Positions 1 to 64,000 of a DNA stretch of 64,000 nucleotides are shown here, piece after piece. The position numbers and the translations under genes are program-made. Source of the DNA: Balneolaceae bacterium (GTDB lineage Bacteria; Bacteroidota; Rhodothermia; Balneolales; Balneolaceae); assembly GCA_006969905.1 (NCBI GenBank), contig CP030887.1, forward strand, positions 1,054,001 to 1,118,000, written 5' to 3'. The first letter of the stretch is position 1. Every line of letters starts with the position of its first letter. The notes under the pieces were generated by a model. The model saw nothing but the letters and a program-made list of their open reading frames with translations. It was not told where the DNA came from and did not search any database.

Positions 1-1053
1 CAAATTTTCAGGCCCGATAATTACATAAATATATATTCCGGCTGATATGAGTGATGCAGGAAGCATAATATAAATCCAGTTCATAGCTCCTTTATAAGCA
101 ATACTCATCAAATTAAAGAGAATGATTCCCCATATTATCCAGGAGAGGGCGCCAAAATCTGTATCATATTCACGGAGGAGATCATGCAAAAAAGGAACAA
201 CCTCAATGCCCGCCAGTATGGATACAAAAGCATAAAAAACCCGGGCAAAATCACGATGCTTCTTGTACCCTAACAGAGAGTACATGATGTGGCCTCCATC
301 CAGCTGGCCAACAGGCATTAGGTTTAGTGCGGTAAAAAACAGCCCAAGCCAACCGGCAAATAAAAACGGGTAATGATACATTTCCCACATGGGAGGGACA
401 TTGTCGAAAAAGGAAGCAATAAATGAGTACAAAATGGTTTCGCCCACAACCAGTGTATTTCCTGTGCCCGCATCCGTTTGGTAGTCGGGGAATTCCCCAT
501 ACGTCTCTACATAGATCTTCAGTTCTTCATGTCCTGCAAAGTTTTGAACATGAGAAGGTTCAGGAAGGGTAGCAAAACCAATCAGCAATACAACTAAAGC
601 AACAATAAAACCGGCAACAGGCCCGGCCACACCAACATCAAAAAGCTGTTTTGTTTGGTGAATTTTTTCTTTGATCCGGATTACAGCCCCAAGGGTTCCT
701 ATGCCAACAGGTAACGGGATGTAGTAGGGAAGAGACACTTTTATGTTGTGGTAAACCGCTGCAAAATAGTGCCCGAATTCATGGAAGGTTAGAAAACTAA
801 GCAAGAGACAGGCGAACAACATGCCACGATATAAATCTTCTCCTGCAGGTAAACCAATCGGCCCTATAAAAATGGGTTCTCCGCCAAAGCCCACAAATAC
901 AGCACCGATAACACTAACAGAAATGAAAGTGAGAACAAACAACCCTAAGTGTTTAAGGATTGTTTTTAGATCGGGCCGGTTTTTAGGAGGTTCATTTCCC
1001 GAAATCACTTCGTAATCAGTTTCAGTAAAAGGGGTATTTGGTTCGAAACTCAA
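1..1053 (-). CDS. Site-2 protease (M50) family membrane metalloprotease, 3' end outside window
   Basis: Polytopic zinc protease of the S2P/M50 class that cleaves within the membrane, here cut off by the window edge after 351 codons. Reading the minus strand from a TTG at 1053, the zinc-binding HEFGH motif falls at residues 91-95 inside a hydrophobic segment, and the second family motif NLMPVGQLDGGH lies near residues 243-254, supplying the third ligand Asp. Several other hydrophobic segments are visible. No ATG is in frame before the HEFGH region, so TTG at 1053 is chosen; it lies 9 nt after the stop of the arginine deiminase gene and in the same frame, which suggests translational coupling. 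No clear Shine-Dalgarno site. Substrate unknown; regulated proteolysis of an anti-sigma factor is typical of the family but is not shown here. Confidence 0.85.
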   Translation of the reverse strand, partial: MSFEPNTPFTETDYEVISGNEPPKNRPDLKTILKHLGLFVLTFISVSVIGAVFVGFGGEPIFIGPIGLPAGEDLYRGMLFACLLLSFLTFHEFGHYFAAVYHNIKVSLPYYIPLPVGIGTLGAVIRIKEKIHQTKQLFDVGVAGPVAGFIVALVVLLIGFATLPEPSHVQNFAGHEELKIYVETYGEFPDYQTDAGTGNTLVVGETILYSFIASFFDNVPPMWEMYHYPFLFAGWLGLFFTALNLMPVGQLDGGHIMYSLLGYKKHRDFARVFYAFVSILAGIEVVPFLHDLLREYDTDFGALSWIIWGIILFNLMSIAYKGAMNWIYIMLPASLISAGIYIYVIIGPENL

Positions 1054-1062
1054 ATCAGCAGC

Positions 1063-2298
1063 TTAGTTGGTTAGTGGTGCCCTGGAAATTGGCATTGTCA
1101 TACAACGAGCCCCGCCTCGCCCCCTGCAAAGTTCACGCCCCTGGAAACTGACCGCTATTTTTTGTTCGAGAGATGGATCCAGGCCTTTTTCTCCATATTC
1201 TTCAATAAACTCAAACTGGTCCATATAGGCATATCCGTGGTCAACTAATGTATTGAAGGTTTTAGTATTGCGTTCATATCCAACAATTACTCCGGGGGCT
1301 AAGGCAAAAACATTGGCTCCGTCCGTCCATTGTTCACGGTACTGACTGGTTTTATCCTCGCCACCACACTTTATGAAGGTGTAATCAACACCGGAAAATT
1401 CATTCAGCGTGCTGTGAAGTGAGCTTCTGGATTCAGCTTTTATGTTATCTCCTGCTTTTTGTAGAACAACGACATTGTCTTGTTGATCGATAATGGGCGG
1501 AGGGAAAACGATACACTCATTCCTGCTTGCAAAAGTAAAGATGGTGTCTAAATGCATGGAGGCACGTTGTTTGGGAATATCTATCGCAACCACGGTTTTT
1601 ACCCCATGATCCAAAAGGCCTTCGGTTGCTTTCATCAGGCCTGTAAACGAGGTGCGCTCACTCATACCAATAAGCACTAAATCTTTTGATGCTACCAAAA
1701 CATCCCCTCCCTCAATAGACTGATGTCCCGAAATACGAATAGCACTTTGCTTTGCTCCGCTAAAGAGAGGGTGATATTCAACTAAGGTTTCCATTATAAG
1801 TGACTCGCGAAGCCTAGCCTTTTTTGCTGCGCGTGAAATCAGAATGGAATCATTAACCACGGCAGCAAGATCCCTGGTAAAAAGAAGGTTTGGAGAAGGG
1901 TGAAGGTTAAAACTTTTGGACCGGGCCAAAGTACCTTGAATAGTAAATTCAAGGATCTTTTCGGGTTCCAGTTCTTTTAATTCGCGCTCAATAATAGTAA
2001 GGTTTTCCTCATGGAATTCTCGCACTAACTGGTCAATGAAGTATTCGCGTGCTTCTGCATTTTGAATGGTTTGGCGGAATAAATCTACAACCTCAAAAAT
2101 TTCTCCGTCGTCAGGCATACCGGCTTTAATCATAGCCAGCATATTTAAATGTTCATCCCGGGCATCTTCCTCAAAAATAATGTCATCAAATAAAAGTTCA
2201 TCCGCTAACTCAGGGTTAACCAATGAAACTTCATGCCCAGGTGTGTGGACAATAACACCGTAAAGATGGCCGATTTCAGAAGAAACGTTAATTTTCAT
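1063..2298 (-). CDS. arcA: Arginine deiminase family protein
   Basis: Hydrolyses arginine to citrulline and ammonia, if it is a true arginine deiminase. The 411-residue reading from the ATG at 2298 has the family landmarks: an N-terminal SEIGHLYGVIVHTPG segment, FTRD, EGGDV, MHLDTIFTF (catalytic His and Asp) and a C-terminal RGRGGARCMTMP with the nucleophilic Cys near residue 399. The open frame runs 15 codons further upstream, to 2343, but the family normally begins close to the SEIG segment, so the downstream ATG is preferred. No ornithine carbamoyltransferase or carbamate kinase gene lies nearby, so this is not a standard arcABC energy operon. It is followed immediately by the M50 protease gene. 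Confidence 0.9.
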   Translation of the reverse strand: MKINVSSEIGHLYGVIVHTPGHEVSLVNPELADELLFDDIIFEEDARDEHLNMLAMIKAGMPDDGEIFEVVDLFRQTIQNAEAREYFIDQLVREFHEENLTIIERELKELEPEKILEFTIQGTLARSKSFNLHPSPNLLFTRDLAAVVNDSILISRAAKKARLRESLIMETLVEYHPLFSGAKQSAIRISGHQSIEGGDVLVASKDLVLIGMSERTSFTGLMKATEGLLDHGVKTVVAIDIPKQRASMHLDTIFTFASRNECIVFPPPIIDQQDNVVVLQKAGDNIKAESRSSLHSTLNEFSGVDYTFIKCGGEDKTSQYREQWTDGANVFALAPGVIVGYERNTKTFNTLVDHGYAYMDQFEFIEEYGEKGLDPSLEQKIAVSFQGRELCRGRGGARCMTMPISRAPLTN

Positions 2299-2398
2299 GC
2301 TTAGTTTGGATTTACAATTATCAAAAAGCCTTTCAATATACACCTTACACCAACTATAATTAAGAGGTATTTATAGTTCTCAATCAATATCTTGACAA

Positions 2399-3277
2399 TT
2401 GAAATGTATGTTAATTGATCCGATGGTTTCAAAAGCAGAAATAAAATCACTTCTCTACTTAATGGATGATCCCGATCCGTTTGTACATAAGAGTGTACTT
2501 AACCGGTTTGATGAGCTGGGAGAAAATGCGGTTCCATTGCTGGATGAGTATCGTTTAAGCGTGAAAAACGCTGAAGATATTCAAAAGATTGAGGATTTGA
2601 TTCATGAGCTGACATTTAGTGGGTTGCAGGCAGATTTTTTGGAAGTACTGCAATCGGGAATTAAAAATAGAAAAGACCTCGAAAAAGCAGCTTTTACATT
2701 AGCTCGTTTTGGGAACCCAACACTGAGAACAAGTGATTACACAGAGAAATTGGATCATTTTGCAGATATAGTGGAATCAGGGATCAGGTATAAGCTGGAT
2801 GAGCGGCGCAAAATGAAACACCTGATCAAATTTGTTTTTGAGGATTTACATTTCAAAGGAGATACCAAAGATTATCACAACCCGGCCAATTGCTTTATGG
2901 ATCAGGTAATTGACCGGAGAATAGGACTTCCAATTACCTTGAGTATGGTTGTGATGTTTATTGCAAGAAGACTGGAGATGCCTTTTTTTGGTGTAAATAT
3001 GCCCATTCATTTTATGCTGAACTATATAGGCGAAAAAGAAGAAGTATTGATTGATCCATACGATAACGGAGCGATTGTTACCTACGACCAGTGCTACTTT
3101 TTTCTAAAAAAGAACAACATAGAACCAAAGCCCGAGCACTTCCGGATGGCCTCTGATGTTGATATCCTGATTCGTTGTATTCGAAATTTGATCCATAGTT
3201 ACGAGAGAAAGGAAATGCCTGGAAAAATTGAAGATTTAAAGCAGTTGCTTTCTGCTGCAGAAATGTTTGAAGAGTAA
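2399..3277 (+). CDS. SirB1-like protein with transglutaminase-like core
   Basis: About 292 residues. The N-terminal 100 residues look like helical (HEAT-like) repeats; the C-terminal half carries the SirB1/transglutaminase-like 2 signature: NPANCF, an RRIGLPITLSMVVMFIARRL segment, a conserved GVNMPIHFML and LIDPYDNG. The Cys-His-Asp arrangement suggests an old cysteine-protease fold, but activity in this family is unproven. Alternative ATGs exist at 2408 and 2423; the first residues are not conserved enough to decide. The stop is one base before the ATG of the next gene (DUF3052), so the two are probably co-transcribed. Biological role unknown; E. coli sirB1 lies near peptide-release-factor genes. 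Confidence 0.8.
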   Translation: MKCMLIDPMVSKAEIKSLLYLMDDPDPFVHKSVLNRFDELGENAVPLLDEYRLSVKNAEDIQKIEDLIHELTFSGLQADFLEVLQSGIKNRKDLEKAAFTLARFGNPTLRTSDYTEKLDHFADIVESGIRYKLDERRKMKHLIKFVFEDLHFKGDTKDYHNPANCFMDQVIDRRIGLPITLSMVVMFIARRLEMPFFGVNMPIHFMLNYIGEKEEVLIDPYDNGAIVTYDQCYFFLKKNNIEPKPEHFRMASDVDILIRCIRNLIHSYERKEMPGKIEDLKQLLSAAEMFEE

Positions 3278-3278
3278 C

Positions 3279-3689
3279 ATGGCGGGTTACTCCGGAACCC
3301 CACTCATAAAAAAGCTGGGCATCAAACCCGGTTACTCCTTGCTATTTGTAGATGTGCCAGATCATTTCAGAGAGTTACTGGGTGAATTTCCCGAAAATGT
3401 CTGGGAAGTTAGTTTTGAAGAAGCCAATTCAGTCGAGTTCATTCATGTTTTTTGCAGGGATGAAGAATCCCTGCACAATATGCTGCCAATACTAAAAAAG
3501 AAGCTTGATAAAAACGGTACGCTTTGGGTAAGCTGGATTAAAAAGGCATCAAAAAATTATCAATGGACTATAACAGATATAGATGTACGTAACGTGGGAT
3601 TGAAAGCAGGTTTAGTTGACGTGAAGGTGTGCGCTGTTGATGACGATTGGAGCGGCTTAAAGTTTATGTATAGAAAAGAGGATCGTTAA
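3279..3689 (+). CDS. DUF3052 family protein
   Basis: A 136-residue soluble protein. The open frame extends to a TTG at 3267 inside the preceding gene, but the ATG at 3279, one base after that gene's stop and preceded by GAAGAG, is the more natural start. The pattern GYSGTPLIKKLGIKPG at the N-terminus, followed by a core ending in GTLWVSWIKK and a C-terminal VGLKAGLVDVKVCAVDDDWSGLKF, is typical of DUF3052. Members are small, probably nucleotide-fold proteins without an assigned function. Context (directly behind a SirB1-like gene) is the only functional clue. Confidence 0.75.
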   Translation: MAGYSGTPLIKKLGIKPGYSLLFVDVPDHFRELLGEFPENVWEVSFEEANSVEFIHVFCRDEESLHNMLPILKKKLDKNGTLWVSWIKKASKNYQWTITDIDVRNVGLKAGLVDVKVCAVDDDWSGLKFMYRKEDR

Positions 3690-3710
3690 TCTATTTTTAT
3701 CAAACTTACT

Positions 3711-3800
3711 ATGAAAGCAATTACTTTTTCCGAAATTAAGAAGGTAGAGCTTTCAGAAGTACCTGAACCTAAGATATAAAATCCCGGCGATGAAAGTTTT
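3711..3800 (+). pseudogene. Remnant of a zinc-type alcohol dehydrogenase (first ~28 codons)
   Basis: ATG at 3711 opens 22 codons reading MKAITFSEIKKVELSEVPEP plus KI, a good match to the start of medium-chain (MDR) alcohol dehydrogenases. The next codon is TAA at 3777, where family members usually have Glu; the same frame then continues with NPGDE, the expected next motif. A single G-to-T change (GAA to TAA) would explain the stop. The similarity ends near 3800, just before the convergent gene that ends at 3810. The rest of the dehydrogenase (about 300 residues) is missing, so this is a decayed stub rather than a functional peptide. Confidence 0.6.
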
Positions 3801-3809
3801 GTTGACCCC

Positions 3810-4676
3810 TTAATTCAGCGCAATTATTTCAAAGTTACGATCTTTAAACGGCACATTAGCTGGGTAGTTTTTAATTCCAAAAAATCTACTGGTGGATTTA
3901 TTTATACCTTCTTTAAATTCCCCTTTGCTTTCATCCCAGGCGAAAGGATTTGCCACTCGAATAAATCCAAGCAAAACCGTAGATAACGAATCCCATTCGA
4001 AGTCTATATTCCCAGTGCTAAATTCATCAAAATACCCAGAAGCTTCAGGATCAGATTTATCAAAATAATCTGATGTAACAAGGGTCACATCTATTCGGCT
4101 ATTATTTCGAAATGATCTGTCTTGTAAATTCGGTGTTGTTTTAAATTCAAGCTCAACTACGCCCTGGGTTCCGGTAGGTGTTACCAGAATATTATCTATG
4201 GTAAAAAAGGGTTTTGTAAGATCACCCGGAACCGGATGGTTTGTTTCTTTTTCTGTTGGGTTTGTAACAATAATTGAAAAATCCATTGATTCATGAACTT
4301 GGATATCTTCATCATTTCGTCTAAGAGAAATTTCTCCAATTATTTGGACAGCAGATGTTCCTTTTTTTCGGGGAATAAATCCAAAATAATCATCAATTTT
4401 GATTGGTTTTATTAGTTCTGGATTTGTAATGGCAAGAGTAGGGAAAAACTCGCCATAACCGTAATCACAACTGTTATAAGAACGACTGTAATCATTCGGC
4501 TTTATCCAGATTGTATCATTTAGTGAAACTGTCATTTCAGGTATAGGAGTAAACTCGTAGTTACCTATATTAGGTTTTAGCTCAAAAAGACCCTCACTAC
4601 ATTTATCGCCAAAAAAACTAAAGCATTGAATATTCAAAGCACATAAGAATAGAATAATAAATTTTTTTGGAGCCAT
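3810..4676 (-). CDS. Hypothetical exported protein
   Basis: 288 residues with a clear N-terminal signal (PKKFIILFLCALNIQC). The Cys at residue 18 could be a lipobox Cys, but Gln at -1 is unusual, so simple secretion is also possible. The rest is rich in beta-strand-like and aromatic segments with no motif I recognise. Base composition is more AT-rich than its neighbours, and it sits between a dead dehydrogenase stub and a transporter, so this may be a locally variable site. No function assigned. Confidence 0.6.
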   Translation of the reverse strand: MAPKKFIILFLCALNIQCFSFFGDKCSEGLFELKPNIGNYEFTPIPEMTVSLNDTIWIKPNDYSRSYNSCDYGYGEFFPTLAITNPELIKPIKIDDYFGFIPRKKGTSAVQIIGEISLRRNDEDIQVHESMDFSIIVTNPTEKETNHPVPGDLTKPFFTIDNILVTPTGTQGVVELEFKTTPNLQDRSFRNNSRIDVTLVTSDYFDKSDPEASGYFDEFSTGNIDFEWDSLSTVLLGFIRVANPFAWDESKGEFKEGINKSTSRFFGIKNYPANVPFKDRNFEIIALN

Positions 4677-4731
4677 AAAATCTATTAGTTAGTAGCTTAA
4701 ACTTATAATAATTCATCTAAACCACAACTTT

Positions 4732-6435
4732 TTAGATTTTCCTCACCAACCTCCAGCCTAAATAACCCCCACCACCCAGAAAGAAGGCTCCTGCAATAGA
4801 ATCTCCAAAGAACAACTCACCCATTCCATATAGAAAGAAAAGGATTACTGTTATAGACATGGCAATATTAATAAGAGCCGGTTTAAGTTGATCGTGTGAA
4901 AGCTTACCCTCAGAATAAGGCTGCCAACCTTTACCCATGGGACGAACCCGGGCAAAATATCTTGTTAAAGTCTCATTGCTTTCTGGCTTGGTTAAAAAGG
5001 TTACAGCCAGCCAGGTTGTAGTTGAAACTACAGTGGTAGCAATAATCCCTTCTGCATAACCTAACCCCATAATGGTAGTGGCCACTGCCCCAATTCCGGA
5101 CGCAACCATCGCTGAAATCTCACTCCAGGCATTAATACGTGGCCAAAACCAGCGTAATATCAAAACTCCGCCAATTCCGGCACTTAACGCCTGTATAAAT
5201 TGCCACCCCCCTTTTACACTATCAAAAAAGTAAGAAACCAGGATAGCAATTCCAGCCATAGCAATGGTGGTTAACCGGGAAACCAGGACGTAATGTTTTT
5301 GGGCGGATGCTTCTGAATCGAACTGGTCTGTTTTCTTCACAAAGCGTTTATAAAAATCATTAATCACATACGAACTACCCCAGTTTAACTGGGTGGAAAT
5401 GGTGGAGACAAATGCAGATAGAAAGGCGACAATCATTAAGCCAAACCATCCGGCAGGCAATACTTCTTTCATCATCATTGGGTAGCCTGCTTCTTTATCT
5501 GTGAGATCAGGAAATACAACCAGGGAAACCAGAGCTACCAAAATCCATGGCCACGGTCGAATAGCATACATGGTGATGTTGAATAACAAGGTTCCCCCAA
5601 CAGCGTGCCGTTCATCTTTCGCAGAGAACATTCGTTGCGCAACATATCCCCCACCGCCTGGTTCAGCTCCCGGATTCCAAGTTGCCCACCAGGCCATTCC
5701 AACCCAAACCAGGGCAGTGGCAATAGGTATTTCAGGGTTGGCAAATGGATTGAAGGAGAACACATCAAAATCCAAGGTGGTTGTTAATTGGGTTTTTAGC
5801 TCAGCCAGTCCTCCTACATGATCCACAGAAAAATAAGCCAGTGCTATAGTCCCAATCATTGCGATAAAGAATTGTACAAAGTCAGTGACCACTACACCCC
5901 ACAACCCCGAAAGGGCAATATAAGCGGCGATAAGTGCATACAAAATAGTGATGATTAACCATTGATCCGCCCCGGTCAGCACAGCAAGAATCTTAGCCAT
6001 ACCAACTGTTACCCAACCCATGATTACACAGTTAAAAGGGAAGGCAAAGTATAGTGCGCGGAACCCACGTAAAAAGCTTGCGGGCTTCCCTCCGTACCGG
6101 AGTTCAAGAAATTCCACATCAGTAAGAACACCTGCACGCTTCCACAACCTTGCATAAATAAAAACAGCAATTACTCCCGAAAACATCCAGCTCCACCAAA
6201 ACCAGTTCCCGGCAATGCCATATTCAGCTACTAACCCGGTGATGGCAAGGGGTGTATCCGCAGCAAAGGTAGTAGCTACCATAGAAATACCAACCAGCCA
6301 CCAAGGCAGGTTTTTGCCTCCTGCAAAGTAGTCATCCAGGGAATTCTGTCCCCGCCGTTTGGCTATAACAGCCACTAACACTAATAAGGCAACATAACCT
6401 GCTATTACCAGGTAATCGAAAGTATCAAAACTCAT
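4732..6435 (-). CDS. Sodium:solute symporter family transporter
   Basis: 567-residue inner-membrane protein with about 13-14 hydrophobic segments. Family features visible: an N-terminal segment followed by DDYFAGGKNLPWW, the TFAADTPLAITG helix 1-2 region, the FLELRYGG loop, and the STISTQLNWGSSYVINDFY segment that carries the sodium-site Ser/Thr residues in SSS transporters. It would couple sodium entry to uptake of an organic solute (sugar, organic acid or amino acid); the substrate cannot be read from the sequence. Monocistronic by appearance and divergent from the DUF72 gene, with about 60 bp between the two starts. Confidence 0.9.
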   Translation of the reverse strand: MSFDTFDYLVIAGYVALLVLVAVIAKRRGQNSLDDYFAGGKNLPWWLVGISMVATTFAADTPLAITGLVAEYGIAGNWFWWSWMFSGVIAVFIYARLWKRAGVLTDVEFLELRYGGKPASFLRGFRALYFAFPFNCVIMGWVTVGMAKILAVLTGADQWLIITILYALIAAYIALSGLWGVVVTDFVQFFIAMIGTIALAYFSVDHVGGLAELKTQLTTTLDFDVFSFNPFANPEIPIATALVWVGMAWWATWNPGAEPGGGGYVAQRMFSAKDERHAVGGTLLFNITMYAIRPWPWILVALVSLVVFPDLTDKEAGYPMMMKEVLPAGWFGLMIVAFLSAFVSTISTQLNWGSSYVINDFYKRFVKKTDQFDSEASAQKHYVLVSRLTTIAMAGIAILVSYFFDSVKGGWQFIQALSAGIGGVLILRWFWPRINAWSEISAMVASGIGAVATTIMGLGYAEGIIATTVVSTTTWLAVTFLTKPESNETLTRYFARVRPMGKGWQPYSEGKLSHDQLKPALINIAMSITVILFFLYGMGELFFGDSIAGAFFLGGGGYLGWRLVRKI

Positions 6436-6498
6436 AAGAAGGGATGATTTTGAGATAGAAAAAGACCTAGCGAGTATAATGAAAAAATTTAGTTAATT

Positions 6499-7392
6499 GT
6501 GGTTGAGAAAATTATACAGAGAATAATTAATCAGCTCACTAAATATCACCTTGGTTGTTCAGTCTGGGGCCTTCCGGATTGGGTGGGTATGTTTTATAAG
6601 GAAAAAACCAAGCCCGGAGATTTCTTAAGCCAATATTCATCAGTGTTCAATTCAGTGGAAGGGAACACAACGTTCTATAATACACCTTCCTCAGAAGCAA
6701 TATTGAAATGGGCAGAAAGCGTACCAAAAGGATTCAAGTTTTGCTTTAAGTTTCCCAGAGAAATCACACATATGCGCATGCTTCATGAAGTTGAGGAAAA
6801 CGTGTTGCAGTTTTGTGAGCTATTCGATCCGATACGAGAGAAGCTGGGGCCTTTTATGATTCAGCTGCCTCCAAATTTTGATGAGACTTTTCTATTCCGG
6901 TTAGAAAAACTGCTATCCATATTACCCAAAACCCTGAACTATTCAGTTGAAGTAAGGCATAAAGATTTCTTTGATCGAGGAAACCATGAGCATAACCTGA
7001 ATGGTTTGCTTCAAAGTTATGGGGTCGACCGGGTTATTTTTGACACGCGGAAATTACATGCGTCAAAGTCGACGGAAGAGTCCATTATACAGGCGAAGAA
7101 AAAGAAACCGAAGGTTCCCGTTCGGCTTGATGCAGTTGGTACCCGCCCCATCGTGCGTTATGTTGGTATGAATGACCCGCTAAATAATGAGGTTTATTTG
7201 AAAGAGTGGGCAATTGTAGTAGCTGACTGGATAAATGATGGTTTACACCCTTATATATTTATTCACTCCCCCGATAAAATTTCTCAACCAAAGCTATGCG
7301 TCTATTTTCACTCTTTACTGTCTGAATTGATTGAGTTACCACCCTTACCCGAGTGGCCGGTAAACCGTGAATCACAATTGGGATTGTTTTGA
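6499..7392 (+). CDS. DUF72 (YecE-like) protein
   Basis: 297 residues read from a GTG. The DUF72 TIM-barrel signature is present throughout: LGCSVWGLPDWVG near the N-terminus, NSVEGNTTFYNTPS, FKFCFKFPREITH, PFMIQLPPNF, SVEVRHKDFF and, near the end, RYVGMN. Only about 17 residues precede the first conserved strand, so the GTG at 6499 or a slightly later non-ATG start is plausible. Function of the family is unknown. It is followed closely by a DoxX-like gene whose ATG lies just after its stop, so the two are probably co-transcribed. Confidence 0.85.
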   Translation: MVEKIIQRIINQLTKYHLGCSVWGLPDWVGMFYKEKTKPGDFLSQYSSVFNSVEGNTTFYNTPSSEAILKWAESVPKGFKFCFKFPREITHMRMLHEVEENVLQFCELFDPIREKLGPFMIQLPPNFDETFLFRLEKLLSILPKTLNYSVEVRHKDFFDRGNHEHNLNGLLQSYGVDRVIFDTRKLHASKSTEESIIQAKKKKPKVPVRLDAVGTRPIVRYVGMNDPLNNEVYLKEWAIVVADWINDGLHPYIFIHSPDKISQPKLCVYFHSLLSELIELPPLPEWPVNRESQLGLF

Positions 7393-7393
7393 T

Positions 7394-7810
7394 ATGAATT
7401 GGCAAACCTTTTTTGAAAAAAGAAAAAGTATGGGAGCCATATTTATTCGTGTACTTATAGGTGCCCATCTCATTATCGGGGTTCAGGACAATATTATTTC
7501 ATGGGAGCGGATGTTAGAGTTTAAAAGCTTCCTTGAGCTACAAGGCTTCGTTTTCCCATTGGTTTCAGCAGTAGTTTCCGTGTATGCCCAATTTATTTGT
7601 GGAGTGCTATATCTTACTGGCTGGAAAGTGAGGTATGCGGCTATAGTTATGATAGTCAATTTTATAGTCGCATTATTAATGGTGCATATTGGTGATACTT
7701 ATTCCGGAATGTTCCCGGCTCTTGTAATGCTTCTAGGGTCACTCTTTTTGTTGTTTAACGGACCGGGAAGCTTTTCATTAGAGAAGTATTTTTCAGATAA
7801 AAAGAACTAA
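7394..7810 (+). CDS. DoxX-like small membrane protein
   Basis: 138 residues from the ATG at 7394 (the open frame reaches back to 7367 inside the DUF72 gene, but that part lacks conservation). Four hydrophobic segments are visible: around IFIRVLIGAHLIIG, FPLVSAVVSVYAQFICGVLYL, YAAIVMIVNFIVALLM and FPALVMLLGSLFLLF. The pattern and size fit the DoxX/DoxD family of inner-membrane proteins, which in some bacteria work with thiol or quinone redox partners. It begins 2 nt after the DUF72 stop. Its end meets the convergent gene at 7807 with a 4-nt overlap. Confidence 0.75.
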   Translation: MNWQTFFEKRKSMGAIFIRVLIGAHLIIGVQDNIISWERMLEFKSFLELQGFVFPLVSAVVSVYAQFICGVLYLTGWKVRYAAIVMIVNFIVALLMVHIGDTYSGMFPALVMLLGSLFLLFNGPGSFSLEKYFSDKKN

Positions 7811-8433
7811 TCCTCAAGCAGACCAATTAGAGCCACGTATTGCACAAAAGGAAGTGAGTCGACTTTTGCCATAACCTGTTCCTCGTTACCCGGCTCGGTA
7901 TATATTTGTACGGTACGGGCAATGTTTTGGGTTATGTTATAAGCCACATTCCGAAACCCTCCCATAATCTCTTTTAGCCGGGCTTCATTTACGGAATAAT
8001 CAAATTCTATAATAAAAGAGCCTATAGGTTGTGATCTAAGAAAATCAATACGGGCATTTTGAAATGCTTCGGGTGTAAGATTTAGCTTTTTCAGGCTGTC
8101 CATAAACGCAGATTCGACTAAATCAGACCGGGTGGACTCTACAAATGCAATACCTGGATGAGATCGTAACCGATAGACGGTGCTGTCAGGGGGGTTATTG
8201 ACAATTGTTATTTGAAGAGGGTGTATATCCGTACCAGCTAGTTGTAAGCCGAGCAAGCTGAATTGTTCAAAGATAAAACCAATCGAAACGGTATCAGTTA
8301 AATAAGCAACAAACCTGCCTTCAACAAAGGAAACCTTTCCCGAATTGATATCATCAATGGAACTGTCATCAATAACCTGGGCATAGCCTGCAGTTGAAAA
8401 GACAAAAAGAAATATGATAGCAAATAGTCGCAT
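7807..8433 (-). CDS. Hypothetical exported protein with two similar halves
   Basis: 208 residues with a signal peptide (LFAIIFLFVFSTAGYAQ, cleavage after AQA-like end near residue 19). After it come two segments of similar layout: one around residues 35-95 (a GRFVAYL strand, a hydrophobic helix and a SHPGIAFVE strand) and one around 135-205 (SFIIEFDY, a helix with LKEIMGGF, and LPFVQYVALIG). The layout recalls peptidase-inhibitor I9/subtilisin-propeptide folds, but this is a weak impression. No catalytic motif. Divergent from prfC. Confidence 0.55.
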   Translation of the reverse strand: MRLFAIIFLFVFSTAGYAQVIDDSSIDDINSGKVSFVEGRFVAYLTDTVSIGFIFEQFSLLGLQLAGTDIHPLQITIVNNPPDSTVYRLRSHPGIAFVESTRSDLVESAFMDSLKKLNLTPEAFQNARIDFLRSQPIGSFIIEFDYSVNEARLKEIMGGFRNVAYNITQNIARTVQIYTEPGNEEQVMAKVDSLPFVQYVALIGLLED

Positions 8434-8509
8434 TTGAATAGTATAGGTAAAAGAGTGAACTAAATCGTATTTTTAAGGCTGTTAAAATTCAAAGATAGTA
8501 GTTAAAAGT

Positions 8510-10120
8510 ATGTCGCAAACGGCCACAGCCGAATCCAATATCCTTGAGGAAGCGAAAAAGAGACGCACATTTGCCATAATTTCGCACCCCGATGCCGGTA
8601 AAACCACGCTAACTGAGAAATTATTGCTTTATGGGGGGGCAATCCATGAGGCAGGTTCGGTAAGGGCAAGAAAAGCATCTCACCATGCAGCATCTGACTG
8701 GATGGCGATAGAAAAAGAGCGAGGGATTTCGGTTACATCTTCTGTAATGCGATTTGAAAAAGACGGAATCAAATACAACCTGCTGGATACACCCGGTCAC
8801 AAGGACTTTTCTGAAGATACGTTGAGAACCCTGGTAGCAGCAGATTCGGGCTTGATGGTAATTGATGTGGCTAAAGGCGTAGAGGAGCAAACTGAGAAAT
8901 TGTTTGAGGTTTGTAAGCTTCGTGAGGTTCCGGTTATCACATTCGTAAATAAGTGCGACCGGCCGGGGATGGATCCATTGGAGATATTGAGCAATGTGGA
9001 ATCGAAACTGGGAATTGAAGCGGTTCCGGCAAGCTGGCCATTAGGCTACGGTCAGAAATTCCAGGGGATTTATGATCTGATAGGAAATAAGATCCATTTG
9101 TATGAAAAAGCAGATCACGGAGCAAAAAAGGCCGAAACAGAGATACTGGACTTTGAAGATGGATTAGCAGCCTGTACGCTTTCTGAACAGGAAATAGAGG
9201 CTTTTCGTGAAGAAGTAATGCTGATTGAGGATATGTATCCAAGTATGGATAAAGAGGAGTATAATTCAGGCAAAGTAACGCCTGTGTTTTTTGGCTCCGC
9301 ATTAAACAATTTTGGATTGGATGTGTTCCTCACCTATTTCCATCAGTTAGCACCTTCACCACAGCAGTATGAGCATACAGAAGGTTCAGGGCGTGCTTTA
9401 AATCAACCATTTTCCGGCTTCGTATTTAAGATGCAGGCAAATATGAATCCGGGACATCGTGACTGTGCCGCATTTATCCGGGTTGCATCCGGTCGATTCA
9501 AGCGGGGGCAGGAAGTAATACTTTCCCATTCAGGTAAAAAGATAAAGCTGGCCACTCCCCATACATTGATGGGGGATGAAAGGCAATTGATGGAAGAGGC
9601 ATTTCCGGGAGATATTGTTTCTATATTTAACCCCGGTGATTTCAGGATAGGCTCTACCATTTTCGAAAAAAATAATGTACGATTTGATGTAATCCCGCTT
9701 TTTACTCCCGAGCACTTTCAGAAAGTGGCAACCAAAGATCCTTTTAAAAGAAAGCAACTGCGCGAGGGATTAAAACAGCTGTCAGAAGAAGGAGTAGTCC
9801 ATGTCTTTGAAGTACCAAATGGGGTTGGTAATGAACTTTTACTAGGTACGGTAGGGGTACTCCAGTTTGAAGTGGTCGAGCACCGAATGAAAGAAGAATA
9901 TGGCGTGGAACTGGTTAAAACCCCGGTTTCGTACTATTGCGCCCGGTGGTTACCTAATGAAAGAAAAGACGTTATTGAGAAGCTTGAGTCCAGTTATTCA
10001 ACACATGTTACTTCTGATCTGGAAGAAAACCCTATTGTCCTTTTTGATTCAATGTACGCCCTTAACCAGGCGGAAGAGAAAGTAGGAGCAGAAAACCTGT
10101 TCAAGTTTAAGCAGGGCTAG
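8510..10120 (+). CDS. prfC: Peptide chain release factor 3
   Basis: GTPase that recycles RF1 and RF2 from the ribosome after termination. The 536-residue length is standard. GTP-binding motifs are clear: P-loop HPDAGKTTL near residues 26-34, the switch region ERGISVTSSVM, DTPGHKDF, and NKCDRPG. RF3-specific features include ASHHAASDWMAIEKERGIS, the domain II stretch NMNPGHRDCAAFIRV, and the C-terminal VGVLQFEVVEHRMKEEYGVE. The ATG at 8510 gives a normal N-terminal extension before the P-loop. Stands alone, with no obvious operon partner. Confidence 0.97.
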   Translation: MSQTATAESNILEEAKKRRTFAIISHPDAGKTTLTEKLLLYGGAIHEAGSVRARKASHHAASDWMAIEKERGISVTSSVMRFEKDGIKYNLLDTPGHKDFSEDTLRTLVAADSGLMVIDVAKGVEEQTEKLFEVCKLREVPVITFVNKCDRPGMDPLEILSNVESKLGIEAVPASWPLGYGQKFQGIYDLIGNKIHLYEKADHGAKKAETEILDFEDGLAACTLSEQEIEAFREEVMLIEDMYPSMDKEEYNSGKVTPVFFGSALNNFGLDVFLTYFHQLAPSPQQYEHTEGSGRALNQPFSGFVFKMQANMNPGHRDCAAFIRVASGRFKRGQEVILSHSGKKIKLATPHTLMGDERQLMEEAFPGDIVSIFNPGDFRIGSTIFEKNNVRFDVIPLFTPEHFQKVATKDPFKRKQLREGLKQLSEEGVVHVFEVPNGVGNELLLGTVGVLQFEVVEHRMKEEYGVELVKTPVSYYCARWLPNERKDVIEKLESSYSTHVTSDLEENPIVLFDSMYALNQAEEKVGAENLFKFKQG

Positions 10121-10159
10121 TTTTTCTTCTAACCCTCCGTGGTAAGATTAGGTTACATC

Positions 10160-11272
10160 TTATTTTAAAGATGGATATAAATATTTCATTACTATTTCTA
10201 TGGGCTGCGTTTGTGATAAGTCTGAGTTATAGTTTCCTCCAGTCATCACAAAAACAGTATTCTTTTCAGGCAAAACCCAAATGATTTGCCCCCCATTACC
10301 GGTAGCGGCATATCCCTTTAAATCAGGAAAAAAGTCGGGGCCTTTTTCAACTACTAATACCATGTAACCATATCCTAAGGTAAACGGCCCTAAAGGTCCC
10401 CCTTCTACTTGCGTTGAGGAGAGCCTATTCACCCATTCTTGACTAAGAATGCGTTTTCCATTCCACATTCCTTTGTTTAGCAGCATGGTTCCAACTTTAA
10501 TCATGTCTCTAGGCTTAATTCTCAGGCCTGCATTTGCTGAAACCAACGTACTGTCTCTATTTTTTCTCCATATATATTCATCAATACCTAATGGCTCAAA
10601 TAGATGTTTTTCAGCAAACTGATCTAAAGGCATTTCTACAGCCTCCTGAATTACAGCGGCCAATACGTTAGAAACACCCCCGCTATAATTAAATACTTCT
10701 CCTGGCTCAGAGACGAGTCTTTTTCTTAAGGTATAACCGACCCAGTCTCCATCAGCATACATACTAGTTTCATCATTATTTTCATTTTCATAAGAGATGT
10801 CGGCTTCACGCCACTCTAGTCCGGCAGACATACTTGCTAAATGATGGATGGTAATTTTTTCATTTTCTTCATTTTTTAGGTGTTGATAATCAGGTAAATA
10901 GTTGAATATTCCTTCATTAATATCGTTGATAAAGCCTTTGTCTACAGCGATACCCAAAAGTATTGCTGTTATACATTTAGAAATAGAACGTATTGAGTGT
11001 AAAAGATCTCGGCTATAACCATCGAAATATTTCTCGACGATCAGTTTATTATCTTTTGAAACTAAAATGCTGTGAATATTTATGTAATCACCAGCTTCTA
11101 TATCATTAAAAAGAGCGTTGACTAATGTTGTGTCTAGATAGTTGTTGGCATTAGCTACATCAATACCATCATCTACTTTTAGTGGTGCCAAAAAATCGGC
11201 TTGTTGAGAAAAAGTGTTTACAGGAATCAGTAGAAGACTCAAAAAAAGAACTTTCTGGAATAATTTATTCAT
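10160..11272 (-). CDS. Serine hydrolase, beta-lactamase/class C family, exported
   Basis: Penicillin-binding-protein-like esterase or peptidase. The ATG at 11272 gives MNKLFQKVLFLSLLLIPVNTF, a signal peptide; the upstream ATG at 11299 would add nine residues before it and is less likely. Active-site motifs: SISK (Ser-x-x-Lys) in SIRSISKCITA, and YSGG in place of the usual Tyr-x-Asn, followed by a GNGG segment corresponding to the KTG/HxG box. Domain length is typical. Substrate unknown; this fold covers beta-lactamases, D-aminopeptidases and esterases. More AT-rich than the genes to its left. Downstream of an AraC-type regulator on the same strand, which may control it. Confidence 0.85.
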   Translation of the reverse strand: MNKLFQKVLFLSLLLIPVNTFSQQADFLAPLKVDDGIDVANANNYLDTTLVNALFNDIEAGDYINIHSILVSKDNKLIVEKYFDGYSRDLLHSIRSISKCITAILLGIAVDKGFINDINEGIFNYLPDYQHLKNEENEKITIHHLASMSAGLEWREADISYENENNDETSMYADGDWVGYTLRKRLVSEPGEVFNYSGGVSNVLAAVIQEAVEMPLDQFAEKHLFEPLGIDEYIWRKNRDSTLVSANAGLRIKPRDMIKVGTMLLNKGMWNGKRILSQEWVNRLSSTQVEGGPLGPFTLGYGYMVLVVEKGPDFFPDLKGYAATGNGGQIIWVLPEKNTVFVMTGGNYNSDLSQTQPIEIVMKYLYPSLK

Positions 11273-11368
11273 GATATTAGGGTGAGTTATTTTAATCAAA
11301 AACAGAGTAGCTTAAATAGCAAAGGCAATCGACCAAAATCATAATGCTGGACTAAATAATGAAGCCTT

Positions 11369-12484
11369 TTATAGAGCTCTCTTAAAAGCGTTTGGGGTTT
11401 TCCCGGTAACTTTTTTGAAGACAGAATTAAATGAAGATTTCGAATTAAAACCCGAGTCAAATGCTAACCCAAGAAGCGTTAAGTTGTTGTGTTCCGGATT
11501 TCTTATTTTATTAATCACTTCTTTTACTCGGTATTCGTTAACAAAATCATTGAAGTTTTTTTCAAAAACAGTATTGATTACGGAAGATAAAAGACTAGGG
11601 TTTGTTCCCAGAATTTCAGCGAGTTGCCCTAGCTTTAAAGTGGGGTTTAAGAAAGGTTTTTCATCATGCATTAATTGCGTGAGTTGTTCAGAGATTTTTA
11701 GCAACTGTTTTGCTGAATACTTTTTTTTGGGTATGGATTTAGGCGGTAAGTCAAGTTTATCATTTAGAAATATCTCTGGTTTTGTAAAACCATTGTATCC
11801 TATAAGCAGAACAATTGATGACATAAAGACCCAGAAAATGTAAGCAACAACTATTTGGGGTTCACCCCACTTTTTAACAAAATATCCAATATCTCCATAA
11901 CCACCTATAATCCATATAAGGGTTACAATGATAAGGGCGTAACAAAGAATAGTTAGCCAGCGAAGGTTTATGTTTTCAATATTTGAAAAATTATCTTCCA
12001 GCTGGTTCTTGTATTCTTTCAGGTTTCTGATGACAAGTAGCATATATATTATTACATGAATAACAACAAGCGCTTGAATTATTGAAAACACAATTAGTGC
12101 GTCCTCTACCATAAAGACATCTGTATTATTGTATACGCCCCAATATTTTCTGTAAACAAACAACAATGGCATCGCCAAAAAACCCGGTAAATAATGCCAT
12201 AGGAAAACAGCTTTAAACGTTTTACAGGTATTTGTTAATGTGTAAACGTATAGATAAAGAGAGGGGGTCAAGAGAAGTATGACAACTAAATAATTTCCAA
12301 ATCCAATTCGGAGAGCAAACTCGGAATTCAATAGCAATTTAAAGGCATAAACAGCTAAGAAAAATGCTAAAAAATAGTTCGACAAAGACCGGTGCCTTTT
12401 AGAGATAATTAATGTAATCGAAATAAGGCTTCCGATGAAGAATGCGATAAACAAAAATACCTGAATTGCATTAGGGTAATTCAT
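11369..12484 (-). CDS. Membrane-anchored AraC family transcriptional regulator
   Basis: 371 residues. The first ~230 residues hold about seven hydrophobic segments, the layout of the 7TM-like sensor domain often fused to AraC DNA-binding domains in Bacteroidota. The last ~100 residues form a double helix-turn-helix: LKLGQLAEILGTNPSLLSSVIN for the first and LTLLGLAFDSGFNSKSSFNSVFKK followed by TGKTPNAF for the second. Likely senses a small molecule at the membrane and regulates nearby transcription; the serine hydrolase gene about 100 bp downstream on the same strand is the obvious candidate target, but no operator can be assigned. Confidence 0.88.
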   Translation of the reverse strand: MNYPNAIQVFLFIAFFIGSLISITLIISKRHRSLSNYFLAFFLAVYAFKLLLNSEFALRIGFGNYLVVILLLTPSLYLYVYTLTNTCKTFKAVFLWHYLPGFLAMPLLFVYRKYWGVYNNTDVFMVEDALIVFSIIQALVVIHVIIYMLLVIRNLKEYKNQLEDNFSNIENINLRWLTILCYALIIVTLIWIIGGYGDIGYFVKKWGEPQIVVAYIFWVFMSSIVLLIGYNGFTKPEIFLNDKLDLPPKSIPKKKYSAKQLLKISEQLTQLMHDEKPFLNPTLKLGQLAEILGTNPSLLSSVINTVFEKNFNDFVNEYRVKEVINKIRNPEHNNLTLLGLAFDSGFNSKSSFNSVFKKVTGKTPNAFKRAL

Positions 12485-12804
12485 GAACTATTTCACTTTT
12501 CAATTATACAGGCAAATTAAGATAGTAGAACTTTTAGCCAAATCAGTTTTTGGTTATACTACAAATTTGTATTCATGTAAAGGCTCGCGATCAGGTTCAA
12601 AAGCCGCGTAATATTGCAAACACCCCATATTTATGGGATCGTTTAGCAAGGGCAAATTTTTAAATTATCAATGCTCAGTATAATTGACAGAGAAACATGA
12701 TTACATGGAAATAGACTTCAGCTACAGTAATGATTTTGGCCCAGATGAGTTTTCGAGCAGCTTTGAGGGTGTGACAGTAATTGGGGAGGATTTCTAACCG
12801 TCTA
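12485..12804. other. Intergenic region with one possible 30-codon ORF
   Basis: About 320 bp between the AraC gene start and the end of the metzincin-like gene. An ATG at 12705 opens a 30-codon plus-strand frame ending in TAA at 12797, with an acidic, aromatic-rich product beginning MEIDFSYSNDFGPDEF. It has no recognisable domain, and no Shine-Dalgarno site was identified. It may be a small protein or chance. The promoter of the AraC gene presumably lies here, but I cannot point to it. Confidence 0.25.
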
Positions 12805-13569
12805 TTATTTTCCACCATTAGCTTGCAAATCCTGAATGCACTGTGCATCCAACTCGGGAACGCTCCCTCCCATCAGGGTTCCAACAAAATCTGAAGTTCT
12901 TACAGCGTAATACATCAGGCAGGATTCGACATCACAGTGAGCACCATTTGCTTCGTCTATATGATCCTGAATGGCCGGGGAGCCATTGTCCACTAATCCC
13001 AATATATGCCCAAACTCATGGTTCAGGACAGCAGTTTCCACTGTCGCCCGGCTTGGTTGGCTAAGCCCACCGGAATTGTTCGCAATGGTTCCTCCAAGTA
13101 GTGCCATAGAAGTATTGAAGTAGGCGAAGCCAAGTACGTTTTCCTGCTCAAACTGACCGTCAAGTACCAGAAAATATGCAGCCAGAGTTTTTCCCTGGGT
13201 GTAAGTATTTCTGTGTTCCTTTTCTAAGTCGAATGTTTCTTGAGCGGTATAAGGAGAACCCCCAGGCGAGGTTATTTCATCATCTAATGAAATGGTGATT
13301 CCTCCCGGCTTATTAAGTCTTGATTCTAAAAATGACTTCAACCCGTCTAAAGATGTTTGCGTTGGTTTAAAGCCCTGTACATAATCCACCTCAATAACAA
13401 GAGAGTTAAAATCGTCTGCAGCCAGAAATCCATTGGCGGTAGCACCTACACTCTGGGTGTGCGAGAAATCGCCATCAGTACCAGAGCTATTATCCGTATT
13501 ACTGCTGCATGCAAGCCCGGTAATAATGATTAAAAGTATTTTTCCGAAAAAAGATCTTAAATCAATCAT
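12805..13569 (-). CDS. Metzincin-like zinc metalloprotease lipoprotein
   Basis: 254 residues with a lipoprotein signal: hydrophobic stretch then TGLAC, modified Cys at about residue 21, so probably tethered to a membrane facing the periplasm or exterior. The zinc site HEFGHILGLVD (residues 184-194) fits the metzincin HExxHxxGxxH/D pattern with Asp as third ligand, as in snapalysin-type enzymes. A Met-turn candidate, CLMYYAV, follows about 25 residues later, after a Cys-containing loop. The middle part (about residues 50-140) has no recognised domain. Likely degrades proteins outside the cytoplasm; substrate unknown. Confidence 0.75.
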   Translation of the reverse strand: MIDLRSFFGKILLIIITGLACSSNTDNSSGTDGDFSHTQSVGATANGFLAADDFNSLVIEVDYVQGFKPTQTSLDGLKSFLESRLNKPGGITISLDDEITSPGGSPYTAQETFDLEKEHRNTYTQGKTLAAYFLVLDGQFEQENVLGFAYFNTSMALLGGTIANNSGGLSQPSRATVETAVLNHEFGHILGLVDNGSPAIQDHIDEANGAHCDVESCLMYYAVRTSDFVGTLMGGSVPELDAQCIQDLQANGGK

Positions 13570-13682
13570 AGCATTGTCTACAACAAAATTTATAGCCTAA
13601 TGTTCCGTAAAAGTACTTTTTATACTCGTAAATAAAGCTTCTTTATACTTTCTTGATAAGAAGTCTCGCCTTAACAAGAATT

Positions 13683-14453
13683 CTAATTTAGTGCTGTTTT
13701 TGCATCTTCAGCTAAAGCCAGTACAGCTTTTTGGTACATTTTGCTGGGATTGTACCGGAGAATAGATCTTTCAACATTGCCGGTTACATCGCGGTAATGA
13801 GCCAGGAATTTCGCAACTGAACGTATGTTATTACCCATATCATACAAGTCATTTCCTACGAAATAACGATTTAGAGACCAGGGCACAAACTGGGCATACG
13901 ACATAGCTCCGGCATAGCTGGATTTTAAACTCAGCACATCTAATTCATTCTTTTCAGCAAAAATCAGTAACTCCTCAAGCTGAGCAAGAGCGAACTTTGA
14001 GCGATGGTCTTCCGCAATCATAGAAACATAAGCGTTAAAAGGATTATACCTGCCTGCATGGAGCCCAAAACCCGATTCTACCCCAAGAATTCCGATGATT
14101 ATTTCTTTAGGTATATTATACTTCTTTTCAGCTTCCTCCAGGATTGCGGCATATTTTTTAGCAAAAGCAGGGATATCATTCTTCTTCTTCTCGTAGTTCA
14201 TCACTCTTTGATAATCCTCAAAACTCTCGATTTTTATTTCTACAGCCCTCTTAAACTTTCCGGTTATTCCCTCAATAAGCGCAAAACGGGAATCTTCAAA
14301 GTATGGCCGGATATCAACTCCCCTTTTTTCAAAATGTTCTATAAGCCTGGTTTTGTAATCATCGGTTACAGGATCTTTCGCCCGGATATTTGTTGATATA
14401 AGAACCACAAAGAGCATTGCAATAGTTGTTCTTAAAAAGCCACTTGTACACAT
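13683..14453 (-). CDS. Lytic murein transglycosylase, MltB/SLT_2 type
   Basis: 256 residues, exported (N-terminal hydrophobic stretch followed by a signal-peptidase-like site near TNIRAKD). The catalytic Glu is in GILGVESGFG at about residue 126, and the family motifs YNIPKEII upstream and YAGAMSYAQFVPWSLNRY downstream are present. It cleaves peptidoglycan glycan strands to 1,6-anhydro ends during wall remodelling. Shorter than E. coli MltB because it lacks a C-terminal peptidoglycan-binding module. Flanked by other exported enzymes on the same strand, but the gaps are too large to claim an operon. Confidence 0.88.
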   Translation of the reverse strand: MCTSGFLRTTIAMLFVVLISTNIRAKDPVTDDYKTRLIEHFEKRGVDIRPYFEDSRFALIEGITGKFKRAVEIKIESFEDYQRVMNYEKKKNDIPAFAKKYAAILEEAEKKYNIPKEIIIGILGVESGFGLHAGRYNPFNAYVSMIAEDHRSKFALAQLEELLIFAEKNELDVLSLKSSYAGAMSYAQFVPWSLNRYFVGNDLYDMGNNIRSVAKFLAHYRDVTGNVERSILRYNPSKMYQKAVLALAEDAKTALN

Positions 14454-14528
14454 TCTTTTTTCTGTTCTGTAGAATTAGGTTGAGGGAAATGATACTAAAA
14501 CAGATTGTGAAGTAGAAAAGTATTTCGA

Positions 14529-15323
14529 TCAATTACCAACAAAAGCTACAATCCTTACTGGCGCACCACTTCCGTCTTTAATTTTCATGGGCAGGGCAAC
14601 TATATAAGCCCTGGTTTCAGGAAGCTGGTCCAGGTTGGCAACATTTTCAAAGCCGGGAATATTTTGTTCAAAAAGAATTTGATGGGTTTCATATAACGTG
14701 GATTTACCATAATCAATACTGGGAGTATCCAGGCCAACAGCTTTCACACTACGGTTATTAACCAGCCATTGAGCTGTTTTAGGGTGGATACCAGGAAAGC
14801 TCAGCTCCGCTACACCTTCAGGTCCTTTTTTTGTTGTTCCCAGATAGGATTTGGAATCGGGCCAGTATGCCCCAAACCCGGTATTAAAGAAAAGTATTGA
14901 GCCCTCTTCGATTTCACCGTGCTCCTGTTCCCAGTTTAATATATCCTCCGGGAGAATTTGATAATCCCTGTTTTGAGAAACCTTCTCTGAAACATCAATT
15001 ATGGCAGCTTTTCCTGTTAGCTGATCAATAGAAATTTGGTCAACGGTTTTCTTTCCTTCTGAGAAATGTATAGGAGCGTCCAGGTGCGTGCCCCCATGCT
15101 CTGCCGTGCTGAACGTAAAAGCTTCGTAGTAGAAACCGGCCTCAGTCTGCCCGACAAAAACGGTATCGAATTGCCATTCAGGAGAAGTTGGCCAATAAAT
15201 AGTTTCATCAGAATATTCATGGGTAAGGTCAATCCATTGCCCGTTTTCAAAAGAAGGGGCTTGTTGGCTGGTACAGGAAATATTTGCGATCAGTAAAGAC
15301 AGTAACAGGGCAACTTTTTTCAT
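14529..15323 (-). CDS. Cyclase family metal-dependent hydrolase lipoprotein
   Basis: 264 residues of the kynurenine formamidase/cyclase fold. A lipoprotein signal ends in ANISC, with the lipid-bearing Cys at residue 17, unlike the cytoplasmic formamidases. The metal-binding signature HGGTHLDAPIH spans residues 76-86. Further family segments are IDLTHEYSDETIYWP, FNTGFGAYW, FPGIHPKTAQWL and VGLDTPSIDYG. It would hydrolyse an amide or ester with a Zn or Mn ion; with no tryptophan-degradation genes nearby, kynurenine formamidase activity is not implied. Confidence 0.85.
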   Translation of the reverse strand: MKKVALLLSLLIANISCTSQQAPSFENGQWIDLTHEYSDETIYWPTSPEWQFDTVFVGQTEAGFYYEAFTFSTAEHGGTHLDAPIHFSEGKKTVDQISIDQLTGKAAIIDVSEKVSQNRDYQILPEDILNWEQEHGEIEEGSILFFNTGFGAYWPDSKSYLGTTKKGPEGVAELSFPGIHPKTAQWLVNNRSVKAVGLDTPSIDYGKSTLYETHQILFEQNIPGFENVANLDQLPETRAYIVALPMKIKDGSGAPVRIVAFVGN

Positions 15324-15585
15324 ATCAACAGAGTGGGATTAAATACAGGCCTATAAAAGATACACCGATGAATAAAGCATCAAAACGATTTTTTTGAATA
15401 GGGTTTATTCTGTAATCCGGAGATGAAGTTTATAACTACTTCATTTTATAACTCTCCCCTAAAAGTCTTACCTTTACCTGCCTTTTTAAAAACCACTATC
15501 CTGAATGTATTTGAGGGTCTTTTTGTTAAGATTAACCGTTGCTGACGGAGTGGCGAAGAACAAAAAACTATCATAAAAGAAAATC

Positions 15586-17004
15586 ATGGCAAAAGAATTT
15601 GATGTGTGTGTAATCGGGTCAGGCCCAGGCGGATATGTAGCGGCAATCCGGGCTTCACAACTTGGTTTTAAAACCGCAATTATAGAGAAAAGACATTTGG
15701 GAGGAGTGTGCCTGAATATTGGCTGTATCCCTACCAAAGCCTTGCTTCGTTCAGCCGAGGTTTTAGAATCTATTCAGCATGCGTCTGATTACGGTGTAAC
15801 GGTTAAAGATTTCTCTGCAGATTTTGGCGGTATGGTTAAGCGTAGCCGTGGCGTTGCCAACAAAATGAGTAAAGGTGTTCAATTCCTGATGAAAGCCAAC
15901 AAGATTGATGTTTTCATGGGAACCGGTGTTTTCAAGTCCAAGTCTGAAGTTGTTGTAAACGATGACAAAGGCAAAGAAATCGAAAGCATCAAAGCCAAGT
16001 ATTTTATTGTTGCAACGGGTGCCCGCCCGAGAGAGCTTCCTAGCCTGAAAATTGATGGCGAAATGATTATTGATTCTGAAAAGGCAATGACCATGGAAAA
16101 GCAGCCCAAGAAAATGGTGATTGTTGGGGCCGGTGCAATTGGTGTAGAGTTTGCTTACTTCTATCATACCATTGGAACAGAAGTAACCCTTGTTGAATTG
16201 CAGAAAACACTGGTTCCTGTAGAAGACGCTGATGTTGGAAAAGAACTTGGCAAGATCTACAAAAAGAAAGGAATGAATGTGCTTACAGAAAGCACCGTTG
16301 AGAAAGTTGCCAAAAAAGGTAAAGGCGTAGAAGTAACGGTTAAGACTAAAAAAGGTGAAGAAAAAATTGAAGCCGATGTAGTTCTTTCAGCGGTTGGTGT
16401 TACTGGTAATGTCGAAGGACTTGGCCTCGAAGAAATTGGCGTAAAAGTTGATAAAGGTGCTATTGTAGTAGATAAGTCAACATACTCAACCGGGGTTGGC
16501 GGTATTTATGCTATTGGTGATATTATTGGTGCTCCCTGGCTGGCACATAAAGCTTCTCATGAAGCGACGGTATGTGTTGAGCAGCTTGCGGGGCAAACTC
16601 CAAAGCCGATCAATTACAGCAACATCCCGGGTTGTACCTATTGTGAGCCACAGGTTGCTTCTGTTGGTTTAACAGAGGCTGCGGCTAAAGAAGCAGGGTA
16701 TGAAGTAAAAGTTGGGAAATTCCCGCTTTCAGCCAGTGGAAAAGCTACAGCGTTAGGCCATGAAGAAGGTTTTGTAAAAGTGGTGTTTGATGCAAAATAC
16801 GGTGAGTGGTTAGGCTGCCATATGATTGGATTTGGTGTTACGGAAATGGTAGCTGAAGCTGTTGTTGCCCGAGACCTTGAGACAACGGGGCATGAGATTA
16901 TCAGTGCAGTACATCCGCACCCGACTCTTTCAGAAGCGGTGATGGAAGCGGTAGCAGAAGCTTATAACGAAGGGGTACATTTAGGAACTCCTGTTAAAAA
17001 ATAG
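15586..17004 (+). CDS. lpdA: Dihydrolipoyl dehydrogenase (E3)
   Basis: Flavoenzyme that reoxidises the lipoyl groups of 2-oxoacid dehydrogenase complexes and the glycine cleavage system, reducing NAD+. 472 residues. FAD-binding VIGSGPGGYVAA at the N-terminus; redox-active disulfide in GGVCLNIGCIPTKALL; NAD-binding VIVGAGAIGVEFAY near residue 180; second FAD contact YAIGDIIG; C-terminal active-site His-Glu in HPHPTLSEAV. The genes for lipoate attachment and synthesis follow directly (lipB, lipA), a functional grouping. A strong hairpin terminator follows at 17081, so lipB probably has its own promoter or depends on read-through. Confidence 0.97.
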   Translation: MAKEFDVCVIGSGPGGYVAAIRASQLGFKTAIIEKRHLGGVCLNIGCIPTKALLRSAEVLESIQHASDYGVTVKDFSADFGGMVKRSRGVANKMSKGVQFLMKANKIDVFMGTGVFKSKSEVVVNDDKGKEIESIKAKYFIVATGARPRELPSLKIDGEMIIDSEKAMTMEKQPKKMVIVGAGAIGVEFAYFYHTIGTEVTLVELQKTLVPVEDADVGKELGKIYKKKGMNVLTESTVEKVAKKGKGVEVTVKTKKGEEKIEADVVLSAVGVTGNVEGLGLEEIGVKVDKGAIVVDKSTYSTGVGGIYAIGDIIGAPWLAHKASHEATVCVEQLAGQTPKPINYSNIPGCTYCEPQVASVGLTEAAAKEAGYEVKVGKFPLSASGKATALGHEEGFVKVVFDAKYGEWLGCHMIGFGVTEMVAEAVVARDLETTGHEIISAVHPHPTLSEAVMEAVAEAYNEGVHLGTPVKK

Positions 17005-17015
17005 TTCTGAAACAG

Positions 17016-17071
17016 GTCATCCCGAACTTGTTTCGGAATCTTCACAGATGCTGAATCAAGTTCAGCATGAC
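17016..17071. repeat. Paired GTCAT-type palindromes (REPIN-like, gene-less)
   Basis: Two hairpin-forming units in inverted order. Left unit: GTCATCCCGAAC then GTTTCGGAATCTTC; right unit: AGATGCTGAA then TTCAGCATGAC; 2 nt separate them. The whole begins GTCAT and ends ATGAC. The same design recurs elsewhere in the window with different spacers. It lies just after the lpdA stop and before its terminator. Confidence 0.85.
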
Positions 17072-17080
17072 ATTGAATCT

Positions 17081-17107
17081 AATGGCTCCTAAAAGGAGCC
17101 ATTTTTG
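17081..17107 (+). terminator. Rho-independent terminator after lpdA
   Basis: Perfect 10-bp stem AATGGCTCCT / AGGAGCCATT with an AAA loop, followed by TTT and G. It lies directly ahead of the lipB start codon at 17111, so it separates lpdA from lipB transcription unless read through. Confidence 0.85.
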
Positions 17108-17110
17108 TCT

Positions 17111-17833
17111 ATGAAAAAAACTGTTGAGCTTTACGATTTAGGAAGAGCATCGTACCAACCTGTCTGGGATTTACAGCACAAGGTTCAGCAACGGATCATC
17201 AAAGAAAAGAAGGCGGACAGGCTCGGTGAATTTGATGGGATTAGAAAGAACGACGCCTTTCTTTTCGTGGAGCACCCACATGTATATACGCTTGGAAAGA
17301 GTGGGGCTGAAGAAAACATGCTTCGTACTATGGCTGAGCTTCAAAACTGGGACGCAGAATTTGTGAAAATAGATCGCGGAGGTGATATCACCTATCACGG
17401 GCCTGGACAAATTGTAGGGTATCCCATTCTGGATTTGGATCGGCACTTCACGGATATCCATAAATACCTTAGGTACCTGGAAGAAGTACTAATTCGGGTA
17501 TGTGGTGATTTCGGTTTTGAAGCCGGGCGTATTGATGGCCTTACAGGTGTTTGGATTGAGAATGAGAAAATCGCAGCGCTGGGTATACGGTGTTCGCGCT
17601 GGGTAACCATGCATGGTTTTGCGCTCAATGTGAATACTGATCTGAAGTATTTCGAAAATATCGTTCCGTGCGGAATACAGGATAAAGCAGTTACAAGCCT
17701 TCAAAAGTTAATAGGAAAAGAAGTTGACCTGAATGAAGTAAAGCAGAGGATCGTTTTCCACTTTGAAAAGGTGTTTGACGTATCGATGCGATCAAAGGGC
17801 AGCCATAAAGAACTAGACCAGAATTTTTTGTAA
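17111..17833 (+). CDS. lipB: Octanoyl-[ACP]:protein octanoyltransferase
   Basis: Transfers octanoate from acyl carrier protein to the lipoyl domains of client enzymes, the first step of lipoate assembly. About 240 residues from the ATG at 17111 (a TTG two codons earlier, at 17105, lies in the terminator's 3' edge and is not needed). Signature segments: DRGGDITYHGPGQIVGYPIL, then KIAALGIRCSRWVTMHGFALN containing the catalytic Lys, and VPCGIQDKAVTSL with the catalytic Cys. The next gene, lipA, adds the sulfurs, so the two steps are encoded side by side. Confidence 0.97.
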   Translation: MKKTVELYDLGRASYQPVWDLQHKVQQRIIKEKKADRLGEFDGIRKNDAFLFVEHPHVYTLGKSGAEENMLRTMAELQNWDAEFVKIDRGGDITYHGPGQIVGYPILDLDRHFTDIHKYLRYLEEVLIRVCGDFGFEAGRIDGLTGVWIENEKIAALGIRCSRWVTMHGFALNVNTDLKYFENIVPCGIQDKAVTSLQKLIGKEVDLNEVKQRIVFHFEKVFDVSMRSKGSHKELDQNFL

Positions 17834-17884
17834 TTTTAAACGTTTTTTGACACCTCATGTAAATTGAGAAAGGAATAGTTTTCC

Positions 17885-18760
17885 ATGATTAAAGAACTAC
17901 AGATAGTAGAAAAAAAATCAGCACAACGCAGGCCGGATTGGTTGCGAGTAAAACTTCCATCAGGAGAGAAGTTTAAAGAGGTTCTTGACACCATTAATGA
18001 TCACAAACTGAACACAGTATGTTCAGAAGCACGATGCCCTAATATGGGAGAATGCTGGGGGGCTGGTACTGCCACTTTTATGCTGTTGGGGGATGTGTGC
18101 ACCCGGTCATGTGCTTTTTGCGCTGTAAAAACCGGTCGTCCACCTGCTGAACTGGACTGGGATGAACCTGCAAGAGTTGCGGATGCTGCAAAAAAAATGA
18201 AGCTTAAACATGTAGTTCTTACATCCATCAACAGGGACGACAGGAAAGATGGCGGTGCCCCGATATTTGCTGCTACACATACCGCACTTCGGGAAGCTAT
18301 ACCGGGGGTAACTATTGAGTCTTTGATCCCGGATTTCAGAGGGGTTTGGGAAGCGCTGCAAATTGTTATTGATACCCCACCGGATGTATTGAGCCATAAC
18401 CTGGAAACTGTACCAAGAAAGTATAAGCGGGTACGCCCTCAGGCCCGGTATGATCGTTCTTTAGAATTGCTGTTAAGGGTTAAGAATGAAGGTATCCGGT
18501 CTAAAACAGGTATCATGGTTGGATTGGGTGAAACCCGCGAAGAAGTTATTGAGCTCATGCAGGATTGTGCGGAACATAAAGTGGATGTGCTTACTATTGG
18601 CCAATACATGCAACCAACTAAAATGCACCATCCGGTAATGGATTGGGTACATCCCGATCAATTTGCAGAATACAAAGAAATAGGCGAGCATTTAGGGATT
18701 GGTCATGTTGAAAGCGGTCCCCTTGTTCGATCGTCATACCACGCAGAAAGACACGTTTAG
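17885..18760 (+). CDS. lipA: Lipoyl synthase (radical SAM)
   Basis: Inserts two sulfur atoms into protein-bound octanoyl groups. 291 residues. Auxiliary-cluster cysteines in CSEARCPNMGEC (C-x4-C-x5-C) and the radical SAM triad CTRSCAFC (C-x3-C-x2-C) are intact, as is the C-terminal RSSYHAE segment that supplies the Ser ligand of the auxiliary cluster. The start at 17885 gives a normal length. Lies about 50 nt after lipB; an A-type Fe-S carrier gene lies 2.5 kb downstream on the same strand. Confidence 0.97.
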   Translation: MIKELQIVEKKSAQRRPDWLRVKLPSGEKFKEVLDTINDHKLNTVCSEARCPNMGECWGAGTATFMLLGDVCTRSCAFCAVKTGRPPAELDWDEPARVADAAKKMKLKHVVLTSINRDDRKDGGAPIFAATHTALREAIPGVTIESLIPDFRGVWEALQIVIDTPPDVLSHNLETVPRKYKRVRPQARYDRSLELLLRVKNEGIRSKTGIMVGLGETREEVIELMQDCAEHKVDVLTIGQYMQPTKMHHPVMDWVHPDQFAEYKEIGEHLGIGHVESGPLVRSSYHAERHV

Positions 18761-18808
18761 TTTTTTTCTTACACTTCAGATTGTATTTTGAAGCAAAATT
18801 AAAGATAC

Positions 18809-19516
18809 ATGCTGGCAACACTTACGGTTTTAGCAATAAGCTACATCTTAGGTTCTATACCGTCCGCCATTTGGATTGGTAAGATCACCAAAGGTATAGA
18901 TATTCGACATCACGGCAGTGGAAACATGGGTACTACAAATACCTTTCGAGTTTTAGGCTGGCCGGCTGGAACCACTGTGTTTGCACTGGATTTTCTGAAA
19001 GGATTTGTAGCCTCGGCTTTTGTGAGTATGTATGCCTGGCAATTGTTTGATGGGCCATTAGCACCACCAAACTGGGATGTAGATGCTTTTTTAAAAATAT
19101 CATGCGGAGTGGTAGCAGTTATTGGACACATGTTTCCTTTGTTCGCCAAATTTAAAGGGGGAAAAGGTGCAGCTACTGCCTGTGGGATGCTTTTTGGCAT
19201 CGAGCCCATTTCCATAGGAATTTCAACTGCGGTATTTGTGCTTACCATTTTATTAACCCGCTACGTTTCTCTTGCATCTATTTTAGGCTCTTTCCTTTAC
19301 CCGATTAATTTATTGGTTATGCGCCTTGCATTCGGAATGGAAAAGGCTGTGGATTGGAGCATGATTATTTTCGGGACATTGATAGCTACAGGAATTATTT
19401 ACAAGCACAAATCAAATATTAAAAGATTACTATCAGGTACCGAAAGCAAAGTTGGGTCTTCTAAGCAAAAAGAGGCGGTTGAACCGGAACCACAGCTTGA
19501 AAAGGTTGAAACATGA
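18809..19516 (+). CDS. plsY: Glycerol-3-phosphate acyltransferase PlsY
   Basis: Integral membrane enzyme that acylates glycerol-3-phosphate from acyl-phosphate, starting phospholipid synthesis. 235 residues, with about five membrane segments. The three PlsY motifs are visible: GSIPSAIWIGK with the following HHGSGNMGTTNTFRVLG, then GHMFPLFAKFKGGKGAATACG, and a later conserved membrane segment. A charged tail of about 30 residues at the C-terminus (rich in Lys and Glu) is longer than in many PlsY proteins. The stop overlaps the gpsA start by 4 nt (ATGA), coupling substrate supply to use. Confidence 0.96.
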   Translation: MLATLTVLAISYILGSIPSAIWIGKITKGIDIRHHGSGNMGTTNTFRVLGWPAGTTVFALDFLKGFVASAFVSMYAWQLFDGPLAPPNWDVDAFLKISCGVVAVIGHMFPLFAKFKGGKGAATACGMLFGIEPISIGISTAVFVLTILLTRYVSLASILGSFLYPINLLVMRLAFGMEKAVDWSMIIFGTLIATGIIYKHKSNIKRLLSGTESKVGSSKQKEAVEPEPQLEKVET

Positions 19517-20523
19517 GAAATGTAACCATAGTAGGTGCCGGAAGTTTTGGCACAGCACTAGCTACAGTACTGGATACAGCAGGAAATAACGTTCAAATCT
19601 GGGCGAGGGAAAAGGAGGTTGTGGATGGGATTAACGAGAACCATAAAAATCCATCTTACTTATCTCATATAGACCTTCCTGATACCATTAAAGCCTATCA
19701 TGATTTGGAGCACTGCCTGAGAGACCAGGATATGGTTGTTTTTGCGACACCGTCTCACACGCTAAGGGAAATGGCAGCCAAAATTAAACCCTGTTTAGAT
19801 GGCCATGAAATCCTGGTAACGGTTTCCAAGGGTATTGAGAATGACACTTTCAAAACCATGTCGCAGATTTTGATGGAGGTGATGGAAGGTGTTACTTATG
19901 AAGATAATATCGGGGTTCTTTATGGGCCCAGCCATGCCGAAGAAGTAAGTATGTTAAAACCTACCACCGTGGTTGCGGCAGCCTATTCAACCCGTACAGC
20001 AAGGCTGATTCAGGAAGCTTTTCTAACCCCGATGTTTCGTGTTTATATTAATAATGATGTGATTGGTGTAGAGATTGGTGGATCGGTTAAAAACATTATG
20101 GCCATTGCAGCAGGTATTATTGATGGCGCAGAGTTGGGCGATAATGCCAAAGCAGCATTAATTACCCGTGGACTTCATGAGATGAAACGCATGGGTGTGA
20201 TAATGGGAGCCCATACGGATACTTTTTCAGGCCTGACTGGTATGGGCGATTTAATTGTTACCTGCACCTCTGAGCACAGCCGGAACCGATATGTTGGCAA
20301 CCAGATTGGATTGGGAAAAAAGCTGGATGATATTATCAAGAGCATGAATATGGTAGCAGAGGGTATTAAGACAACCAAGTCGGTTCACGATTGGGCAATG
20401 AAAAACCATATTGATATGCCGATCACATCGGCAGTATATAAAGTTTTATTTGAATCAGTAGACCCTAAAGACGCATTGAATGCGTTAATGACTCGTGATC
20501 CCAAAGACGAAATTCTAATTTAA
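19513..20523 (+). CDS. gpsA: Glycerol-3-phosphate dehydrogenase [NAD(P)+]
   Basis: Makes sn-glycerol-3-phosphate from dihydroxyacetone phosphate. 336 residues. N-terminal dinucleotide-binding VGAGSFGTALATVL; VTVSKGIEN; LYGPSHAEE; catalytic Lys in GGSVKNIMAIAAGIIDG; and the C-terminal FSGLTGMGDLIVTC. Overlaps plsY by four bases, so the pair forms a translationally coupled phospholipid-precursor unit. Confidence 0.97.
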   Translation: MRNVTIVGAGSFGTALATVLDTAGNNVQIWAREKEVVDGINENHKNPSYLSHIDLPDTIKAYHDLEHCLRDQDMVVFATPSHTLREMAAKIKPCLDGHEILVTVSKGIENDTFKTMSQILMEVMEGVTYEDNIGVLYGPSHAEEVSMLKPTTVVAAAYSTRTARLIQEAFLTPMFRVYINNDVIGVEIGGSVKNIMAIAAGIIDGAELGDNAKAALITRGLHEMKRMGVIMGAHTDTFSGLTGMGDLIVTCTSEHSRNRYVGNQIGLGKKLDDIIKSMNMVAEGIKTTKSVHDWAMKNHIDMPITSAVYKVLFESVDPKDALNALMTRDPKDEILI

Positions 20524-20562
20524 GGCAAAAACAGACGGCCTGAGTCAGAATCTTTCCATCAC

Positions 20563-21261
20563 ATGAAAAAGGAAACCGACTTTTATTTGCAGTATACCGG
20601 CGATGTGGAAATATCGTCCATGACCAAGACAGATCTCAAAAACCTGATTGCTACAGGAGAGAGTTCATTTCTGGAATTTAAGCACAAGGTAGCTTCCCCA
20701 GAAAAAATTGCTAAAGAAATGAGTGCCTTTGCAAACACTAAAGGTGGTAAAATTCTGATTGGGGTCAGCGACAACGGCGATATGATTGGTACTGAAAGTT
20801 TTTATGAGGAAGAGTTTTGGTTGAGGATGGCCGCCTCAGAGGTTTGTGTTCCACCCATTCCCATTACTATTGAACTGCTACATGTAGGTGAACGCGATGT
20901 AATGATTGTAGAAATACCGGAAGCAGAAAAAAAGCCAGTTTATGTAAAGGGTGACAAAAGGCGAACCGCTTATTTACGCCAGAAAGATGAAAGTGTGGTA
21001 GCATCCGACGAAATGGTAGAGATAATGAAAAACGGAAGTTCGGATTCCGGGGTTACCTTCGAATATGGGGAAAGAGAGCAGCAGCTCTTCCGGTTTCTAA
21101 ACGAATATGGTGACATAACCATTGATCGCTTTTCAATATTAATAAATGTTACCACCTATAGGGCGGGGAAAATTTTAGTTAATCTTGTAAGTGCTGGTGT
21201 GTTGGAGCTGTTTGATAAGGATGGAATTACTCACTACACATTTTCCCAAAAAAGTTCGTAA
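20563..21261 (+). CDS. AlbA_2 (Schlafen-like) putative DNA-binding protein
   Basis: 232 residues. Residues ~25-150 show the AlbA_2 (PF04326-type) pattern: GESSFLEFKHKV, SAFANTKGGKILIGVSDNG, and a basic VYVKGDKRRTAYLRQ strand. The C-terminal ~70 residues resemble a winged helix (ITIDRFSILINVTTYRAGKILVNLVSAGVLELF). Such proteins are often regulators or nucleic-acid-binding factors; no specific role is known. It lies 40 nt after gpsA on the same strand. The ATG at 20563 or the one at residue 20 could be the start; the first 19 residues are not conserved. Confidence 0.75.
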   Translation: MKKETDFYLQYTGDVEISSMTKTDLKNLIATGESSFLEFKHKVASPEKIAKEMSAFANTKGGKILIGVSDNGDMIGTESFYEEEFWLRMAASEVCVPPIPITIELLHVGERDVMIVEIPEAEKKPVYVKGDKRRTAYLRQKDESVVASDEMVEIMKNGSSDSGVTFEYGEREQQLFRFLNEYGDITIDRFSILINVTTYRAGKILVNLVSAGVLELFDKDGITHYTFSQKSS

Positions 21262-21266
21262 TTTTG
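21259..21266 (+). promoter_or_regulatory. Possible Bacteroidota-type -7 element upstream of the iscA-like gene
   Basis: TAATTTTG matches the Bacteroidota -7 pattern TAnnTTTG and lies about 30 nt upstream of the ATG at 21297, overlapping the stop of the AlbA_2 gene. No convincing -33 TTG-type element is seen at the right distance, so this is a weak call. Confidence 0.3.
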
Positions 21267-21296
21267 ATCCGTTCTAAATAAGAAGGCCTTTTACTT

Positions 21297-21719
21297 ATGC
21301 AAGACGATAATTTAGATGATATCATTGCCTCGCTAATTGATGTAGAGGAAGAAAGCACTCCCAAAATGGAAGAGGAGCGGGTTCTGACCGGAGATCCTGT
21401 TATCCTTACAGAGAGAGCAGCGCGCCAGGTTAAAAAAATTAAAAAGGCAGAAAACCTTGATCCTAACCTATTTCTAAGAGTAGCGGTTGATGGTGGTGGT
21501 TGCTCGGGCTTAAGCTATAAATTAGGCCTGGACTACCGGACCAATGAAGATACTACCTTTGAAAGCCATGGTGTTGAAATAATTGTAGCTGAAAAGCACC
21601 TGATGTATTTGGAAGGCATGGAAGTTGATTATCCCGATGGCCTGGATGCAAGGGGCTTTACCTTTGAGAATCCCAATGCTGCTGAAAATTGCGGTTGTGG
21701 TACTAGTTTTTCTATTTGA
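21297..21719 (+). CDS. A-type iron-sulfur carrier (IscA/ErpA family)
   Basis: 140 residues. The HesB/IscA fold occupies the C-terminal ~110 residues, with the three cluster-binding cysteines in GGGCSG (Cys69) and NCGCG (Cys132 and Cys134). The N-terminal ~30 residues are acidic and unrelated to the domain, an extension not seen in E. coli ErpA or IscA. It would deliver Fe-S clusters to client apoproteins; LipA, encoded 2.5 kb upstream on the same strand, is a plausible client but this is inference. Confidence 0.9.
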   Translation: MQDDNLDDIIASLIDVEEESTPKMEEERVLTGDPVILTERAARQVKKIKKAENLDPNLFLRVAVDGGGCSGLSYKLGLDYRTNEDTTFESHGVEIIVAEKHLMYLEGMEVDYPDGLDARGFTFENPNAAENCGCGTSFSI

Positions 21720-21723
21720 TGTA

Positions 21724-21772
21724 GTCATGCTGAACCTGTCTCCAGACAGGCAGGCTTGATTCAGCACCTGTG
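21724..21772. repeat. GTCAT-type palindromic repeat, variant
   Basis: Begins GTCATGCTGAACC and ends GATTCAGCACCTG, enclosing a perfect inner hairpin CCTGTC / GACAGG. It is a longer-armed variant of the same family, placed between the convergent iscA-like gene and NDH-2. Confidence 0.65.
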
Positions 21773-21863
21773 ATATATATTCTATTACTCACTAGTTTCA
21801 GGCTTTGAATCAAGTTTATCTAAAGAAATGCGTGTATAAAGTGACAGTTCCAAAAAGAGAAGT

Positions 21864-23114
21864 TTAATTTTCTGAGCTTTTTTTGGTTATCAAACGCACC
21901 CCTCTTTTAAAAGTGATATAGTGCCATATCCATTCAGCAAAAACACGAAACCGGTTGCGGAACCCGATCAAAAAGAAAATGTGTATCAATCCCCACATAA
22001 GCCAGGCAATAAAACCACTGAGTTTAAATCCCCGGATATCGGCGATAGCTTTCGCACGGCCAATGGTAGCCATGGTTCCTTTGTCTACATAATGGAAAGC
22101 TTCTCTGTTTGTCCCTTTAGCCTCTCCTTTAATAAGCTTTCCTACAAATTTTCCCTGCTGTAGCGCAACCGGGGCTATTCCGGGAAGAGGCTTGCCTTTG
22201 CTGTCTTCGAAATAAGCGGCATCACCAATAACAAAAATATTCGGGTTTTTTGATACAGATAAGTCCCGGGAAACTTTTACTCGGCCCATCCGGTCAAGAG
22301 GCTCTTCGATGGTTGATAGTATAGGTGAGGCAGAAATACCTGCTGCCCAGATTACATTGGGTGTTTCAATGAACCGGTCCTTAAGCTGAACACCTGTTTC
22401 TTTGATACCAGTAACAGCAGTATTAAGAAGTACCTCAACGCCCATTTTGTTTAAATCCTGAAAAGCACTTTCAGACAATGACGCCGGAAACCCATTTAAA
22501 ATACCATCGGCAGCTTCTATCAAATAGATCTTTGTGTTCTCTTTATTAAGATTGCGGAAGTCACGCATCATGTTCCGCTTTGCAATTTCAGCAATCGACC
22601 CTGCCATTTCTACTCCGGTTGGCCCGCCTCCAATAACCACATAAGTTAAATAGGGTTTTTGGGCTTCAGGGCTTGGAAGTTGTTCAGCCTTTTCCAGTGA
22701 AAGAAGTACCTGTTCGCGGATCTCAAGGGCATCAGAAAGGGATTTTAAACCGGGGGCATGCTTTTTCCAGGCTTCATTTCCGAAATAGTTGTATTGAGCT
22801 CCCGGTGCAAGAACCAGGTAATCAAAGTGAATTTGAGTACCGTCTTTCAGAGTAAGGAAGTTATGTTCGCTTTCTATACTTGTAACCTCTCCTAAAACCA
22901 CCCGGAGATTTTTTTGTTTAGAAAAAACTGCACGTATAGGGATAGCTATGTCACCGGGGGACAATGCTGCGGTAGCTACCTGGTACAGTAAAGGTTGAAA
23001 AAGGTGGTGGTTTGTTTGGTCAACAATAGTGGCATCAAAAATGGAACTTTTTAATTGCTTAGCAACAGAGATGCCCCCAAATCCACCGCCAACAATTACC
23101 ACCTTAATGGTCAT
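21864..23114 (-). CDS. Type II NADH dehydrogenase-like FAD oxidoreductase
   Basis: 416 residues from the ATG at 23114 (the frame runs 28 codons further upstream into the preceding gene, but the Rossmann motif VVIVGGGFGGISVAK should be N-terminal). Other features: HHLFQPLLYQVATAAL, typical of NDH-2; LAPGAQYNYFG; the second nucleotide-binding site VVIGGGPTGVEMAGS; VIWAAGISASPI; and FVIGDAAY. The C-terminus has an amphipathic or hydrophobic segment (LSGFIAWLMWGLIHIFFLIGF) for membrane attachment. It would pass electrons from NADH to quinone without pumping protons. Last gene of the hslO cluster, 4 nt after the stop of the gene before it. Confidence 0.88.
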   Translation of the reverse strand: MTIKVVIVGGGFGGISVAKQLKSSIFDATIVDQTNHHLFQPLLYQVATAALSPGDIAIPIRAVFSKQKNLRVVLGEVTSIESEHNFLTLKDGTQIHFDYLVLAPGAQYNYFGNEAWKKHAPGLKSLSDALEIREQVLLSLEKAEQLPSPEAQKPYLTYVVIGGGPTGVEMAGSIAEIAKRNMMRDFRNLNKENTKIYLIEAADGILNGFPASLSESAFQDLNKMGVEVLLNTAVTGIKETGVQLKDRFIETPNVIWAAGISASPILSTIEEPLDRMGRVKVSRDLSVSKNPNIFVIGDAAYFEDSKGKPLPGIAPVALQQGKFVGKLIKGEAKGTNREAFHYVDKGTMATIGRAKAIADIRGFKLSGFIAWLMWGLIHIFFLIGFRNRFRVFAEWIWHYITFKRGVRLITKKSSEN

Positions 23115-23118
23115 AGTT

Positions 23119-23943
23119 TTATGAACTAAGTTTTTCTTTTGAAGAGGAAATTTCAATTTCTTCTGTGCTATCCTGATCCGGGATTTGAATCCTGTCACTG
23201 ATTTTTTCTCCCGAGACAGAAATTTTATAACGCCGCTCTATGGTTTGTTGCAGAATTTCTGCTAACTCTGCCAGGGCATTCTTTTTTTTCTTTTTTCTTC
23301 TTTGTATAAAGCGTGAAAAGAAATAACTACCTATTAATATAAAACCCGCAACAAACAAAGAAGGAGCAATTCCATCTTGTCCAATTTGTTGAAAAATATT
23401 AGCCGAAATAAGCATGAAAGCCCCGAATATGGTAAAGCCTATGGGTACAAACCATTTGTTAATGGTTTTGAGGCTTTGCTTTGCACGAATCCGGATATTC
23501 CCCTGAGCATTTTCAAAATGTACTTCAGGAGAGCTTGAGGAAGCAATTAGCCTGGATAGCCCGGTAGGAGTTGCTTTCCATGAGGTTTTATTTTTCCGGT
23601 GAGAGATTTTGCCAACAGTATTAAAATGATATTCGATTTGTGCACGCAGTTCATTAAGCAAATCGGGAGAAAGTTCTCCCTTACAGTATCCGAGCACTTC
23701 CGCATTGCTAAAACCCGCGTCCAAATGAATGGCCTCATCAACAGGGATACCGCTATATTCTAAAAGAGCCTCGCAGACAAAAGAACGTTCGATGTTAAGA
23801 GAGTCTGTGATATTGAAAAGTTCCGGGTAATCACTTTCAAGCTCCTGGTTAGAGATATTGGCAGAAGTAGTTCCATAAAACTTTTGAAACATGGTTGCCC
23901 GGTTCACTATTCTCCGTATTTCTGCATCTTTGAGCTTGCCCAT
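23119..23943 (-). CDS. Hypothetical membrane protein between hslO and NDH-2
   Basis: 274 residues that I do not recognise. The N-terminal ~110 residues are soluble and helix-rich; two hydrophobic segments near residues 166-206 (WFVPIGFTIFGAFMLISANIF and PSLFVAGFILIGSYFF) form a hairpin, followed by a very basic patch RRKKKKK and a ~50-residue tail. Part of the N-terminus (a short DEAIHLDAGFSN motif and a helix-turn-helix-like start) could bind a ligand or another protein. Starts one base after the hslO stop and ends 4 nt before the NDH-2 start, so it is firmly part of a three-gene unit. Confidence 0.7.
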   Translation of the reverse strand: MGKLKDAEIRRIVNRATMFQKFYGTTSANISNQELESDYPELFNITDSLNIERSFVCEALLEYSGIPVDEAIHLDAGFSNAEVLGYCKGELSPDLLNELRAQIEYHFNTVGKISHRKNKTSWKATPTGLSRLIASSSSPEVHFENAQGNIRIRAKQSLKTINKWFVPIGFTIFGAFMLISANIFQQIGQDGIAPSLFVAGFILIGSYFFSRFIQRRKKKKKNALAELAEILQQTIERRYKISVSGEKISDRIQIPDQDSTEEIEISSSKEKLSS

Positions 23944-23944
23944 A

Positions 23945-24847
23945 TTAATTCAGCTTTGCCTGCGCATTAGTAATTAACTTTTCGATTTCCTCTTTCGAGA
24001 TTTCTTCTTTCTTGTTACAGTATTGGCATACAACCTCTTGCGTTTCTCCTTCCAGTTCTTTCAGGTCATCGAAACTCAGCATGGCCATGGCATCTAAAAA
24101 GCGCTCACGGGTACACCGACAAAAGAAATCGACCAATTGCCGGGAAAGCTCTTTAGCTTTGATGGGTGAAATAGCTTTGTGCATAATATCATCAATGTAC
24201 TGGCCATCCTCAAAAAGTGTATAAAGCGGGGGGAATGATGTGAGGCGCTCTTGCAGCATATCTATCTGCCCTTCAGCGGCCCCGGGTAATCGTTGTATCA
24301 GCAAGCCACCTGCTTCTGTTACATCCCCGTTTTCATCTATTCCCACATCCAGTAAAAGAGCAGAGGGTATCTGCTCTGATTGTGCCAGGTAATGAGCTAC
24401 ATCTGTGGTCACATCTCCCTTTACCAGTTGAATGGTGCTGGTTCTGGGTTCTGCTTCGTTGTAAAGTACTTTTGAAAAAGTGAGAAGCCCAAGCCCTATT
24501 CCATCTCCAAGTTCAGCCTTGCTGTTTGAATAGTCAAGCTCTGCGGAAGGGTTTTGTACATACCCGCGAATTTCACCAAGGCTATTCGCCTCCGCAATCA
24601 GCATTTTAATAGGCCCACTTCCATCCATTCGCAGTTGGATGCGCTCTTCCTTTTTCAGTTCAGAAGCTAACAGCATAGTAGCGGTTAAAGCTCGCCCGAG
24701 AATTACGGTACTAAGCAAAGAAAGCTCATGCTTTTCTTTTGCGTCTTTTACCACATCGGTGGTTTTTACTACTGCGATTTTAAAATGTCCGTCTTCAGTA
24801 ATGCCTTTAATTAGGCGGTCCTTAAGCTGAAATTCCTGCTTATCCAT
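23945..24847 (-). CDS. hslO: Hsp33 redox-regulated chaperone
   Basis: Chaperone that is activated when oxidants release zinc from its four cysteines. 300 residues; the C-terminal zinc switch is present as CRC (Cys243 and Cys245) and CQYC (Cys274 and Cys277), the standard CxC...CxxC layout. N-terminal domain motifs include RLPGAAEGQ and LLLDVG. First gene of a tight three-gene unit with a membrane protein and NDH-2, both relevant to redox state at the membrane. Confidence 0.95.
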   Translation of the reverse strand: MDKQEFQLKDRLIKGITEDGHFKIAVVKTTDVVKDAKEKHELSLLSTVILGRALTATMLLASELKKEERIQLRMDGSGPIKMLIAEANSLGEIRGYVQNPSAELDYSNSKAELGDGIGLGLLTFSKVLYNEAEPRTSTIQLVKGDVTTDVAHYLAQSEQIPSALLLDVGIDENGDVTEAGGLLIQRLPGAAEGQIDMLQERLTSFPPLYTLFEDGQYIDDIMHKAISPIKAKELSRQLVDFFCRCTRERFLDAMAMLSFDDLKELEGETQEVVCQYCNKKEEISKEEIEKLITNAQAKLN

Positions 24848-24870
24848 TATTGATTTTGATGGGGTTCAAA

Positions 24871-24898
24871 TAAAAAAGCCCACTCAATTGAGCGGGCT
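24871..24898 (-). terminator. Rho-independent terminator after leucine dehydrogenase
   Basis: On the minus strand, GCCCGCTCAATTGAGTGGGC is a nearly perfect palindrome (one G-T pair) followed by TTTTTTA. It sits between the leucine dehydrogenase stop at 24922 and the hslO start at 24847, separating the two units. Confidence 0.85.
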
Positions 24899-24921
24899 AA
24901 ATATAAGAAATTTGAGGTTTT

Positions 24922-26097
24922 TTATCCGCGGTCCCTCATATACATTTCCCCAAAGCGCCCGGTGAAGTGGCCTCTTGAAGAATAGATTTTATGGATCTTG
25001 CCTACTGATTTAATGCGCTCTTCCGCCAATATATTTGAAGCGCGGTAAGTAGGAATTTCATGCTCAGCTGCATAATCAAGAATACCAAGAATGGTGTCAT
25101 AGATTTGAGCGGCTTTTTCATGGCATCTTTTTTCATTATAGCCCTCCAGTTCACCCGCAACATTAATAAGGCCACCGGCATTAATCACATAATCGGGAGC
25201 GTAGATAATACCTTTATCAACCAGCATTTTACCGTGGCGGTCTTCAACATCAAGTATATTATTTGCCCCACCGGCTATGATGTCGCACTTAAACTCACCC
25301 ATCGTGTCATCATTGATGATGCCGCCCAGTGCACAGGGCGTAAAAATATCGACATCCAAACCATAGATTGCATCCGCAGAAACCACCTCTGCTCCTACTT
25401 CTTTAGCCAGTTTTATAGCCTTTTCTTCATAAATATCAGAAATGAAAAGTTTGGCCCCTTCTTTAGCTGCATGCTTGGCAAAATAAGAAGCCACGTGACC
25501 TGCACCCTGCAATGCAATGCGTTTACCCTCTAAAGAATCTGTTCCGTAAGCTTTTTTGGCGCAGGCCTTTACTCCCATATACACTCCGAAGGCGGTTACC
25601 GGAGAAGGGTCGCCGCTACCACCCAATGATTTCGGAATGCCGGTAACAAAGCGGGTTTCACTGTAAATCCACTCCATATTTTTTTCTTCCATCCCCACAT
25701 CTTCTGCAGTTATGTAGCGCCCTCCCAAGCCATCTACAAACCGGCCAAATGCCCGGAATAAAGCTTCCGATTTGTCCTTATGAGGATCACCAATTATGAC
25801 TGCTTTACCACCCCCTAAATTTAATCCTGATATAGCTGCTTTATAAGTCATTCCCCGTGATAAGCGAAGCACATCAATCAATGCTTCCTGCTCTGAATTA
25901 TAATTCCACATCCGGGTTCCTCCTAAAGCAGGGCCTAATGTAGTATCATGGATAGCAATAATGGCACGGAGTCCTGTTTCGGGATCTGAACAGATTACAA
26001 CTTGTTCGTGCTCCTTTGATTGCAATGCATTAAAAATTGGAAACTGAGTATCCGTATTTTGTTCTTTCAGGGATTCTAGGGTCGGTATCTCGTTCAT
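24922..26097 (-). CDS. Leucine dehydrogenase (Glu/Leu/Phe/Val dehydrogenase family)
   Basis: NAD-dependent oxidative deaminase of branched-chain amino acids. 391 residues. Substrate-binding segments GPALGGTRMW and SGLNLGGGKAVIIGDP with the catalytic Lys; YITAEDVGM; the Rossmann motif ALQGAGHVASYFAKHAA; and CALGGIINDDT. The C-terminal arrangement fits leucine/valine dehydrogenase rather than glutamate dehydrogenase (length shorter than 410). Monocistronic with its own terminator. Confidence 0.9.
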   Translation of the reverse strand: MNEIPTLESLKEQNTDTQFPIFNALQSKEHEQVVICSDPETGLRAIIAIHDTTLGPALGGTRMWNYNSEQEALIDVLRLSRGMTYKAAISGLNLGGGKAVIIGDPHKDKSEALFRAFGRFVDGLGGRYITAEDVGMEEKNMEWIYSETRFVTGIPKSLGGSGDPSPVTAFGVYMGVKACAKKAYGTDSLEGKRIALQGAGHVASYFAKHAAKEGAKLFISDIYEEKAIKLAKEVGAEVVSADAIYGLDVDIFTPCALGGIINDDTMGEFKCDIIAGGANNILDVEDRHGKMLVDKGIIYAPDYVINAGGLINVAGELEGYNEKRCHEKAAQIYDTILGILDYAAEHEIPTYRASNILAEERIKSVGKIHKIYSSRGHFTGRFGEMYMRDRG

Positions 26098-26423
26098 TAT
26101 TACGTTTTATTTTTCAGGATTTTATTTCATGGAACCGCTTCCATAAGCTCTCACTTTTTGATTTCATTCTCAAATCAAAACATCTATTTGCTAAAATCAT
26201 AAGGTGCTTTCAGGAATGATAAACGGAACAAAAAACAAATATAAGCACTATCCCAATTTGTTAGGTGTTTGTTCGTTCAAAAATAATTCTTGTAAATGAA
26301 AAGGCATATTCAGGATTTTAGGATGTAAATCGTATTTTAAGATAATTCACGTGTTTAGCACGTTGGCTTTTTAGCCTGGCCGCTACTCAGCCTTTATGTA
26401 TAAAAATAAAAAAACTGTTAACC
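26098..26423. other. Divergent intergenic region between leucine dehydrogenase and recJ
   Basis: 326 bp with no gene I can support. On the minus strand TATTTTTG (26278-26285) matches TAnnTTTG and could serve the dehydrogenase gene with a long leader of about 180 nt, but no -33 element is evident. No repeat of the GTCAT family is seen here. Confidence 0.3.
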
Positions 26424-28127
26424 ATGTCCTTCCGCTGGGTGTTCGCACAGCCGGAACAGAAAGACCATGCTCAGGAATTAGAGCAGAAGTTGGGAGTTCC
26501 GGCCAAAATAGCCGAGTTATTGGCTATACGCGGCATAGATACATACGATGATGCAAAACTCTTTTTCAGACCTACGATAGACCGACTACACGATCCTTTC
26601 CTTATGAAGGATATGGATATTGCAGCAGAACGGCTTGCCTTAGCCATTCGTAATAGCGAAAAAGTACTCGTTTACGGCGATTACGACGTTGACGGAACTA
26701 CAGCTACAGCTTGTGTTTATCTTTTTCTAAAAGAATTTGGAGTAAATGTGGACTTTTATATTCCGCATCGCTTTAAAGAAGGGTATGGAATTAACCCTGA
26801 AGGTATAAAGTATGCAGAAGAAACAGGAGCGGGTTTAATTGTATCGGTAGATTGCGGGATTACAGCTATAGAAGAAGCCAGGATCACTAAAGCTAAAGGC
26901 ATTGATCTTATTATTTGCGATCATCATACGGTAGGTGATGAGCTGCCGGACGCACTTGCCGTGCTGGATCCCAAAAGGCCGGATTGCCCCTATCCTTTTG
27001 ACGGGCTTTCGGGAGCAGGAGTTGGTTTCAAACTGATTCAGGGAACCTTAAAAAGGTTAGGGCTGCCTTTAAAGAATTCATTCAAATACCTTGACTTAGT
27101 CGCCATTTCCACAGCATCAGATATAGTTCCAATCGTTAATGAAAACCGGATTTTGATGAAAGCCGGGTTGCAGATGCTAAGGAGCCACCCACGGGTTGGA
27201 ATAAAAGCTTTGCTGACCCTGATCAAGATGCCGTTGGCAGACATAAACACTACTAAGATTGTATTTTCAGTAGGGCCGAGAATAAATGCAGCAGGCCGGA
27301 TGGGAGACGCAACCACAGCAGTAAAGCTCATGATTTCTGAAACCGAAGTTGAGGCAAAGTCTTATGCCTATGAACTGGAATCGGTAAATATGCGCCGCAG
27401 GGATACAGACAGTAAAACAATGGAAGAAGCCCTGGCAATGATTGATGAGGAAATGGATCTGGAGCAGACGTCTGTTATGGTGTTGTATAAGGAAGATTGG
27501 CATTTGGGCGTTATCGGAATTGTAGCGTCCCGGCTTGTTGATTTGTATCACCGCCCAGCTATTATGCTAAGTAATGTAGAAGGAAAAATAAAAGGATCGG
27601 CACGGAGTATTCGTGGATTTAATATTTATGATGCCATTAAAAAGTGTGATGATTTAATCGAGCAGTTTGGAGGGCATGAGTTTGCAGCAGGTTTAACCAT
27701 TAAAGACGGAATGCTGACCGAGTTTCAAAGGCGGATGAATGAAATTGCCTACCTGGATTTATCTGAGTCCTCTTTCGATCCGGAACTGCTGATTGATACC
27801 GAAATTGAATTGGGTGATGTAGATATGAAGTTCTGGAAGTTGTTGAACCAGTTTGAACCCTTTGGCCCGTCTAATTTAAGGCCCATTTTTGTAAGTAAAG
27901 ATGTACAGGTTGCCGGTATTCCAACTATAGTGGGTAACGGCCATTTAAAGATGAAAATAAAGCAAGGTAATTCCGGAGTGTTTGATGCCATTGGGTTTAA
28001 TATGCACGAGTATCTTCCCTTTGTAAGAAGCGGGGAGTTATTTGACGTAGCTTATGTGCTGGAAGAAAACAACTGGAACGGAAGGCGTACTTTACAAATG
28101 CGTTTAAAAGATATACATCAGCATTAA
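26424..28127 (+). CDS. recJ: Single-stranded-DNA-specific 5'-3' exonuclease RecJ
   Basis: 567 residues, standard length. DHH-family catalytic motifs are intact: VYGDYDVDGTTATA, SVDCGITA, ICDHHTVGDELP and the DHHA1 SVGPRINAAGRMG; the substrate-binding IRGFNIYDAI and QFGGHEFAAGLTI follow, then an OB-fold-like C-terminus. Acts in recombinational repair and mismatch repair. The ATG at 26424 leaves a normal N-terminal segment. No operon partner; tRNA-Phe lies downstream. Confidence 0.96.
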   Translation: MSFRWVFAQPEQKDHAQELEQKLGVPAKIAELLAIRGIDTYDDAKLFFRPTIDRLHDPFLMKDMDIAAERLALAIRNSEKVLVYGDYDVDGTTATACVYLFLKEFGVNVDFYIPHRFKEGYGINPEGIKYAEETGAGLIVSVDCGITAIEEARITKAKGIDLIICDHHTVGDELPDALAVLDPKRPDCPYPFDGLSGAGVGFKLIQGTLKRLGLPLKNSFKYLDLVAISTASDIVPIVNENRILMKAGLQMLRSHPRVGIKALLTLIKMPLADINTTKIVFSVGPRINAAGRMGDATTAVKLMISETEVEAKSYAYELESVNMRRRDTDSKTMEEALAMIDEEMDLEQTSVMVLYKEDWHLGVIGIVASRLVDLYHRPAIMLSNVEGKIKGSARSIRGFNIYDAIKKCDDLIEQFGGHEFAAGLTIKDGMLTEFQRRMNEIAYLDLSESSFDPELLIDTEIELGDVDMKFWKLLNQFEPFGPSNLRPIFVSKDVQVAGIPTIVGNGHLKMKIKQGNSGVFDAIGFNMHEYLPFVRSGELFDVAYVLEENNWNGRRTLQMRLKDIHQH

Positions 28128-28181
28128 ATTTTGAGTTACTCCAAGCTCTGTGTTGAATTTGATTAGCATTACCCAACACAA

Positions 28182-28207
28182 GTCATCCTGAACTTGTTTC
28201 AGGATCT
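28182..28207. repeat. GTCAT-type palindromic repeat, single unit
   Basis: GTCATCCTGAACTTG then TTTCAGGATCT, the commonest version of the unit, 55 nt after the recJ stop. Near-identical copies at 30597 and 51731. Confidence 0.85.
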
Positions 28208-28317
28208 GTAAAGTTTCACAATTCGAAACTAATACAAACCTTCGCTTTAAAAGGAAAAGGGTCAATTTTCTATTGCGAGTAGCTGAGAATCCCGCTATCT
28301 TTGCCGTCCTTCTGAAA

Positions 28318-28390
<73 letters not shown>

Positions 28391-28400
28391 CAGAAACCTA

Positions 28401-28434
28401 AAGCCTCTTATACTTTGTGTGAGAGGCTTTTTTG
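28401..28434 (+). terminator. Rho-independent terminator after tRNA-Phe
   Basis: Stem AAGCCTCT / AGAGGCTT with a 13-nt loop, then TTTTTG, about 10 nt after the tRNA end. Confidence 0.8.
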
Positions 28435-28446
28435 TTTAGTCGGGTT

Positions 28447-30186
28447 TTAATACCCTGCGGCTTGCCCATCCACTCTGGATTCCGAGGCCCCATAATATAC
28501 TCCCGTTTCAAGATCTCGCATTATAGCCTGAAAACGACCGAAGAAACCCTGCCCTACTCGGATTCTGTGCCCTTTCGCCCTAAGATCACGGACAACCTGT
28601 CGGTCAACAGTACTTTCGAAGCTTACTAAACCGACATCAGTTAATTGGTCGTTTAGAGCATCCGTCGGTTGGGTAGAACCGGAATGTGTCCATCGCAGTG
28701 CATCCCCTGCCTGCTGCATATTCATGCCAAAATCAATTACGTTGGTGATCAAACTTACATGACCCATTGGCTGATACGCTCCTCCCATATTTCCAAGAGT
28801 CATGAATGGTTTACCATCTTTCATAATAAAACCAGGGATTATCGTATGGAAGGGACGTTTTCCGGGCTCATATACATTAGGGTGGTCGGGATCCAGAGAG
28901 AAAAGCTCGCCACGGTTTTGGAAACTAAAACCAGTTCCGGGAACTACGAATCCGGTTCCCATTCCTCTGAAATTACTTTGAATGAGGGAAACCATATTGC
29001 CGTATTGGTCAGCAGTGGTGAGATATATGGTATCTCCATCTTCGAGAACATCTACTCCGGTTGTGATATCTTCCCGGGCGGTTTCTCCAATCAGCTTTCT
29101 TCTTTCTGAGGCGTATTCTTTGGAAAGCAGGGTTTCATATGGGATTTGGTAAAAATCTGAATCGGTATAATGCTTCGCGCGATCCTCAAATACCAGCTTT
29201 TTGGCTTCTATAAACAAGTGAAAGGTTTCTGCAGTAGCGAACCCGGTTTTCTTCAGATCAAAGCCTTCCAGAATATTCAGCATTTGCAGCACCGCGGTTC
29301 CCTGAACATTACCGCCTACCTGATACACATCATAGCCCCGGTAGTTTACCGTTTGAGGTTCTACCCAGGTTGAGGTATGCTTGTCAAAATCTTCATAGCG
29401 CAGATATCCATCATTCTCTTTCATCCAGGCATCGATCTTTCTGGCAATTTCGCCACGGTAAAAAGCATCCCGACCTTCACTTGCGAGCAATCGAAAGGTA
29501 TTTCCTAAATCCGGATTTTTAAAGACCTCTCCTTTTTCAGGTCCGCGCCCATCAAAAGTAAATGTTTCCTTAAAAGCGCCAGGCTGCTCACTTAGTCTTG
29601 GAGCGCTTCTTTTCCAGCTAGCAGAAATTGCTTCGCTAACCGGGAATCCATTTTCGGCATACCAGGTAGGCTCTTTAAGAATATCTCCCATAGAAGCAGA
29701 CCCAAAACGCTCATGCATTTCAAACCATCCATCCACAGCTCCCGGAACTGACACTGAGAGAAGATCATAAGGAGGGATTCCATCTTCGCCTTTCTCTTTC
29801 ACGATTTCCATAAGCCGCTCATAAGAAAGTCCAAGTGGAGAACGACCGCTCGAATTTAAAGCATACAACTTGCCACTTTCCGCATGCCAGATGATGGCAA
29901 ATAGGTCACCACCGATTCCGTTTCCTGTTGGCTCCATAAGTCCCATAGCAGCGTTCGCGCCAATAGCAGCGTCAATCGCATTTCCTCCATTCTTAAGAAT
30001 CTGAAGTCCTACTTGAGTGGCAAGAGGTTGACTGGTCGCAACCATTCCGCGTTGGGCGATTACTTCAGAGCGGGTTGAAATCAGGTTTCCTGCTTCTCGA
30101 TCAATTTGGGCCATAATTTTATCCGGTGAAATTAAAAGTGAAAGAAATACAAACATTGGTATCGCAGAGAAGAGTAGCTTTTTCAT
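28447..30186 (-). CDS. Gamma-glutamyltransferase family protein, exported
   Basis: Ntn-hydrolase, 579 residues, with a signal peptide ending at IMAQ. Family landmarks: MVATSQPLATQVGLQILKNGGNAIDAAI, NGIGGDLFAII, and the self-cleavage/catalytic Thr in DGDTIYLTTADQYGN, where the Thr after GD aligns with the nucleophile; the usual TTH is replaced here by TIY. The usual oxyanion-loop glycines are seen as GNMGGAYQPMGH. In this subfamily the substrate may be glutathione, gamma-glutamyl peptides or something else. The divergence at the TTH site argues against calling it canonical glutathione hydrolase. Single gene, convergent with tRNA-Phe. Confidence 0.88.
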   Translation of the reverse strand: MKKLLFSAIPMFVFLSLLISPDKIMAQIDREAGNLISTRSEVIAQRGMVATSQPLATQVGLQILKNGGNAIDAAIGANAAMGLMEPTGNGIGGDLFAIIWHAESGKLYALNSSGRSPLGLSYERLMEIVKEKGEDGIPPYDLLSVSVPGAVDGWFEMHERFGSASMGDILKEPTWYAENGFPVSEAISASWKRSAPRLSEQPGAFKETFTFDGRGPEKGEVFKNPDLGNTFRLLASEGRDAFYRGEIARKIDAWMKENDGYLRYEDFDKHTSTWVEPQTVNYRGYDVYQVGGNVQGTAVLQMLNILEGFDLKKTGFATAETFHLFIEAKKLVFEDRAKHYTDSDFYQIPYETLLSKEYASERRKLIGETAREDITTGVDVLEDGDTIYLTTADQYGNMVSLIQSNFRGMGTGFVVPGTGFSFQNRGELFSLDPDHPNVYEPGKRPFHTIIPGFIMKDGKPFMTLGNMGGAYQPMGHVSLITNVIDFGMNMQQAGDALRWTHSGSTQPTDALNDQLTDVGLVSFESTVDRQVVRDLRAKGHRIRVGQGFFGRFQAIMRDLETGVYYGASESRVDGQAAGY

Positions 30187-30326
30187 GGGTACAAAGTATC
30201 ATTCGTGGTTAGTTAAAGACATGATACTATCTGTAACCACGATTTTCAAAGAGGAGTTTGTTTTTTGTGACCCTTGCTTCATGAACTAACGAATTTTGAA
30301 CTTAAGATTGTCCTCGAAAGTTATTC

Positions 30327-30355
30327 CTTCCACTTTTGTTTGGGCAAAAGTGGAG
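30327..30355. repeat. Hairpin repeat, CCACTTTTG type
   Basis: CTTCCACTTTTG and CAAAAGTGGAG arms around a TTTGGG loop. A half copy (TTCCACTTTTGTCTGGG) is found near 32829, which supports a dispersed family. Confidence 0.6.
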
Positions 30356-30508
30356 CAAAACCCACCGGCGAGGATTTATTCCGGGCAGCTATTCTCCGCT
30401 TCAGGCAAATAATCAAATGTTCTGAGTACAGAACTGATTTTTTGCTTCTCTGAAGCTGTGATGAATATCTGCTATTCCTTCATAACTTCTATGCCGGGTA
30501 TTTTTCCG

Positions 30509-30545
30509 GTCATCCTGATCCGTCGGCTGACGGAGGAGGATCTTG
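30509..30545. repeat. GTCAT-type palindromic repeat, diverged loop
   Basis: Starts GTCATCCTGATCC and ends GGAGGATCTTG; inner arms CCGTC / GACGG around GGCT. Same ends as other members but a different, GC-richer core. Confidence 0.7.
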
Positions 30546-30596
30546 TTGGGTAATGAGTTAGGGCGTTAAACATGTTCAGTTTCATCAATCAAAGCA

Positions 30597-30622
30597 GTCA
30601 TCCTGAACTTGTTTCAGGATCT
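30597..30622. repeat. GTCAT-type palindromic repeat, single unit
   Basis: Identical over its 26-nt core to the copy at 28182 (GTCATCCTGAACTTG...TTTCAGGATCT). Identity over the full unit indicates recent spread or homogenisation. Confidence 0.85.
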
Positions 30623-31010
30623 TATGAATCGACTCTTGTTCTTTTGCGCCTATACTGATCTTCATCAGCACAGGCTCCAGAACCAAAAACTCCCTGCTAC
30701 GAATTCTTGGTGGGCTCGTAATGTTTTTGCTGAATAATTCCAAAGGTCCATGTTTATCCTGGACAGTGAACAAGCTCGAGCCGGTATGGAATTCTTCATC
30801 CTGCGGATCCGCGTCAAACATCAGCTCACTTTTCCCGCCAACAATCCAAAGGCCGGATTTATTTTTTACTCAGGACTAAATCAAATGCCTTCAAAACAAA
30901 GACCAGAAAAAATGGGTAAGCCCTGATATAAGAGTAAGGAAGGATCGTAATCGTTCTATCTAACAACGATTCGTGAAAATGAAATCTACATTTTTTCTGG
31001 CGACTTTTAC

Positions 31011-31036
31011 ACCCCTTTTGGTCGCTCAAAAGGGGT
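31011..31036. repeat. Hairpin repeat, ACCCCTTTTG type
   Basis: Perfect 10-bp arms ACCCCTTTTG / CAAAAGGGGT around GTCGCT. Layout resembles the 30327 hairpin (CTTTTG / CAAAAG core), so they may be diverged members of one family. Confidence 0.55.
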
Positions 31037-31109
31037 ATATAAAAAATTGGGTTGTTAGATTTATTCAGTTGAAGTTTTGATGAACCCGCGAGATAGTTGC
31101 AGCCGGTGG

Positions 31110-31146
31110 TTTTGGTACTTTTATCCGTATAAAAGTACATCAAAAA
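31110..31146. repeat. Hairpin repeat, TACTTTTATCCGTA type
   Basis: GTACTTTTAT / ATAAAAGTAC arms around CCGT, flanked by TTTTG and CAAAA. A second copy with the same TATCCGTA core lies at 40841. Confidence 0.65.
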
Positions 31147-31203
31147 ACAAATAGCAATTTGTCGCTTAAAAGTTGCAGGATAAAGACGTATTACAAAGCT
31201 TCC

Positions 31204-32667
31204 TCAAAAATCGATCTTTGTGCTTATGTAATTTTCATGAGACATCAACTGAATAACCTCCCCATCATCATTTCGGATAAACCGTAAACTTTCGCCATCT
31301 TCTCCATTATCGCGGATTCGAACAAAATGATCTTTTTCTACTCTGCGGTAGGTTGTCAAACCATCTGCAGGATTAGACGATGGAAGTCCAATTGAAACCA
31401 GTTTATCGCCCCAGGTTCCATAGTAGGAATGCCAACCCATTCCATTACCGCGGTACACTCCGGCATACTCCTTCAGCTCATCAATGTAATCGGCTTCTTC
31501 ATCGGTAGAAATGGACGAGGCTTTGGCAATAAGCCCCTGAATGCCACGCAGGTATTTACCGGGATTTGCGTTACTTGAGTTCACAAATACGGAATAGGCC
31601 ATTTTAGTCTCAGGGATAAGAGCTAACGAAGTTTTATAACCCGGACAATGTCCGCCATGCCCTACCCACTTCTTGCCATCGGGCCCTTCATACACAGCAA
31701 AGCCAAGCCCCCAGGTAGTGCCGAAATCACTGTCCATCCAGTGGATGTTATGCATGTTTTTGAGTGTGGAAGGACGAAGGATCTCTTCCCCATCGGCTTC
31801 ATACAACCGGAATTGCCATGATGCAAAGCTGGCTAAATCCTGAACGGTTGAACTGAATCCGGCAGCCGGATTAACCCCGTTTCCATCAAAAAAGGGAACC
31901 TGTGGTTGTTCACCGTCAAGGCCTTCCATAGCATGACCAATAGCCAGCTGTGATCCCCAAAGATTTTCAGGCATGTACGGCCGGGTATCTTCCAGCTCAA
32001 GAGGCGAAAGAATATGTTGCTGCACATACTCTTCGTAGCTTTGTCCGCTTACTTCCTCAACTATAAAGCCTAGCAGAGCCATAGCCAGGTTACTGTACTG
32101 GAAATAGGTAGAAGAAGGATAGAGCGTTTCCTGTTCGCTCAGTTTATCCATGATTTGCTCTTTCGTTGGAAAAGGAATGTCATCTTCAGTCCAGTGCGAC
32201 CACGCATTTTCGCGTGGAAGTCCTGAAGAATGAGTGAGCAGGTTTCGGATGGTAATAGGCCCGCTGAGTTCATACTGCTGAGGCAAATCATAATCCGGAA
32301 GCACATCCTGGATTTCATCATCCAGGCGGAGCTTCCCCTCTTCATACAAATTCATAATTGAAATAGAAGTAAACAGCTTTGAAATGGAACATACACTGCA
32401 AATAGTATTCGGCTTCATGGCAAGGTTTTTCTCAGGATTAGCCAAACCATAGGCTCCTTCCCAGATCACCTGCTGATCTTCGACGGCAATCGCGCTTATT
32501 CCGGGTAGCTCATCAAAACTTTGCATGGCCTTTAGCCAAACGTCCACCAGAGCAATTGCCTCGGTATAATCAGTGGATTTCTTTTTTTCTTTTTCATTCT
32601 CTTTATCCTGTGCTAATATCGGTGTTGCCAGTAAGCCAATAAGCAACCATACATATAATCGTTTCAT
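31204..32667 (-). CDS. Serine hydrolase, beta-lactamase/class C family, exported
   Basis: 487 residues from the ATG at 32667, which begins a signal peptide (MKRLYVWLLIGLLATPILAQ). The open frame continues 33 codons upstream but that part includes repeat sequence. Active-site motifs: SISK in VCSISKLFTS, YSN in FQYSNLAMALLG, and HGG in VGHGGHCPGY. A ~100-residue C-terminal extension after the catalytic domain (from about SIGLPSSNPADG onward) resembles the small beta domain found in peptidase-type members. Substrate unknown. Confidence 0.88.
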   Translation of the reverse strand: MKRLYVWLLIGLLATPILAQDKENEKEKKKSTDYTEAIALVDVWLKAMQSFDELPGISAIAVEDQQVIWEGAYGLANPEKNLAMKPNTICSVCSISKLFTSISIMNLYEEGKLRLDDEIQDVLPDYDLPQQYELSGPITIRNLLTHSSGLPRENAWSHWTEDDIPFPTKEQIMDKLSEQETLYPSSTYFQYSNLAMALLGFIVEEVSGQSYEEYVQQHILSPLELEDTRPYMPENLWGSQLAIGHAMEGLDGEQPQVPFFDGNGVNPAAGFSSTVQDLASFASWQFRLYEADGEEILRPSTLKNMHNIHWMDSDFGTTWGLGFAVYEGPDGKKWVGHGGHCPGYKTSLALIPETKMAYSVFVNSSNANPGKYLRGIQGLIAKASSISTDEEADYIDELKEYAGVYRGNGMGWHSYYGTWGDKLVSIGLPSSNPADGLTTYRRVEKDHFVRIRDNGEDGESLRFIRNDDGEVIQLMSHENYISTKIDF

Positions 32668-33037
32668 GGTACCCGGTTTAGTTAGTTTAACGTTTGTGCA
32701 TGGAATTGAATAAAATTGAGGATGAGTTGCAAGAGATTTAAGTCTTTTGACTTTTTTATTTGTCATCCTGAACCATGTGCTGAACTCGATTTCAGTATTA
32801 TTTCAAGATCTCATGAATCTGCTCAGAAACTTTTTTCCACTTTTGTCTGGGTACTGATCGGCATCAGCTCACTATTTCTGCCACTAATCTACAATAAGAC
32901 AAAGGCCAATTAAGTAAACCCACCTTTACTGTCACCCTTGTAGAAGTTAGATAATTCGATGACAAAACCACATGTTTATGCATTAGTATATATAGTTAAT
33001 AAGTTGTTATTTAGTCGCAAACAAAACTTCCCTCATT
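32668..33037. other. Intergenic region with one GTCAT-type repeat
   Basis: 370 bp between two divergently oriented genes. Apart from the repeat at 32762 and a half copy of the CCACTTTTG hairpin near 32829, I see nothing convincing; the promoters of both genes presumably lie here. Confidence 0.4.
32762..32811. repeat. GTCAT-type palindromic repeat, enlarged
   Basis: Begins GTCATCCTGAAC, ends TTTCAAGATCT, with an extra inner dyad TGCTGAACTCGATTTCAGTA. It looks like a unit with a second copy or duplication in its loop. Confidence 0.65.
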
Positions 33038-34423
33038 ATGAAAAAACTATTCCACTGCTTCCTTCTGTTTATCCTGCTATCTTTTGTTAACCCGGTAAAA
33101 GGACAGCAAATTATTCAAATTGATCTTAGCGACACCGCTTCACATCTTGGGCTCAAAAAGAAGTTAAAAACCGGAGACTGGTATCAGATAAGGCTCAAAA
33201 ATATAAACCTGAATGCCTATAAGGTGGATGTAACCACGGCTGATTCGTTTTACACGTTTTCTTTGAAGACACCCTCTTTTGAAGACCTTCCGACAGACTT
33301 AATTAGTACACTTGCATCAGATTTAGTATCCAGTATCGACATAAGTGTATCTGAAGATATTGATAAAGGGAATACGGAATCTATCCTTAAAGGATGGAAT
33401 TTAACGCCTTTGATTACTACTAAAAGCAATCCGCTTTCTTCATTAAAGCAAACAGCCCTAATTATAGAGCAGGAAATTATTCGGTTTACCAACTCCTACA
33501 ATACAAATATGCTGGAAGTAGCAAGTAAAAGAAACGAAGCAATTGTTAATGGCAAAACAGGCTGGAGCCTTCATAATCTGATACGTACAAAAACTGAAGA
33601 ACTTAGAACAGAACTGGAGTCACTGAACCAAATGATAAAACTTCATTTGCTGGCGGTAAATGACTACAAGACACAGAATGTTGCTGCAATTTCAAAAGAC
33701 CCGCTTAAGTCGGAAATTCAGAAATTGGAAACATTCAATGCCGAACTGGTAAAAAGCCAGGATAAGCTGAACGAGGTTTTGAGTGTGGCTACCATCTCTC
33801 CCATGCTTCTGCAAAGCCGCTTTATTGATAACAATGAGACGATGACTTACACTACCATGCCCCAGCGGTTTAATGGGAGTAAAGCGACGGTATCAGTGGT
33901 ACTAACCCCGAGAGACTCCAGCTATTTACTAAATAGCTATTCTACAAAGTTTGTGATCGAACAAAAGAAGGGCTTTTACTTCGGAACCGGATTATCATTT
34001 TATGTATCAGGATTGTCGGACGAAAGTTTCTCAACGGTGAAAGAAACCTCAGCCACCGACACTACCTATTCAGTAGTTGCTGAAGACCCTGCTGAATTCG
34101 AAGTCGGAATCAGCAGTTTGTTACGGGCGGGTTTGCACCACCAGTTCGATAATAGCCTGGAACTTGGAGGCCACCTTTCTTTCGGGCCGGGGATTTCTAT
34201 TTCTGAAAAAGTACGTCCCCGTATTCTACTTGGGGCCGGGGTGTCTGTCGGTTCAGGTAAGCATGCCCTTTCTATTGACGGAGGCCTGATTATGGGCCCG
34301 GTGCAGCAAAAAAGTAACAGTATTAACGATGGTGCAAGATTCTCCGAACGCCCCGAGAGGCTCACCGTAAGCACCCCAAAGGGAAGCTGGTTTTTCTCTT
34401 TCGGATATATGCTGAAGTTTTAG
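33038..34423 (+). CDS. Hypothetical exported protein with beta-rich C-terminus
   Basis: 461 residues with a signal peptide ending near VKGQ. The middle (about residues 150-260) is strongly helical and may form a coiled coil (EELRTELESLNQMIKLHLLA, then LKSEIQKLETFNAELVKSQD). The last ~150 residues alternate strands with glycines and end in an aromatic residue (FSFGYMLKF), as outer-membrane beta-barrels of this lineage often do. I recognise no family. Monocistronic; the restriction enzyme gene follows after ~180 bp. Confidence 0.6.
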   Translation: MKKLFHCFLLFILLSFVNPVKGQQIIQIDLSDTASHLGLKKKLKTGDWYQIRLKNINLNAYKVDVTTADSFYTFSLKTPSFEDLPTDLISTLASDLVSSIDISVSEDIDKGNTESILKGWNLTPLITTKSNPLSSLKQTALIIEQEIIRFTNSYNTNMLEVASKRNEAIVNGKTGWSLHNLIRTKTEELRTELESLNQMIKLHLLAVNDYKTQNVAAISKDPLKSEIQKLETFNAELVKSQDKLNEVLSVATISPMLLQSRFIDNNETMTYTTMPQRFNGSKATVSVVLTPRDSSYLLNSYSTKFVIEQKKGFYFGTGLSFYVSGLSDESFSTVKETSATDTTYSVVAEDPAEFEVGISSLLRAGLHHQFDNSLELGGHLSFGPGISISEKVRPRILLGAGVSVGSGKHALSIDGGLIMGPVQQKSNSINDGARFSERPERLTVSTPKGSWFFSFGYMLKF

Positions 34424-34580
34424 ATATAAAGAAGATCGGGCATACCGTTTAGCCGGGAGCTCAAGTTACGAGTTATTAACCCGGCCTTCGTTAAGGTTCT
34501 CATTCACCCGGCCAAAACGGGCGTTCAAGACCCCAACACCAAATACTTTTCACATTGTACTTAATTCATGATTTTGTTAG

Positions 34581-34607
34581 TCTAAGCCAACTTCAAAATG
34601 GCTTAGA
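34581..34607 (+). promoter_or_regulatory. Perfect inverted repeat overlapping the start codon of the type IIG gene
   Basis: TCTAAGCCA and TGGCTTAGA, 9-bp perfect arms with a 9-nt spacer; the last A of the right arm is the first base of the ATG at 34607. In mRNA it would form a hairpin ending at the start codon; in DNA it could be an operator. Either would limit expression of the restriction enzyme. Confidence 0.5.
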
Positions 34608-37600
34608 TGCAAACGCATATTAATAACGTTCGTAAATCAATCAATAAAGCATGGCTTAAGGTAAAGCCCAGTCGTGGTGATATAGATTCATTCAAAAAGA
34701 ATCTCATTTTGTTGATTGATCGCATTAATGAGGACGAATCAGAAGAGCATCATAAAAAGCTTATTTCTGATTTTTTAGAGAGCACCTATTACAGTCCCAA
34801 TTATTATATAAATACCAAAGGCAGAAACGATCAGGTAATACATAATGGGAAGAATCCGGAAAGTACGGTTGGCGTAATTATTGAGGCTAAAAAGCCAACC
34901 AATACTGCGGAGATGCTCTCCAAAGAGAACATCAACACCAAAGCCTTTCAGGAATTGGTACTGTATTATTTGAGGGAGCGTATCACCCATAAAAATCTGG
35001 AAGTAAAACACCTGATTGCTACCAATGCGTATGAGTGGTTTATATTTGATGCCAATGTGTTTGAAAAGCTTTTTGCAAAGAATAAATCGTTCATAAAGCA
35101 ATTTAATGATTTTGAAGCCGGGCGACTATCAGGCACTACCACCGAGTTCTTCTATTCCCAAATTGCTAAGCCGTTTATTGATGGATTATCCCAGGCTATT
35201 GAATTCAGCTGGTTTGATTTAAGAGCGTATGAAAAGCCGCTTCGCAATGAGAACAAAAAAGACGATGCCAAACTCATTGCCCTTTTCAAGTTGTTTTCGC
35301 CGGAACATTTGCTGAAGCTCCCGTTTGCAAACGACAGCAACTCACTCGATTATAAATTCTATAAAGAACTCCTACATCTGATTGGTTTAGAGGAAACCAA
35401 AGACGGCAGCAAGAAAGTAATTAAGCGTACTAAAGCAGAAAATCGACATTCAGGCTCGCTACTGGAAAATACCATCACCCAATTAGATACGATGGATAAA
35501 CTCAGTCGCCTTGAACATCCTTCCAGATTTGGAGAGAACCGACAAGAACGGTTGTTTAATGTAGCGCTGGAGCTTTGTATTACCTGGGTAAACCGAATTT
35601 TATTTCTGAAATTGCTGGAAGCCCAGTTGGTCACCTATCATGGTGGAGATTCTTCTTTTGCCTTCCTGAATCTGAAACGCATTAAAGATTATGACGAGCT
35701 AAACACGCTCTTCTTTATGGTGCTGGCTCGAAAGTTCGAAGACCGTTCAGAGGAAATAAACAACGTATTTGGCAATGTTCCATACCTGAATAGCTCCTTG
35801 TTCGAACCTACCGATTTAGAACAGGATATGGTAGTGATCAGTAATTTGAGAGATAATCGCACACTCCCAATTCTTTCGGGGACGGTTCTAAAAAATGAAA
35901 CGGGTAAGAAGCGAACCGGAGACCTGAATGCTTTAGAATATCTGTTCGCTTTTCTGGATGCTTATGATTTCAGCAGCGAAGGAGCCGAAGACATTCAGGA
36001 GGATAACAAAACGCTCATTAACGCTTCCGTACTGGGGTTGATTTTCGAAAAGATAAACGGCTACAAAGATGGCTCGTTCTTTACTCCGGGTTTCATCACC
36101 ATGTACATGTGCCGCGAAACCATTCGTCGTGCGGTAGTTCAGAAATTTAATGAAGCCAAAGGATGGACATGCGAAACACTGGACGATCTCTACGAAAAGA
36201 TTGAAGACCGTAATGAAGCTAATGAGATTATAAACAGTTTAAAGATTTGTGATCCAGCCGTAGGCTCAGGACACTTCTTAGTTTCGGCGTTGAATGAAAT
36301 ACTTGCCATAAAAAACGATCTGAATATACTGCAGGATCGACAGGGGCGACGACTCAAAGAATACGAGTTGGAAGTAGTGAATGATGAGTTAATCGTCACT
36401 GATGAAGAAGGCGAGTTATTCGAATACCATTTTGCAAGCAAAGAAAGCCAAAGGGTGCAGGAAGCGCTGTTCCACGAAAAGCAGACCATTATTGAAAACT
36501 GTTTATTCGGAGTAGATATCAATCCAAACTCCGTAAAAATATGCCGCCTCCGCCTGTGGATTGAACTACTAAAAAGCGCCTATTACAAAAAAAATGAAGA
36601 AGAAGTCATCCCGCAGCGAAAGCCGGGATCTGGAGCTTCTGATAAACCCGAGACCCCGGAACAAGTCCGGGGTGACAACTCCGGGAAATACCGAAGTCTC
36701 GAAACCCTCCCCAACATCGACATAAACATAAAAACGGGGAACTCGCTCATCAGTAGGTTTGCGCTGGATGCCGACATCAAAGAAGCTCTTAAACGCAGTA
36801 AGTGGAGCATAGACAGTTATCGGGTTGCCGTTGACACCTACCGGAATGCCGAGAACAAAGCGCAGAAAAAAGAAATGGAGAGCTTGATTGAGGATATTAA
36901 AAGCGACTTCCGAACCGAAATTGCCAGCAATGACCCTAAGGTTCTCCGTCTTAAAAAGCTAAGCGATGAACTGGTAAAGCACACTACACAAACCAGTATG
37001 TTTGAGCAGACCGCCAAAGAAAAGAAAGAGTGGAAAAAGAAGAGCGAGAAACTAACCGGGCAGATTAAAAAGCTGGAAACCGAGATTGAGGAAATAAAGA
37101 GCAACAAAATCTATGAAAACGCCTTTGAATGGCGCTTTGAATTCCCGGAAGTACTAAACGACCAGGGCGATTTTGTAGGCTTTGATGTGGTGATAGGGAA
37201 TCCGCCTTATATGCTTATTCAGAACTTATCAAACCACAATATTATTAATCATTATTGTAAAGAATTCGATACCGCTAAGTATAAGCCGGATCTATTTGCA
37301 TTATTTACTGAGCAAGCAATAAAGCTTCAAAAGGAACAAGGAGTACTTTCTTTTATAATACCATACACATGGATGTCAATTCAACAGCATGAACCTTTAC
37401 GGAGAGTATTACTTGATTTTAACTTAGAAATCATTGTTGATTTACCTCAGAAAGTATTTGAGAGCTCAGATTTAGATACTACAATTTTTCTTTTAGAAAA
37501 GAAGAAGGGTTCGAAAGAAATTCATTTTGGAGAAGTAGAAAAAGACAAGATAATTCCTTCTGGATCGCTTTCGGTTAAAAATATAATTCAAAATGAAAGC

Positions 37601-38359
37601 TTTAAAATAAATTTATCTGTAACAGATAATGATTTTGAAATACTAAATAAGCTTAAAAACTCAAGAGTAGAATTAGGCGAAAAATTTCAAGTCTCACAAG
37701 GGTATATCCCATATAGACGAAAGGATTTGATTAAGAAATATGGTGTTAAAGAAGGAAATGAGATTGTAGATCAACGACTCTGGCACTCTGAAAAAAAAGT
37801 TAACAAGAAATTTAAAAAAGAGATTCAAGGAAGACAATTAATGAGGTACGTGCATGGAAATAGTACTCAGTTTGTCAAATATGGGAAACACGTTGCAGGT
37901 TATGTTGATGAAAAGTTTTTCAAAAACCCAAGACTTTTGATAATGGAAGTTACAAGAGGGAGATTCTATAAAATTACAGCCTCATATTCTGAAATTGAAA
38001 TGTATAATACTCCATCAATTATTAATGTAATAGAAAACAGAAATGACAAGAAAAAACTTAAAGCGCTTCTAGGTCTGCTAAATTCTAGACTAATTACATG
38101 GTATCATACTAAAGTGCATTCAAAAGCACATGCAAAAACTTCTATACCCAAAATATTGGTAAATGAAGTGAGAGCTTTACCGATTCCAAAAGAGTTAACC
38201 AATAACTTATCCGATAAGGCAAACCAAATTCTCAACCTCAAAAAAGAAAACCCCGAGGCAGACACCAGTAAACTGGAAGCCGAAATAGACCAAATGGTGT
38301 ATGAGTTGTATGGCCTCACCGAAGAAGAAATAGCCATTGTAGAAGAGAGTGTGGGGTGA
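34607..38359 (+). CDS. Type IIG restriction-modification enzyme (fused endonuclease and adenine methyltransferase)
   Basis: One 1250-residue chain that would both cut and methylate DNA. N-terminal PD-(D/E)xK-type nuclease: Asp75 and GVIIEAKKP (Glu93, Lys95). Methyltransferase: SAM motif DPAVGSGHFL near 548-557, VDINP, and the gamma-class NPPY near 865, indicating N6-adenine methylation. A Lys/Glu-rich coiled-coil section (about 770-835) precedes NPPY. The C-terminal ~300 residues form the target-recognition region (TaqI-like C-terminal specificity domain). Two oddities: residues 667-690 are encoded by an inserted palindromic repeat pair, and bases about 37225-38210 are clearly more AT-rich than the rest, which suggests an exchanged recognition domain. 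No separate specificity, methylase or helicase gene is next to it, which argues against type I or BREX. Confidence 0.9.
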   Translation: MQTHINNVRKSINKAWLKVKPSRGDIDSFKKNLILLIDRINEDESEEHHKKLISDFLESTYYSPNYYINTKGRNDQVIHNGKNPESTVGVIIEAKKPTNTAEMLSKENINTKAFQELVLYYLRERITHKNLEVKHLIATNAYEWFIFDANVFEKLFAKNKSFIKQFNDFEAGRLSGTTTEFFYSQIAKPFIDGLSQAIEFSWFDLRAYEKPLRNENKKDDAKLIALFKLFSPEHLLKLPFANDSNSLDYKFYKELLHLIGLEETKDGSKKVIKRTKAENRHSGSLLENTITQLDTMDKLSRLEHPSRFGENRQERLFNVALELCITWVNRILFLKLLEAQLVTYHGGDSSFAFLNLKRIKDYDELNTLFFMVLARKFEDRSEEINNVFGNVPYLNSSLFEPTDLEQDMVVISNLRDNRTLPILSGTVLKNETGKKRTGDLNALEYLFAFLDAYDFSSEGAEDIQEDNKTLINASVLGLIFEKINGYKDGSFFTPGFITMYMCRETIRRAVVQKFNEAKGWTCETLDDLYEKIEDRNEANEIINSLKICDPAVGSGHFLVSALNEILAIKNDLNILQDRQGRRLKEYELEVVNDELIVTDEEGELFEYHFASKESQRVQEALFHEKQTIIENCLFGVDINPNSVKICRLRLWIELLKSAYYKKNEEEVIPQRKPGSGASDKPETPEQVRGDNSGKYRSLETLPNIDINIKTGNSLISRFALDADIKEALKRSKWSIDSYRVAVDTYRNAENKAQKKEMESLIEDIKSDFRTEIASNDPKVLRLKKLSDELVKHTTQTSMFEQTAKEKKEWKKKSEKLTGQIKKLETEIEEIKSNKIYENAFEWRFEFPEVLNDQGDFVGFDVVIGNPPYMLIQNLSNHNIINHYCKEFDTAKYKPDLFALFTEQAIKLQKEQGVLSFIIPYTWMSIQQHEPLRRVLLDFNLEIIVDLPQKVFESSDLDTTIFLLEKKKGSKEIHFGEVEKDKIIPSGSLSVKNIIQNESFKINLSVTDNDFEILNKLKNSRVELGEKFQVSQGYIPYRRKDLIKKYGVKEGNEIVDQRLWHSEKKVNKKFKKEIQGRQLMRYVHGNSTQFVKYGKHVAGYVDEKFFKNPRLLIMEVTRGRFYKITASYSEIEMYNTPSIINVIENRNDKKKLKALLGLLNSRLITWYHTKVHSKAHAKTSIPKILVNEVRALPIPKELTNNLSDKANQILNLKKENPEADTSKLEAEIDQMVYELYGLTEEEIAIVEESVG
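36605..36676. repeat. Paired GTCAT-type palindromes inserted in frame in the type IIG gene
   Basis: 72 bp, exactly 24 codons, starting on a codon boundary (codon 667). Left unit GTCATCCCG...CGGGATCT, right unit GAGACCCCGG...CCGGGGTGAC, in inverted order, 18 nt apart. The peptide it encodes (VIPQRKPGSG through QVRGD) is Pro/Gly/Lys-rich and lies in a loop between the IELLKSAYYKK helix and LPNIDINIKTGNS of the methyltransferase. Confidence 0.85.
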
Positions 38360-38473
38360 GATTTGAGAAAACAATACGACCTTGTTCCAGATGGTAAAGG
38401 TAATACAACTGAGAAAGAGGAATGAAATTAAGCAAGTTTGCAGAAGAATTTTTATTGAAGAGTAAAATAAAAA

Positions 38474-38517
38474 ACAACATTTTTGTTAATTTGCATAATA
38501 ATCAACAAATGTGTTAA
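38474..38517. promoter_or_regulatory. Two dyads upstream of the DUF6932/XRE locus, candidate XRE operators
   Basis: AACAACATTTTTGTTAA and AACAAATGTGTTAA share the form AACA...TGTTAA with internal dyad symmetry and are about 30 bp apart. Between them lies an AT-rich stretch (TAATTTGCATAATAATC) that could hold the -7 element. Paired operators of this type are typical of autoregulated XRE regulators, but the link is inference. Confidence 0.4.
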
Positions 38518-38526
38518 GTTACCCAC

Positions 38527-38646
38527 ATGCCGAAATCGCTTTCTTTCAACAAACACGGATTGTTGCCCAAAGGTGAGCATGAATTAACTTTCAAAGAGTT
38601 ACGTAATTCAGATCGTGAAAAAGGAATCGTAAAAATACTACCATAA
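38527..38646 (+). pseudogene. Truncated DUF6932-like gene (39 codons)
   Basis: ATG at 38527, TAA at 38644. The product starts MPKSLSFNKHGLLPKGEHE and continues LTFKELRNS, which resembles the opening of DUF6932 proteins, nucleotidyltransferase-like proteins usually of about 150-190 residues and often next to an XRE gene. After RNS the sequence departs (DREKGIVKILP) and stops, so the catalytic part is gone. The adjacent XRE gene is intact. Family assignment rests on the first ~28 residues only. Confidence 0.5.
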
Positions 38647-38672
38647 AACCAACAGCCATAACCGCCACTATC

Positions 38673-39140
38673 ATGATTAGAACAGATGCAGAATACAAAA
38701 AGTCGATTGAACGGTTAAAAGAAGAACGTGCAGTAATGGATGCTCAGCGCAAGCATTTTATAGAATTAGGTCATGAAGGTGAAGAATTAGATCGGTTAAT
38801 GGGCCCCTCCTTATCATTTCATGAGCAATTGAAAGAAGAAGTAGAAACCTATGAAAAAATGAGGCGCGGAGATCTGGGCACACTTCAGGATTTCAATAAT
38901 ATTGGAAGGTGGTTAATAGGAGTCCGCATAGCTCTTGGATTATCACAAAAAGAGCTTGCAGAACGTCTTAATGTAAGTCCGGCCCAGGTTTCCAGAGATG
39001 AGACTAATGATTATCACGGAATCACTATTGAGAGAGTGCAGTATATTTTGGAAAAACTAGGGGTTCGTTTTGTGGCAGAAATAGAAGAACCGATTTCTTC
39101 TTTTGAACCTGAAGCAAGTACGAACTTAATGCATGTTTAA
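38673..39140 (+). CDS. XRE-type helix-turn-helix regulator
   Basis: 155 residues. The N-terminal ~80 residues are helical (IERLKEERAVMDAQRKHFIELG); the C-terminal part carries an XRE helix-turn-helix: IGVRIALGLSQKELAERLNVSPAQVSRDETN. Length and layout match antitoxin-like or regulatory partners of DUF6932 genes. It begins 26 nt after the stop of the truncated DUF6932 gene, so it was probably the second gene of a two-gene unit. With its partner lost, it may still repress the shared promoter or be left over. Confidence 0.8.
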   Translation: MIRTDAEYKKSIERLKEERAVMDAQRKHFIELGHEGEELDRLMGPSLSFHEQLKEEVETYEKMRRGDLGTLQDFNNIGRWLIGVRIALGLSQKELAERLNVSPAQVSRDETNDYHGITIERVQYILEKLGVRFVAEIEEPISSFEPEASTNLMHV

Positions 39141-39218
39141 AGTTTATAAGTACTTAATGGCATTACTCACCTTCCCCCAATACTTTGTGTTCATGTAATA
39201 GCAGTGTAATATTTCCCC

Positions 39219-39245
39219 TCGTTCCAATGCTCTGCGTTGGAACGA
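39219..39245. repeat. Hairpin repeat, TCGTTCCAA type
   Basis: Perfect 9-bp arms TCGTTCCAA / TTGGAACGA around TGCTCTGCG. This resembles the CGTTCC...GGAACG palindromes scattered in many bacterial genomes. Only one copy in this window. The rest of the 39141-39430 gap shows no gene. Confidence 0.6.
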
Positions 39246-39430
39246 AGTGGCGGGATATGGATTATAAAGTGGAGTATCGTAACCAACCCAAACCCGGAAC
39301 AAAAATACTACTCCGGTATTTACGTATTTGGTAGTGAAAAGAGCAGACAGAAAAAAAGAAAAATTTTTTATTAAGATTTTCTAATAATTGCCGATAAGCT
39401 GTTTAAGGACTTCAATAAAACAGGAATACA

Positions 39431-39823
39431 ATGAAACGAGTAGTAATAATAGAAGACGATATGTTATTGGCAATGGTAGAAGAAAGATTGCTAACCAAAC
39501 TTGGATACGAGGTAATTGGCAAAGCTGCCAGCGGGTCCAAGGGATTAAAACTTATACGCGAATTAAAACCGGATATAGTGCTTACAGATCACCATTTACT
39601 GGATGATATGAGCGGCCTGGATGTGGTAAAAGCTTTACGGGCAGAAAATAACGCAGTTCCCGTTCTCTTCCTCTCAGGTGAAAGTAGTTCAGAGTTACGG
39701 GAAAAGGTATTCAGTTACGATTGTGTAGATTGCTTGTTTAAACCGGTAACCATGGAAACTCTTAAAAAGCCGCTTAAAGAAGCTTCCATGCTGGCGTCAG
39801 AAATTGAAATGTACGCGGCTTAA
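39431..39823 (+). CDS. Single-domain response regulator
   Basis: 130 residues, a receiver domain without an output domain. Acidic pocket Glu8, Asp9, Asp10 (IIEDD), phospho-acceptor Asp53 in VLTDHHLL, switch Ser in FLSGESSS, and Lys in FKPVT near residue 104. It would relay phosphate between a kinase and another protein or act by protein-protein contact. No kinase gene is adjacent. The stop abuts the convergent oxidoreductase at 39824. Confidence 0.9.
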   Translation: MKRVVIIEDDMLLAMVEERLLTKLGYEVIGKAASGSKGLKLIRELKPDIVLTDHHLLDDMSGLDVVKALRAENNAVPVLFLSGESSSELREKVFSYDCVDCLFKPVTMETLKKPLKEASMLASEIEMYAA

Positions 39824-40831
39824 TTAATCCCGATTATTGGCCGAATGCTCAATTACTACTCGGCCCGTCTGGGCACCCTGTAGCATTCGGTCAATTTCTT
39901 TTTGCAACTCTCCCAACTCTATAATTTTGTAGTAACTCTCCGGGAAGGCATTTTCATAACCAGCGATTTGATCCCAGACCTTTAACCTCAGCGGCATCTT
40001 CGTAATCCCGGAATCTATTCCCAGCAGGCTTACCCCCCGTAGTATAAAAGGATACACATTGGTGTGTAATTCATGCCCCAGGATGTTGCCGCAGCAGGCA
40101 ATAGCACCATCCGGTTTCATTTGCGGGATGAGCGCTTCCAGCATCTTACCCCCTACCGTTTCAATAACCCCGTGATAACGCCCCTTATTAAGCAGCGATT
40201 TCTTTTCAGGATAAACTTCATCACGGTGTATAACCTCAGTAGCTCCCAATGCTGTCAGTAATTCTGCCTGATCGGTTTTTCCGGTAGCTGCTATTACTTC
40301 ATATCCCAGTTTGGCGAGCTGGTACACTGCCATACTCCCCACACCTCCGGTGGCCCCGGTTACCAAAACCGGGTGTTTTCCGGGTTCAATAAGTTCTCTC
40401 TGCAAACGAAGAATTCCGTAAGCAGCAGTGTATCCCGCAGTTCCATAGATCATGGCGGTTTTCAGGGATAATTTCTCAGGCAATGGAACCACCCAGTCTT
40501 TCGGAACGCAGATGTATTCCCCGAAGCCCCCGAAGGTATTCATCCCCAAATCATATCCTGTAACTATTACTTTCTCTCCTTTTGAAAAGGTTGAAGTCCG
40601 ATCTTCCGCTACCTCACCGGAAGCATCAATGCCCGGAACAAAAGGATAGTTTTTGGTAACGCCTTTGTTCCCTGAAGCGGAAAGAGCGTCTTTATAATTC
40701 AAAGAGGAATAATGTACACGAATGAGAACGTCGTTATCGGGAAGCCGGGAAAGGGGAAGTTCACGAACCTCAGATATGAATTTCCCGTCCGTATTTTCCT
40801 GTACCCAAAAGGCAGAGAAAGTGTTGTTCAT
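39824..40831 (-). CDS. YhdH/AcuI-type MDR oxidoreductase (acrylyl-CoA reductase family)
   Basis: 335 residues, zinc-free medium-chain reductase. SSLNYKDALSASG and PFVPGIDASGEV near the N-terminus, GTAGYTAA, the NADPH-binding VTGATGGVGSMAVYQLAKLGY, and the C-terminal LLGIDSG fit the YhdH/AcuI group, which reduces acryloyl-CoA with NADPH and helps detoxify acrylate (for example from DMSP breakdown). No DMSP lyase gene is in view, so physiological substrate is uncertain. Confidence 0.9.
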   Translation of the reverse strand: MNNTFSAFWVQENTDGKFISEVRELPLSRLPDNDVLIRVHYSSLNYKDALSASGNKGVTKNYPFVPGIDASGEVAEDRTSTFSKGEKVIVTGYDLGMNTFGGFGEYICVPKDWVVPLPEKLSLKTAMIYGTAGYTAAYGILRLQRELIEPGKHPVLVTGATGGVGSMAVYQLAKLGYEVIAATGKTDQAELLTALGATEVIHRDEVYPEKKSLLNKGRYHGVIETVGGKMLEALIPQMKPDGAIACCGNILGHELHTNVYPFILRGVSLLGIDSGITKMPLRLKVWDQIAGYENAFPESYYKIIELGELQKEIDRMLQGAQTGRVVIEHSANNRD

Positions 40832-40840
40832 TTTCCGGTG

Positions 40841-40875
40841 TTTTGCTTTTTATCCGTACAAAAGTAATAAAAGAA
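40841..40875. repeat. Hairpin repeat, TACTTTTATCCGTA type (second copy)
   Basis: TTTTGCTTTTTATCCGTACAAAAG then TAATAAAA; shares the TATCCGTA core and TTTTG...AAAA flanks with the copy at 31110. Arms are less perfect here. Starts just upstream of the start of the YhdH-like gene. Confidence 0.5.
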
Positions 40876-40908
40876 ATGGAGAATGAATGGTTTGCAGCTT
40901 GTTTGTTT

Positions 40909-40971
40909 GATATCCTTCGACGTATTCTATGTTGACACTTACAATCCAATCCGGCCCGCTCAGGATGACAG
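40909..40971. repeat. GTCAT-type palindromic repeat with expanded loop
   Basis: GATATCCTTCGAC on the left and CGCTCAGGATGACAG on the right, about 37 nt apart; together they read as one unit (ATCCTTCGA...GCTCAGGATGAC) whose loop has been enlarged. Confidence 0.55.
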
Positions 40972-41026
40972 CTTTTATAGAGTTAGGAGATGAAGGATAG
41001 CAGTGTGCACACAAGTTCCTTAGAGG

Positions 41027-41082
41027 CTGTCACCCTGAGCACCATTTTATTTGAAGTTTACTGTTGGGTTGCGAAGGGTCTC
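41027..41082. repeat. GTCAT-type palindromic repeat with expanded loop, next to GIY-YIG gene
   Basis: CTGTCACCCTGAGC on the left and GCGAAGGGTCTC on the right, 30 nt apart. It ends 26 nt beyond the stop of the minus-strand GIY-YIG gene. It forms the outer end of the composite unit 41027-41520. Confidence 0.6.
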
Positions 41083-41108
41083 AAATGTGGAGTTATCAGG
41101 ACTAATTG

Positions 41109-41399
41109 TTAGTGATACCATTCTTCTGATAAATCTCTCCATCCAGGATTTATAGAACGTAGAAGTTTTACCTTCTTCTCTCTTCTCCAACCTTTTAATT
41201 GCTTTTCCCTTTCTAATGCTCTTCCAATGTCGTCAGTTTCTTCATAATAGACTAACTGATGAAGATTAAACTTTTTTGTAAACCCTTCTTTCATTTTATT
41301 TTTGTGTTCATACACTCTTCTTTCCAAATCATTAGTTACTCCAATGTAGAGCATTTTGCTGGTATTGCTAAGCATGTATATATAGTAGGTGTTCCCCAT
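41109..41399 (-). CDS. Small stand-alone GIY-YIG endonuclease
   Basis: 96 residues, a bare GIY-YIG domain of the YhbQ/UPF0213-like kind. Catalytic features: Tyr in YYIYMLSN, YIG in LYIGVTND, the Arg in LERRVYEH, and Glu in ALEREKQLKGW. No DNA-binding module is fused. Shares the YIGVTND, RRV, and REKQLKxW patterns with the second small GIY-YIG gene at 51831; the two are diverged paralogues. It is bracketed by inverted GTCAT-type repeats. Confidence 0.9.
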   Translation of the reverse strand: MGNTYYIYMLSNTSKMLYIGVTNDLERRVYEHKNKMKEGFTKKFNLHQLVYYEETDDIGRALEREKQLKGWRREKKVKLLRSINPGWRDLSEEWYH

Positions 41400-41502
41400 G
41401 ATAATAGGATCGGTTCAGGCTTAATTCCTTACAAAATCCTTTTCAATGAAACGGAAATCATTTTACTTGTCTTATTGAATGAATTGTAGCCCGATTGCTT
41501 TG

Positions 41503-41520
41503 AGATCCTTTAGGATGTCT
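41503..41520. repeat. Degenerate GTCAT-type palindromic repeat
   Basis: AGATCCTTTAGGATGTCT: arms AGATCC and GGATGTC without the usual middle. Lies 103 nt upstream of the start of the minus-strand GIY-YIG gene. Weak on its own; meaningful mainly as the counterpart of the repeat at 41027. Confidence 0.4.
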
Positions 41521-41625
41521 ATCTTGGTGATATAAACTATTCCTGACTACACAAGATGATAGCGTTTACCCGAAAAGTTTTTTGTTAAGGTGCCCTTCCC
41601 TTGAAATAAAGGTTAGTAAGCTACC

Positions 41626-42999
41626 CTATTTCAAAACTTTTTTCACAAGGTTGAGCTTCAGGTCATCATAAGGGGCATAACGAACAGGAATATCCGGCCA
41701 GAACGGCTTTTTCATCACGCTCTTTTTATGCGAAAAAGAATCGAAACTGGCCTTTCCATGATAGGAACCAAACCCGCTGGCCCCCACCCCTCCAAAGCTC
41801 AAATGGTGATTACCCAATTGAGCTATTGTGTCGTTTACTGCCCCACCTCCAAAAGAAACCTCGTTCAAAACCTTTTGCTCAATTTGTGCATCTGAGCAAA
41901 ACAGGTACAAAGCCAGAGGACGCGGGTAACTGTTGATTGTTTGGATGCAGTCATCAACAGACTGGTATTCCAGTACCGGGAGGATCGGCCCGAAAATTTC
42001 ATCCTGCATTACCGGATCGTCCCAGGTGATATCGGTCATTATGGTTGGGGCGATATAATTGGATTCAGCATTTGTTTGTCCGCCTGTAATTACTTTTTCC
42101 GGATCGATCAATGTAGATAAACGGTCAAAATGATCCCGGTTAATTACCCTGGGATAATCAGGGCTTTGTTCCGGGTCTTCCCCGTAAAGTTGAGTAATGG
42201 CTTGTTCCAGGTACCCGGTAAATTCTTCTTTTATGCCCCGCTCAACCATTAAATAATCAGGTGCAACACAGGTTTGCCCGGCATTCACAAACTTGCCCCA
42301 AACAATTCTTTTGGCGGAAATTTCCAGGTTTGCTGAAGCATCAACGATGCAGGGGCTTTTACCTCCAAGCTCTAAAGTAACCGGGGTCAGGTTTTCGGCA
42401 GCGGCTTTCATGATGATCTTACCAACCCGTGTGCTGCCCGTAAAAAAGATGTAGTTAAAGGGAAGAGAGAGCAGTAATTGGGACTCTTCCACCCCACCCT
42501 CTATCACACTAACCAGTTCAGTTTCAAAATGGGATCTGATAAGTTCTTCGAGAACTGCGGATGTATTGGGTGTTAGCTCTGAAGGTTTTATTACTGCGGT
42601 GTTACCCGCTGCCAGAGCCCCCACCAGGGGTAAAAGAGCCAACATAACCGGGTAGTTCCAGGGAGATATAATAAGTGCATTTCCATAAGGCTCGGTTAGC
42701 ATGTAATTCTTGGACGGGAAATTCACTAATGATGAAGACACGCTTTGAGGTTTAGCCCATGACTCTACATTTTTAATCGCAAAACTCAGTTCGCTTAAAA
42801 CAAGGCCTATTTCTGTGCCATAGGTTTCAAAAGGGGGTTTTTTAAAATCTTGATGAACTGCTTCGATCAGGGCCTTTTCATTAACCTGTAAAAGCTTTCG
42901 AAGAGTTTCGAGCTGCTTAATCCGAAAGGAGATATCTTTTGTTTTCCCGGATGCAAAAAAAGCTCTTTGTTGTTCTAAAATTTGCTCGGGAGCTATCAT
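41626..42999 (-). CDS. Aldehyde dehydrogenase (class 3-like)
   Basis: 457 residues, oxidising an aldehyde to its acid with NAD(P)+. The short length and the SPWNYPVMLALLPLVGALAAGN segment place it with class 3/coniferyl or fatty aldehyde dehydrogenases. Catalytic Glu210 in TLELGGKSP and Cys244 in NAGQTCVAPDY are intact, as is the nucleotide-binding FFTGSTRVGK. The start overlaps the stop of the upstream SDR gene by 4 nt (ATGA), so the two enzymes are co-translated; together they could turn an alcohol or a reduced lipid into an acid. Confidence 0.93.
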   Translation of the reverse strand: MIAPEQILEQQRAFFASGKTKDISFRIKQLETLRKLLQVNEKALIEAVHQDFKKPPFETYGTEIGLVLSELSFAIKNVESWAKPQSVSSSLVNFPSKNYMLTEPYGNALIISPWNYPVMLALLPLVGALAAGNTAVIKPSELTPNTSAVLEELIRSHFETELVSVIEGGVEESQLLLSLPFNYIFFTGSTRVGKIIMKAAAENLTPVTLELGGKSPCIVDASANLEISAKRIVWGKFVNAGQTCVAPDYLMVERGIKEEFTGYLEQAITQLYGEDPEQSPDYPRVINRDHFDRLSTLIDPEKVITGGQTNAESNYIAPTIMTDITWDDPVMQDEIFGPILPVLEYQSVDDCIQTINSYPRPLALYLFCSDAQIEQKVLNEVSFGGGAVNDTIAQLGNHHLSFGGVGASGFGSYHGKASFDSFSHKKSVMKKPFWPDIPVRYAPYDDLKLNLVKKVLK

Positions 43000-43820
43000 T
43001 TTACTTTTTGATTTCTTCCAATGAAAGTAGACATAGACTCGTAGACTTTAAAGATTTTGCCCGCTACAACATCGTATACTTTGGCAGGCAGAAGTCCCCT
43101 GAAGAACGGGGTCAGTTTTACCATAAAGGGTTCTCGTAAATGGATTTTATTCTTTTCAACAGCATCCAGGATTTTGGTGGTGATAACCTCAGGATCTAAA
43201 AGGGGAACCAGTCGGGGTGATTTAACCCCGGCAAACATCCCGGTATTAATATAGCTGGGTTGCACGCTGAGTACACGAAGGTCTTTAGAAATCTCAGCCA
43301 GTTCCAGCCGTAAGGAATCAGACCAGCCCAAGGCTGCCCACTTGCTAGCTGCGTAAACTGTCATGTGAGGATTTGGGGTAAGCCCGGCTGCGGAGGCTAT
43401 GTTTACAATTTGTCCCGATTTGCTTTCAATCATGGCTGGCAAGAAAGCCCTGGCCACATACATCAAACCCATACTGTTTACGCCCATGGTAAAGTTGATG
43501 TCTTCATAACTATGCTCATGAAACGATTTACCTACCACTACCCCTGCATTATTGATGAGTATGCCCACTTTGCCATATTCTGTAAGCACTTTTTTGGCTT
43601 CTTCTTCTACTTGCTGATGATCACGAACATCCACCAGGCCGGTGGACACAGAAAAACCGGACTTTGTTAAAGCAGCTGCCGCAGCTAAAAGCGAATCTTC
43701 ATCAATATCCCAAATGATTAAATGTGCAGCACCTCGTTCAAGGGCGTTTTGCCCCATTAAAAAACCGATGCCACTGGCTCCACCTGTAACAAGTACAATT
43801 TTGTTTTTAAAGTACGACAT
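42996..43820 (-). CDS. Short-chain dehydrogenase/reductase
   Basis: 274 residues from the ATG at 43820; the open frame reaches seven codons further but the family starts close to KNKIVLVTGGASGIG. Cofactor motif TGGASGIG, NNAG in LINNAGVV, the catalytic Ser and Tyr/Lys in IASAAGL and VYAASKWAA. The Asp in IIWDIDEDS suggests NAD preference. The C-terminal ~40 residues (LTPFFRGLLPAKVYDVVAGK) resemble the membrane-associated tail of ketone- or fatty-acyl-type SDRs. Coupled to the aldehyde dehydrogenase gene. Confidence 0.92.
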   Translation of the reverse strand: MSYFKNKIVLVTGGASGIGFLMGQNALERGAAHLIIWDIDEDSLLAAAAALTKSGFSVSTGLVDVRDHQQVEEEAKKVLTEYGKVGILINNAGVVVGKSFHEHSYEDINFTMGVNSMGLMYVARAFLPAMIESKSGQIVNIASAAGLTPNPHMTVYAASKWAALGWSDSLRLELAEISKDLRVLSVQPSYINTGMFAGVKSPRLVPLLDPEVITTKILDAVEKNKIHLREPFMVKLTPFFRGLLPAKVYDVVAGKIFKVYESMSTFIGRNQKVK

Positions 43821-43977
43821 AAAACACCTTTGTTTCTTCAATAGTAATCATAACCGGAATAAATGTGAAAGCAGTTCTGTTTAAAAGAAAACATCAAAAA
43901 AGGTTAACAGACTTCACGAATTGTATTTAATCTGGTTATAATCCATCCAATAACAACATAACTACATTGCATTACTA

Positions 43978-45636
43978 ATGAATAAAAGTAAACTCTTTTT
44001 CATACCTGTTTTAACACTGTTAATGGCTTGTTCCTCTTCCAGGGTGGACGAAGCGGCCCTTTCTATTACAGAATCATCACTAATGGAACATATCGAAACA
44101 CTCTCATCCGATGAATTTATGGGGCGCGGTACCGGTACGGAAGGCGAAGAGATGACGGTGGATTATTTGGTTTCCCAGCTAAAGGAGATGGGGACAGAAT
44201 CCGGCGTTGAGGATGGAAGCTACATTCAATCCTTTCCGCTTTTGGGGCAAAAAACAAAGAATGCAAAACTGAGTATTACACGGTCGCCGGGGAACAGCAC
44301 ACTCAACCGGTTTAACTATTTTGATGACTTTGTAGCCTGGCCGGCGAATGAAGCTGAGGCAGTAAATGTACAAAATGCTGAGCTGGTGTATGTGGGTTAT
44401 GGAATACAGGCTCCCGAAGAGAACTGGGATGATTTTAAAGGTGTGGATGTAAAAGGAAAAGTGATTGTTGTCAAAAACAACGATCCTGAATATGACCCTG
44501 ATCTTTTTGAAGGTACCGCCAGGCTTTATTATGGACGGCATACCTATAAATTTGAAAAAGCAAAAGAAATGGGAGCTATAGGCGCTGTCATAATTCATAC
44601 CACACCTACAGCCGGGTATGGGTGGAATGTGGTTTCGAATAGCTGGAGCAGAGAGCGTTTTTATGTAAAAAGTGCTGAGGGAGCTGATAAAGGGGCAACG
44701 GAGTTCAATAGCTGGATGACCTATGAGGCAAGTAAGATTATGTTTGAGCGGGCAGGCTTAAACCTGGATGAACTTCTTGAAGCAGCTGATAGTCCTGATT
44801 TTGAGCCTGTTCCGTTAAACAATACAGGAATGACACTGAGTCTGGAAGCTGATTACAGGGATATTCAATCCAAGAACGTAATTGCGACCATTGAAGGAAG
44901 TGACCCGGAGTTAAAAGACGAATACCTGGTACTTACTGCACATTTTGATCATCTCGGAATCACTTCTCCCATTGATGGAGATGATATTAATAACGGAGCT
45001 GAAGATAATGCTGCAGGGGTGAGTGCAGTTTTAAACCTGATGCAGGCATATAAATCTATACAACCGGAAATGAAGCGCAGTGTGATGGCGTTACTGGTTG
45101 GAGCAGAAGAAGTAGGGTTACTGGGCTCGCAATACTGGGGAGAAAACCCGACAGTACATCCCGGTAAGGTAACGGCAAATATCAACCTTGATGGAATGAA
45201 TGTGTACGGCGAAACAGAAGACGTGGTGATTGTAGGTTATGGCCGAAATACCATGGGTGATTTGGTAAGAATGGAAGCAGATAAAGTAGGAAGGCCGGTA
45301 AAACCGGATCCGCGCCCTGAGCAGGGAATCTTTTATCGATCCGATCATTTCAACATGGCTAAGGTTGGGATTCCCGCCATATTCCCAAATCCCGGGACGG
45401 TATTTGTGGATAAGCCGGAAGGCTGGGAAGAAGTGATTGATAGTGTTTCTGCAGCAAACTACCACGCTGTAAACGATGAGGTTAATGAGTATTGGGACTT
45501 AAAGGGCGCAGTGAAAGATTCACGGTTATTTTTTAAAGCCGGATTCAGGGCGCTTAATGCAGAAGAGTTACAGTCATGGAAGCCCGGTGATGAATTTGAA
45601 GCAACCCGCCTTAAAATGCTTGAAGATGTAGAATAA
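43978..45636 (+). CDS. M28 family zinc aminopeptidase lipoprotein
   Basis: 552 residues. Lipoprotein signal ending LLMACSSS. A protease-associated (PA) domain precedes the catalytic part (roughly residues 130-260, with VGYGIQAPEENWDDFKGVDV). M28 metal ligands and catalytic residues: AHFDHLG, GAEDNAAGVSAVL, GAEEVGLLGSQYW, NLDGMNVYG and RSDHFNMAKVGIPAIF. It would cleave peptides outside the cytoplasm, removing N-terminal residues. Followed after 3 nt by the histidine kinase gene. Confidence 0.93.
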   Translation: MNKSKLFFIPVLTLLMACSSSRVDEAALSITESSLMEHIETLSSDEFMGRGTGTEGEEMTVDYLVSQLKEMGTESGVEDGSYIQSFPLLGQKTKNAKLSITRSPGNSTLNRFNYFDDFVAWPANEAEAVNVQNAELVYVGYGIQAPEENWDDFKGVDVKGKVIVVKNNDPEYDPDLFEGTARLYYGRHTYKFEKAKEMGAIGAVIIHTTPTAGYGWNVVSNSWSRERFYVKSAEGADKGATEFNSWMTYEASKIMFERAGLNLDELLEAADSPDFEPVPLNNTGMTLSLEADYRDIQSKNVIATIEGSDPELKDEYLVLTAHFDHLGITSPIDGDDINNGAEDNAAGVSAVLNLMQAYKSIQPEMKRSVMALLVGAEEVGLLGSQYWGENPTVHPGKVTANINLDGMNVYGETEDVVIVGYGRNTMGDLVRMEADKVGRPVKPDPRPEQGIFYRSDHFNMAKVGIPAIFPNPGTVFVDKPEGWEEVIDSVSAANYHAVNDEVNEYWDLKGAVKDSRLFFKAGFRALNAEELQSWKPGDEFEATRLKMLEDVE

Positions 45637-45639
45637 TTT

Positions 45640-47844
45640 ATGACTTTAATTGCTTCACACAGAAAAGAGATTCCCAAGTCAAGCTGGACCTGGGATGTGA
45701 CTGCTAATAAACTGAGCCTTGGGTTAACTTTTCTGAACCTGTTTGGCGACAAGGTGGAAGAAGTACCTGAAGGTTTTAAAACTACAGTACTGGAAGCATT
45801 TAATGTTACTGAGCCCAGTGAGGACATCCCGTTTTACCGGAAAACACAACATCATATCAACGGGAAGTACTACTATATTGAATGGGTTGGAGAAGCTATG
45901 GAGCGTTCTGAATCCGGCGCAATCAGTAAAATGGCCGGGTTTGCTGAACTGGGAACATCGAGGGATGACTTTACCCTTACCCTGAACCAAGAGGCACTTT
46001 TCTTTACACGGTTGATGGACAATATTAAAGAAAGTGTGTACTTCAAGGATTTAAAAAGCCGTTTTATAAAGGTAAACAAAGCGTGTGCATTAAAGTTTGG
46101 TTATGAAGACCCTGCTGACATTGTAGGTAAAACCGATTTTGATTTTTTTGATGATGAACATGCACAACCTGCTTTTGACGATGAGCAAGGGATAATTATT
46201 TCGGAAGAACCTATTTATAACAAAATAGAAAAAGAAGTTTTCTCAGATGCAGAGGGAAGTGTGAAGTGGGCATCAACCAGTAAAATGCCTTTATATGATG
46301 ACAAGGGAGTGCTAATTGGCACCTATGGTATTACAAGAGATATTACGGCAGAAATGCAGGCCAAAGAAGAATTGAAAGCGAGTGATGAGAAATTTCATCA
46401 GCTTTCTGAAAAAGCACCCGGCTTTCTGTATTTACATAAAGTGGATACAGACGGGAAGGCATCTTTTCCGTTTGTAAGTGAAGGCATTAAAGAGATACTG
46501 GAATTAGAGCCGGAAGAATTGGATGACAGTATGAGGCCGCTTATAGAGAGAGTACATAAAGAGGATTTAAAAAGAGTAATAAGTTCAATACAGGAGTCGG
46601 TAAAAACCCAAAAAGAATGGAATTGTGAGTACCGGGTTATTTTGCCCGGCAAGGGCTTGCGATGGGTGCGGGGAAAAGCAACTCCTATTCTTCAGGACGA
46701 TGGTTCAGTTTTGTCATCAGGTTTTCTTTCTGATATAACAGAATCAAAAAGAATCTTAAAAATAAATGAACTGCTAAGAGAGCAGTTTGAATCAGTGCTG
46801 AATGCGGTTCCCAATTTGATATTTCTCAAAGGGCAGGATGGTAAATTCCTGATGGCAAATGATGCCACGCTTGAGTTTTTTGGGAAAACAGAAGGAGAAA
46901 TTATTGGCAAAACCGATGTGGATTTGGGTATTGATCCTGAAATGGCGAAAAAATACCACAGGGATGATCTGAAAGTGATCGAGTCCGGTGAAATGTTATT
47001 TGAACCGGAAAATAAGTCTACAGATATGGCCGGTAAAACGGTTTACCACCAGACTATAAAAGTCCCTTTTTCACAAGCAGGTAGTGGTGAAAAGGCAGTG
47101 CTGGCCATTGTAACGGATATCACTTCCCGGAAAAAGACAGAGCTCGAATTAAGTGATACCCTTCATATTGTAGGAGAACAAAACCAAAGACTATTAAACT
47201 TTGCACATATTGTTTCTCACAATCTCCGAAACCATGCAGGTAATATATTTATGCTTCTTTCATTATTCGATATGGAGGAATCAGAACAGGAGAAAGCGGA
47301 ATTAATGACCTACCTGAAGGCAGCCTCAGAACAACTGAACGGGTCTATTGAGGACCTGAATGAAATCATTGATAAGCAGTACAAAACAGAATCTGACCTT
47401 AAGGAAATAAAGCCTGCTGAAATGATTAGCAAAGTAAAACAGGTTCTTATTTCGGAAATACTTTCCTACAACATTAAGTTTATTGAAGACATTGATGAAA
47501 GCCTGACCATCAAGTATAATAGTTCATACCTGGAGAGCATCATACTGAACCTTATTTCAAACGCTATTAAGTATCGTGATCCTAAGAAAAAATCGAGGGT
47601 GAAAGTAAATCTGTATGAGAAAGAAGGAAGTACATATCTCGAAGTATCTGACAATGGGCTAGGTCTTGATATCGAAAAGCACAGAGATAAGCTTTTTGGT
47701 ATGTATAAAACATTTCATGGCAATGAAAACTCGAAAGGAATCGGCCTTTTCATTACAAAAAATCAAATTGAATCGCTTGGGGGTTCGATAGAGGTCGAAA
47801 GCGAAGTCAAAAAAGGAACAACATTTAAAGTGAGGCTCACATGA
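45640..47844 (+). CDS. PAS-domain sensor histidine kinase
   Basis: 734 residues, without clear membrane segments, so probably cytoplasmic. At least three PAS domains: one around residues 125-240 (SVYFKDLKSRFIKVNKACALKFG), one around 250-370 with a PAC motif (WNCEYRVILPGKGLRWVRG), and one around 380-500 (PNLIFLKGQDGKFLMANDATLEFF). The phospho-acceptor His is in HIVSHNLRNHAGNI near residue 527, an SHNLR-type box common in Bacteroidota. ATP-binding N box NLISNAIKYRDP and G box DNGLGLD follow. Overlaps the next gene, a response regulator, by 4 nt. The signal is unknown. Confidence 0.93.
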   Translation: MTLIASHRKEIPKSSWTWDVTANKLSLGLTFLNLFGDKVEEVPEGFKTTVLEAFNVTEPSEDIPFYRKTQHHINGKYYYIEWVGEAMERSESGAISKMAGFAELGTSRDDFTLTLNQEALFFTRLMDNIKESVYFKDLKSRFIKVNKACALKFGYEDPADIVGKTDFDFFDDEHAQPAFDDEQGIIISEEPIYNKIEKEVFSDAEGSVKWASTSKMPLYDDKGVLIGTYGITRDITAEMQAKEELKASDEKFHQLSEKAPGFLYLHKVDTDGKASFPFVSEGIKEILELEPEELDDSMRPLIERVHKEDLKRVISSIQESVKTQKEWNCEYRVILPGKGLRWVRGKATPILQDDGSVLSSGFLSDITESKRILKINELLREQFESVLNAVPNLIFLKGQDGKFLMANDATLEFFGKTEGEIIGKTDVDLGIDPEMAKKYHRDDLKVIESGEMLFEPENKSTDMAGKTVYHQTIKVPFSQAGSGEKAVLAIVTDITSRKKTELELSDTLHIVGEQNQRLLNFAHIVSHNLRNHAGNIFMLLSLFDMEESEQEKAELMTYLKAASEQLNGSIEDLNEIIDKQYKTESDLKEIKPAEMISKVKQVLISEILSYNIKFIEDIDESLTIKYNSSYLESIILNLISNAIKYRDPKKKSRVKVNLYEKEGSTYLEVSDNGLGLDIEKHRDKLFGMYKTFHGNENSKGIGLFITKNQIESLGGSIEVESEVKKGTTFKVRLT

Positions 47845-48251
47845 GTTCTGTAAATAAAAGTATATGCATTATTGATGATGACAAGGTATATACCTTTGGG
47901 GTAAAAAAAATTATTAAGAATCATCTGCCTGAAAACCGGGTGACTACATACGATAATGGTAAGACTGCGATAGATGCTATTAAGAAAATGATCACCAATA
48001 ATGAAGACCTTCCTGACTTGATCTTACTGGATATTGACATGCCCGAGATGAATGGCTGGGACTTTCTGAATGAGTTTGAAATGCTAAAAGATAGAATCAA
48101 TAAGACAGTAAATATTTTTGTTATCAGTTCCAGAATTGATCACGGAAAAGATGACCTGTTTAGGGTAGAATGGGATGATAAGGTCTCCGATTTTATTAAA
48201 AAACCGGTAAATACGGCTGTGCTGAAAAAAATCCTGGAATCCCGCAATTGA
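47841..48251 (+). CDS. Single-domain response regulator, partner of the PAS kinase
   Basis: 136 residues, receiver domain only. Acidic pocket IIDDD (Asp12-14), acceptor Asp64 in LILLDIDMPEMNGWDF, and Lys in FIKKPV near residue 121. The four-base overlap with the kinase gene (ATGA) makes it the likely phosphate acceptor. With no DNA-binding domain, its output must be through contact with another protein or further phosphotransfer. Confidence 0.93.
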   Translation: MSSVNKSICIIDDDKVYTFGVKKIIKNHLPENRVTTYDNGKTAIDAIKKMITNNEDLPDLILLDIDMPEMNGWDFLNEFEMLKDRINKTVNIFVISSRIDHGKDDLFRVEWDDKVSDFIKKPVNTAVLKKILESRN

Positions 48252-48264
48252 TTGCCCTTGTGAT

Positions 48265-49434
48265 ATGAAGAATAAAACCATGATAAAACACATCCCTATT
48301 TTAGCCTTATTGTTTCTTTCCTGTGCGTATTCATCTTCAGAAATAGAAAAAGCAGGATTTATCACTCGTCTTGGTAATGATACACTCGCCGTTGAGTCTT
48401 TCGAAAAAACAGATTCATCCATGGTAGTAAAAGCACTTATACGAATACCGGAAACCCGTTTTATTACTTATAACTTAGTACAGGATGAGTTTGGAGGAAT
48501 TTCTGATTTAGCTATAAAAACTCACGATCCCGAAACAGGTTTTACTGGCGAAGGAGAATTTTCACGTTCTTATAAAAAGGAAGGAGATTCACTGGTGGTA
48601 AATATTAAAACCAATGATGGATCTATAAGAACATTAAAAGCTAAATATGAAGAAGGAATCCTCCCCTTTTTAGAGATGATTCACTGGCCTTTTGAACTGG
48701 CCTTTAACTCCGCTATGAGGACGGATGCTGACAGCATTGATCAAAAGCTTCTTGCGGGAAGCAGACCCCGGGACTTTGTAATTGCAAAAATTGATGAAGA
48801 TACACTTACTATTCGGCATCCTTCGAGGGGAGTAATGGGTGTGAGAGTAAATGCAGATGGTAATATTCTCAGTTTGGAAGCTTCCCGGACTACTCGAAAG
48901 CTAAAAGTTGAGCGCGTCTCCGAAGTAGATATCGAAAAAATAGGAAGGCAATTCTTTGAAATGGATAAACAGGGTAAGTCATTGGGTGCTTTTTCTGCCG
49001 CTGTTGAAAGAGAATTTTCTTTTAAAAACACAGATTTTTTGATTACCCACGGATCGCCTAAAAAAAGGGGAAGGGTTCTTTTTGGGGGTATTGTTCCCTA
49101 TGGGGAAAGGTGGAGAACCGGGGCAGATCGTGCCACACACATCACTACATCCCGCGATTTAACCATTGAGGGCCTGAAAGTTCCTGCAGGCGAGTATACC
49201 CTTTTTACCATTCCTGAACCAAATGGTGGTACGCTTATCATTAATAAGCAAACCGGCCAGAACGGCAGAAGTTATGACGAAGCCCGTGACCTTGGAAGAG
49301 TGCAAATGCAGGTATTAAAGCAGGATGAGGAGACGGAGGAATTCACCATTCTGGTTGAGGAAACTCCAGCCGGGGGTGTACTAAAATTAGTTTGGGGAAA
49401 TACAGTGTACTCAGTTAATTTTACCGTTGGGTAA
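48265..49434 (+). CDS. DUF2911 domain lipoprotein
   Basis: 389 residues. Lipoprotein signal with Cys in LFLSCAYSSS (Cys about residue 20). The N-terminal ~250 residues are a variable exported region; the last ~140 carry DUF2911: RVLFGGIVPYGERWRTGADRAT, GLKVPAGEYTLFTIP and the closing LKLVWGNTVYSVNF. Function unknown. Starts 13 nt after the response regulator, so it may belong to the same transcript. Both ATGs (48265 and 48280) are possible starts; the second leaves a shorter, typical signal peptide. Confidence 0.85.
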   Translation: MKNKTMIKHIPILALLFLSCAYSSSEIEKAGFITRLGNDTLAVESFEKTDSSMVVKALIRIPETRFITYNLVQDEFGGISDLAIKTHDPETGFTGEGEFSRSYKKEGDSLVVNIKTNDGSIRTLKAKYEEGILPFLEMIHWPFELAFNSAMRTDADSIDQKLLAGSRPRDFVIAKIDEDTLTIRHPSRGVMGVRVNADGNILSLEASRTTRKLKVERVSEVDIEKIGRQFFEMDKQGKSLGAFSAAVEREFSFKNTDFLITHGSPKKRGRVLFGGIVPYGERWRTGADRATHITTSRDLTIEGLKVPAGEYTLFTIPEPNGGTLIINKQTGQNGRSYDEARDLGRVQMQVLKQDEETEEFTILVEETPAGGVLKLVWGNTVYSVNFTVG

Positions 49435-49449
49435 CCTAACTGAATTATA

Positions 49450-50361
49450 TTGACTTTAGATCTTTTTAAACCTGTTTCGGAAACGCAGAAAGACCGCATA
49501 AATGCGGCCATGATAGATACTCCACCACATGATCCTGGAGTTTATACATTTTATGATAAAAGAGATCAGGTTCTGTATGTGGGTAAAGCGAAAGATCTAT
49601 TCAAAAGGATTACCTCATACCGGTATTCCAGGTCTAAGAAAGTGCAACGGATGGTTGCTCATGTTCATCGTATCGGGTACGAGATCTGTAAATCAGAAAC
49701 AGATGCTATCTTGCTGGAAAACCTTCTTATCCGTTCATTGCGCCCGCCATTCAATACAGCTAATAAAAAAACCGAAACCTATTATTACATTTCGACGGCA
49801 AGGAGCGGGAACAAAAGAGAGTTTCGGTTATCCATGCGCCAACTTCAGGACTACCCCAAATGCTATGGGTGTTTTAAGGGGCATGTAAGAGTCAGGAAAG
49901 GATTAGGAGCTTTGCTCAGGTTTCTTTTTTGGGCACATGATCCTATCCAAAGTGCGCACTATCTGCCCAATCAATTGGTTGGGCGTATTACTCCTTCCAG
50001 GTTTAAAGTACAGCTAAGTGATGAGACGGGTGTTCGTGTCCACCAGTTTTTATCGGGAACTTCTGATTTGCTGATATCAGAGTTTGAAGATCGCATAACC
50101 GGGTATGTATTCAAGGATCGGTTTACCATGCGCTATTTTGAAAATGAACTGGAGCAGTTGAGAGTATTTTTTGCATTAGGTCCGGAAAGAAATAACAGGA
50201 TAAAAGAGATGCTGGAGCTGGAGTCTTCCCTCATCCAACAGCATGATTTGGATGATTTGCAGGTTTTATTAAGTGAAAAGGAATCTCTTTTAGTGAATAA
50301 ATCTAATACCATAGTTTCCGGGGCCGGAATTAATATACCAGACACAAAACATACCAGTTGA
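49450..50361 (+). CDS. UvrC-like GIY-YIG nuclease (N-terminal domain plus extra region)
   Basis: 303 residues read from a TTG at 49450. Residues ~25-105 are a UvrC-type GIY-YIG domain: PGVYTFYDKRDQVLYVGKAKDL, then ILLENLLIRSLRPPFN with the catalytic Glu. The remainder (about 200 residues) lacks the UVR, UvrC RNase H-like and HhH domains of full UvrC, so it is closer to Cho-type proteins or to the DnaQ-linked UvrC-like proteins. A CYGCF pair (residues ~139-142) could bind metal or be coincidence. Probable role in repair-type incision; the start codon is uncertain (ATG at 49510 would cut into the domain). Confidence 0.8.
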   Translation: MTLDLFKPVSETQKDRINAAMIDTPPHDPGVYTFYDKRDQVLYVGKAKDLFKRITSYRYSRSKKVQRMVAHVHRIGYEICKSETDAILLENLLIRSLRPPFNTANKKTETYYYISTARSGNKREFRLSMRQLQDYPKCYGCFKGHVRVRKGLGALLRFLFWAHDPIQSAHYLPNQLVGRITPSRFKVQLSDETGVRVHQFLSGTSDLLISEFEDRITGYVFKDRFTMRYFENELEQLRVFFALGPERNNRIKEMLELESSLIQQHDLDDLQVLLSEKESLLVNKSNTIVSGAGINIPDTKHTS

Positions 50362-50425
50362 TCAAGTCAGGGTATGATGTGATTTACAAAGCCCGTATTT
50401 TCAGAGGCTCATCACAGAGGCATTT

Positions 50426-51592
50426 ATGCAAGAGGCAAAGACCGGTTCCCCTGAAAATCCACAGCATCATACACCGTACAAAGAACGCTATGCGGTATTT
50501 GCCGGCTTATTTTTACTAGGTATTGCATTTTCTACCTGGGCATCCCGCATACCGGACATACGAACAGCAGCAGCCCTAACCGCAGCTACACTAGGTTATG
50601 TATTTATGGCTCGCGGACTCGGTACTATTGTAATGATGCCGGTGGTAGCCATTTCCATCAACAGGATTGGAGCAAGAAAAACAGCATTGATTACAGCGGG
50701 TATATTGTCTCTTACATTACTTCCTTTAGCCTATATGCAGGGATGGGTAGCCCTTGGATTGATCCTGTTTATGGTAGGAGTCGGGGCTAGCGGTTATAAT
50801 ATTTCTATTAACTCACTGGGTTCCAGGCTGGAGATTGAAGCCGGGACATCATATATGGCGAGGATTCATTCCTGGTTTGGAGTAGGTAATTTATTTGGTG
50901 CGCTTGCAGGAACCTTTGCTACAAAGGCGGGGGTGAGTGTAGAACATCACTTTTTAGGAGTTACTGTATTAATGGTGGGCATTGTGTTTGTACTATATAA
51001 ATATCTTCCCCATGATAGCCCCCAACCGGATCAAAAACGTTCAAAATTCAGCTGGCCGCATGGCGGATTGATTGCTATAGGAATTATCTGTTTTTTGGCA
51101 GCTACAGTAGAAGCAAGCATCAATAACTGGGTGGCCCTTTTTTACACGGATTATATTGCCGTAGAAGAGGGGCTTGCCCCCATAGGTTATGCCGTTTTCG
51201 CGGGGGCTTTACTGGGCATGAGATTGATTGGGGATCGATTAAAAAACAGGTTTGGGGCAAGGATCTTGTTAGTCTCAGGCTCAGCCGTTGCAGCAGCGGG
51301 TTTGGTTTTAGCATTATTGGCAGCAAACATTTATATAGCAACCATAGGGTTTTTCTTAGCAGGTATTGGGGTGTCGCTAAATTTCCCGATGGTATTTAGC
51401 GCTGCGGGTCGCGAAGGGGCTGTGGCTTTGACCTCAGTAGCCAGTTTTGGTTATGTAGGTGGGATGGTTTCTCAGCCCATAATAGGCTGGATTGTTGAAG
51501 AGTTTCAAATGCTGGGAGGGTTTGTTTTTATAGCAACAGCAAGCCTTGTGATCTCAGTACTTGCCTGGCGGGCAAGATTGTTGAAGGGTTAA
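50426..51592 (+). CDS. MFS transporter, YbjJ-like
   Basis: 388 residues with about 12 membrane segments. The first loop has SRIPDIRTAAAL, and ARIHSWFGVGNLFGALAG in the middle is typical of the YbjJ-like group of major facilitators. A central charged loop (HDSPQPDQKRSKFSW) separates the two halves. The substrate is unknown. Starts 64 nt after the UvrC-like gene on the same strand. Confidence 0.88.
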   Translation: MQEAKTGSPENPQHHTPYKERYAVFAGLFLLGIAFSTWASRIPDIRTAAALTAATLGYVFMARGLGTIVMMPVVAISINRIGARKTALITAGILSLTLLPLAYMQGWVALGLILFMVGVGASGYNISINSLGSRLEIEAGTSYMARIHSWFGVGNLFGALAGTFATKAGVSVEHHFLGVTVLMVGIVFVLYKYLPHDSPQPDQKRSKFSWPHGGLIAIGIICFLAATVEASINNWVALFYTDYIAVEEGLAPIGYAVFAGALLGMRLIGDRLKNRFGARILLVSGSAVAAAGLVLALLAANIYIATIGFFLAGIGVSLNFPMVFSAAGREGAVALTSVASFGYVGGMVSQPIIGWIVEEFQMLGGFVFIATASLVISVLAWRARLLKG

Positions 51593-51662
51593 ACTTGTTT
51601 GAGAATTGTTGTTAAGCTTATTGAGAAAGACAAGCGAAAAATTAAATCCATGCTTCATCCTA

Positions 51663-51688
51663 AGATGCTGAAATGAATTCAGCATGAC
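51663..51688. repeat. GTCAT-type palindromic repeat (reverse orientation)
   Basis: AGATGCTGAA...TTCAGCATGAC, same inverted form as the right half of the pair at 17016. It lies 43 nt before the forward unit at 51731. Confidence 0.75.
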
Positions 51689-51730
51689 CTGTTTTGAGTT
51701 AATAGCACTGGCCGGTTTTAAAATCTACTC

Positions 51731-51756
51731 GTCATCCTGAACTTGTTTCAGGATCT
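51731..51756. repeat. GTCAT-type palindromic repeat (forward), upstream of GIY-YIG gene
   Basis: GTCATCCTGAACTTG...TTTCAGGATCT, identical in its 26-nt core to the copies at 28182 and 30597. Left end of composite element B; it ends 74 nt before the start of the GIY-YIG gene. Confidence 0.85.
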
Positions 51757-51830
51757 TAAGAGTCGATTTCAAGATTACATTTTCTGTCATCTTTCTGTAA
51801 GGAATAGCCTCAGAAATGATCTAACATAGC

Positions 51831-52121
51831 ATGAGCAAAGGCTATGTTTATTTCCTTACCAACTTTCAAAGAACAACGCTCTACATCGGGGTAACGAACG
51901 ATATTTCCAGAAGAGTTTGGAATCATAAAGAGGGAAAGGGATCAGAATTTACTTCGAAGTACAAGCTTACTATTCTAATTTATGCTGAAGAGTACGATTC
52001 TATTTCCGATGCCATTGCGAGAGAAAAGCAGTTGAAGAATTGGCATAAAGAGTGGAAATGGAATTTGATAAAAGAACATAATCCAAAGCTTAAAGATTGG
52101 TACGAGACTTTAAGATGGTGA
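51831..52121 (+). CDS. Small stand-alone GIY-YIG endonuclease
   Basis: 96 residues, same length as the gene at 41109. Catalytic features: Tyr in GYVYFLTN, YIG in TLYIGVTND, Arg in ISRRVWNHKEG, and Glu in AIAREKQLKNW. The C-terminus is basic and aromatic (WHKEWKWNLIKEHNPKLKDWY), fit for DNA contact. No partner gene. Bracketed by inverted GTCAT-type repeats, the right one starting 31 nt after the stop. Confidence 0.92.
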   Translation: MSKGYVYFLTNFQRTTLYIGVTNDISRRVWNHKEGKGSEFTSKYKLTILIYAEEYDSISDAIAREKQLKNWHKEWKWNLIKEHNPKLKDWYETLRW

Positions 52122-52152
52122 ATTCCTTTATTAAGCTTAAAGCTATTTCGTA

Positions 52153-52178
52153 AGATCCTGAAATGAGTTTAGCATGAC
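52153..52178. repeat. GTCAT-type palindromic repeat (reverse), downstream of GIY-YIG gene
   Basis: AGATCCTGAA...TTTAGCATGAC; one arm ends ATCC and the other GCAT, so the arms are mismatched at one step. Right end of composite element B. Confidence 0.7.
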
Positions 52179-52209
52179 CCAGGAAAGCGGATGAATATAA
52201 ATTAATGAC

Positions 52210-52317
52210 GTCATTCCGAACTTGTTTCGGAATCTTCGTTACATCTCACAAAAAACTGTTATCCACTAATCTGATTCAAAGTCTCACCTTAAGATGCTGA
52301 GATAAATTCAGGATGAT
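52210..52317. repeat. Paired GTCAT-type palindromes, gene-less
   Basis: Forward unit GTCATTCCGAAC...GTTTCGGAATCTTC (52210-52237) and reverse unit AGATGCTGAGA...TTCAGGATGAT (52292-52317) with a 54-nt spacer. The same inverted arrangement as at 17016, directly behind composite element B. Confidence 0.7.
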
Positions 52318-52414
52318 ACTTAGTTAGGAAAAGGAAGAAGGCTAAATGATGATGTTATTTTTATATATCCAGTAATTCATCGATAAGGTATAGTGTGAGT
52401 ATCTGGCAAACATG

Positions 52415-52496
52415 TACGAGCGAAGCGAAGTGATCTCCGGTTTTTCACATTGGGATTGCTTAGTTGTCACGAAGCCTTGGGGCTCCTCGCAAAGAC
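52415..52496. repeat. Second palindromic pair family (GCGAAGCGAAG type)
   Basis: Left part TACGAGCGAAGCGAAGTGATCTC, right part GGGATTGCTTAG...CTCCTCGCAAAGAC, facing each other. This matches the widespread bacterial repeat of the form TTGCGAGCGAAGCGAAGCAATC. It is a different family from the GTCAT type. The remaining 52122-52566 gap holds nothing else I can name. Confidence 0.6.
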
Positions 52497-52566
52497 TCAA
52501 CCTTTATCATCTCTGCAGGGAATGATATAACAGGGCTTGAGCTCAGATTTCATAATTTGAAGAGAT

Positions 52567-54420
52567 TTATTTATCCAGCTCCCAAATAGTGGTTGTTTTA
52601 CCCGGCACCATGAAATCTTTTGAAAGATCAATGTTTGCTTTATCAAGCACATTGGTGCCTTTTGTAAAATCATCGAGAATTTCGCGATACCGGTCACGCC
52701 CTATCATTCTCTCTTCTTCATTCATATTCATAATTACCATAATAGTTTGTTGCTCATGAATACGGAAGTATATATAGATATTTTCTTCAGGTACAAAGTG
52801 CAGGAAGCGACCTTCATGTGTTGCTACAGCGGCTTGTCTCCATTGTGTCAATGCTTTTATATACTCAAAGATTTCCGCTTCTTTCTCTGTTCTGCCTTCT
52901 TCAGTAAATACACTTCGGGTATCATCCGGCCACCCACCCGGCATAGTTTGTCGCCAGCCTTCATCATCACCCCCTCTGTTCTCGTGGGCCAACATTAACT
53001 CAGTTCCATAGTAAACCTGAGGAATCCCCCGCGCCGTCATCAGGAAGGCATAGGCCATTTTAAAATGCTGTTCGTTTTTTCTTACAGTTTCAAATATCCT
53101 GCCCATATCATGATTATCCAGGAAAATTACATTCAGCATCGGGTCTTCATAGACAGCATCCTGGGCAAATAAATAATAAAGGCTACGTAAACCTTCCATC
53201 CATCCAAAATTTTCATTGAAGGCACTTCGCACGGTATTTGCAAATGGGAAGTCTGTGACGCTGGGCAGGTTAGACTGGTAGCCATCAGATTTTCCATCAC
53301 CATCATACTGCCAAAAACCTGACATTTGCACTGTGTTTACCCATGCCTCTCCAACAATATTTAAGTTGGGGTATGCTTCAAGCACTTCTTTAGCCCACTT
53401 CGCCATAAAGTCTTTGTCGGGGTATACATAAGTATCCATTCTAATACCATCAATGCCAGAGTACTCAATCCACCAAAGAGTGTTTTGGATGAGATAATCG
53501 CCCAGTAACTCGTTTTTCTGGTTTAAATCCGGCATTTCACGTACAAACCAGCCATTGGTCAGTTTATCATAATCGTATTTGGATGCATAAGGGTCCGAGG
53601 CTACAGAGCCCCTGAAACTGGTTGTGCCGTAATCTTCAATATCATGAACCCAATCTTTGGTTGGTAAATCTTTCATCCACCAATGCTGATCGCCAATATG
53701 ATTGTTGATCATATCCATAATCACCTTCATTCCCCGGTTGTGAACTTCATCAATCAGGGCTTTATACTCTTCATTGCTTCCGTAACGGCGATCTACTTTA
53801 TATAAATCTGTAGCAGCGTATCCGTGATAAGCACCATACTCCGGTTTCATATCATTTTCGATAATAGGAGTAAACCATATTGCAGTCATACCTATTTCCT
53901 GGATGTAATCTAAGTGATCAAATACACCCTGGATATCCCCTCCCTGTCGTTTAGTTGGATCCTGCCGATTGGCTTTCTCAAGCATTCCTTCAATCGAATC
54001 ATTATCAGGGTTTCCATTAGCAAAACGATCCGGCATCATCAGGTAAATTACATCGCTGGCATCAAAGCCCTGGTTACGGTTTGTTCTTGTCTCTCTTGTT
54101 TGTAACTCATAGGGAACTTTGATGTTTTTTTTACCCCGCTTAAGAATGATTTCCATTTCACCTGCTTTGGCAGAAGGTGAAACATCCATATAGACGAATA
54201 AATAGTTAGGGGAATCGACGGCAATTTGCCGGGTAATTTCAACTCCATCATAATCAACCGATGCTCTGTAGTGCCCAAGTTCTTCTCCATAAAGCTGAAT
54301 CTGAAGCTCTGTAACAGGCATACTAGCCCACCAAAATGGAGGATCTATTTTTTCGACTTGTGCCGAAGAAACGGAATAAAAGAATAGAGCGATGAATAGA
54401 ACCGGGAATACTTTTTTCAT
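52567..54420 (-). CDS. Exported GH13 alpha-amylase / cyclomaltodextrinase-type enzyme
   Basis: 617 residues with a signal peptide (PVLFIALFFYSVSSAQ). An N-terminal beta domain (about residues 20-115) precedes the GH13 barrel. Catalytic residues: Asp329 in GIRMDTYV, Glu358 in VGEAWVN and Asp438 in FLDNHDMG; conserved MDMINNHIGD marks region I. A C-terminal beta domain follows. The arrangement resembles periplasmic SusA/neopullulanase-type enzymes that cut maltodextrins or pullulan. No susC/susD pair is in the window, so it stands outside a polysaccharide locus as far as can be seen. Confidence 0.93.
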   Translation of the reverse strand: MKKVFPVLFIALFFYSVSSAQVEKIDPPFWWASMPVTELQIQLYGEELGHYRASVDYDGVEITRQIAVDSPNYLFVYMDVSPSAKAGEMEIILKRGKKNIKVPYELQTRETRTNRNQGFDASDVIYLMMPDRFANGNPDNDSIEGMLEKANRQDPTKRQGGDIQGVFDHLDYIQEIGMTAIWFTPIIENDMKPEYGAYHGYAATDLYKVDRRYGSNEEYKALIDEVHNRGMKVIMDMINNHIGDQHWWMKDLPTKDWVHDIEDYGTTSFRGSVASDPYASKYDYDKLTNGWFVREMPDLNQKNELLGDYLIQNTLWWIEYSGIDGIRMDTYVYPDKDFMAKWAKEVLEAYPNLNIVGEAWVNTVQMSGFWQYDGDGKSDGYQSNLPSVTDFPFANTVRSAFNENFGWMEGLRSLYYLFAQDAVYEDPMLNVIFLDNHDMGRIFETVRKNEQHFKMAYAFLMTARGIPQVYYGTELMLAHENRGGDDEGWRQTMPGGWPDDTRSVFTEEGRTEKEAEIFEYIKALTQWRQAAVATHEGRFLHFVPEENIYIYFRIHEQQTIMVIMNMNEEERMIGRDRYREILDDFTKGTNVLDKANIDLSKDFMVPGKTTTIWELDK

Positions 54421-54551
54421 AAAAATCTTGGTAAATACTCTGTTAAAGCTCAGATAATACTGAACAGAAGGGACAGAATCTTATGTAAATGCTTACATAA
54501 GCGTTATACAGAAAAAAATGATTCAAATATTGGGAGAGGTTAAAGACAGTA

Positions 54552-55013
54552 TCAATTGTTCGAATACTTTTTGTGAGTGTATGGAAAGGATACTTTAGTT
54601 CTAACGGCTTGGCCCTCTTTCTTACCCTGTATCCATTTTGGCGAATTTGTTATCGCGTTTTCTAAAGCCAAAAGATAATCATCAGTGGTTTGACCTATTC
54701 CTCTAAATAATTTTATGTCAGTTATACTGCTATCATTTTCGATTATAAAACTTACTATGTTCATAGGGAAGCGGCCTCCATTTATGTTTTTGATATAATC
54801 AAGAGTGGAGTCCGGTAGCGATATGTTTTCATCAATAAAAACTGAAAAACACATGTAAGGGTTGTCAATTTGTTGACAGTCGAAATCAAAAATAGGCTCT
54901 TTATCTAAAAATGAAGCTTCCACAGGGGCGCCTTTTTGTTCCGATGCTGATTGCCCAAAAATAATTTGAGTATTGAAAAGTGCAAATAAACAAACGAGTA
55001 ATACTTTTTCCAT
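54552..55013 (-). CDS. Exported TonB C-terminal-like protein
   Basis: 153 residues with a signal peptide ending near IIFGQ. The last ~75 residues resemble the TonB C-terminal domain as used in Bacteroidota (VSFIIENDSSITDIKLFRGIG, then an ALENAITNSPKW helix and a VRTKVSFPY strand). The N-terminal transmembrane anchor and Pro-rich linker of real TonB are absent, so it is an exported TonB-CTD-like protein rather than an energy-coupling TonB. Contains two Cys pairs that may form disulfides. Single gene. Confidence 0.7.
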   Translation of the reverse strand: MEKVLLVCLFALFNTQIIFGQSASEQKGAPVEASFLDKEPIFDFDCQQIDNPYMCFSVFIDENISLPDSTLDYIKNINGGRFPMNIVSFIIENDSSITDIKLFRGIGQTTDDYLLALENAITNSPKWIQGKKEGQAVRTKVSFPYTHKKYSNN

Positions 55014-55102
55014 AGAGCTAGTTAAAGAATGAATAGTCTAAGCTTTATCTACATAGGATAAATAGATTAATACCCGTTTTCAATTACTTATCGTGTAGGT
55101 TA

Positions 55103-57727
55103 CTACTCATTCTTTAAACTATCTATTGGATTAGCCAGACCTGTTTTTACCGATTTATAACTTACCGTGGCCAATGCCACAGCTATGGTAAAGAGCCCGG
55201 CAATAATGAAGGTTATGGGGCTGAGTTCAATCCTGAAAGCAAAATCCTGAAGCCAGTTTTGAGCAACGAACCAGCCAATGGGCGCAGCAATTAAAAAGCT
55301 TAAAACTACAAGTTTCAGGAAGTCTTTATTCAACAGAGATATGATTTGAAGAAGATCCGCGCCTAGTACTTTTCGAATGCCAATTTCTCTGGTTCGTTGC
55401 TCGGTTACGAAGGTGGCGAGACCGAATAGTCCCAGAGAGGCGATAACCAATGCAAGCAAGGTAAAGTAATTAAAGATGGTTCCTAACCTAAGGTCTGAGC
55501 GGTACATGTTTTCATAGGAATCGTCGAGAAAGGAATAAGAAAATGGAAAAGAGGGGGAGAATTCTTTGAAAGTGGCTTCCAGTGAAGTAATGGTTTCCTG
55601 AACATCAGACCCGGTTACTTTAACCAACACATACCGCTGATGGTATTTATTAGACAGCATAATGGTTAATGGGGCAATTTCCTGATAGAGTGATAGAAAA
55701 TTAAAGTCTTTTACTACACCAACAATGGTTCCCTCATTTCCCCATGCAGAGAAAGATTTACCCAAAGCTTCCTCTTTGGTCCAACCAAGCCCAGGTAAAG
55801 CTGCTTCGTTTACTAAAAAATCGGCAGAAGTCTCTTTGTAGAAGCTTTCATCAAAAGAACGCCCGGCTACTATTTCCACATCCAGCATTTCAATAAAACC
55901 GAACCCTACGGGAGAAATATAAATTTGAAGCTTTTCCTCGTCATCAGAACCCTCCCAACCCGAAATAGTGGTTCTACTACTCATATAAACCGGATCGAAT
56001 TGAGAAGAGCTGACGCTTTCTACAAAAGGTTTTTTAAGCAACTCGCTTTTAACCGTTTCAAACCGGTCCCAGAGCTCAGAATCAGTCGTTGAAATAGCTA
56101 TTACACGATCTCTCTCCAGGCCGGTATCGGTAGTTCGGATGTAGTCCAGTTGCTTAAATACTACGATGGAGCCGATTAAGAGCACAATTGTGATGGTGAA
56201 TTGACCTACTACTAATAGGTTTCTCAAAAAGATATTTCCCTTTCCTCCCTTAACCTGGCTTTTAAGAATTAAAGCCGGCTTTAGCCTGGACATATAAAAT
56301 GCTGGGTAACTTCCGGAAATAATGCCCACAAATAAACTGGTGGTAAGAGTAAACCCCCAGAACTTCCAGCTTAAAAAGACCTGTGAAGTAAGTTCCCGGC
56401 CAACCAGTTCACCGAAGGTTGGCAAAAAAGCAACGATTATACTCGCAGCAGCGATAATACTAAGCAGAGAGATTACCACTGCTTCCGAAATAAACTGCAT
56501 CATTAAGTTCGAACGAATTGCGCCGCTTGCCTTCCGCACTCCCACTTCTTTAGCCCTTGTAAGAGAACGTGCCGTAGAAAGGTTCATGTAGTTTACACAG
56601 GCAATGAGCAGTATGATTATTGCGATAATCGAAAACATATACACATACCTGATGTCTCCGGAAGAACCCGGGTTAAAGTTCAAATAGCTTGACTTCAAAT
56701 GGATATCTTCAAGAGGCTGTAGCTCATGTATAGGCAGCTTTTCCGGGTTACTTTGATAATAGTCAGAGGCTGCAATATAAGTGTCGGCGAAGCCCGGAAG
56801 TTTTTCAGAGAACTCTTTCACAGAAGCTTCTTCATTGAGGGTTATGAACGTGTATACATTGGTATTACTCCACTCATTCAAATTGTATTTGTAGTAAGGC
56901 GTGGTTTGATCGTTTACTATAAATCGAAAATTGAAATGAGAGTTTTTAGGGGGATCAGCGATTACTCCCGTGATTGTTTTTGTAACTTCTTTTCCGGTTC
57001 CATAAACCTGATCCACACTTTTCCCAATCGGATTTTCATCTCCAAAAAGCAGTTGAGCCATGGTTTGAGTTAGAATAATCGAATTAGGATCGGTAAGCGC
57101 TGTATTGGAGTTGCCTGCATACCATTGGTAGGAGAATGTTTGAAAAAAATCACCATCAGCGATTAAGCCCCGCTCATTAAAAGTGAGATCATCTACGGTT
57201 AAAAGAGTGCGTGTTTGGCCAAAATATGCAGCTGTTTCAACTTCCGGAAAGTCTCGTTTTAAAGTCGTTGCCATTGCGGTTGGAGTAAGTGCAAACCATT
57301 CAGAGCCCTGGTATTCATTACCCGGTTGCTTTGCTACAACCCTGTATGTACGGTCACTGTTTTTATGAAAGGTATCATAACTAAGTTCATACTGGATAAA
57401 TAACCCGATTAATACAAAGCATGTCAGACCTATTGCCAACCCAAAGATGTTTATAAAGGAGTAGCTCTTTTGTTTTTTGAGGCTTCGGAAAGCAATTTTC
57501 AAATAGTTTTTAAACATACTTACAGACCAATAGATTTTATGAATAATTTTTGATGGTGCATATCTAACAACCTGTTGCCAGTACCATCGGTTGGCGGCAG
57601 CTTTACCTTCTTTTTCCTTGATGTAAGAATAGTATTCCTCAAAGTCCCCGAGTGTAGTCTTCCAAACATCATCATACTGAAGTTTGCTAAGGATTTTTTC
57701 GGCAAGTTTTGGGGGCTTCATATTCAT
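55103..57727 (-). CDS. FtsX/MacB-type ABC permease with PadR-linked prefix domain (second of pair)
   Basis: 874 residues. The first ~90 residues are the permease-prefix domain seen next to PadR genes (LAEKILSKLQYDDVWKTTLG and DFEEYYSY). Then comes a transmembrane segment (YSFINIFGLAIGLTCFVLIGL), a large MacB-like periplasmic domain, three helices (IIAIIILLIACVNYMNLSTA...), a second periplasmic domain and a final helix set (GLFGLATFVTEQRTREIGIRKVLGA). No ATPase gene is adjacent, so the partner ATPase, if any, is encoded elsewhere. Starts by overlapping the stop of the paralogue upstream (TAATG). Transported substrate unknown; may act in efflux or lipoprotein traffic. Confidence 0.9.
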   Translation of the reverse strand: MNMKPPKLAEKILSKLQYDDVWKTTLGDFEEYYSYIKEKEGKAAANRWYWQQVVRYAPSKIIHKIYWSVSMFKNYLKIAFRSLKKQKSYSFINIFGLAIGLTCFVLIGLFIQYELSYDTFHKNSDRTYRVVAKQPGNEYQGSEWFALTPTAMATTLKRDFPEVETAAYFGQTRTLLTVDDLTFNERGLIADGDFFQTFSYQWYAGNSNTALTDPNSIILTQTMAQLLFGDENPIGKSVDQVYGTGKEVTKTITGVIADPPKNSHFNFRFIVNDQTTPYYKYNLNEWSNTNVYTFITLNEEASVKEFSEKLPGFADTYIAASDYYQSNPEKLPIHELQPLEDIHLKSSYLNFNPGSSGDIRYVYMFSIIAIIILLIACVNYMNLSTARSLTRAKEVGVRKASGAIRSNLMMQFISEAVVISLLSIIAAASIIVAFLPTFGELVGRELTSQVFLSWKFWGFTLTTSLFVGIISGSYPAFYMSRLKPALILKSQVKGGKGNIFLRNLLVVGQFTITIVLLIGSIVVFKQLDYIRTTDTGLERDRVIAISTTDSELWDRFETVKSELLKKPFVESVSSSQFDPVYMSSRTTISGWEGSDDEEKLQIYISPVGFGFIEMLDVEIVAGRSFDESFYKETSADFLVNEAALPGLGWTKEEALGKSFSAWGNEGTIVGVVKDFNFLSLYQEIAPLTIMLSNKYHQRYVLVKVTGSDVQETITSLEATFKEFSPSFPFSYSFLDDSYENMYRSDLRLGTIFNYFTLLALVIASLGLFGLATFVTEQRTREIGIRKVLGADLLQIISLLNKDFLKLVVLSFLIAAPIGWFVAQNWLQDFAFRIELSPITFIIAGLFTIAVALATVSYKSVKTGLANPIDSLKNE

Positions 57728-60297
57728 TACTCGCTCTTTAAGCTATTTACAGGGTTAGCAAGTGCCGTCTTAACTGATTTATAACTCACAGTAAGGGTGG
57801 CAACCCCTATAGCAATCAAAACAGAGGCAATGAAAATGGACGGCCCTAATTCGATTTTATAGGCAAAGTCTCCCAGCCATATATTCATTGCATACCATCC
57901 GATTGGAATAGCAATGACAAAACTTAGGGCGATGAGCTTCATAAAATCTTTGTTCACCTGGGTTAAGATCTGCACCAGGCTTGCTCCCAAAACCTTTCGA
58001 ATGCCAATTTCTTTGGCCCGTTGCTCCATCATAAAAGAAGCCAAACCAAACAATCCTACCGATGCTATAAAAAGTGCCAGCAAAGTAAAGGCATTAAATA
58101 GTTTTCCGAGGTTGAGATCAGCTTTATACATGTTATCGAAAGCATCATCCAAAAAAGCCACTGTTTCCTCGAGATTATCAGGACGCACTTTTATGGTTAG
58201 ATAGTGATAATCATGTGGCCTGTTAAACCCGATGAGGGCGGCTGCCTGCTCTAATCGAAATGAAAGGAAGCTAAAATCTTTTACTACACCAACCACATTA
58301 CCTTCTCTTTTCCACATCACAAGTTTTTTCCCAAGAACTTCTTCGGGAGTGTAGCCCATACCTTTTACAGCCGACTCATTAAGGATAAACGCATTCGTCT
58401 CATCAGTTGGGAAATCTCTGGAAAAATATCTTCCGGCGACTAATTCAATCTCCATCATTTCCAGATAGTCGTAATGCACATTCTGGAGATAAAATTTGAC
58501 TCGTTTTTCACGACCTTCCCAGTTTACTCCGGAAGTGCTTCCCTGAATATCCATTGGAAGATAGCTGCTTGAAGAGACAGATAGAATGTTAGGATTGGCA
58601 TTTAGATTTTGGGCTACTGTCTCATAATATTTACCAAAATTGTCGTCCTTCAGATTAACGGTAAGAATCTGATCACGTGTATATCCTACATCAGTAGTCC
58701 GGATATAATCCAATTGTTTGAATATGACTATTGAGCAAATAATTAGCACCGTTGTAATTGCAAACTGACCGGTAACAAGCGCGTTTCTCATAAAGGAATT
58801 TCCTTTTCCACCTTTAGTATGGCTTTTGAAAATTCCGGAAGGCTTAAGGGATGACATATAAAAGGCAGGATAACTACCGGCAATTATTCCTACTACAAAA
58901 CTGGTACTAAGTACCGATAACCAAAAACCAGCAGACCTAAACATCTCCGTTCCAATAGAACGGTTTACCAAATTGCTGAAGGGTTCTAAGCAGACCCAAA
59001 CTAAAAGCACTGCAAAAGTGATGCTGAATAGGGAAAGCAACACAGCTTCAGAAGTGAATTGCATAATCAGGTTGGATTTCAGAGCCCCAATTACTTTTCG
59101 AACCCCAACCTCTTTTGCTCTCACTATAGCGCGGGCTGTAGCCAGGTTCATATAGTTTACACAGGCAATAAGAAGGATGATTAAGCCAATCAGAGAAAGC
59201 GTATACACGTAATTGATATTTCCAAGAACCATGCTCACGTTGTGATTAATATGAGAGGACTTTAGATGTATATCTGTAAGTGGCTGAAATCTAAGCTTCG
59301 GTAATTTTTCAGGATCACTTTTATAGTAGGCGATCTCTAACATTTGAGAACTATAGAACTCGTTTATTTTATCAAGAAGCTCATTATTTAGCTCGGAGGT
59401 TTCGGTAAGCTTAGCATAGGTGAAGTAACCATTACTGTCCCAGAAGCTGGCATTTCCTTCATGCCAGGCACTTGATTTCTCATTGGCGATATAGCTAAAA
59501 TGCAGGTGAGATGTTTCCGGCAAGTCTTCAATAACTCCGGTAATCAATTTTATACTAGCCTCCGTCTCATATTCCGGAATTAAGTCCAGGCTTTTACCAA
59601 TCGGATTTTCATTTCCAAATAATTTTTCCGCTAATGATCTTGTTAGAATAATTGATGAAGGATCATTCAGCGCAGTAGCTGGGTTGCCTTGCAACCAGCG
59701 ATAACTGAAGGTTTCAAATAACTCACCACCAGCATATAATCCGTTCTCAAAAAAGGAATTGTCTCCCAGCTTGAGCAATCCGGTAAACGGACTTACATAA
59801 GTTGTATGCTCAAATTGCGGGAAGTTTTCTTTCAATGCACTGTGAAGCATTAAGGGAGTTACTGCACCCAGGTTTGTACCCTGATGGCTTTGTGCATTTT
59901 GCTTTATAATTCTGTAAATGCGGTCTGAATCTTTGAAATGTTTGTCATAGCTTAATTCATGGTGCACAAATAACCCGATAAGTATAAAGCTAGCCAACCC
60001 GATAGCCAGTCCTGATATATTGATGAAAGAATAGCTTTTGTTGGTCTTGAGCCTTCGGAGAGACATCTTCAGATAATTAAAAAACATTTCGATGCTCCAG
60101 TAAAGTTTATGGATGATTTTTGATGGGGCGTATTGAATAACCTGTTTCCAGTACCACCGGTTTGCAGTGGGTATTCCATCCTTTTGTGCCTTGTAGGAAT
60201 AATATTCTTCGAAGTCTCCGAGTGTAGTTTTCCAGACATCATCGTATTGAAGCCTGCTTAGAATTTTCTCTGCAAGTCTTGGTGGTCGATGTTTCAT
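57727..60297 (-). CDS. FtsX/MacB-type ABC permease with PadR-linked prefix domain (first of pair)
   Basis: 856 residues, same architecture as the gene it overlaps: prefix domain with LAEKILSRLQYDDVWKTTLG and DFEEYYSY, first helix SFINISGLAIGLASFILIGL, MacB-like domains, and GLFGLASFMMEQRAKEIGIRKVLGA near the end. The near-identical first ~25 residues and the shared layout show a tandem duplication, while the periplasmic domains have diverged. Its ATG directly follows the PadR stop (TAG then ATG), so all three genes are translated as one unit. Confidence 0.9.
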   Translation of the reverse strand: MKHRPPRLAEKILSRLQYDDVWKTTLGDFEEYYSYKAQKDGIPTANRWYWKQVIQYAPSKIIHKLYWSIEMFFNYLKMSLRRLKTNKSYSFINISGLAIGLASFILIGLFVHHELSYDKHFKDSDRIYRIIKQNAQSHQGTNLGAVTPLMLHSALKENFPQFEHTTYVSPFTGLLKLGDNSFFENGLYAGGELFETFSYRWLQGNPATALNDPSSIILTRSLAEKLFGNENPIGKSLDLIPEYETEASIKLITGVIEDLPETSHLHFSYIANEKSSAWHEGNASFWDSNGYFTYAKLTETSELNNELLDKINEFYSSQMLEIAYYKSDPEKLPKLRFQPLTDIHLKSSHINHNVSMVLGNINYVYTLSLIGLIILLIACVNYMNLATARAIVRAKEVGVRKVIGALKSNLIMQFTSEAVLLSLFSITFAVLLVWVCLEPFSNLVNRSIGTEMFRSAGFWLSVLSTSFVVGIIAGSYPAFYMSSLKPSGIFKSHTKGGKGNSFMRNALVTGQFAITTVLIICSIVIFKQLDYIRTTDVGYTRDQILTVNLKDDNFGKYYETVAQNLNANPNILSVSSSSYLPMDIQGSTSGVNWEGREKRVKFYLQNVHYDYLEMMEIELVAGRYFSRDFPTDETNAFILNESAVKGMGYTPEEVLGKKLVMWKREGNVVGVVKDFSFLSFRLEQAAALIGFNRPHDYHYLTIKVRPDNLEETVAFLDDAFDNMYKADLNLGKLFNAFTLLALFIASVGLFGLASFMMEQRAKEIGIRKVLGASLVQILTQVNKDFMKLIALSFVIAIPIGWYAMNIWLGDFAYKIELGPSIFIASVLIAIGVATLTVSYKSVKTALANPVNSLKSE

Positions 60298-60624
60298 CTA
60301 GCTAAGTCCAAACATTAGTTGGGGCACTCCGCTCCAGATTGTTTGTTGAACTTCATAGGCGTACCTGAGGGCTTCTTTACCGGAAGGGGTGAGTGAGTAG
60401 ATGCGCTTATGTCGCCCACCACGTTCGGGAGTGGAGTCGGAAAGAGAGGATTTCAGGTACCCTCTTTTTTCCAGACGTTCCAAGGGCATGTAAATTCCAC
60501 CCAGCGACCAGTCTTTGTCAGTAATTTCATTCAGCTTTTCCTGGATAGGTATGCTGTAAGCTTCGTCCTGTAATTTCCAGACAGCAAGTAGAATAAATTC
60601 TTCGGTTCGGGTAAGTAGTTTCAT
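60298..60624 (-). CDS. PadR family transcriptional regulator
   Basis: 108 residues, the minimal winged-helix PadR type: EEFILLAVWKLQDEAYSIPIQ, GGIYMPLERLEKRGYLKS, and GGRHKRIYSLTPSGKEAL with the wing. The C-terminal helix would form the dimer. First gene of an operon with two permeases; such PadR genes normally repress their own operon and respond to a ligand, cell-envelope stress or drugs. A long dyad lies just upstream. Confidence 0.92.
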   Translation of the reverse strand: MKLLTRTEEFILLAVWKLQDEAYSIPIQEKLNEITDKDWSLGGIYMPLERLEKRGYLKSSLSDSTPERGGRHKRIYSLTPSGKEALRYAYEVQQTIWSGVPQLMFGLS

Positions 60625-60632
60625 AAGTAATC

Positions 60633-60693
60633 AATTCTAAAAAGTTGAAACTAATACTAGTTAAAAATTTATTTGTTTCAAAAATTTAGAAAT
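60633..60693. promoter_or_regulatory. Long dyad upstream of the PadR operon, candidate PadR operator
   Basis: Left arm AATTCTAAAAAGTTGAAAC (60633-60651), right arm GTTTCAAAAATTTAGAAAT (60675-60693), 23 nt between them. The inner stretch contains ATACTAGT. The related dyad at 62465 shares the TTGAAACTAAT and TTTGTTTCAAAA elements. Confidence 0.55.
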
Positions 60694-60712
60694 GGAAGAT
60701 TAAGGTTCAGAT

Positions 60713-62401
60713 TTAGTTTGTCTGCACTTTTTTGAAAAGCTGATTTTTAGCTCTGTACTGGGTTACTGATAGCCCAGTGATAGCCCCGGTTTCATTTCTT
60801 TGAAACTCTACCAAATCTGTGAACCATTCAGAACCTTTAAACTCGTCGCTCCAGGCGTGGATTAATTCAATGTCCCCGTTTTGAAAGTGAGATAGTTTTA
60901 ATTTCTCATCCTCAAACACAACTTCATAGGAAGTACTAAGTTCATCACTCCAATAAGTGCCGGTATATTCAGAAGGGTTTGTAAGAGTTGGAGAAATCTT
61001 GTTACTCACTTTTGGACTAATAGAATTATTGTAAATCAGGTGCGCAATTCCACCATTTTCGTTAGCAAAAAACTCCATCGTTCTGTTTCCATACGCTGGA
61101 ATTTCAAAAAGGCTATCAGAAAGGGCAGTCATTGGATATTTATCTTCATAAGTAGCCTGCGTCCATAACCGACCATCTTCTTTTGTTAAATGTACATACC
61201 AACCGGGGCCTAGTTTGTAAGTACCTGTGTAATCGTCTAAAAGATCATCAGGGATAGAAAAACTTTCTGCTGTTTTTTCATCTTCATTGCTACCAGAATC
61301 CTGCTGACCGGCTTCTTTTCTTGGAACATAATAACTTGCAATTCGACCGACTATATTAAACGAGTTTTGTCTATTGTTACTAAGTACGACAATTGCTAAA
61401 TCTTTTTCTGGTAGCATGGTGATATAAGTATCGAAAGAAGCCCAACCACCTGAATGTGAAATCCAAGGTGTGCCTCTGAAAGTATTTATGTTGATTCCAT
61501 ACGCATAGTTATTCTTCTCACCGGTAGATAAAGGCTGAGTTAGCATCATTCGATTTACAACCGCTTTCTTTTTATCAGACGGATACATTAAGTGATTTAC
61601 CCATTTTGCCAAATCATTTGTACTGGAGTATAAAGAGCTGGATCCTAGTGCCGTAAGTAAATTTGGAGATTCGTAAAACTTTCCGTTGCTCCGATAATAT
61701 CCAACAGCTCTTTTTTTTATTACTTCTTTATGGTTATCCAGAAAAAAGGTTTGTGTCATGCCCAACGGTTGGAAGATATTTTGGTTTGTCCAATCACGAA
61801 AAGATAACCCGGTAGTTCTTTCAACGATTTCTGCCAGTAGATTATATCCCGTATTTGTGTACCGGTATTCATCGCCGGGTGTAAAATTTAATTCCTTCTG
61901 TTGAAAAGCCATTCTAAGAATATGATCCATACTTATAACATCGTCAAAAGTCCTTCCAGAAAGAGGTAAAGTACTTGTCCAATCTCGTATTCCACTAGTA
62001 TGGTGTAGCAGATTACCAATGGTTATCGGTTTATCGAATTCGGGAAATTCGGGAATATAAGTTTGAATGTTATCATCCTCAGAAAGAACACCTTGCTCGG
62101 CGAGTAAAGCGATGGAGTACCCGGCAAATTGCTTGGCTAGCGATGCGAGATCAAACAATGTGCTAGGGGTGATTGGAACATCATAATCCAGATTCGCAAG
62201 CCCATACCCCTTATTAAGGATAATTTCTTTGTCTTTTACTACAAGTACAGCCGAACCGGGTGTGTTTTCAGATACGTTTTCAAGAAGCAATGAATCTACT
62301 TTTTGATGTAGTTCTTTGGGTTGAATCTGAGATACGACTGATGCCGAAAAGACGATTAAAAACAGAAATAATTTGGAGAAAAAGAGGGTTAATTTTTTCA
62401 T
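60713..62401 (-). CDS. Serine hydrolase, beta-lactamase/class C family, exported
   Basis: 562 residues with a signal peptide (LTLFFSKLFLFLIVFSASVVSQ). Active-site motifs: SLAK in DLASLAKQFAG, YTN in YRYTNTGYNLL and HSGG in WISHSGGWASFD. After the ~370-residue catalytic domain come ~190 residues in two similar beta-barrel-like repeats (DDYTGTYKLGPGWYVHL and PSEYTGTYWSDELSTSY), resembling the small domains of peptidases of this group. Divergent from the methyltransferase gene and sharing the dyad at 62465 with it, so it may be part of the PadR regulon. Confidence 0.88.
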   Translation of the reverse strand: MKKLTLFFSKLFLFLIVFSASVVSQIQPKELHQKVDSLLLENVSENTPGSAVLVVKDKEIILNKGYGLANLDYDVPITPSTLFDLASLAKQFAGYSIALLAEQGVLSEDDNIQTYIPEFPEFDKPITIGNLLHHTSGIRDWTSTLPLSGRTFDDVISMDHILRMAFQQKELNFTPGDEYRYTNTGYNLLAEIVERTTGLSFRDWTNQNIFQPLGMTQTFFLDNHKEVIKKRAVGYYRSNGKFYESPNLLTALGSSSLYSSTNDLAKWVNHLMYPSDKKKAVVNRMMLTQPLSTGEKNNYAYGININTFRGTPWISHSGGWASFDTYITMLPEKDLAIVVLSNNRQNSFNIVGRIASYYVPRKEAGQQDSGSNEDEKTAESFSIPDDLLDDYTGTYKLGPGWYVHLTKEDGRLWTQATYEDKYPMTALSDSLFEIPAYGNRTMEFFANENGGIAHLIYNNSISPKVSNKISPTLTNPSEYTGTYWSDELSTSYEVVFEDEKLKLSHFQNGDIELIHAWSDEFKGSEWFTDLVEFQRNETGAITGLSVTQYRAKNQLFKKVQTN

Positions 62402-62464
62402 ACTCGGATTAAGTTTTTGCTACTCTGACAGTCACTTATCATACATAACAAGGTTACAAATTTT

Positions 62465-62533
62465 CAATTCTTATTTTTTGAAACTAATCGCAATACTACA
62501 AACTGTAGTGTTTGTTTCAAAATTTTAGAATTG
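62465..62533. promoter_or_regulatory. Long dyad between serine hydrolase and methyltransferase, candidate PadR operator
   Basis: Outer arms CAATTCTTATTTTTTGAAAC (62465-62484) and GTTTCAAAATTTTAGAATTG (62514-62533), with an inner perfect dyad ACTACA-AAC-TGTAGT (62495-62509). It has the same outer sequences as the dyad at 60633 but a spacer 6 nt longer. The inner ACTACA/TGTAGT pair also recalls BlaI-type operators. Confidence 0.55.
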
Positions 62534-62568
62534 GGAGGAGAAAAACTTTTCTCTGTTTATTTTCCGCC

Positions 62569-63237
62569 ATGGAAAAAACTCAAAAGAAAATCAAAAAGCC
62601 CTGGCCTATAAAGGAAGCGATGCAGCAGGTGTATAGTGAGCATCTTTGGGGTGGAGATGAATTTGATTTCTATTCAGGAGAGGGTTCGCATGCGATAGGG
62701 CTTATAGAACCGTATGTGGAAGCAGTAGTTTCTTTTTTAACGAACTTTGAAGAACCAATTTCAGTGTGTGATTTAGGGTGTGGTGATTTTAACGTAGGAA
62801 TGAAACTTGTTGAATACACACAGAAGTATGTTGCCATAGATATTGTACCCGAATTGGTTGATAGAAATAAAAAACTATTCGAACAGGATAATCTTGAGTT
62901 TCGATGCCTGGATATTGCTAAAGATGCGTTGCCTGTAGCTGATTGTGCAATAGTGAAGCAAGTGCTTCAGCATCTGTCAAATAAGGAAGTTCAACAGGTG
63001 GTGGAAAAGTTACAGAACTACAAATATGTACTTCTTACAGAGCATGTGCCAGAAGGAGAATTCGAAGCTAATCTTGATATTATATCCGGGCAGGGCACAC
63101 GGCTTAAGAAGAACAGTGGAATAAACTTGTTGGCCTCACCTTTCAACTTAAAGGTGAAAGAAGAAAGGGAGTTACTTTCAATCAATTTGGAAGAGGGAAA
63201 GGGAGTTATTGAAACGAGGCTCTTCACAATTTTCTAA
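62569..63237 (+). CDS. Class I SAM-dependent methyltransferase
   Basis: 222 residues from the ATG at 62569. An earlier TTG (62512) is in frame but would lie inside the dyad; the family pattern starts after 62569. SAM-binding VCDLGCGDFNVG near residue 70, the acidic loop AIDIVPELV, and CAIVKQVLQHLSNKEV (motif IV-V region) are visible. Substrate unknown. A GGGAGGAG lies 28 nt before the ATG, too far for a ribosome site. Divergent from the serine hydrolase. Confidence 0.82.
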   Translation: MEKTQKKIKKPWPIKEAMQQVYSEHLWGGDEFDFYSGEGSHAIGLIEPYVEAVVSFLTNFEEPISVCDLGCGDFNVGMKLVEYTQKYVAIDIVPELVDRNKKLFEQDNLEFRCLDIAKDALPVADCAIVKQVLQHLSNKEVQQVVEKLQNYKYVLLTEHVPEGEFEANLDIISGQGTRLKKNSGINLLASPFNLKVKEERELLSINLEEGKGVIETRLFTIF

Positions 63238-63335
63238 GAAATCATGTAACTATTTTAAATCCTTTGCGACTTTATTTGTTTCAGGTGTGTCATACCACTG
63301 TTAGCGCGCAAACATGAATTCCAAAAGTATTTCTT

Positions 63336-63968
63336 TTGACGAACTCTGAATTTACTGACTTACTGAAACCGCATTATAACGATGCGGTTAACTACAGCAG
63401 GGCACTTTGCTCCGGTTCTACCAAAGCCGAAGCAGAAGACGTTCTGCAACAAGCCTTATTAAAAGCTTTCGAGAAAATTGATTCGCTTAAAGATGAGACA
63501 AAATTCAGAAGCTGGTTTTTTCAGATTATTACCCGGTGCTTTTATAACGCTGTACGTAAACCATTTTGGAGCAGGTTTGTGTCGCTGAACTCAGATAAGG
63601 GCGAAGCCGCATTCACTATATTTGAGGACGATTTTTTTGAAGAAAACCAAGTATTAATCGGAGCATTGTCTAAGCTCGAAAAGAAAGAACGGGCTGCTTT
63701 ACTTCTGTTCGAAATAGGAGGCTTTTCAATCAAAGAGATCACAGATATGCAAAAAGAGAAAAGCGAATCAGCGGTAAAATCGAGGTTAAGCCGTACAAGA
63801 AAAAAACTTGAAGAATTCATGGTAACGCTTGAGCAGGAGTCAGATTCAACTCTGAAATCGATCAAGCTTAATATCGTACAGAAGCAAAATATTGCATCTC
63901 AACGAACAACTAAAGACCTATACCATGAGACCTCTAACGTTATCAAGGAAATCAAATCCATTGGGTGA
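63336..63968 (+). CDS. ECF-type RNA polymerase sigma factor
   Basis: 210 residues from a TTG at 63336; no ATG is in frame near the conserved start. Region 2: AEDVLQQALLKAFEKIDSLKDETKFRSWFFQIITR; region 4: LEKKERAALLLFEIGGFSIKEITDMQKEKSESAVKSRLSRTRKKL. The ~45-residue tail after region 4 is longer than usual and may contact an anti-sigma factor. The start of the next gene, 4 nt downstream, is probably its anti-sigma factor. Confidence 0.88.
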   Translation: MTNSEFTDLLKPHYNDAVNYSRALCSGSTKAEAEDVLQQALLKAFEKIDSLKDETKFRSWFFQIITRCFYNAVRKPFWSRFVSLNSDKGEAAFTIFEDDFFEENQVLIGALSKLEKKERAALLLFEIGGFSIKEITDMQKEKSESAVKSRLSRTRKKLEEFMVTLEQESDSTLKSIKLNIVQKQNIASQRTTKDLYHETSNVIKEIKSIG

Positions 63969-63972
63969 AGTT

Positions 63973-64000
63973 ATGAACCTACAGGACGCATTCGTAAAAC
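63973..64000 (+). CDS. Start of an unidentified gene, cut by the window edge
   Basis: ATG at 63973 opens MNLQDAFVK, running off the end of the window, 4 nt after the sigma factor stop. Its position suggests an anti-sigma factor, but nine residues do not allow a family call. Confidence 0.35.

Follow-up and report, generated by a model that had tools for sequence, protein, structure and literature searches.

Small GIY-YIG nucleases matched class by class to CGTC-type palindromic repeats in Bacteroidota and other bacteria

Among bacterial palindromic repeats, CGTC REPs constitute one of two large superfamilies and have been reported from Proteobacteria, Chlorobi, Bacteroidetes, Spirochaetes, and Thermotogae (PMC3733652; Di Nocera, De Gregorio, Rocco 2013). 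Each unit is comprised of a CGTC (or TGTC, CCTC) tag, a stem of 8–9 bp starting from AT, a loop of 4–5, and a CCA tail, and most units form head-to-head dimers; Neisseria dRS3 (CGTC-1) and the Rickettsia repeats RPE-6 and RPE-4 are counted among them (PMC3733652). It was stated in the same study that these repeats "apparently lack[s] a dedicated transposase", and GIY-YIG enzymes are unmentioned in its text. The repeats described here share with this superfamily the GTC tag, the AT-starting stem, the head-to-head dimers, and the same host groups, including Neisseria with its dRS3. The difference lies in the enzyme: no dedicated one was found in that study, whereas here the repeat classes can be paired with subtypes of one nuclease family.

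In REPIN/RAYT systems (REPtrons; PMC3116915, PMC6006769), the enzyme gene lies beside its own REP family, gene-less doublets serve as the spreading unit, and enzyme and repeat diversify together, such that each enzyme has its own REP type. A corresponding arrangement, including the one-to-one pairing of enzyme and repeat type, was found here. On the other hand, the RAYT is an IS200/IS605-related HUH/Y1 transposase, its repeats carry a GTAG tag, and one copy per type is described for RAYTs, whereas the enzyme here belongs to the GIY-YIG family, the tag is GTC(AT), and the nuclease genes often occur in several copies, some of them dead. As neither an adjacent HUH enzyme nor a GTAG tag is present, the elements fall outside RAYT/REPIN.

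With regard to the enzyme, two further comparisons apply. Free-standing GIY-YIG homing endonucleases have the same catalytic domain, with conserved Tyr, Arg, His, Glu, and Asn, and a selfish distribution; unlike them, the proteins described here are associated with no intron or intein, are only about 96 residues long, carry no separate DNA-binding domain, and are accompanied by palindromic repeats of their own class. The UPF0213/YhbQ-like proteins (1zg2, 1ywl) are similar in size and domain, but neither a function nor an association with repeats turned up for them, whereas the REP-flanked proteins are multicopy, repeat-matched subtypes.

The analysis started from a 64-kb stretch of DNA (hereafter the window, G000:C1:1054001-1118000, where G000 is the window's genome, which appears to belong to Balneola to judge from its close relatives that bear a name), whose relevant features are as follows.

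17016–17071: gene-less REP dimer with a short spacer (plus-strand arm 17016–17041, minus-strand arm 17046–17071)
28182–28207, plus strand: solitary main-class REP unit, from the motif scan
30597–30622, plus strand: solitary main-class REP unit, from the motif scan
36605–36676: variant-class REP dimer (GTCATCCCGCAGCGAAAGCCGGGATCT / AGACCCCGGAACAAGTCCGGGGTGAC), lying in frame within an ORF
41029–41085, plus strand: degenerate REP arm of the CTGAG..CGAAGG class (GTCACCCTGAG..GCGAAGGGTCTCAAA), beside the second GIY-YIG gene
41109–41399, minus strand: second GIY-YIG gene, of 96 codons and the ERRVYEHKNK subtype, with about 45% identity to the first
41499–41519, minus strand: degenerate opposite REP arm of the second GIY-YIG gene, TTTGAGATCCTTTAGGATGTC
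51663–51688, minus strand: extra main-class REP unit just upstream of the gene-carrying element (GTCATGCTGAATTCATTTCAGCATCT on the minus strand)
51731–51756, plus strand: left REP arm of the gene-carrying element, GTCATCCTGAACTTGTTTCAGGATCT, exact motif match
51797–51825, plus strand: promoter-like stretch GTAAGGAAT-N12-GATCTAAC ahead of the nuclease gene that starts at 51831
51831–52121, plus strand: GIY-YIG nuclease gene, 96 codons, subtype GKGYVYF..KNWHKEWKW, catalytic residues intact
52153–52178, minus strand: right REP arm of the gene-carrying element, AGATCCTGAAATGAGTTTAGCATGAC, partly decayed (3 mismatches)
52210–52317: gene-less, REPIN-like REP dimer (plus-strand arm 52210–52235, decayed minus-strand arm 52292–52317, AGATGCTGAGATAAATTCAGGATGAT)

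Both GIY-YIG proteins of the window match PF01541 at about 3e-15. The stretch ahead of the first gene looks like an ECF-sigma -35/-10 pair (GGAAT / GTC-TTAC in relatives) and may act as a promoter; the corresponding TTTGTAAGGAAT..GTCTTAC is conserved ahead of homologous nuclease genes in Balneola, as read from their flanks. The earlier note on this DNA had placed the 96-codon gene between inverted arms at 51731–52178, and both reading and the motif scan confirm that GTCATCCTGAACTTGTTTCAGGATCT and AGATCCTGAAATGAGTTTAGCATGAC enclose it. Two of the three gene-less inverted pairs that it had named, 17016–17071 and 52210–52317 (the latter with its right arm decayed), also hold, while the third, 36605–36676, belongs to a variant class and lies inside an ORF. 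For the 41-kb gene, described as flanked in the same orientation, the 96-codon GIY-YIG gene and its flanks are real, but the arms belong to another repeat class, of which they are degenerate copies. The strict motif scan did not detect the 41029–41085 arm, and the arms of this gene score 9.5, under the significance threshold when taken alone; they are convincing only because relatives of that nuclease carry the same repeat class.

The variant-class dimer at 36605–36676 spans 72 nt, or 24 codons, and is read in frame within an ORF resembling a DNA methyltransferase (..FGVDINPNSVKICRLRLWIELLKSAYYKKNEEEVIPQRKPGSG..), so that it is no free intergenic element. It recalls the Rickettsia palindromes that are located within genes.

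In the closed 3.49-Mb genome, GTCATNCNGAACTTGTTTCNGNATCT has 62 matches with at most 3 mismatches, compared with 0 for the reversed pattern; the main-class repeats are not a product of chance. These units mostly occur in +/- inverted (head-to-head) pairs with a recurrent offset of 81–83 nt. Each contains a GTC tag, a stem starting with AT, a loop (4–5 in the main class), and a short tail; the main-class hairpin, ATCCTGAA-CTTGT-TTCAGGAT, has a stem of 8 and a loop of 5, and loops are longer in other classes. The GTC tag is preceded by C, T, or other bases, the alphaproteobacterial units reading literally CGTCATCC.., and the tail is ..GGATCCA in alphaproteobacteria, which fits CCA, and CTT or CTG in Balneola. 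By this anatomy, the units of the window are CGTC-type REPs.

Some units have a more complex form. At L066 and L067 (G003:C11:270010-270060; G002:C15), a REP unit has a further REP-like hairpin nested in its loop, GTCATCCTGAAC[CATGTGCTGAACTTGATTCAGTATT]GTTTCAGGATC, which is absent from the G001 ortholog; similar hairpin-in-loop units are present at L126, L149, and L168. Such nesting suggests that a monomer was inserted into the hairpin loop. In addition, the orthologous REP arms of L066, L067, and L069 differ by paired changes on both sides of the stem and in the loop (CCCGAATTTATTTCGGG vs CCTGAACTTGTTTCAGG), as if whole hairpins had been replaced or compensated.

The window's genome contains 14 GIY-YIG matches, mostly small stand-alone genes. 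One gene, at G000:C1:1534777-1535160, has perfect arms, and others in the same genome are flanked by other repeat classes. In the eight-species genus set (G000–G007), 3–12 GIY-YIG matches were counted per genome. When public genomes were scanned for the nuclease subtype of the 51.8-kb gene, 80 loci were recovered across Bacteroidota; the upstream unit has + orientation in 51/80 and - orientation in 10/80, and the downstream unit has - orientation in 51/80 and + orientation in 16/80, against a background of 96 units in 456 kb.

The association was also assessed without any motif, by taking the best alignment, direct or inverted, of the 250 nt before the gene with the 250 nt after it. By this measure, repeats flank 46/67 genes in a phylum-wide sample (4/401 random intervals of the same loci), 21/29 in the genus (0/174), 47/78 in the 80-locus set (3/468), and 6/8 in alphaproteobacteria (0/42). 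Neighbouring ORFs in the 80-locus set are flanked in only 13/284 cases (p 2e-26 against the nuclease genes). The repeats recovered in this way are nearly all CGTC-like and belong to many classes; about 30% of the sampled small GIY-YIG genes have no detectable flanking repeat. The expectation that most small GIY-YIG genes of relatives would be repeat-flanked is thus borne out by the phylum and genus samples, and the predicted non-random orientation by the subtype of the 51.8-kb gene. The same note had located both genes at the position of a dimer's spacer, which is correct for the GKGYVYF subtype, but in several other subtypes the gene sits between two complete REP dimers.

Outside Bacteroidota, a clear-cut module, CGTCATCCTCGGGCTTGACCCGAGGATCCA..gene..GGATCCTCGGGTCAAGCCCGAGGATGACG, occurs in Shinella, and other repeat-flanked alphaproteobacterial genes were found in Sinorhizobium meliloti, Azospirillum lipoferum, Novosphingobium, Sphingobium, Neorhizobium, and Rhizobium CIAT894; PLSDB records served as a source for alphaproteobacteria. 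A GIY-YIG gene lies between dRS3-like units in Neisseria gonorrhoeae and between GTCATTCTGAG..AGAATCT dimers in the cyanobacterium Planktothrix. Repeats are absent beside the genes of Rhizobium tumorigenes and Sinorhizobium C101, and from the immediate flanks in Photobacterium GJ3.

Which repeat accompanies a gene depends on the nuclease. With the flanks sorted into six repeat classes, class changes 13 times on a tree of 98 nucleases, compared with a mean of 54.6 after shuffling (0/200 shuffles as low). As this tree is built from few columns and leaves many forks open, a tree-free class test was added: the same class accompanies the nearest relative from a different host family in 53/76 cases, compared with a null of 14.0 and a maximum of 28 in 5000 shuffles. 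Judged from these sequences, repeat class tracks nuclease subtype, not host. Within the window's genome, this agreement holds for genes of three different classes, each of which shares its class with its nearest relative in another family; for the gene at L003 it does not hold. The CCCGCG..GCGGG class accompanies one nuclease clade across Bacteroidota, Azospirillum, Photobacterium, and Neisseria, its units in Photobacterium lying about 200 nt from the gene and downstream only. Among 247 Bacteroidota genomes, in which the nuclease subtype was counted present at 110 bits or more, at least five cognate REPs occur in 19/20 genomes with the subtype and in 12/227 without a strong match; outside its own family the figures are 4/5 and 10/219 (p 5e-5, a rough value, the genomes being related).

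Gene-less and gene-carrying elements of the window's genome have common inner ends, GATCTTAYGRAAAG on the 3' side and GATCTTTGTRAGG on the 5' side, and the same polarity. Three of the gene-less elements (G000:C1:317471, 720924, and 1803512) contain GIY-YIG gene remnants, one of full length with nine stops. Intact outer arms around dead nuclease genes are as expected of elements moved in trans. It was also observed that L017 (G000:C1:317471) and L062 (G000:C1:3010227) are identical over 91 nt of flank and REP arm; L017 is a complete element of 257 nt whose gene is dead, and L062 is a collapsed palindrome, GTCATCCTGAACTTGTTTCAGGATGAC, with a similar right flank, possibly a footprint of excision or collapse.

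Sites with and without the module were compared at the species level, where the flanks have diverged (73–85% identity at most sites). The L090 gene site measures 931 nt between flank pieces in G003 and about 450 in G000, G005, and G007, and the L068 site measures 930 nt in G007 and 389 in G004. On Shinella plasmids, the REP-gene-REP module lies between amidohydrolase and carbon-nitrogen hydrolase genes in HZN7 and WSC3-e, and the same site is without it in H4-D48, S. sumterensis, PSBB067, XJ20, and Teo12. Only at the L066-L069 locus, set against G004:C33, is the boundary legible, by eye: ..AAGGAC|GTCAT...ATGAC|GTCATTTAG vs ..AAGGATGAAGTCATTTAG. No clear target duplication is seen there, and none is consistent at REP-element boundaries. 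A contig-wide comparison of G003:C11 with G002:C15 gave few REP polymorphisms, most units being shared or without alignable flanks.

One subset of copies has a second, outer set of ends. A TIR element of about 480 nt, with ends TGTAGATGT..ACATCTACA (inverted ends TGTAGATGTnAGGTAATTCGnTGACA), encloses the whole REP-GIY-YIG module at L070, L075, L082, L083, and L091 (G006, G001, G003). At the L101/L075 site, a gain at L101 in G001, this outer element shows a 5-bp GAAAT target duplication, and the REP dimer into which it has inserted belongs to another class. As L101, the clearest gain event in the genus, is the TIR element, some copies move as cargo, and the copies at L070, L075, L082, L083, and L091 were multiplied at least partly aboard a DDE-type element. 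The inverted ends and the duplication of this outer element, which carries one gene-REP module, are shared with DDE-type MITEs, but these features are limited to one subset of copies in a few Balneola species, and most REP-gene modules are without outer ends.

These comparisons also bear on the remaining claims of the earlier note. Module-free sites do occur in related genomes, both in the genus Balneola and on Shinella plasmids. The proposal of a two-tier family agrees with the inner ends common to gene-less and gene-carrying elements, some with dead nuclease genes, and needs amending in that at least one multiplied gene copy is cargo of the DDE-type TIR element. Fixed synteny, which would have spoken against mobility, is confined to a lepA-linked subtype without repeats.

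In 112 repeat-flanked proteins, Y7, Y18, G20, R28, H32, E65, and N84 are nearly invariant. The lepA-linked subtype, present in six species (L013, L079, L080, L084, L085, L086), has no REPs, keeps fixed neighbours, and has R28 replaced by I in 6/6; this vertically inherited branch is likely domesticated and catalytically impaired. The nearest solved relatives by sequence are the UPF0213 proteins PDB 1zg2 and 1ywl, and together with the PF01541 match they settle the fold. A defence role was considered and rejected, as PADLOC gave only a weak homing-endonuclease match.

It is fairly likely that the nuclease is the cognate enzyme acting on CGTC REPs, which would recognise, cut, and spread REP-bounded DNA in trans, in the manner of RAYT/REPIN but with an unrelated enzyme. 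This reading builds on what is seen in the sequences, namely the association, the matching of subtype and repeat across phyla, the co-occurrence, the deleted derivatives with intact ends, the variation in copy number, the presence and absence at orthologous sites, and the intact catalytic residues; REP binding and cleavage, cleavage as the driver of spread, and a nick-and-copy route are what we infer from it. Briefly, each nuclease subtype would recognise its own hairpin class (the GTC tag together with the inner stem and loop) and nick or cut the REP, probably at the foot of an exposed hairpin or cruciform, for example on the lagging strand. The cut could then initiate copying or re-insertion of REP-bounded DNA through repair or replication, and the DNA moved would be the enzyme's own REP-gene-REP module as well as gene-less REP dimers in trans. 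GIY-YIG enzymes hydrolyse DNA, and to our knowledge no strand-transfer activity has been described for them, so that insertion at new sites would need host or other enzymes.

The strongest rival, although unlikely, is homing, by which a free-standing endonuclease cuts a gene-less REP dimer, repair copies the gene in through homology of the arms, and the REPs spread by other means. GIY-YIG enzymes are classical homing endonucleases (PMC1564403), the GKGYVYF subtype has its gene exactly where homing into a dimer would put it, and the matching of subtype and repeat is equally compatible with target specificity. However, the subtypes whose gene lies between two complete dimers do not fit this scheme, some empty sites are without any dimer (G004:C33 at the L066-L069 locus, Shinella PSBB067, XJ20), and homing by itself does not explain why REP copy number depends on the nuclease.

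It is quite improbable that the association is one of hitchhiking only, with inert, insertion-tolerant REPs piling up near GIY-YIG genes because both are intergenic, or with carriage by IS or MITE elements. The five loci inside the TGTAGATGT..ACATCTACA element and the GAAAT duplication at L101/L075 are in its favour, but neighbouring ORFs of the same loci are rarely flanked (13/284), repeat class tracks nuclease subtype across host families, and REPs and nucleases co-occur across genomes. Hardly more can be said for a host-serving role, in which the nuclease would process REP hairpins or cruciforms in replication, recombination, or mRNA/DNA quality control, stay close to its substrate, and take no part in the spread of the repeats. 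Slx1 and UvrC are structure-specific GIY-YIG repair nucleases (PMC1564403) and offer a precedent, and the lepA-linked subtype is fixed and vertical; against this, 3–12 copies per genome, many dead copies, and presence or absence between species look selfish, and it is the fixed subtype that has lost R28. Least probable of all is that a RAYT/TnpA-REP (HUH) transposase moves the REPs and the GIY-YIG gene is its cargo: Y1_Tnp proteins are encoded in 8/8 genus genomes, but the 8 inspected loci have other repeats or none (0/8 with REPs of these classes on their flanks), CGTC units were likewise reported to flank no tyrosine transposase (PMC3733652), and the tag is GTC-AT, not GTAG, so this mover was set aside. 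Some Y1 (HUH) transposases of the genus, at L321-L328, carry flanking repeats of their own, which are not CGTC REPs.

With the nuclease preferred as the enzyme that acts on the repeats, the small GIY-YIG protein probably fills a long-standing gap, as the partner responsible for the spread of one of the two great palindromic-repeat classes of bacteria. The chances are about even that CGTC REPs and nucleases of about 96 residues together constitute a new class of mobile element, with class-specific copying into new sites, present in at least three phyla and convergent with RAYT/REPIN. The repeats and the protein family were each already known; a prior link between them was not found in the open-access literature, and the pairing is new as far as these texts show, although a report elsewhere is possible. 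A nuclease matched class by class is a direct enzyme candidate for the CGTC REPs, and the pairing gives a candidate function to the very common "GIY-YIG nuclease family proteins", so far without one. If true, REP systems would have arisen at least two times, with unrelated enzymes, and the class pairing would provide a natural series of nucleases that differ in hairpin specificity.

Follow-up and report, generated by a model that had tools for sequence, protein, structure and literature searches.

Two intergenic regions in the genome of a Balneolaceae bacterium carry the same long DNA signal at promoters ~1.8 kb apart, one ahead of a padR-like gene and two permease genes, the other between an exported serine hydrolase and a methyltransferase, which raises the question of whether one regulator reads both and which genes it would then govern. 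A preliminary description of this DNA had proposed PadR as the shared regulator of all four neighbours, the two permeases, the hydrolase and the methyltransferase. The window referred to here is the whole stretch of DNA that was analysed (64,000 nucleotides; contig CP030887.1, positions 1,054,001 to 1,118,000), and the features concerned are listed below in window coordinates, with arm scores taken from the half-site matrix described further on.

52567..54420, minus strand: alpha-amylase/cyclomaltodextrinase-like gene, downstream of the permeases
55103..57727, minus strand: permease 2, FtsX/MacB-like, overlapping permease 1 end to start
57727..60297, minus strand: permease 1, MacB_PCD/FtsX, directly after padR
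60298..60624, minus strand: padR, 108 aa, PadR-2-type winged-helix regulator (PF03551, 38.2 bits; cut-off 27)
60632-60694: dyad 1, between hydrolase and padR
60632..60651, plus strand: padR-proximal arm of dyad 1, CAATTCTAAAAAGTTGAAAC, downstream of the -7-like element; candidate PadR operator (32.3 bits)
60675..60694, minus strand: upstream arm of dyad 1, CATTTCTAAATTTTTGAAAC, its TTG the -33-like element of the padR promoter; candidate PadR operator (27.9 bits)
60654..60691, minus strand: predicted padR core promoter, conserved arm plus TTG-N19-TAGTAT
60713..62401, minus strand: exported serine hydrolase, Beta-lactamase (PF00144) plus DUF3471
62465-62533: dyad 2, between hydrolase and methyltransferase
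62465..62484, plus strand: hydrolase-proximal arm of dyad 2, CAATTCTTATTTTTTGAAAC (26.1 bits)
62514..62533, minus strand: methyltransferase-proximal arm of dyad 2, CAATTCTAAAATTTTGAAAC, its TTG the -33-like element of the hydrolase promoter (31.6 bits)
62493..62530, minus strand: predicted hydrolase core promoter, conserved arm plus TTG-N19-TAGTAT
62569..63237, plus strand: SAM-dependent methyltransferase, divergent from dyad 2
63336-63968, plus strand: ECF-type sigma factor gene, after the methyltransferase

Each dyad consists of two inverted 20-bp arms with the consensus CAWTTC-N7-TTGAAAC (full arm CAATTC-N7-TTGAAAC), and the two dyads have the same orientation relative to padR and to the hydrolase gene, respectively. 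The sequences said to be common to both were found where they had been placed, with TTGAAACTAAT exact at 60645-60655 and 62478-62488, TTTGTTTCAAAA starting at 60672 and 62511, and the outer AATTCT/AGAAT present in both dyads, one side of dyad 1 being imperfect (TTTCT). Within a dyad the arms agree with one another at 16 of 20 positions (dyad 1) or 17 of 20 (dyad 2). The picture of two equal dyads required correction, since the GAAAC..GTTTC span is 33 bp in dyad 1 vs 39 bp in dyad 2, and an inner ACTACAaacTGTAGT repeat (62495-62509) is peculiar to dyad 2, being absent from the seven other dyads described here. This inner repeat may be a site for another regulator; its ACTACA..TGTAGT, which we presumed to resemble a BlaI/MecI site, was dropped as a candidate because the repeat is missing from the other seven dyads.

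The specificity of the signal was assessed within the window and across the genome (one contig, 3.49 Mb). A half-site matrix was trained on the padR promoters of five other genomes (10 arms), with the window and the hydrolase dyads excluded, and gave the four window arms scores of 26.1, 27.9, 31.6 and 32.3 bits, compared with 9.9 bits for the next-best window site and a maximum of 17.7 bits in 12 dinucleotide shuffles of the 64-kb window. An arm pattern, drawn up with these four arms already known, gave 70 genome-wide matches at up to 3 mismatches vs 68 for the reversed control, and these comprised the four arms at 0 mismatches, none at 1 mismatch and another 66 at 2-3 mismatches. The looser pattern GAAACNAAN{5,35}TTNGTTTC occurred at four places, namely both dyads and the loci L001 and L002, with 5 per strand in the reversed control; L001 and L002 were rejected as further dyads and put down to chance, since both lie inside open reading frames and the control is equally frequent. 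A genome-wide search for the dyad, proposed earlier as a check, thus yielded no further credible copy and no spread over many unrelated loci. The other four proteins of this genome that exceed the PF03551 cut-off likewise lack the arms in their loci (best 8.0 bits). At one of them, L005, ATGT-N10-ACAT forms part of a perfect 18-bp inverted repeat that lies at the first ATG (~1762-1803, minus strand), a position which suggests that the true start codon of that padR lies further downstream; this textbook-type repeat also suggests, from its sequence, that each PadR has its own DNA signal. Cross-talk from the other PadRs of the genome may nonetheless occur at the arms studied here.

Orthologues of the window PadR were found in six of 92 genomes of the family, the window's own included (74-100% identity; G077 96%, G028 91%, G030 and G012 81%, G076 74-75%), and in all six a dyad lies 5-8 bp before the padR start. 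An 18-letter pattern for the whole dyad, TTC-N7-TTGAAACAAA-N12-TANTAT, written from these same dyads, had 8 exact matches in 128 genomes of the order and 0 for the reversed control, two each in the window genome and G076, one each in G077, G028, G030 and G012, and none elsewhere. Every one of the eight lies 5′ of padR or of the hydrolase gene, and only in the six genomes with a PadR at least 74% identical to that of the window, a phyletic match that rests on six genomes, of which G076 is incomplete (82%). Allowing one mismatch in the 92 family genomes added four matches (G003, G006, G007 and G101) vs 2 for the control. The proposal of one shared regulator, with PadR as the candidate, finds good support in this co-occurrence: the dyad is confined to genomes with this PadR orthologue and to positions 5′ of padR or the adjacent hydrolase. 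The padR gene's own promoter carries the dyad in 6/6 orthologues and the hydrolase promoter in 2/2, so that the same candidate operator stands at the regulator's own promoter and at a second local one, conserved in orthologous loci, as in an autoregulated local regulon.

More distant relatives showed other arrangements. Among PadRs of a group with ~60% identity, inspection by eye of L149 and L152 revealed TTC...GAAAC, a CGTA box and a TTC/GAA palindrome before the start, a plan not clearly seen by eye in L148, L150 and L151 of the same group, and the matrix gave no score above 5.4 bits at any of the five loci L148-L152. In a second PadR group (L015, L016, L018, L022, L118 and L119) a near-perfect palindrome of the type TATTTGTTcTAAATTTTAaAACAAATA is found a few bases before padR, which by its sequence is a different putative operator at the same position.

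That two copies flank the hydrolase gene is what an insertion or a local duplication would give, and a mobile, MITE-like repeat or recent duplication with no regulatory meaning was considered accordingly. Such an element would have to account for the presence of only two copies in the genome and for the fixed distances to start codons (5-8 bp at padR, 63 bp at the hydrolase). Nor is dyad 2 a fresh copy of dyad 1: it is closer to the dyads of G012 and G076 (the 39-bp type) than to dyad 1, and its hydrolase-proximal arm shares all 20 bases with the right arm of the padR dyad in G012 and with that of the hydrolase dyad in G076. The genome-wide counts led us to reject a dispersed repeat, and we regard an origin of this kind without regulatory function as very improbable.

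Membership of the putative regulon differed in credibility between the neighbours. At E <= 1e-120 the only hydrolase orthologue in the 92 genomes besides that of the window was found in G076 (72% identity), directly 5′ of padR, none being found at that threshold in the other four of the six dyad genomes; the arrangement in G076 is dyad-hydrolase-dyad-padR, as in the window, with the hydrolase dyad 63 bp before the hydrolase start in both. A single DNA alignment between the two (59969-62536, 70% identity) runs from permease 1 through padR, dyad 1 and the hydrolase gene to the far edge of dyad 2. All 19 loci of distant hydrolase homologues (31-38% identity) lacked an arm (best 8.0 bits). The methyltransferase gene diverges from the padR dyad in G077 (L114), but in the 400 nt 5′ of 14/14 other methyltransferase orthologues (L040-L053, a set including that of G012 and excluding that of G077) no arms were found (best 4.3 bits), compared with 31.6 bits in the same scan of the window gene (L039). 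In G012 the gene lies 6 kb from padR, without a dyad, after a WYL-type gene; the intervening region (L061, 8370-14247) holds RtcB-like and TROVE/Ro60-like genes with the WYL-type regulator between padR and the methyltransferase, labels that reflect our reading of the translations. A methyltransferase-strand promoter of normal spacing was sought by eye in dyad 2 and none was seen, TTG and TAGTGTTTG being 25 nt apart. The claim of one regulon is therefore credible for the permeases and the hydrolase, which with padR form a probable unit by sequence and position, whilst the link to the methyltransferase is weak, its membership being uncertain and suggested by adjacency in the window and G077 only. 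The alpha-amylase-like gene, found in the same place in G012, G028, G030 and G077, may be a distal member of the operon.

The regulator itself is PadR-like by profile, sequence and fold. Its sequence matches solved PadR proteins, and a structural model, built from four sequences only and poor in the tail, has the order H-H-H-E-E-H with a mean pLDDT of 81.5 and the last 10 residues below 50; the best structural matches include LmrR, LftR and CdPadR (E 7e-6 to 4e-5). Both the length and the single C-terminal helix agree with PadR-2 proteins (~100-110 residues). Residues Y23 and Y45, both invariant in four orthologues, line up with tyrosines of 5dym. The padR_acidobact and ADOP families go together, and these families (TIGR03433 and TIGR03434) were the best NCBIfam matches of the window proteins, which share with them the placing of padR beside large, duplicated FtsX-type permeases; scores nevertheless fell far below the curated cut-offs (28.9 vs 101.8 for the regulator, 271.5 and 286.5 vs 622.3 for the permeases). 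The fold also matched structure 6abt, which we take to be LftR, with a TM of 0.75. LftR, the PadR-2 regulator of lieAB in Listeria monocytogenes, too has 108 aa, a partly palindromic site ahead of its own gene and two signature tyrosines, Y28 and Y48, in contact with DNA (PMC6457526), to which Y23 and Y45 would correspond by position in the domain rather than by direct alignment to LftR. LftR differs in its operator and targets, and shows ~27% identity to the window PadR in structural alignment. LmrR, the PadR-2 regulator of the LmrCD transporter in Lactococcus lactis, is likewise a small dimer of the winged-helix type, controls its own gene along with neighbouring transporter genes, and ranks among the best fold matches; its half-sites are reported to be spaced 8-10 bp apart, with two dimers on one operator (PMC5428041). 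The two systems differ in their sites, ATGT-Nn-ACAT for LmrR and TTC-N9-GAA in the window, there as two inverted copies with the promoter between them, and in that LmrCD is a full ABC transporter whereas the window padR precedes FtsX/MacB-type permeases.

How such a protein might read the dyads depends on the promoters within them. A -33 TTG with its usual spacing is a feature of Bacteroidota promoters, and in all eight dyads TTG-N19-TA is constant, the TTG lying in the upstream arm and the TA being that of TANTAT. This fits a -33/-7 core promoter of the Bacteroidota kind, the -7 element being a partial match only to the consensus TAnnTTTG quoted from PMC9723704. A listing of predicted promoters gives TTGAAA-16-TAGTAT at padR, its count of promoters being not above chance. 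The distance from the TA to the downstream arm is 6, 8 or 14 bp, and the arm-to-arm span 31, 33 or 39 bp. Because the span varies while TTG-N19-TA is constant, the arms behave as separate sites, and a single long dyad read by one protein was rejected. The dyads of the preliminary description are thus better read as two candidate operators around a promoter. A TTC-N9-GAA inverted repeat lies within 15 of the 16 arms, and its geometry resembles that of PadR sites, being near the half-site spacing (8 bp in the canonical box and 10 in the lmrCD operator) and near the 22 bp spanned by an LmrR dimer (PMC5428041). The canonical PadR box ATGT-N8-ACAT (or N10) was sought by eye in the dyads and was absent, the arms being CAWTTC-N7-TTGAAAC. 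Judging by these sequences, the arms probably form a pair of PadR operators, one on each side of the promoter, rather than one rigid dyad.

The same arm contains TGAAAC, which could instead be the -35 element of a promoter recognised by an ECF sigma factor, perhaps the product of the gene at 63336-63968, so that the two promoters would share a sigma factor and not PadR. GAAAC-N15/16-CGTA is an ECF-like promoter type, and of another 26 padR genes that we examined, 10 (L148-L152, L015, L016, L018, L022 and L119) have it in the 130 nt on their 5′ side, against ~0.01 expected per 130 nt, as if an ECF sigma factor drove many padR-permease operons. In the window, G077, G030 and G012, an orthologous ECF gene is also a close neighbour of padR or of the methyltransferase. 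The -10 here, however, is TAGTAT and not CGTA or CGTC, and a sigma factor would leave unexplained both the outer CAATTC and the second arm, which lies downstream of the -7 element. Among the 92 genomes the ECF orthologue is present in 13, yet is missing from dyad-bearing G028 and occurs in 8 genomes without the dyad. We consider a shared sigma factor in place of PadR improbable, although the GAAAC part of the arm may owe its conservation to a role as promoter -35 element and not as operator.

Inverted repeats of this length might also act as RNA, in a terminator, attenuator or leader hairpin, and some folding results point that way, since folding is better than in shuffles for single strands of the window dyads (z -2.5 and -3.4; -5.5 on the methyltransferase strand) and likewise for the G028 dyad (z -4.6). 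The G012 dyad folded no better than shuffles (z -0.1), that of the G076 hydrolase did so weakly (z -1.5), and there was no covariation beyond shuffles (0.039 vs a shuffled mean of 0.044; paired cells 83.6% vs 84.1%, in an alignment that lacks one cell of G028, whose row begins a base too late). The upstream arm, which overlaps the -33 element, would lie outside an mRNA from that promoter. An Rfam search gave no match, and no terminator-like stem with a T run was found inside them. Uncompensated changes in arm positions fit protein-DNA contact rather than a hairpin, and since the changes are uncompensated and folding fails in G012, we attach very little probability to a role as RNA.

The dyads are most likely, on the strength of their sequence and distribution, a specific and conserved operator pair read by PadR, and there is a good probability that the locus is a small local PadR regulon with paired predicted operators around two promoters. 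The 108-aa PadR would bind as a dimer to TTC-N9-GAA-type operators, two of which, inverted, appear to bracket each promoter, the first overlapping the -33 TTG and the second placed immediately downstream of the -7 element. Spans of 31, 33 and 39 bp make it hard to see how one dimer could read both arms, and each arm is itself a PadR-site-like repeat, so two dimers per promoter are envisaged, at the -33 and at the start region respectively. With both operators occupied, RNA polymerase would be blocked, and PadR would repress its own padR-permease-permease operon together with the upstream hydrolase gene, repression being favoured here over activation. A presumed ligand would then release PadR, inducing both transcription units; the methyltransferase may, less certainly, share dyad 2. 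A local regulon of this kind is ordinary, and it is the operator that is uncommon.

Comparison with G077 (apparently ih13) touches on how such a locus might evolve. In this genome the hydrolase is absent and a single dyad lies between methyltransferase and padR, and the dyad stands at the borders of what would be an exchangeable gene (methyltransferase-dyad-padR in G077 vs methyltransferase-dyad-hydrolase-dyad-padR in the window). Homology between the two stops at 60694 on the padR side and begins again at 62511 on the methyltransferase side, i.e. at the two dyads, end points that are in part to be expected, since nothing but the dyad is conserved in these intergenic regions. Conservation is far higher for the regulator than for its cargo, with 96% identity for PadR vs 49% for permease 1, 64% for permease 2 and 71% for the methyltransferase. 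It is conceivable, though on balance doubtful, that PadR together with the operator pair acts as a control unit that is portable and changes its cargo. If so, recombination between the two directly repeated dyads would remove the regulated gene next to padR, and gain of an operator-bearing gene would add one there without new wiring.

Among the open-licence PubMed Central matches listed for PadR with Balneola, Gracilimonas, Rhodothermota or Bacteroidetes, there was no paper on this operator. The present analysis provides a concrete candidate operator for a PadR subfamily in Balneolaceae, and suggests that the PadR-permease operons of this group have operators that are unlike the textbook PadR box and that may be recognised as a pair of sites enclosing the promoter. 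It would also tie an exported serine hydrolase to permeases of the FtsX type, hinting that the two deal with one and the same compound or envelope stress.
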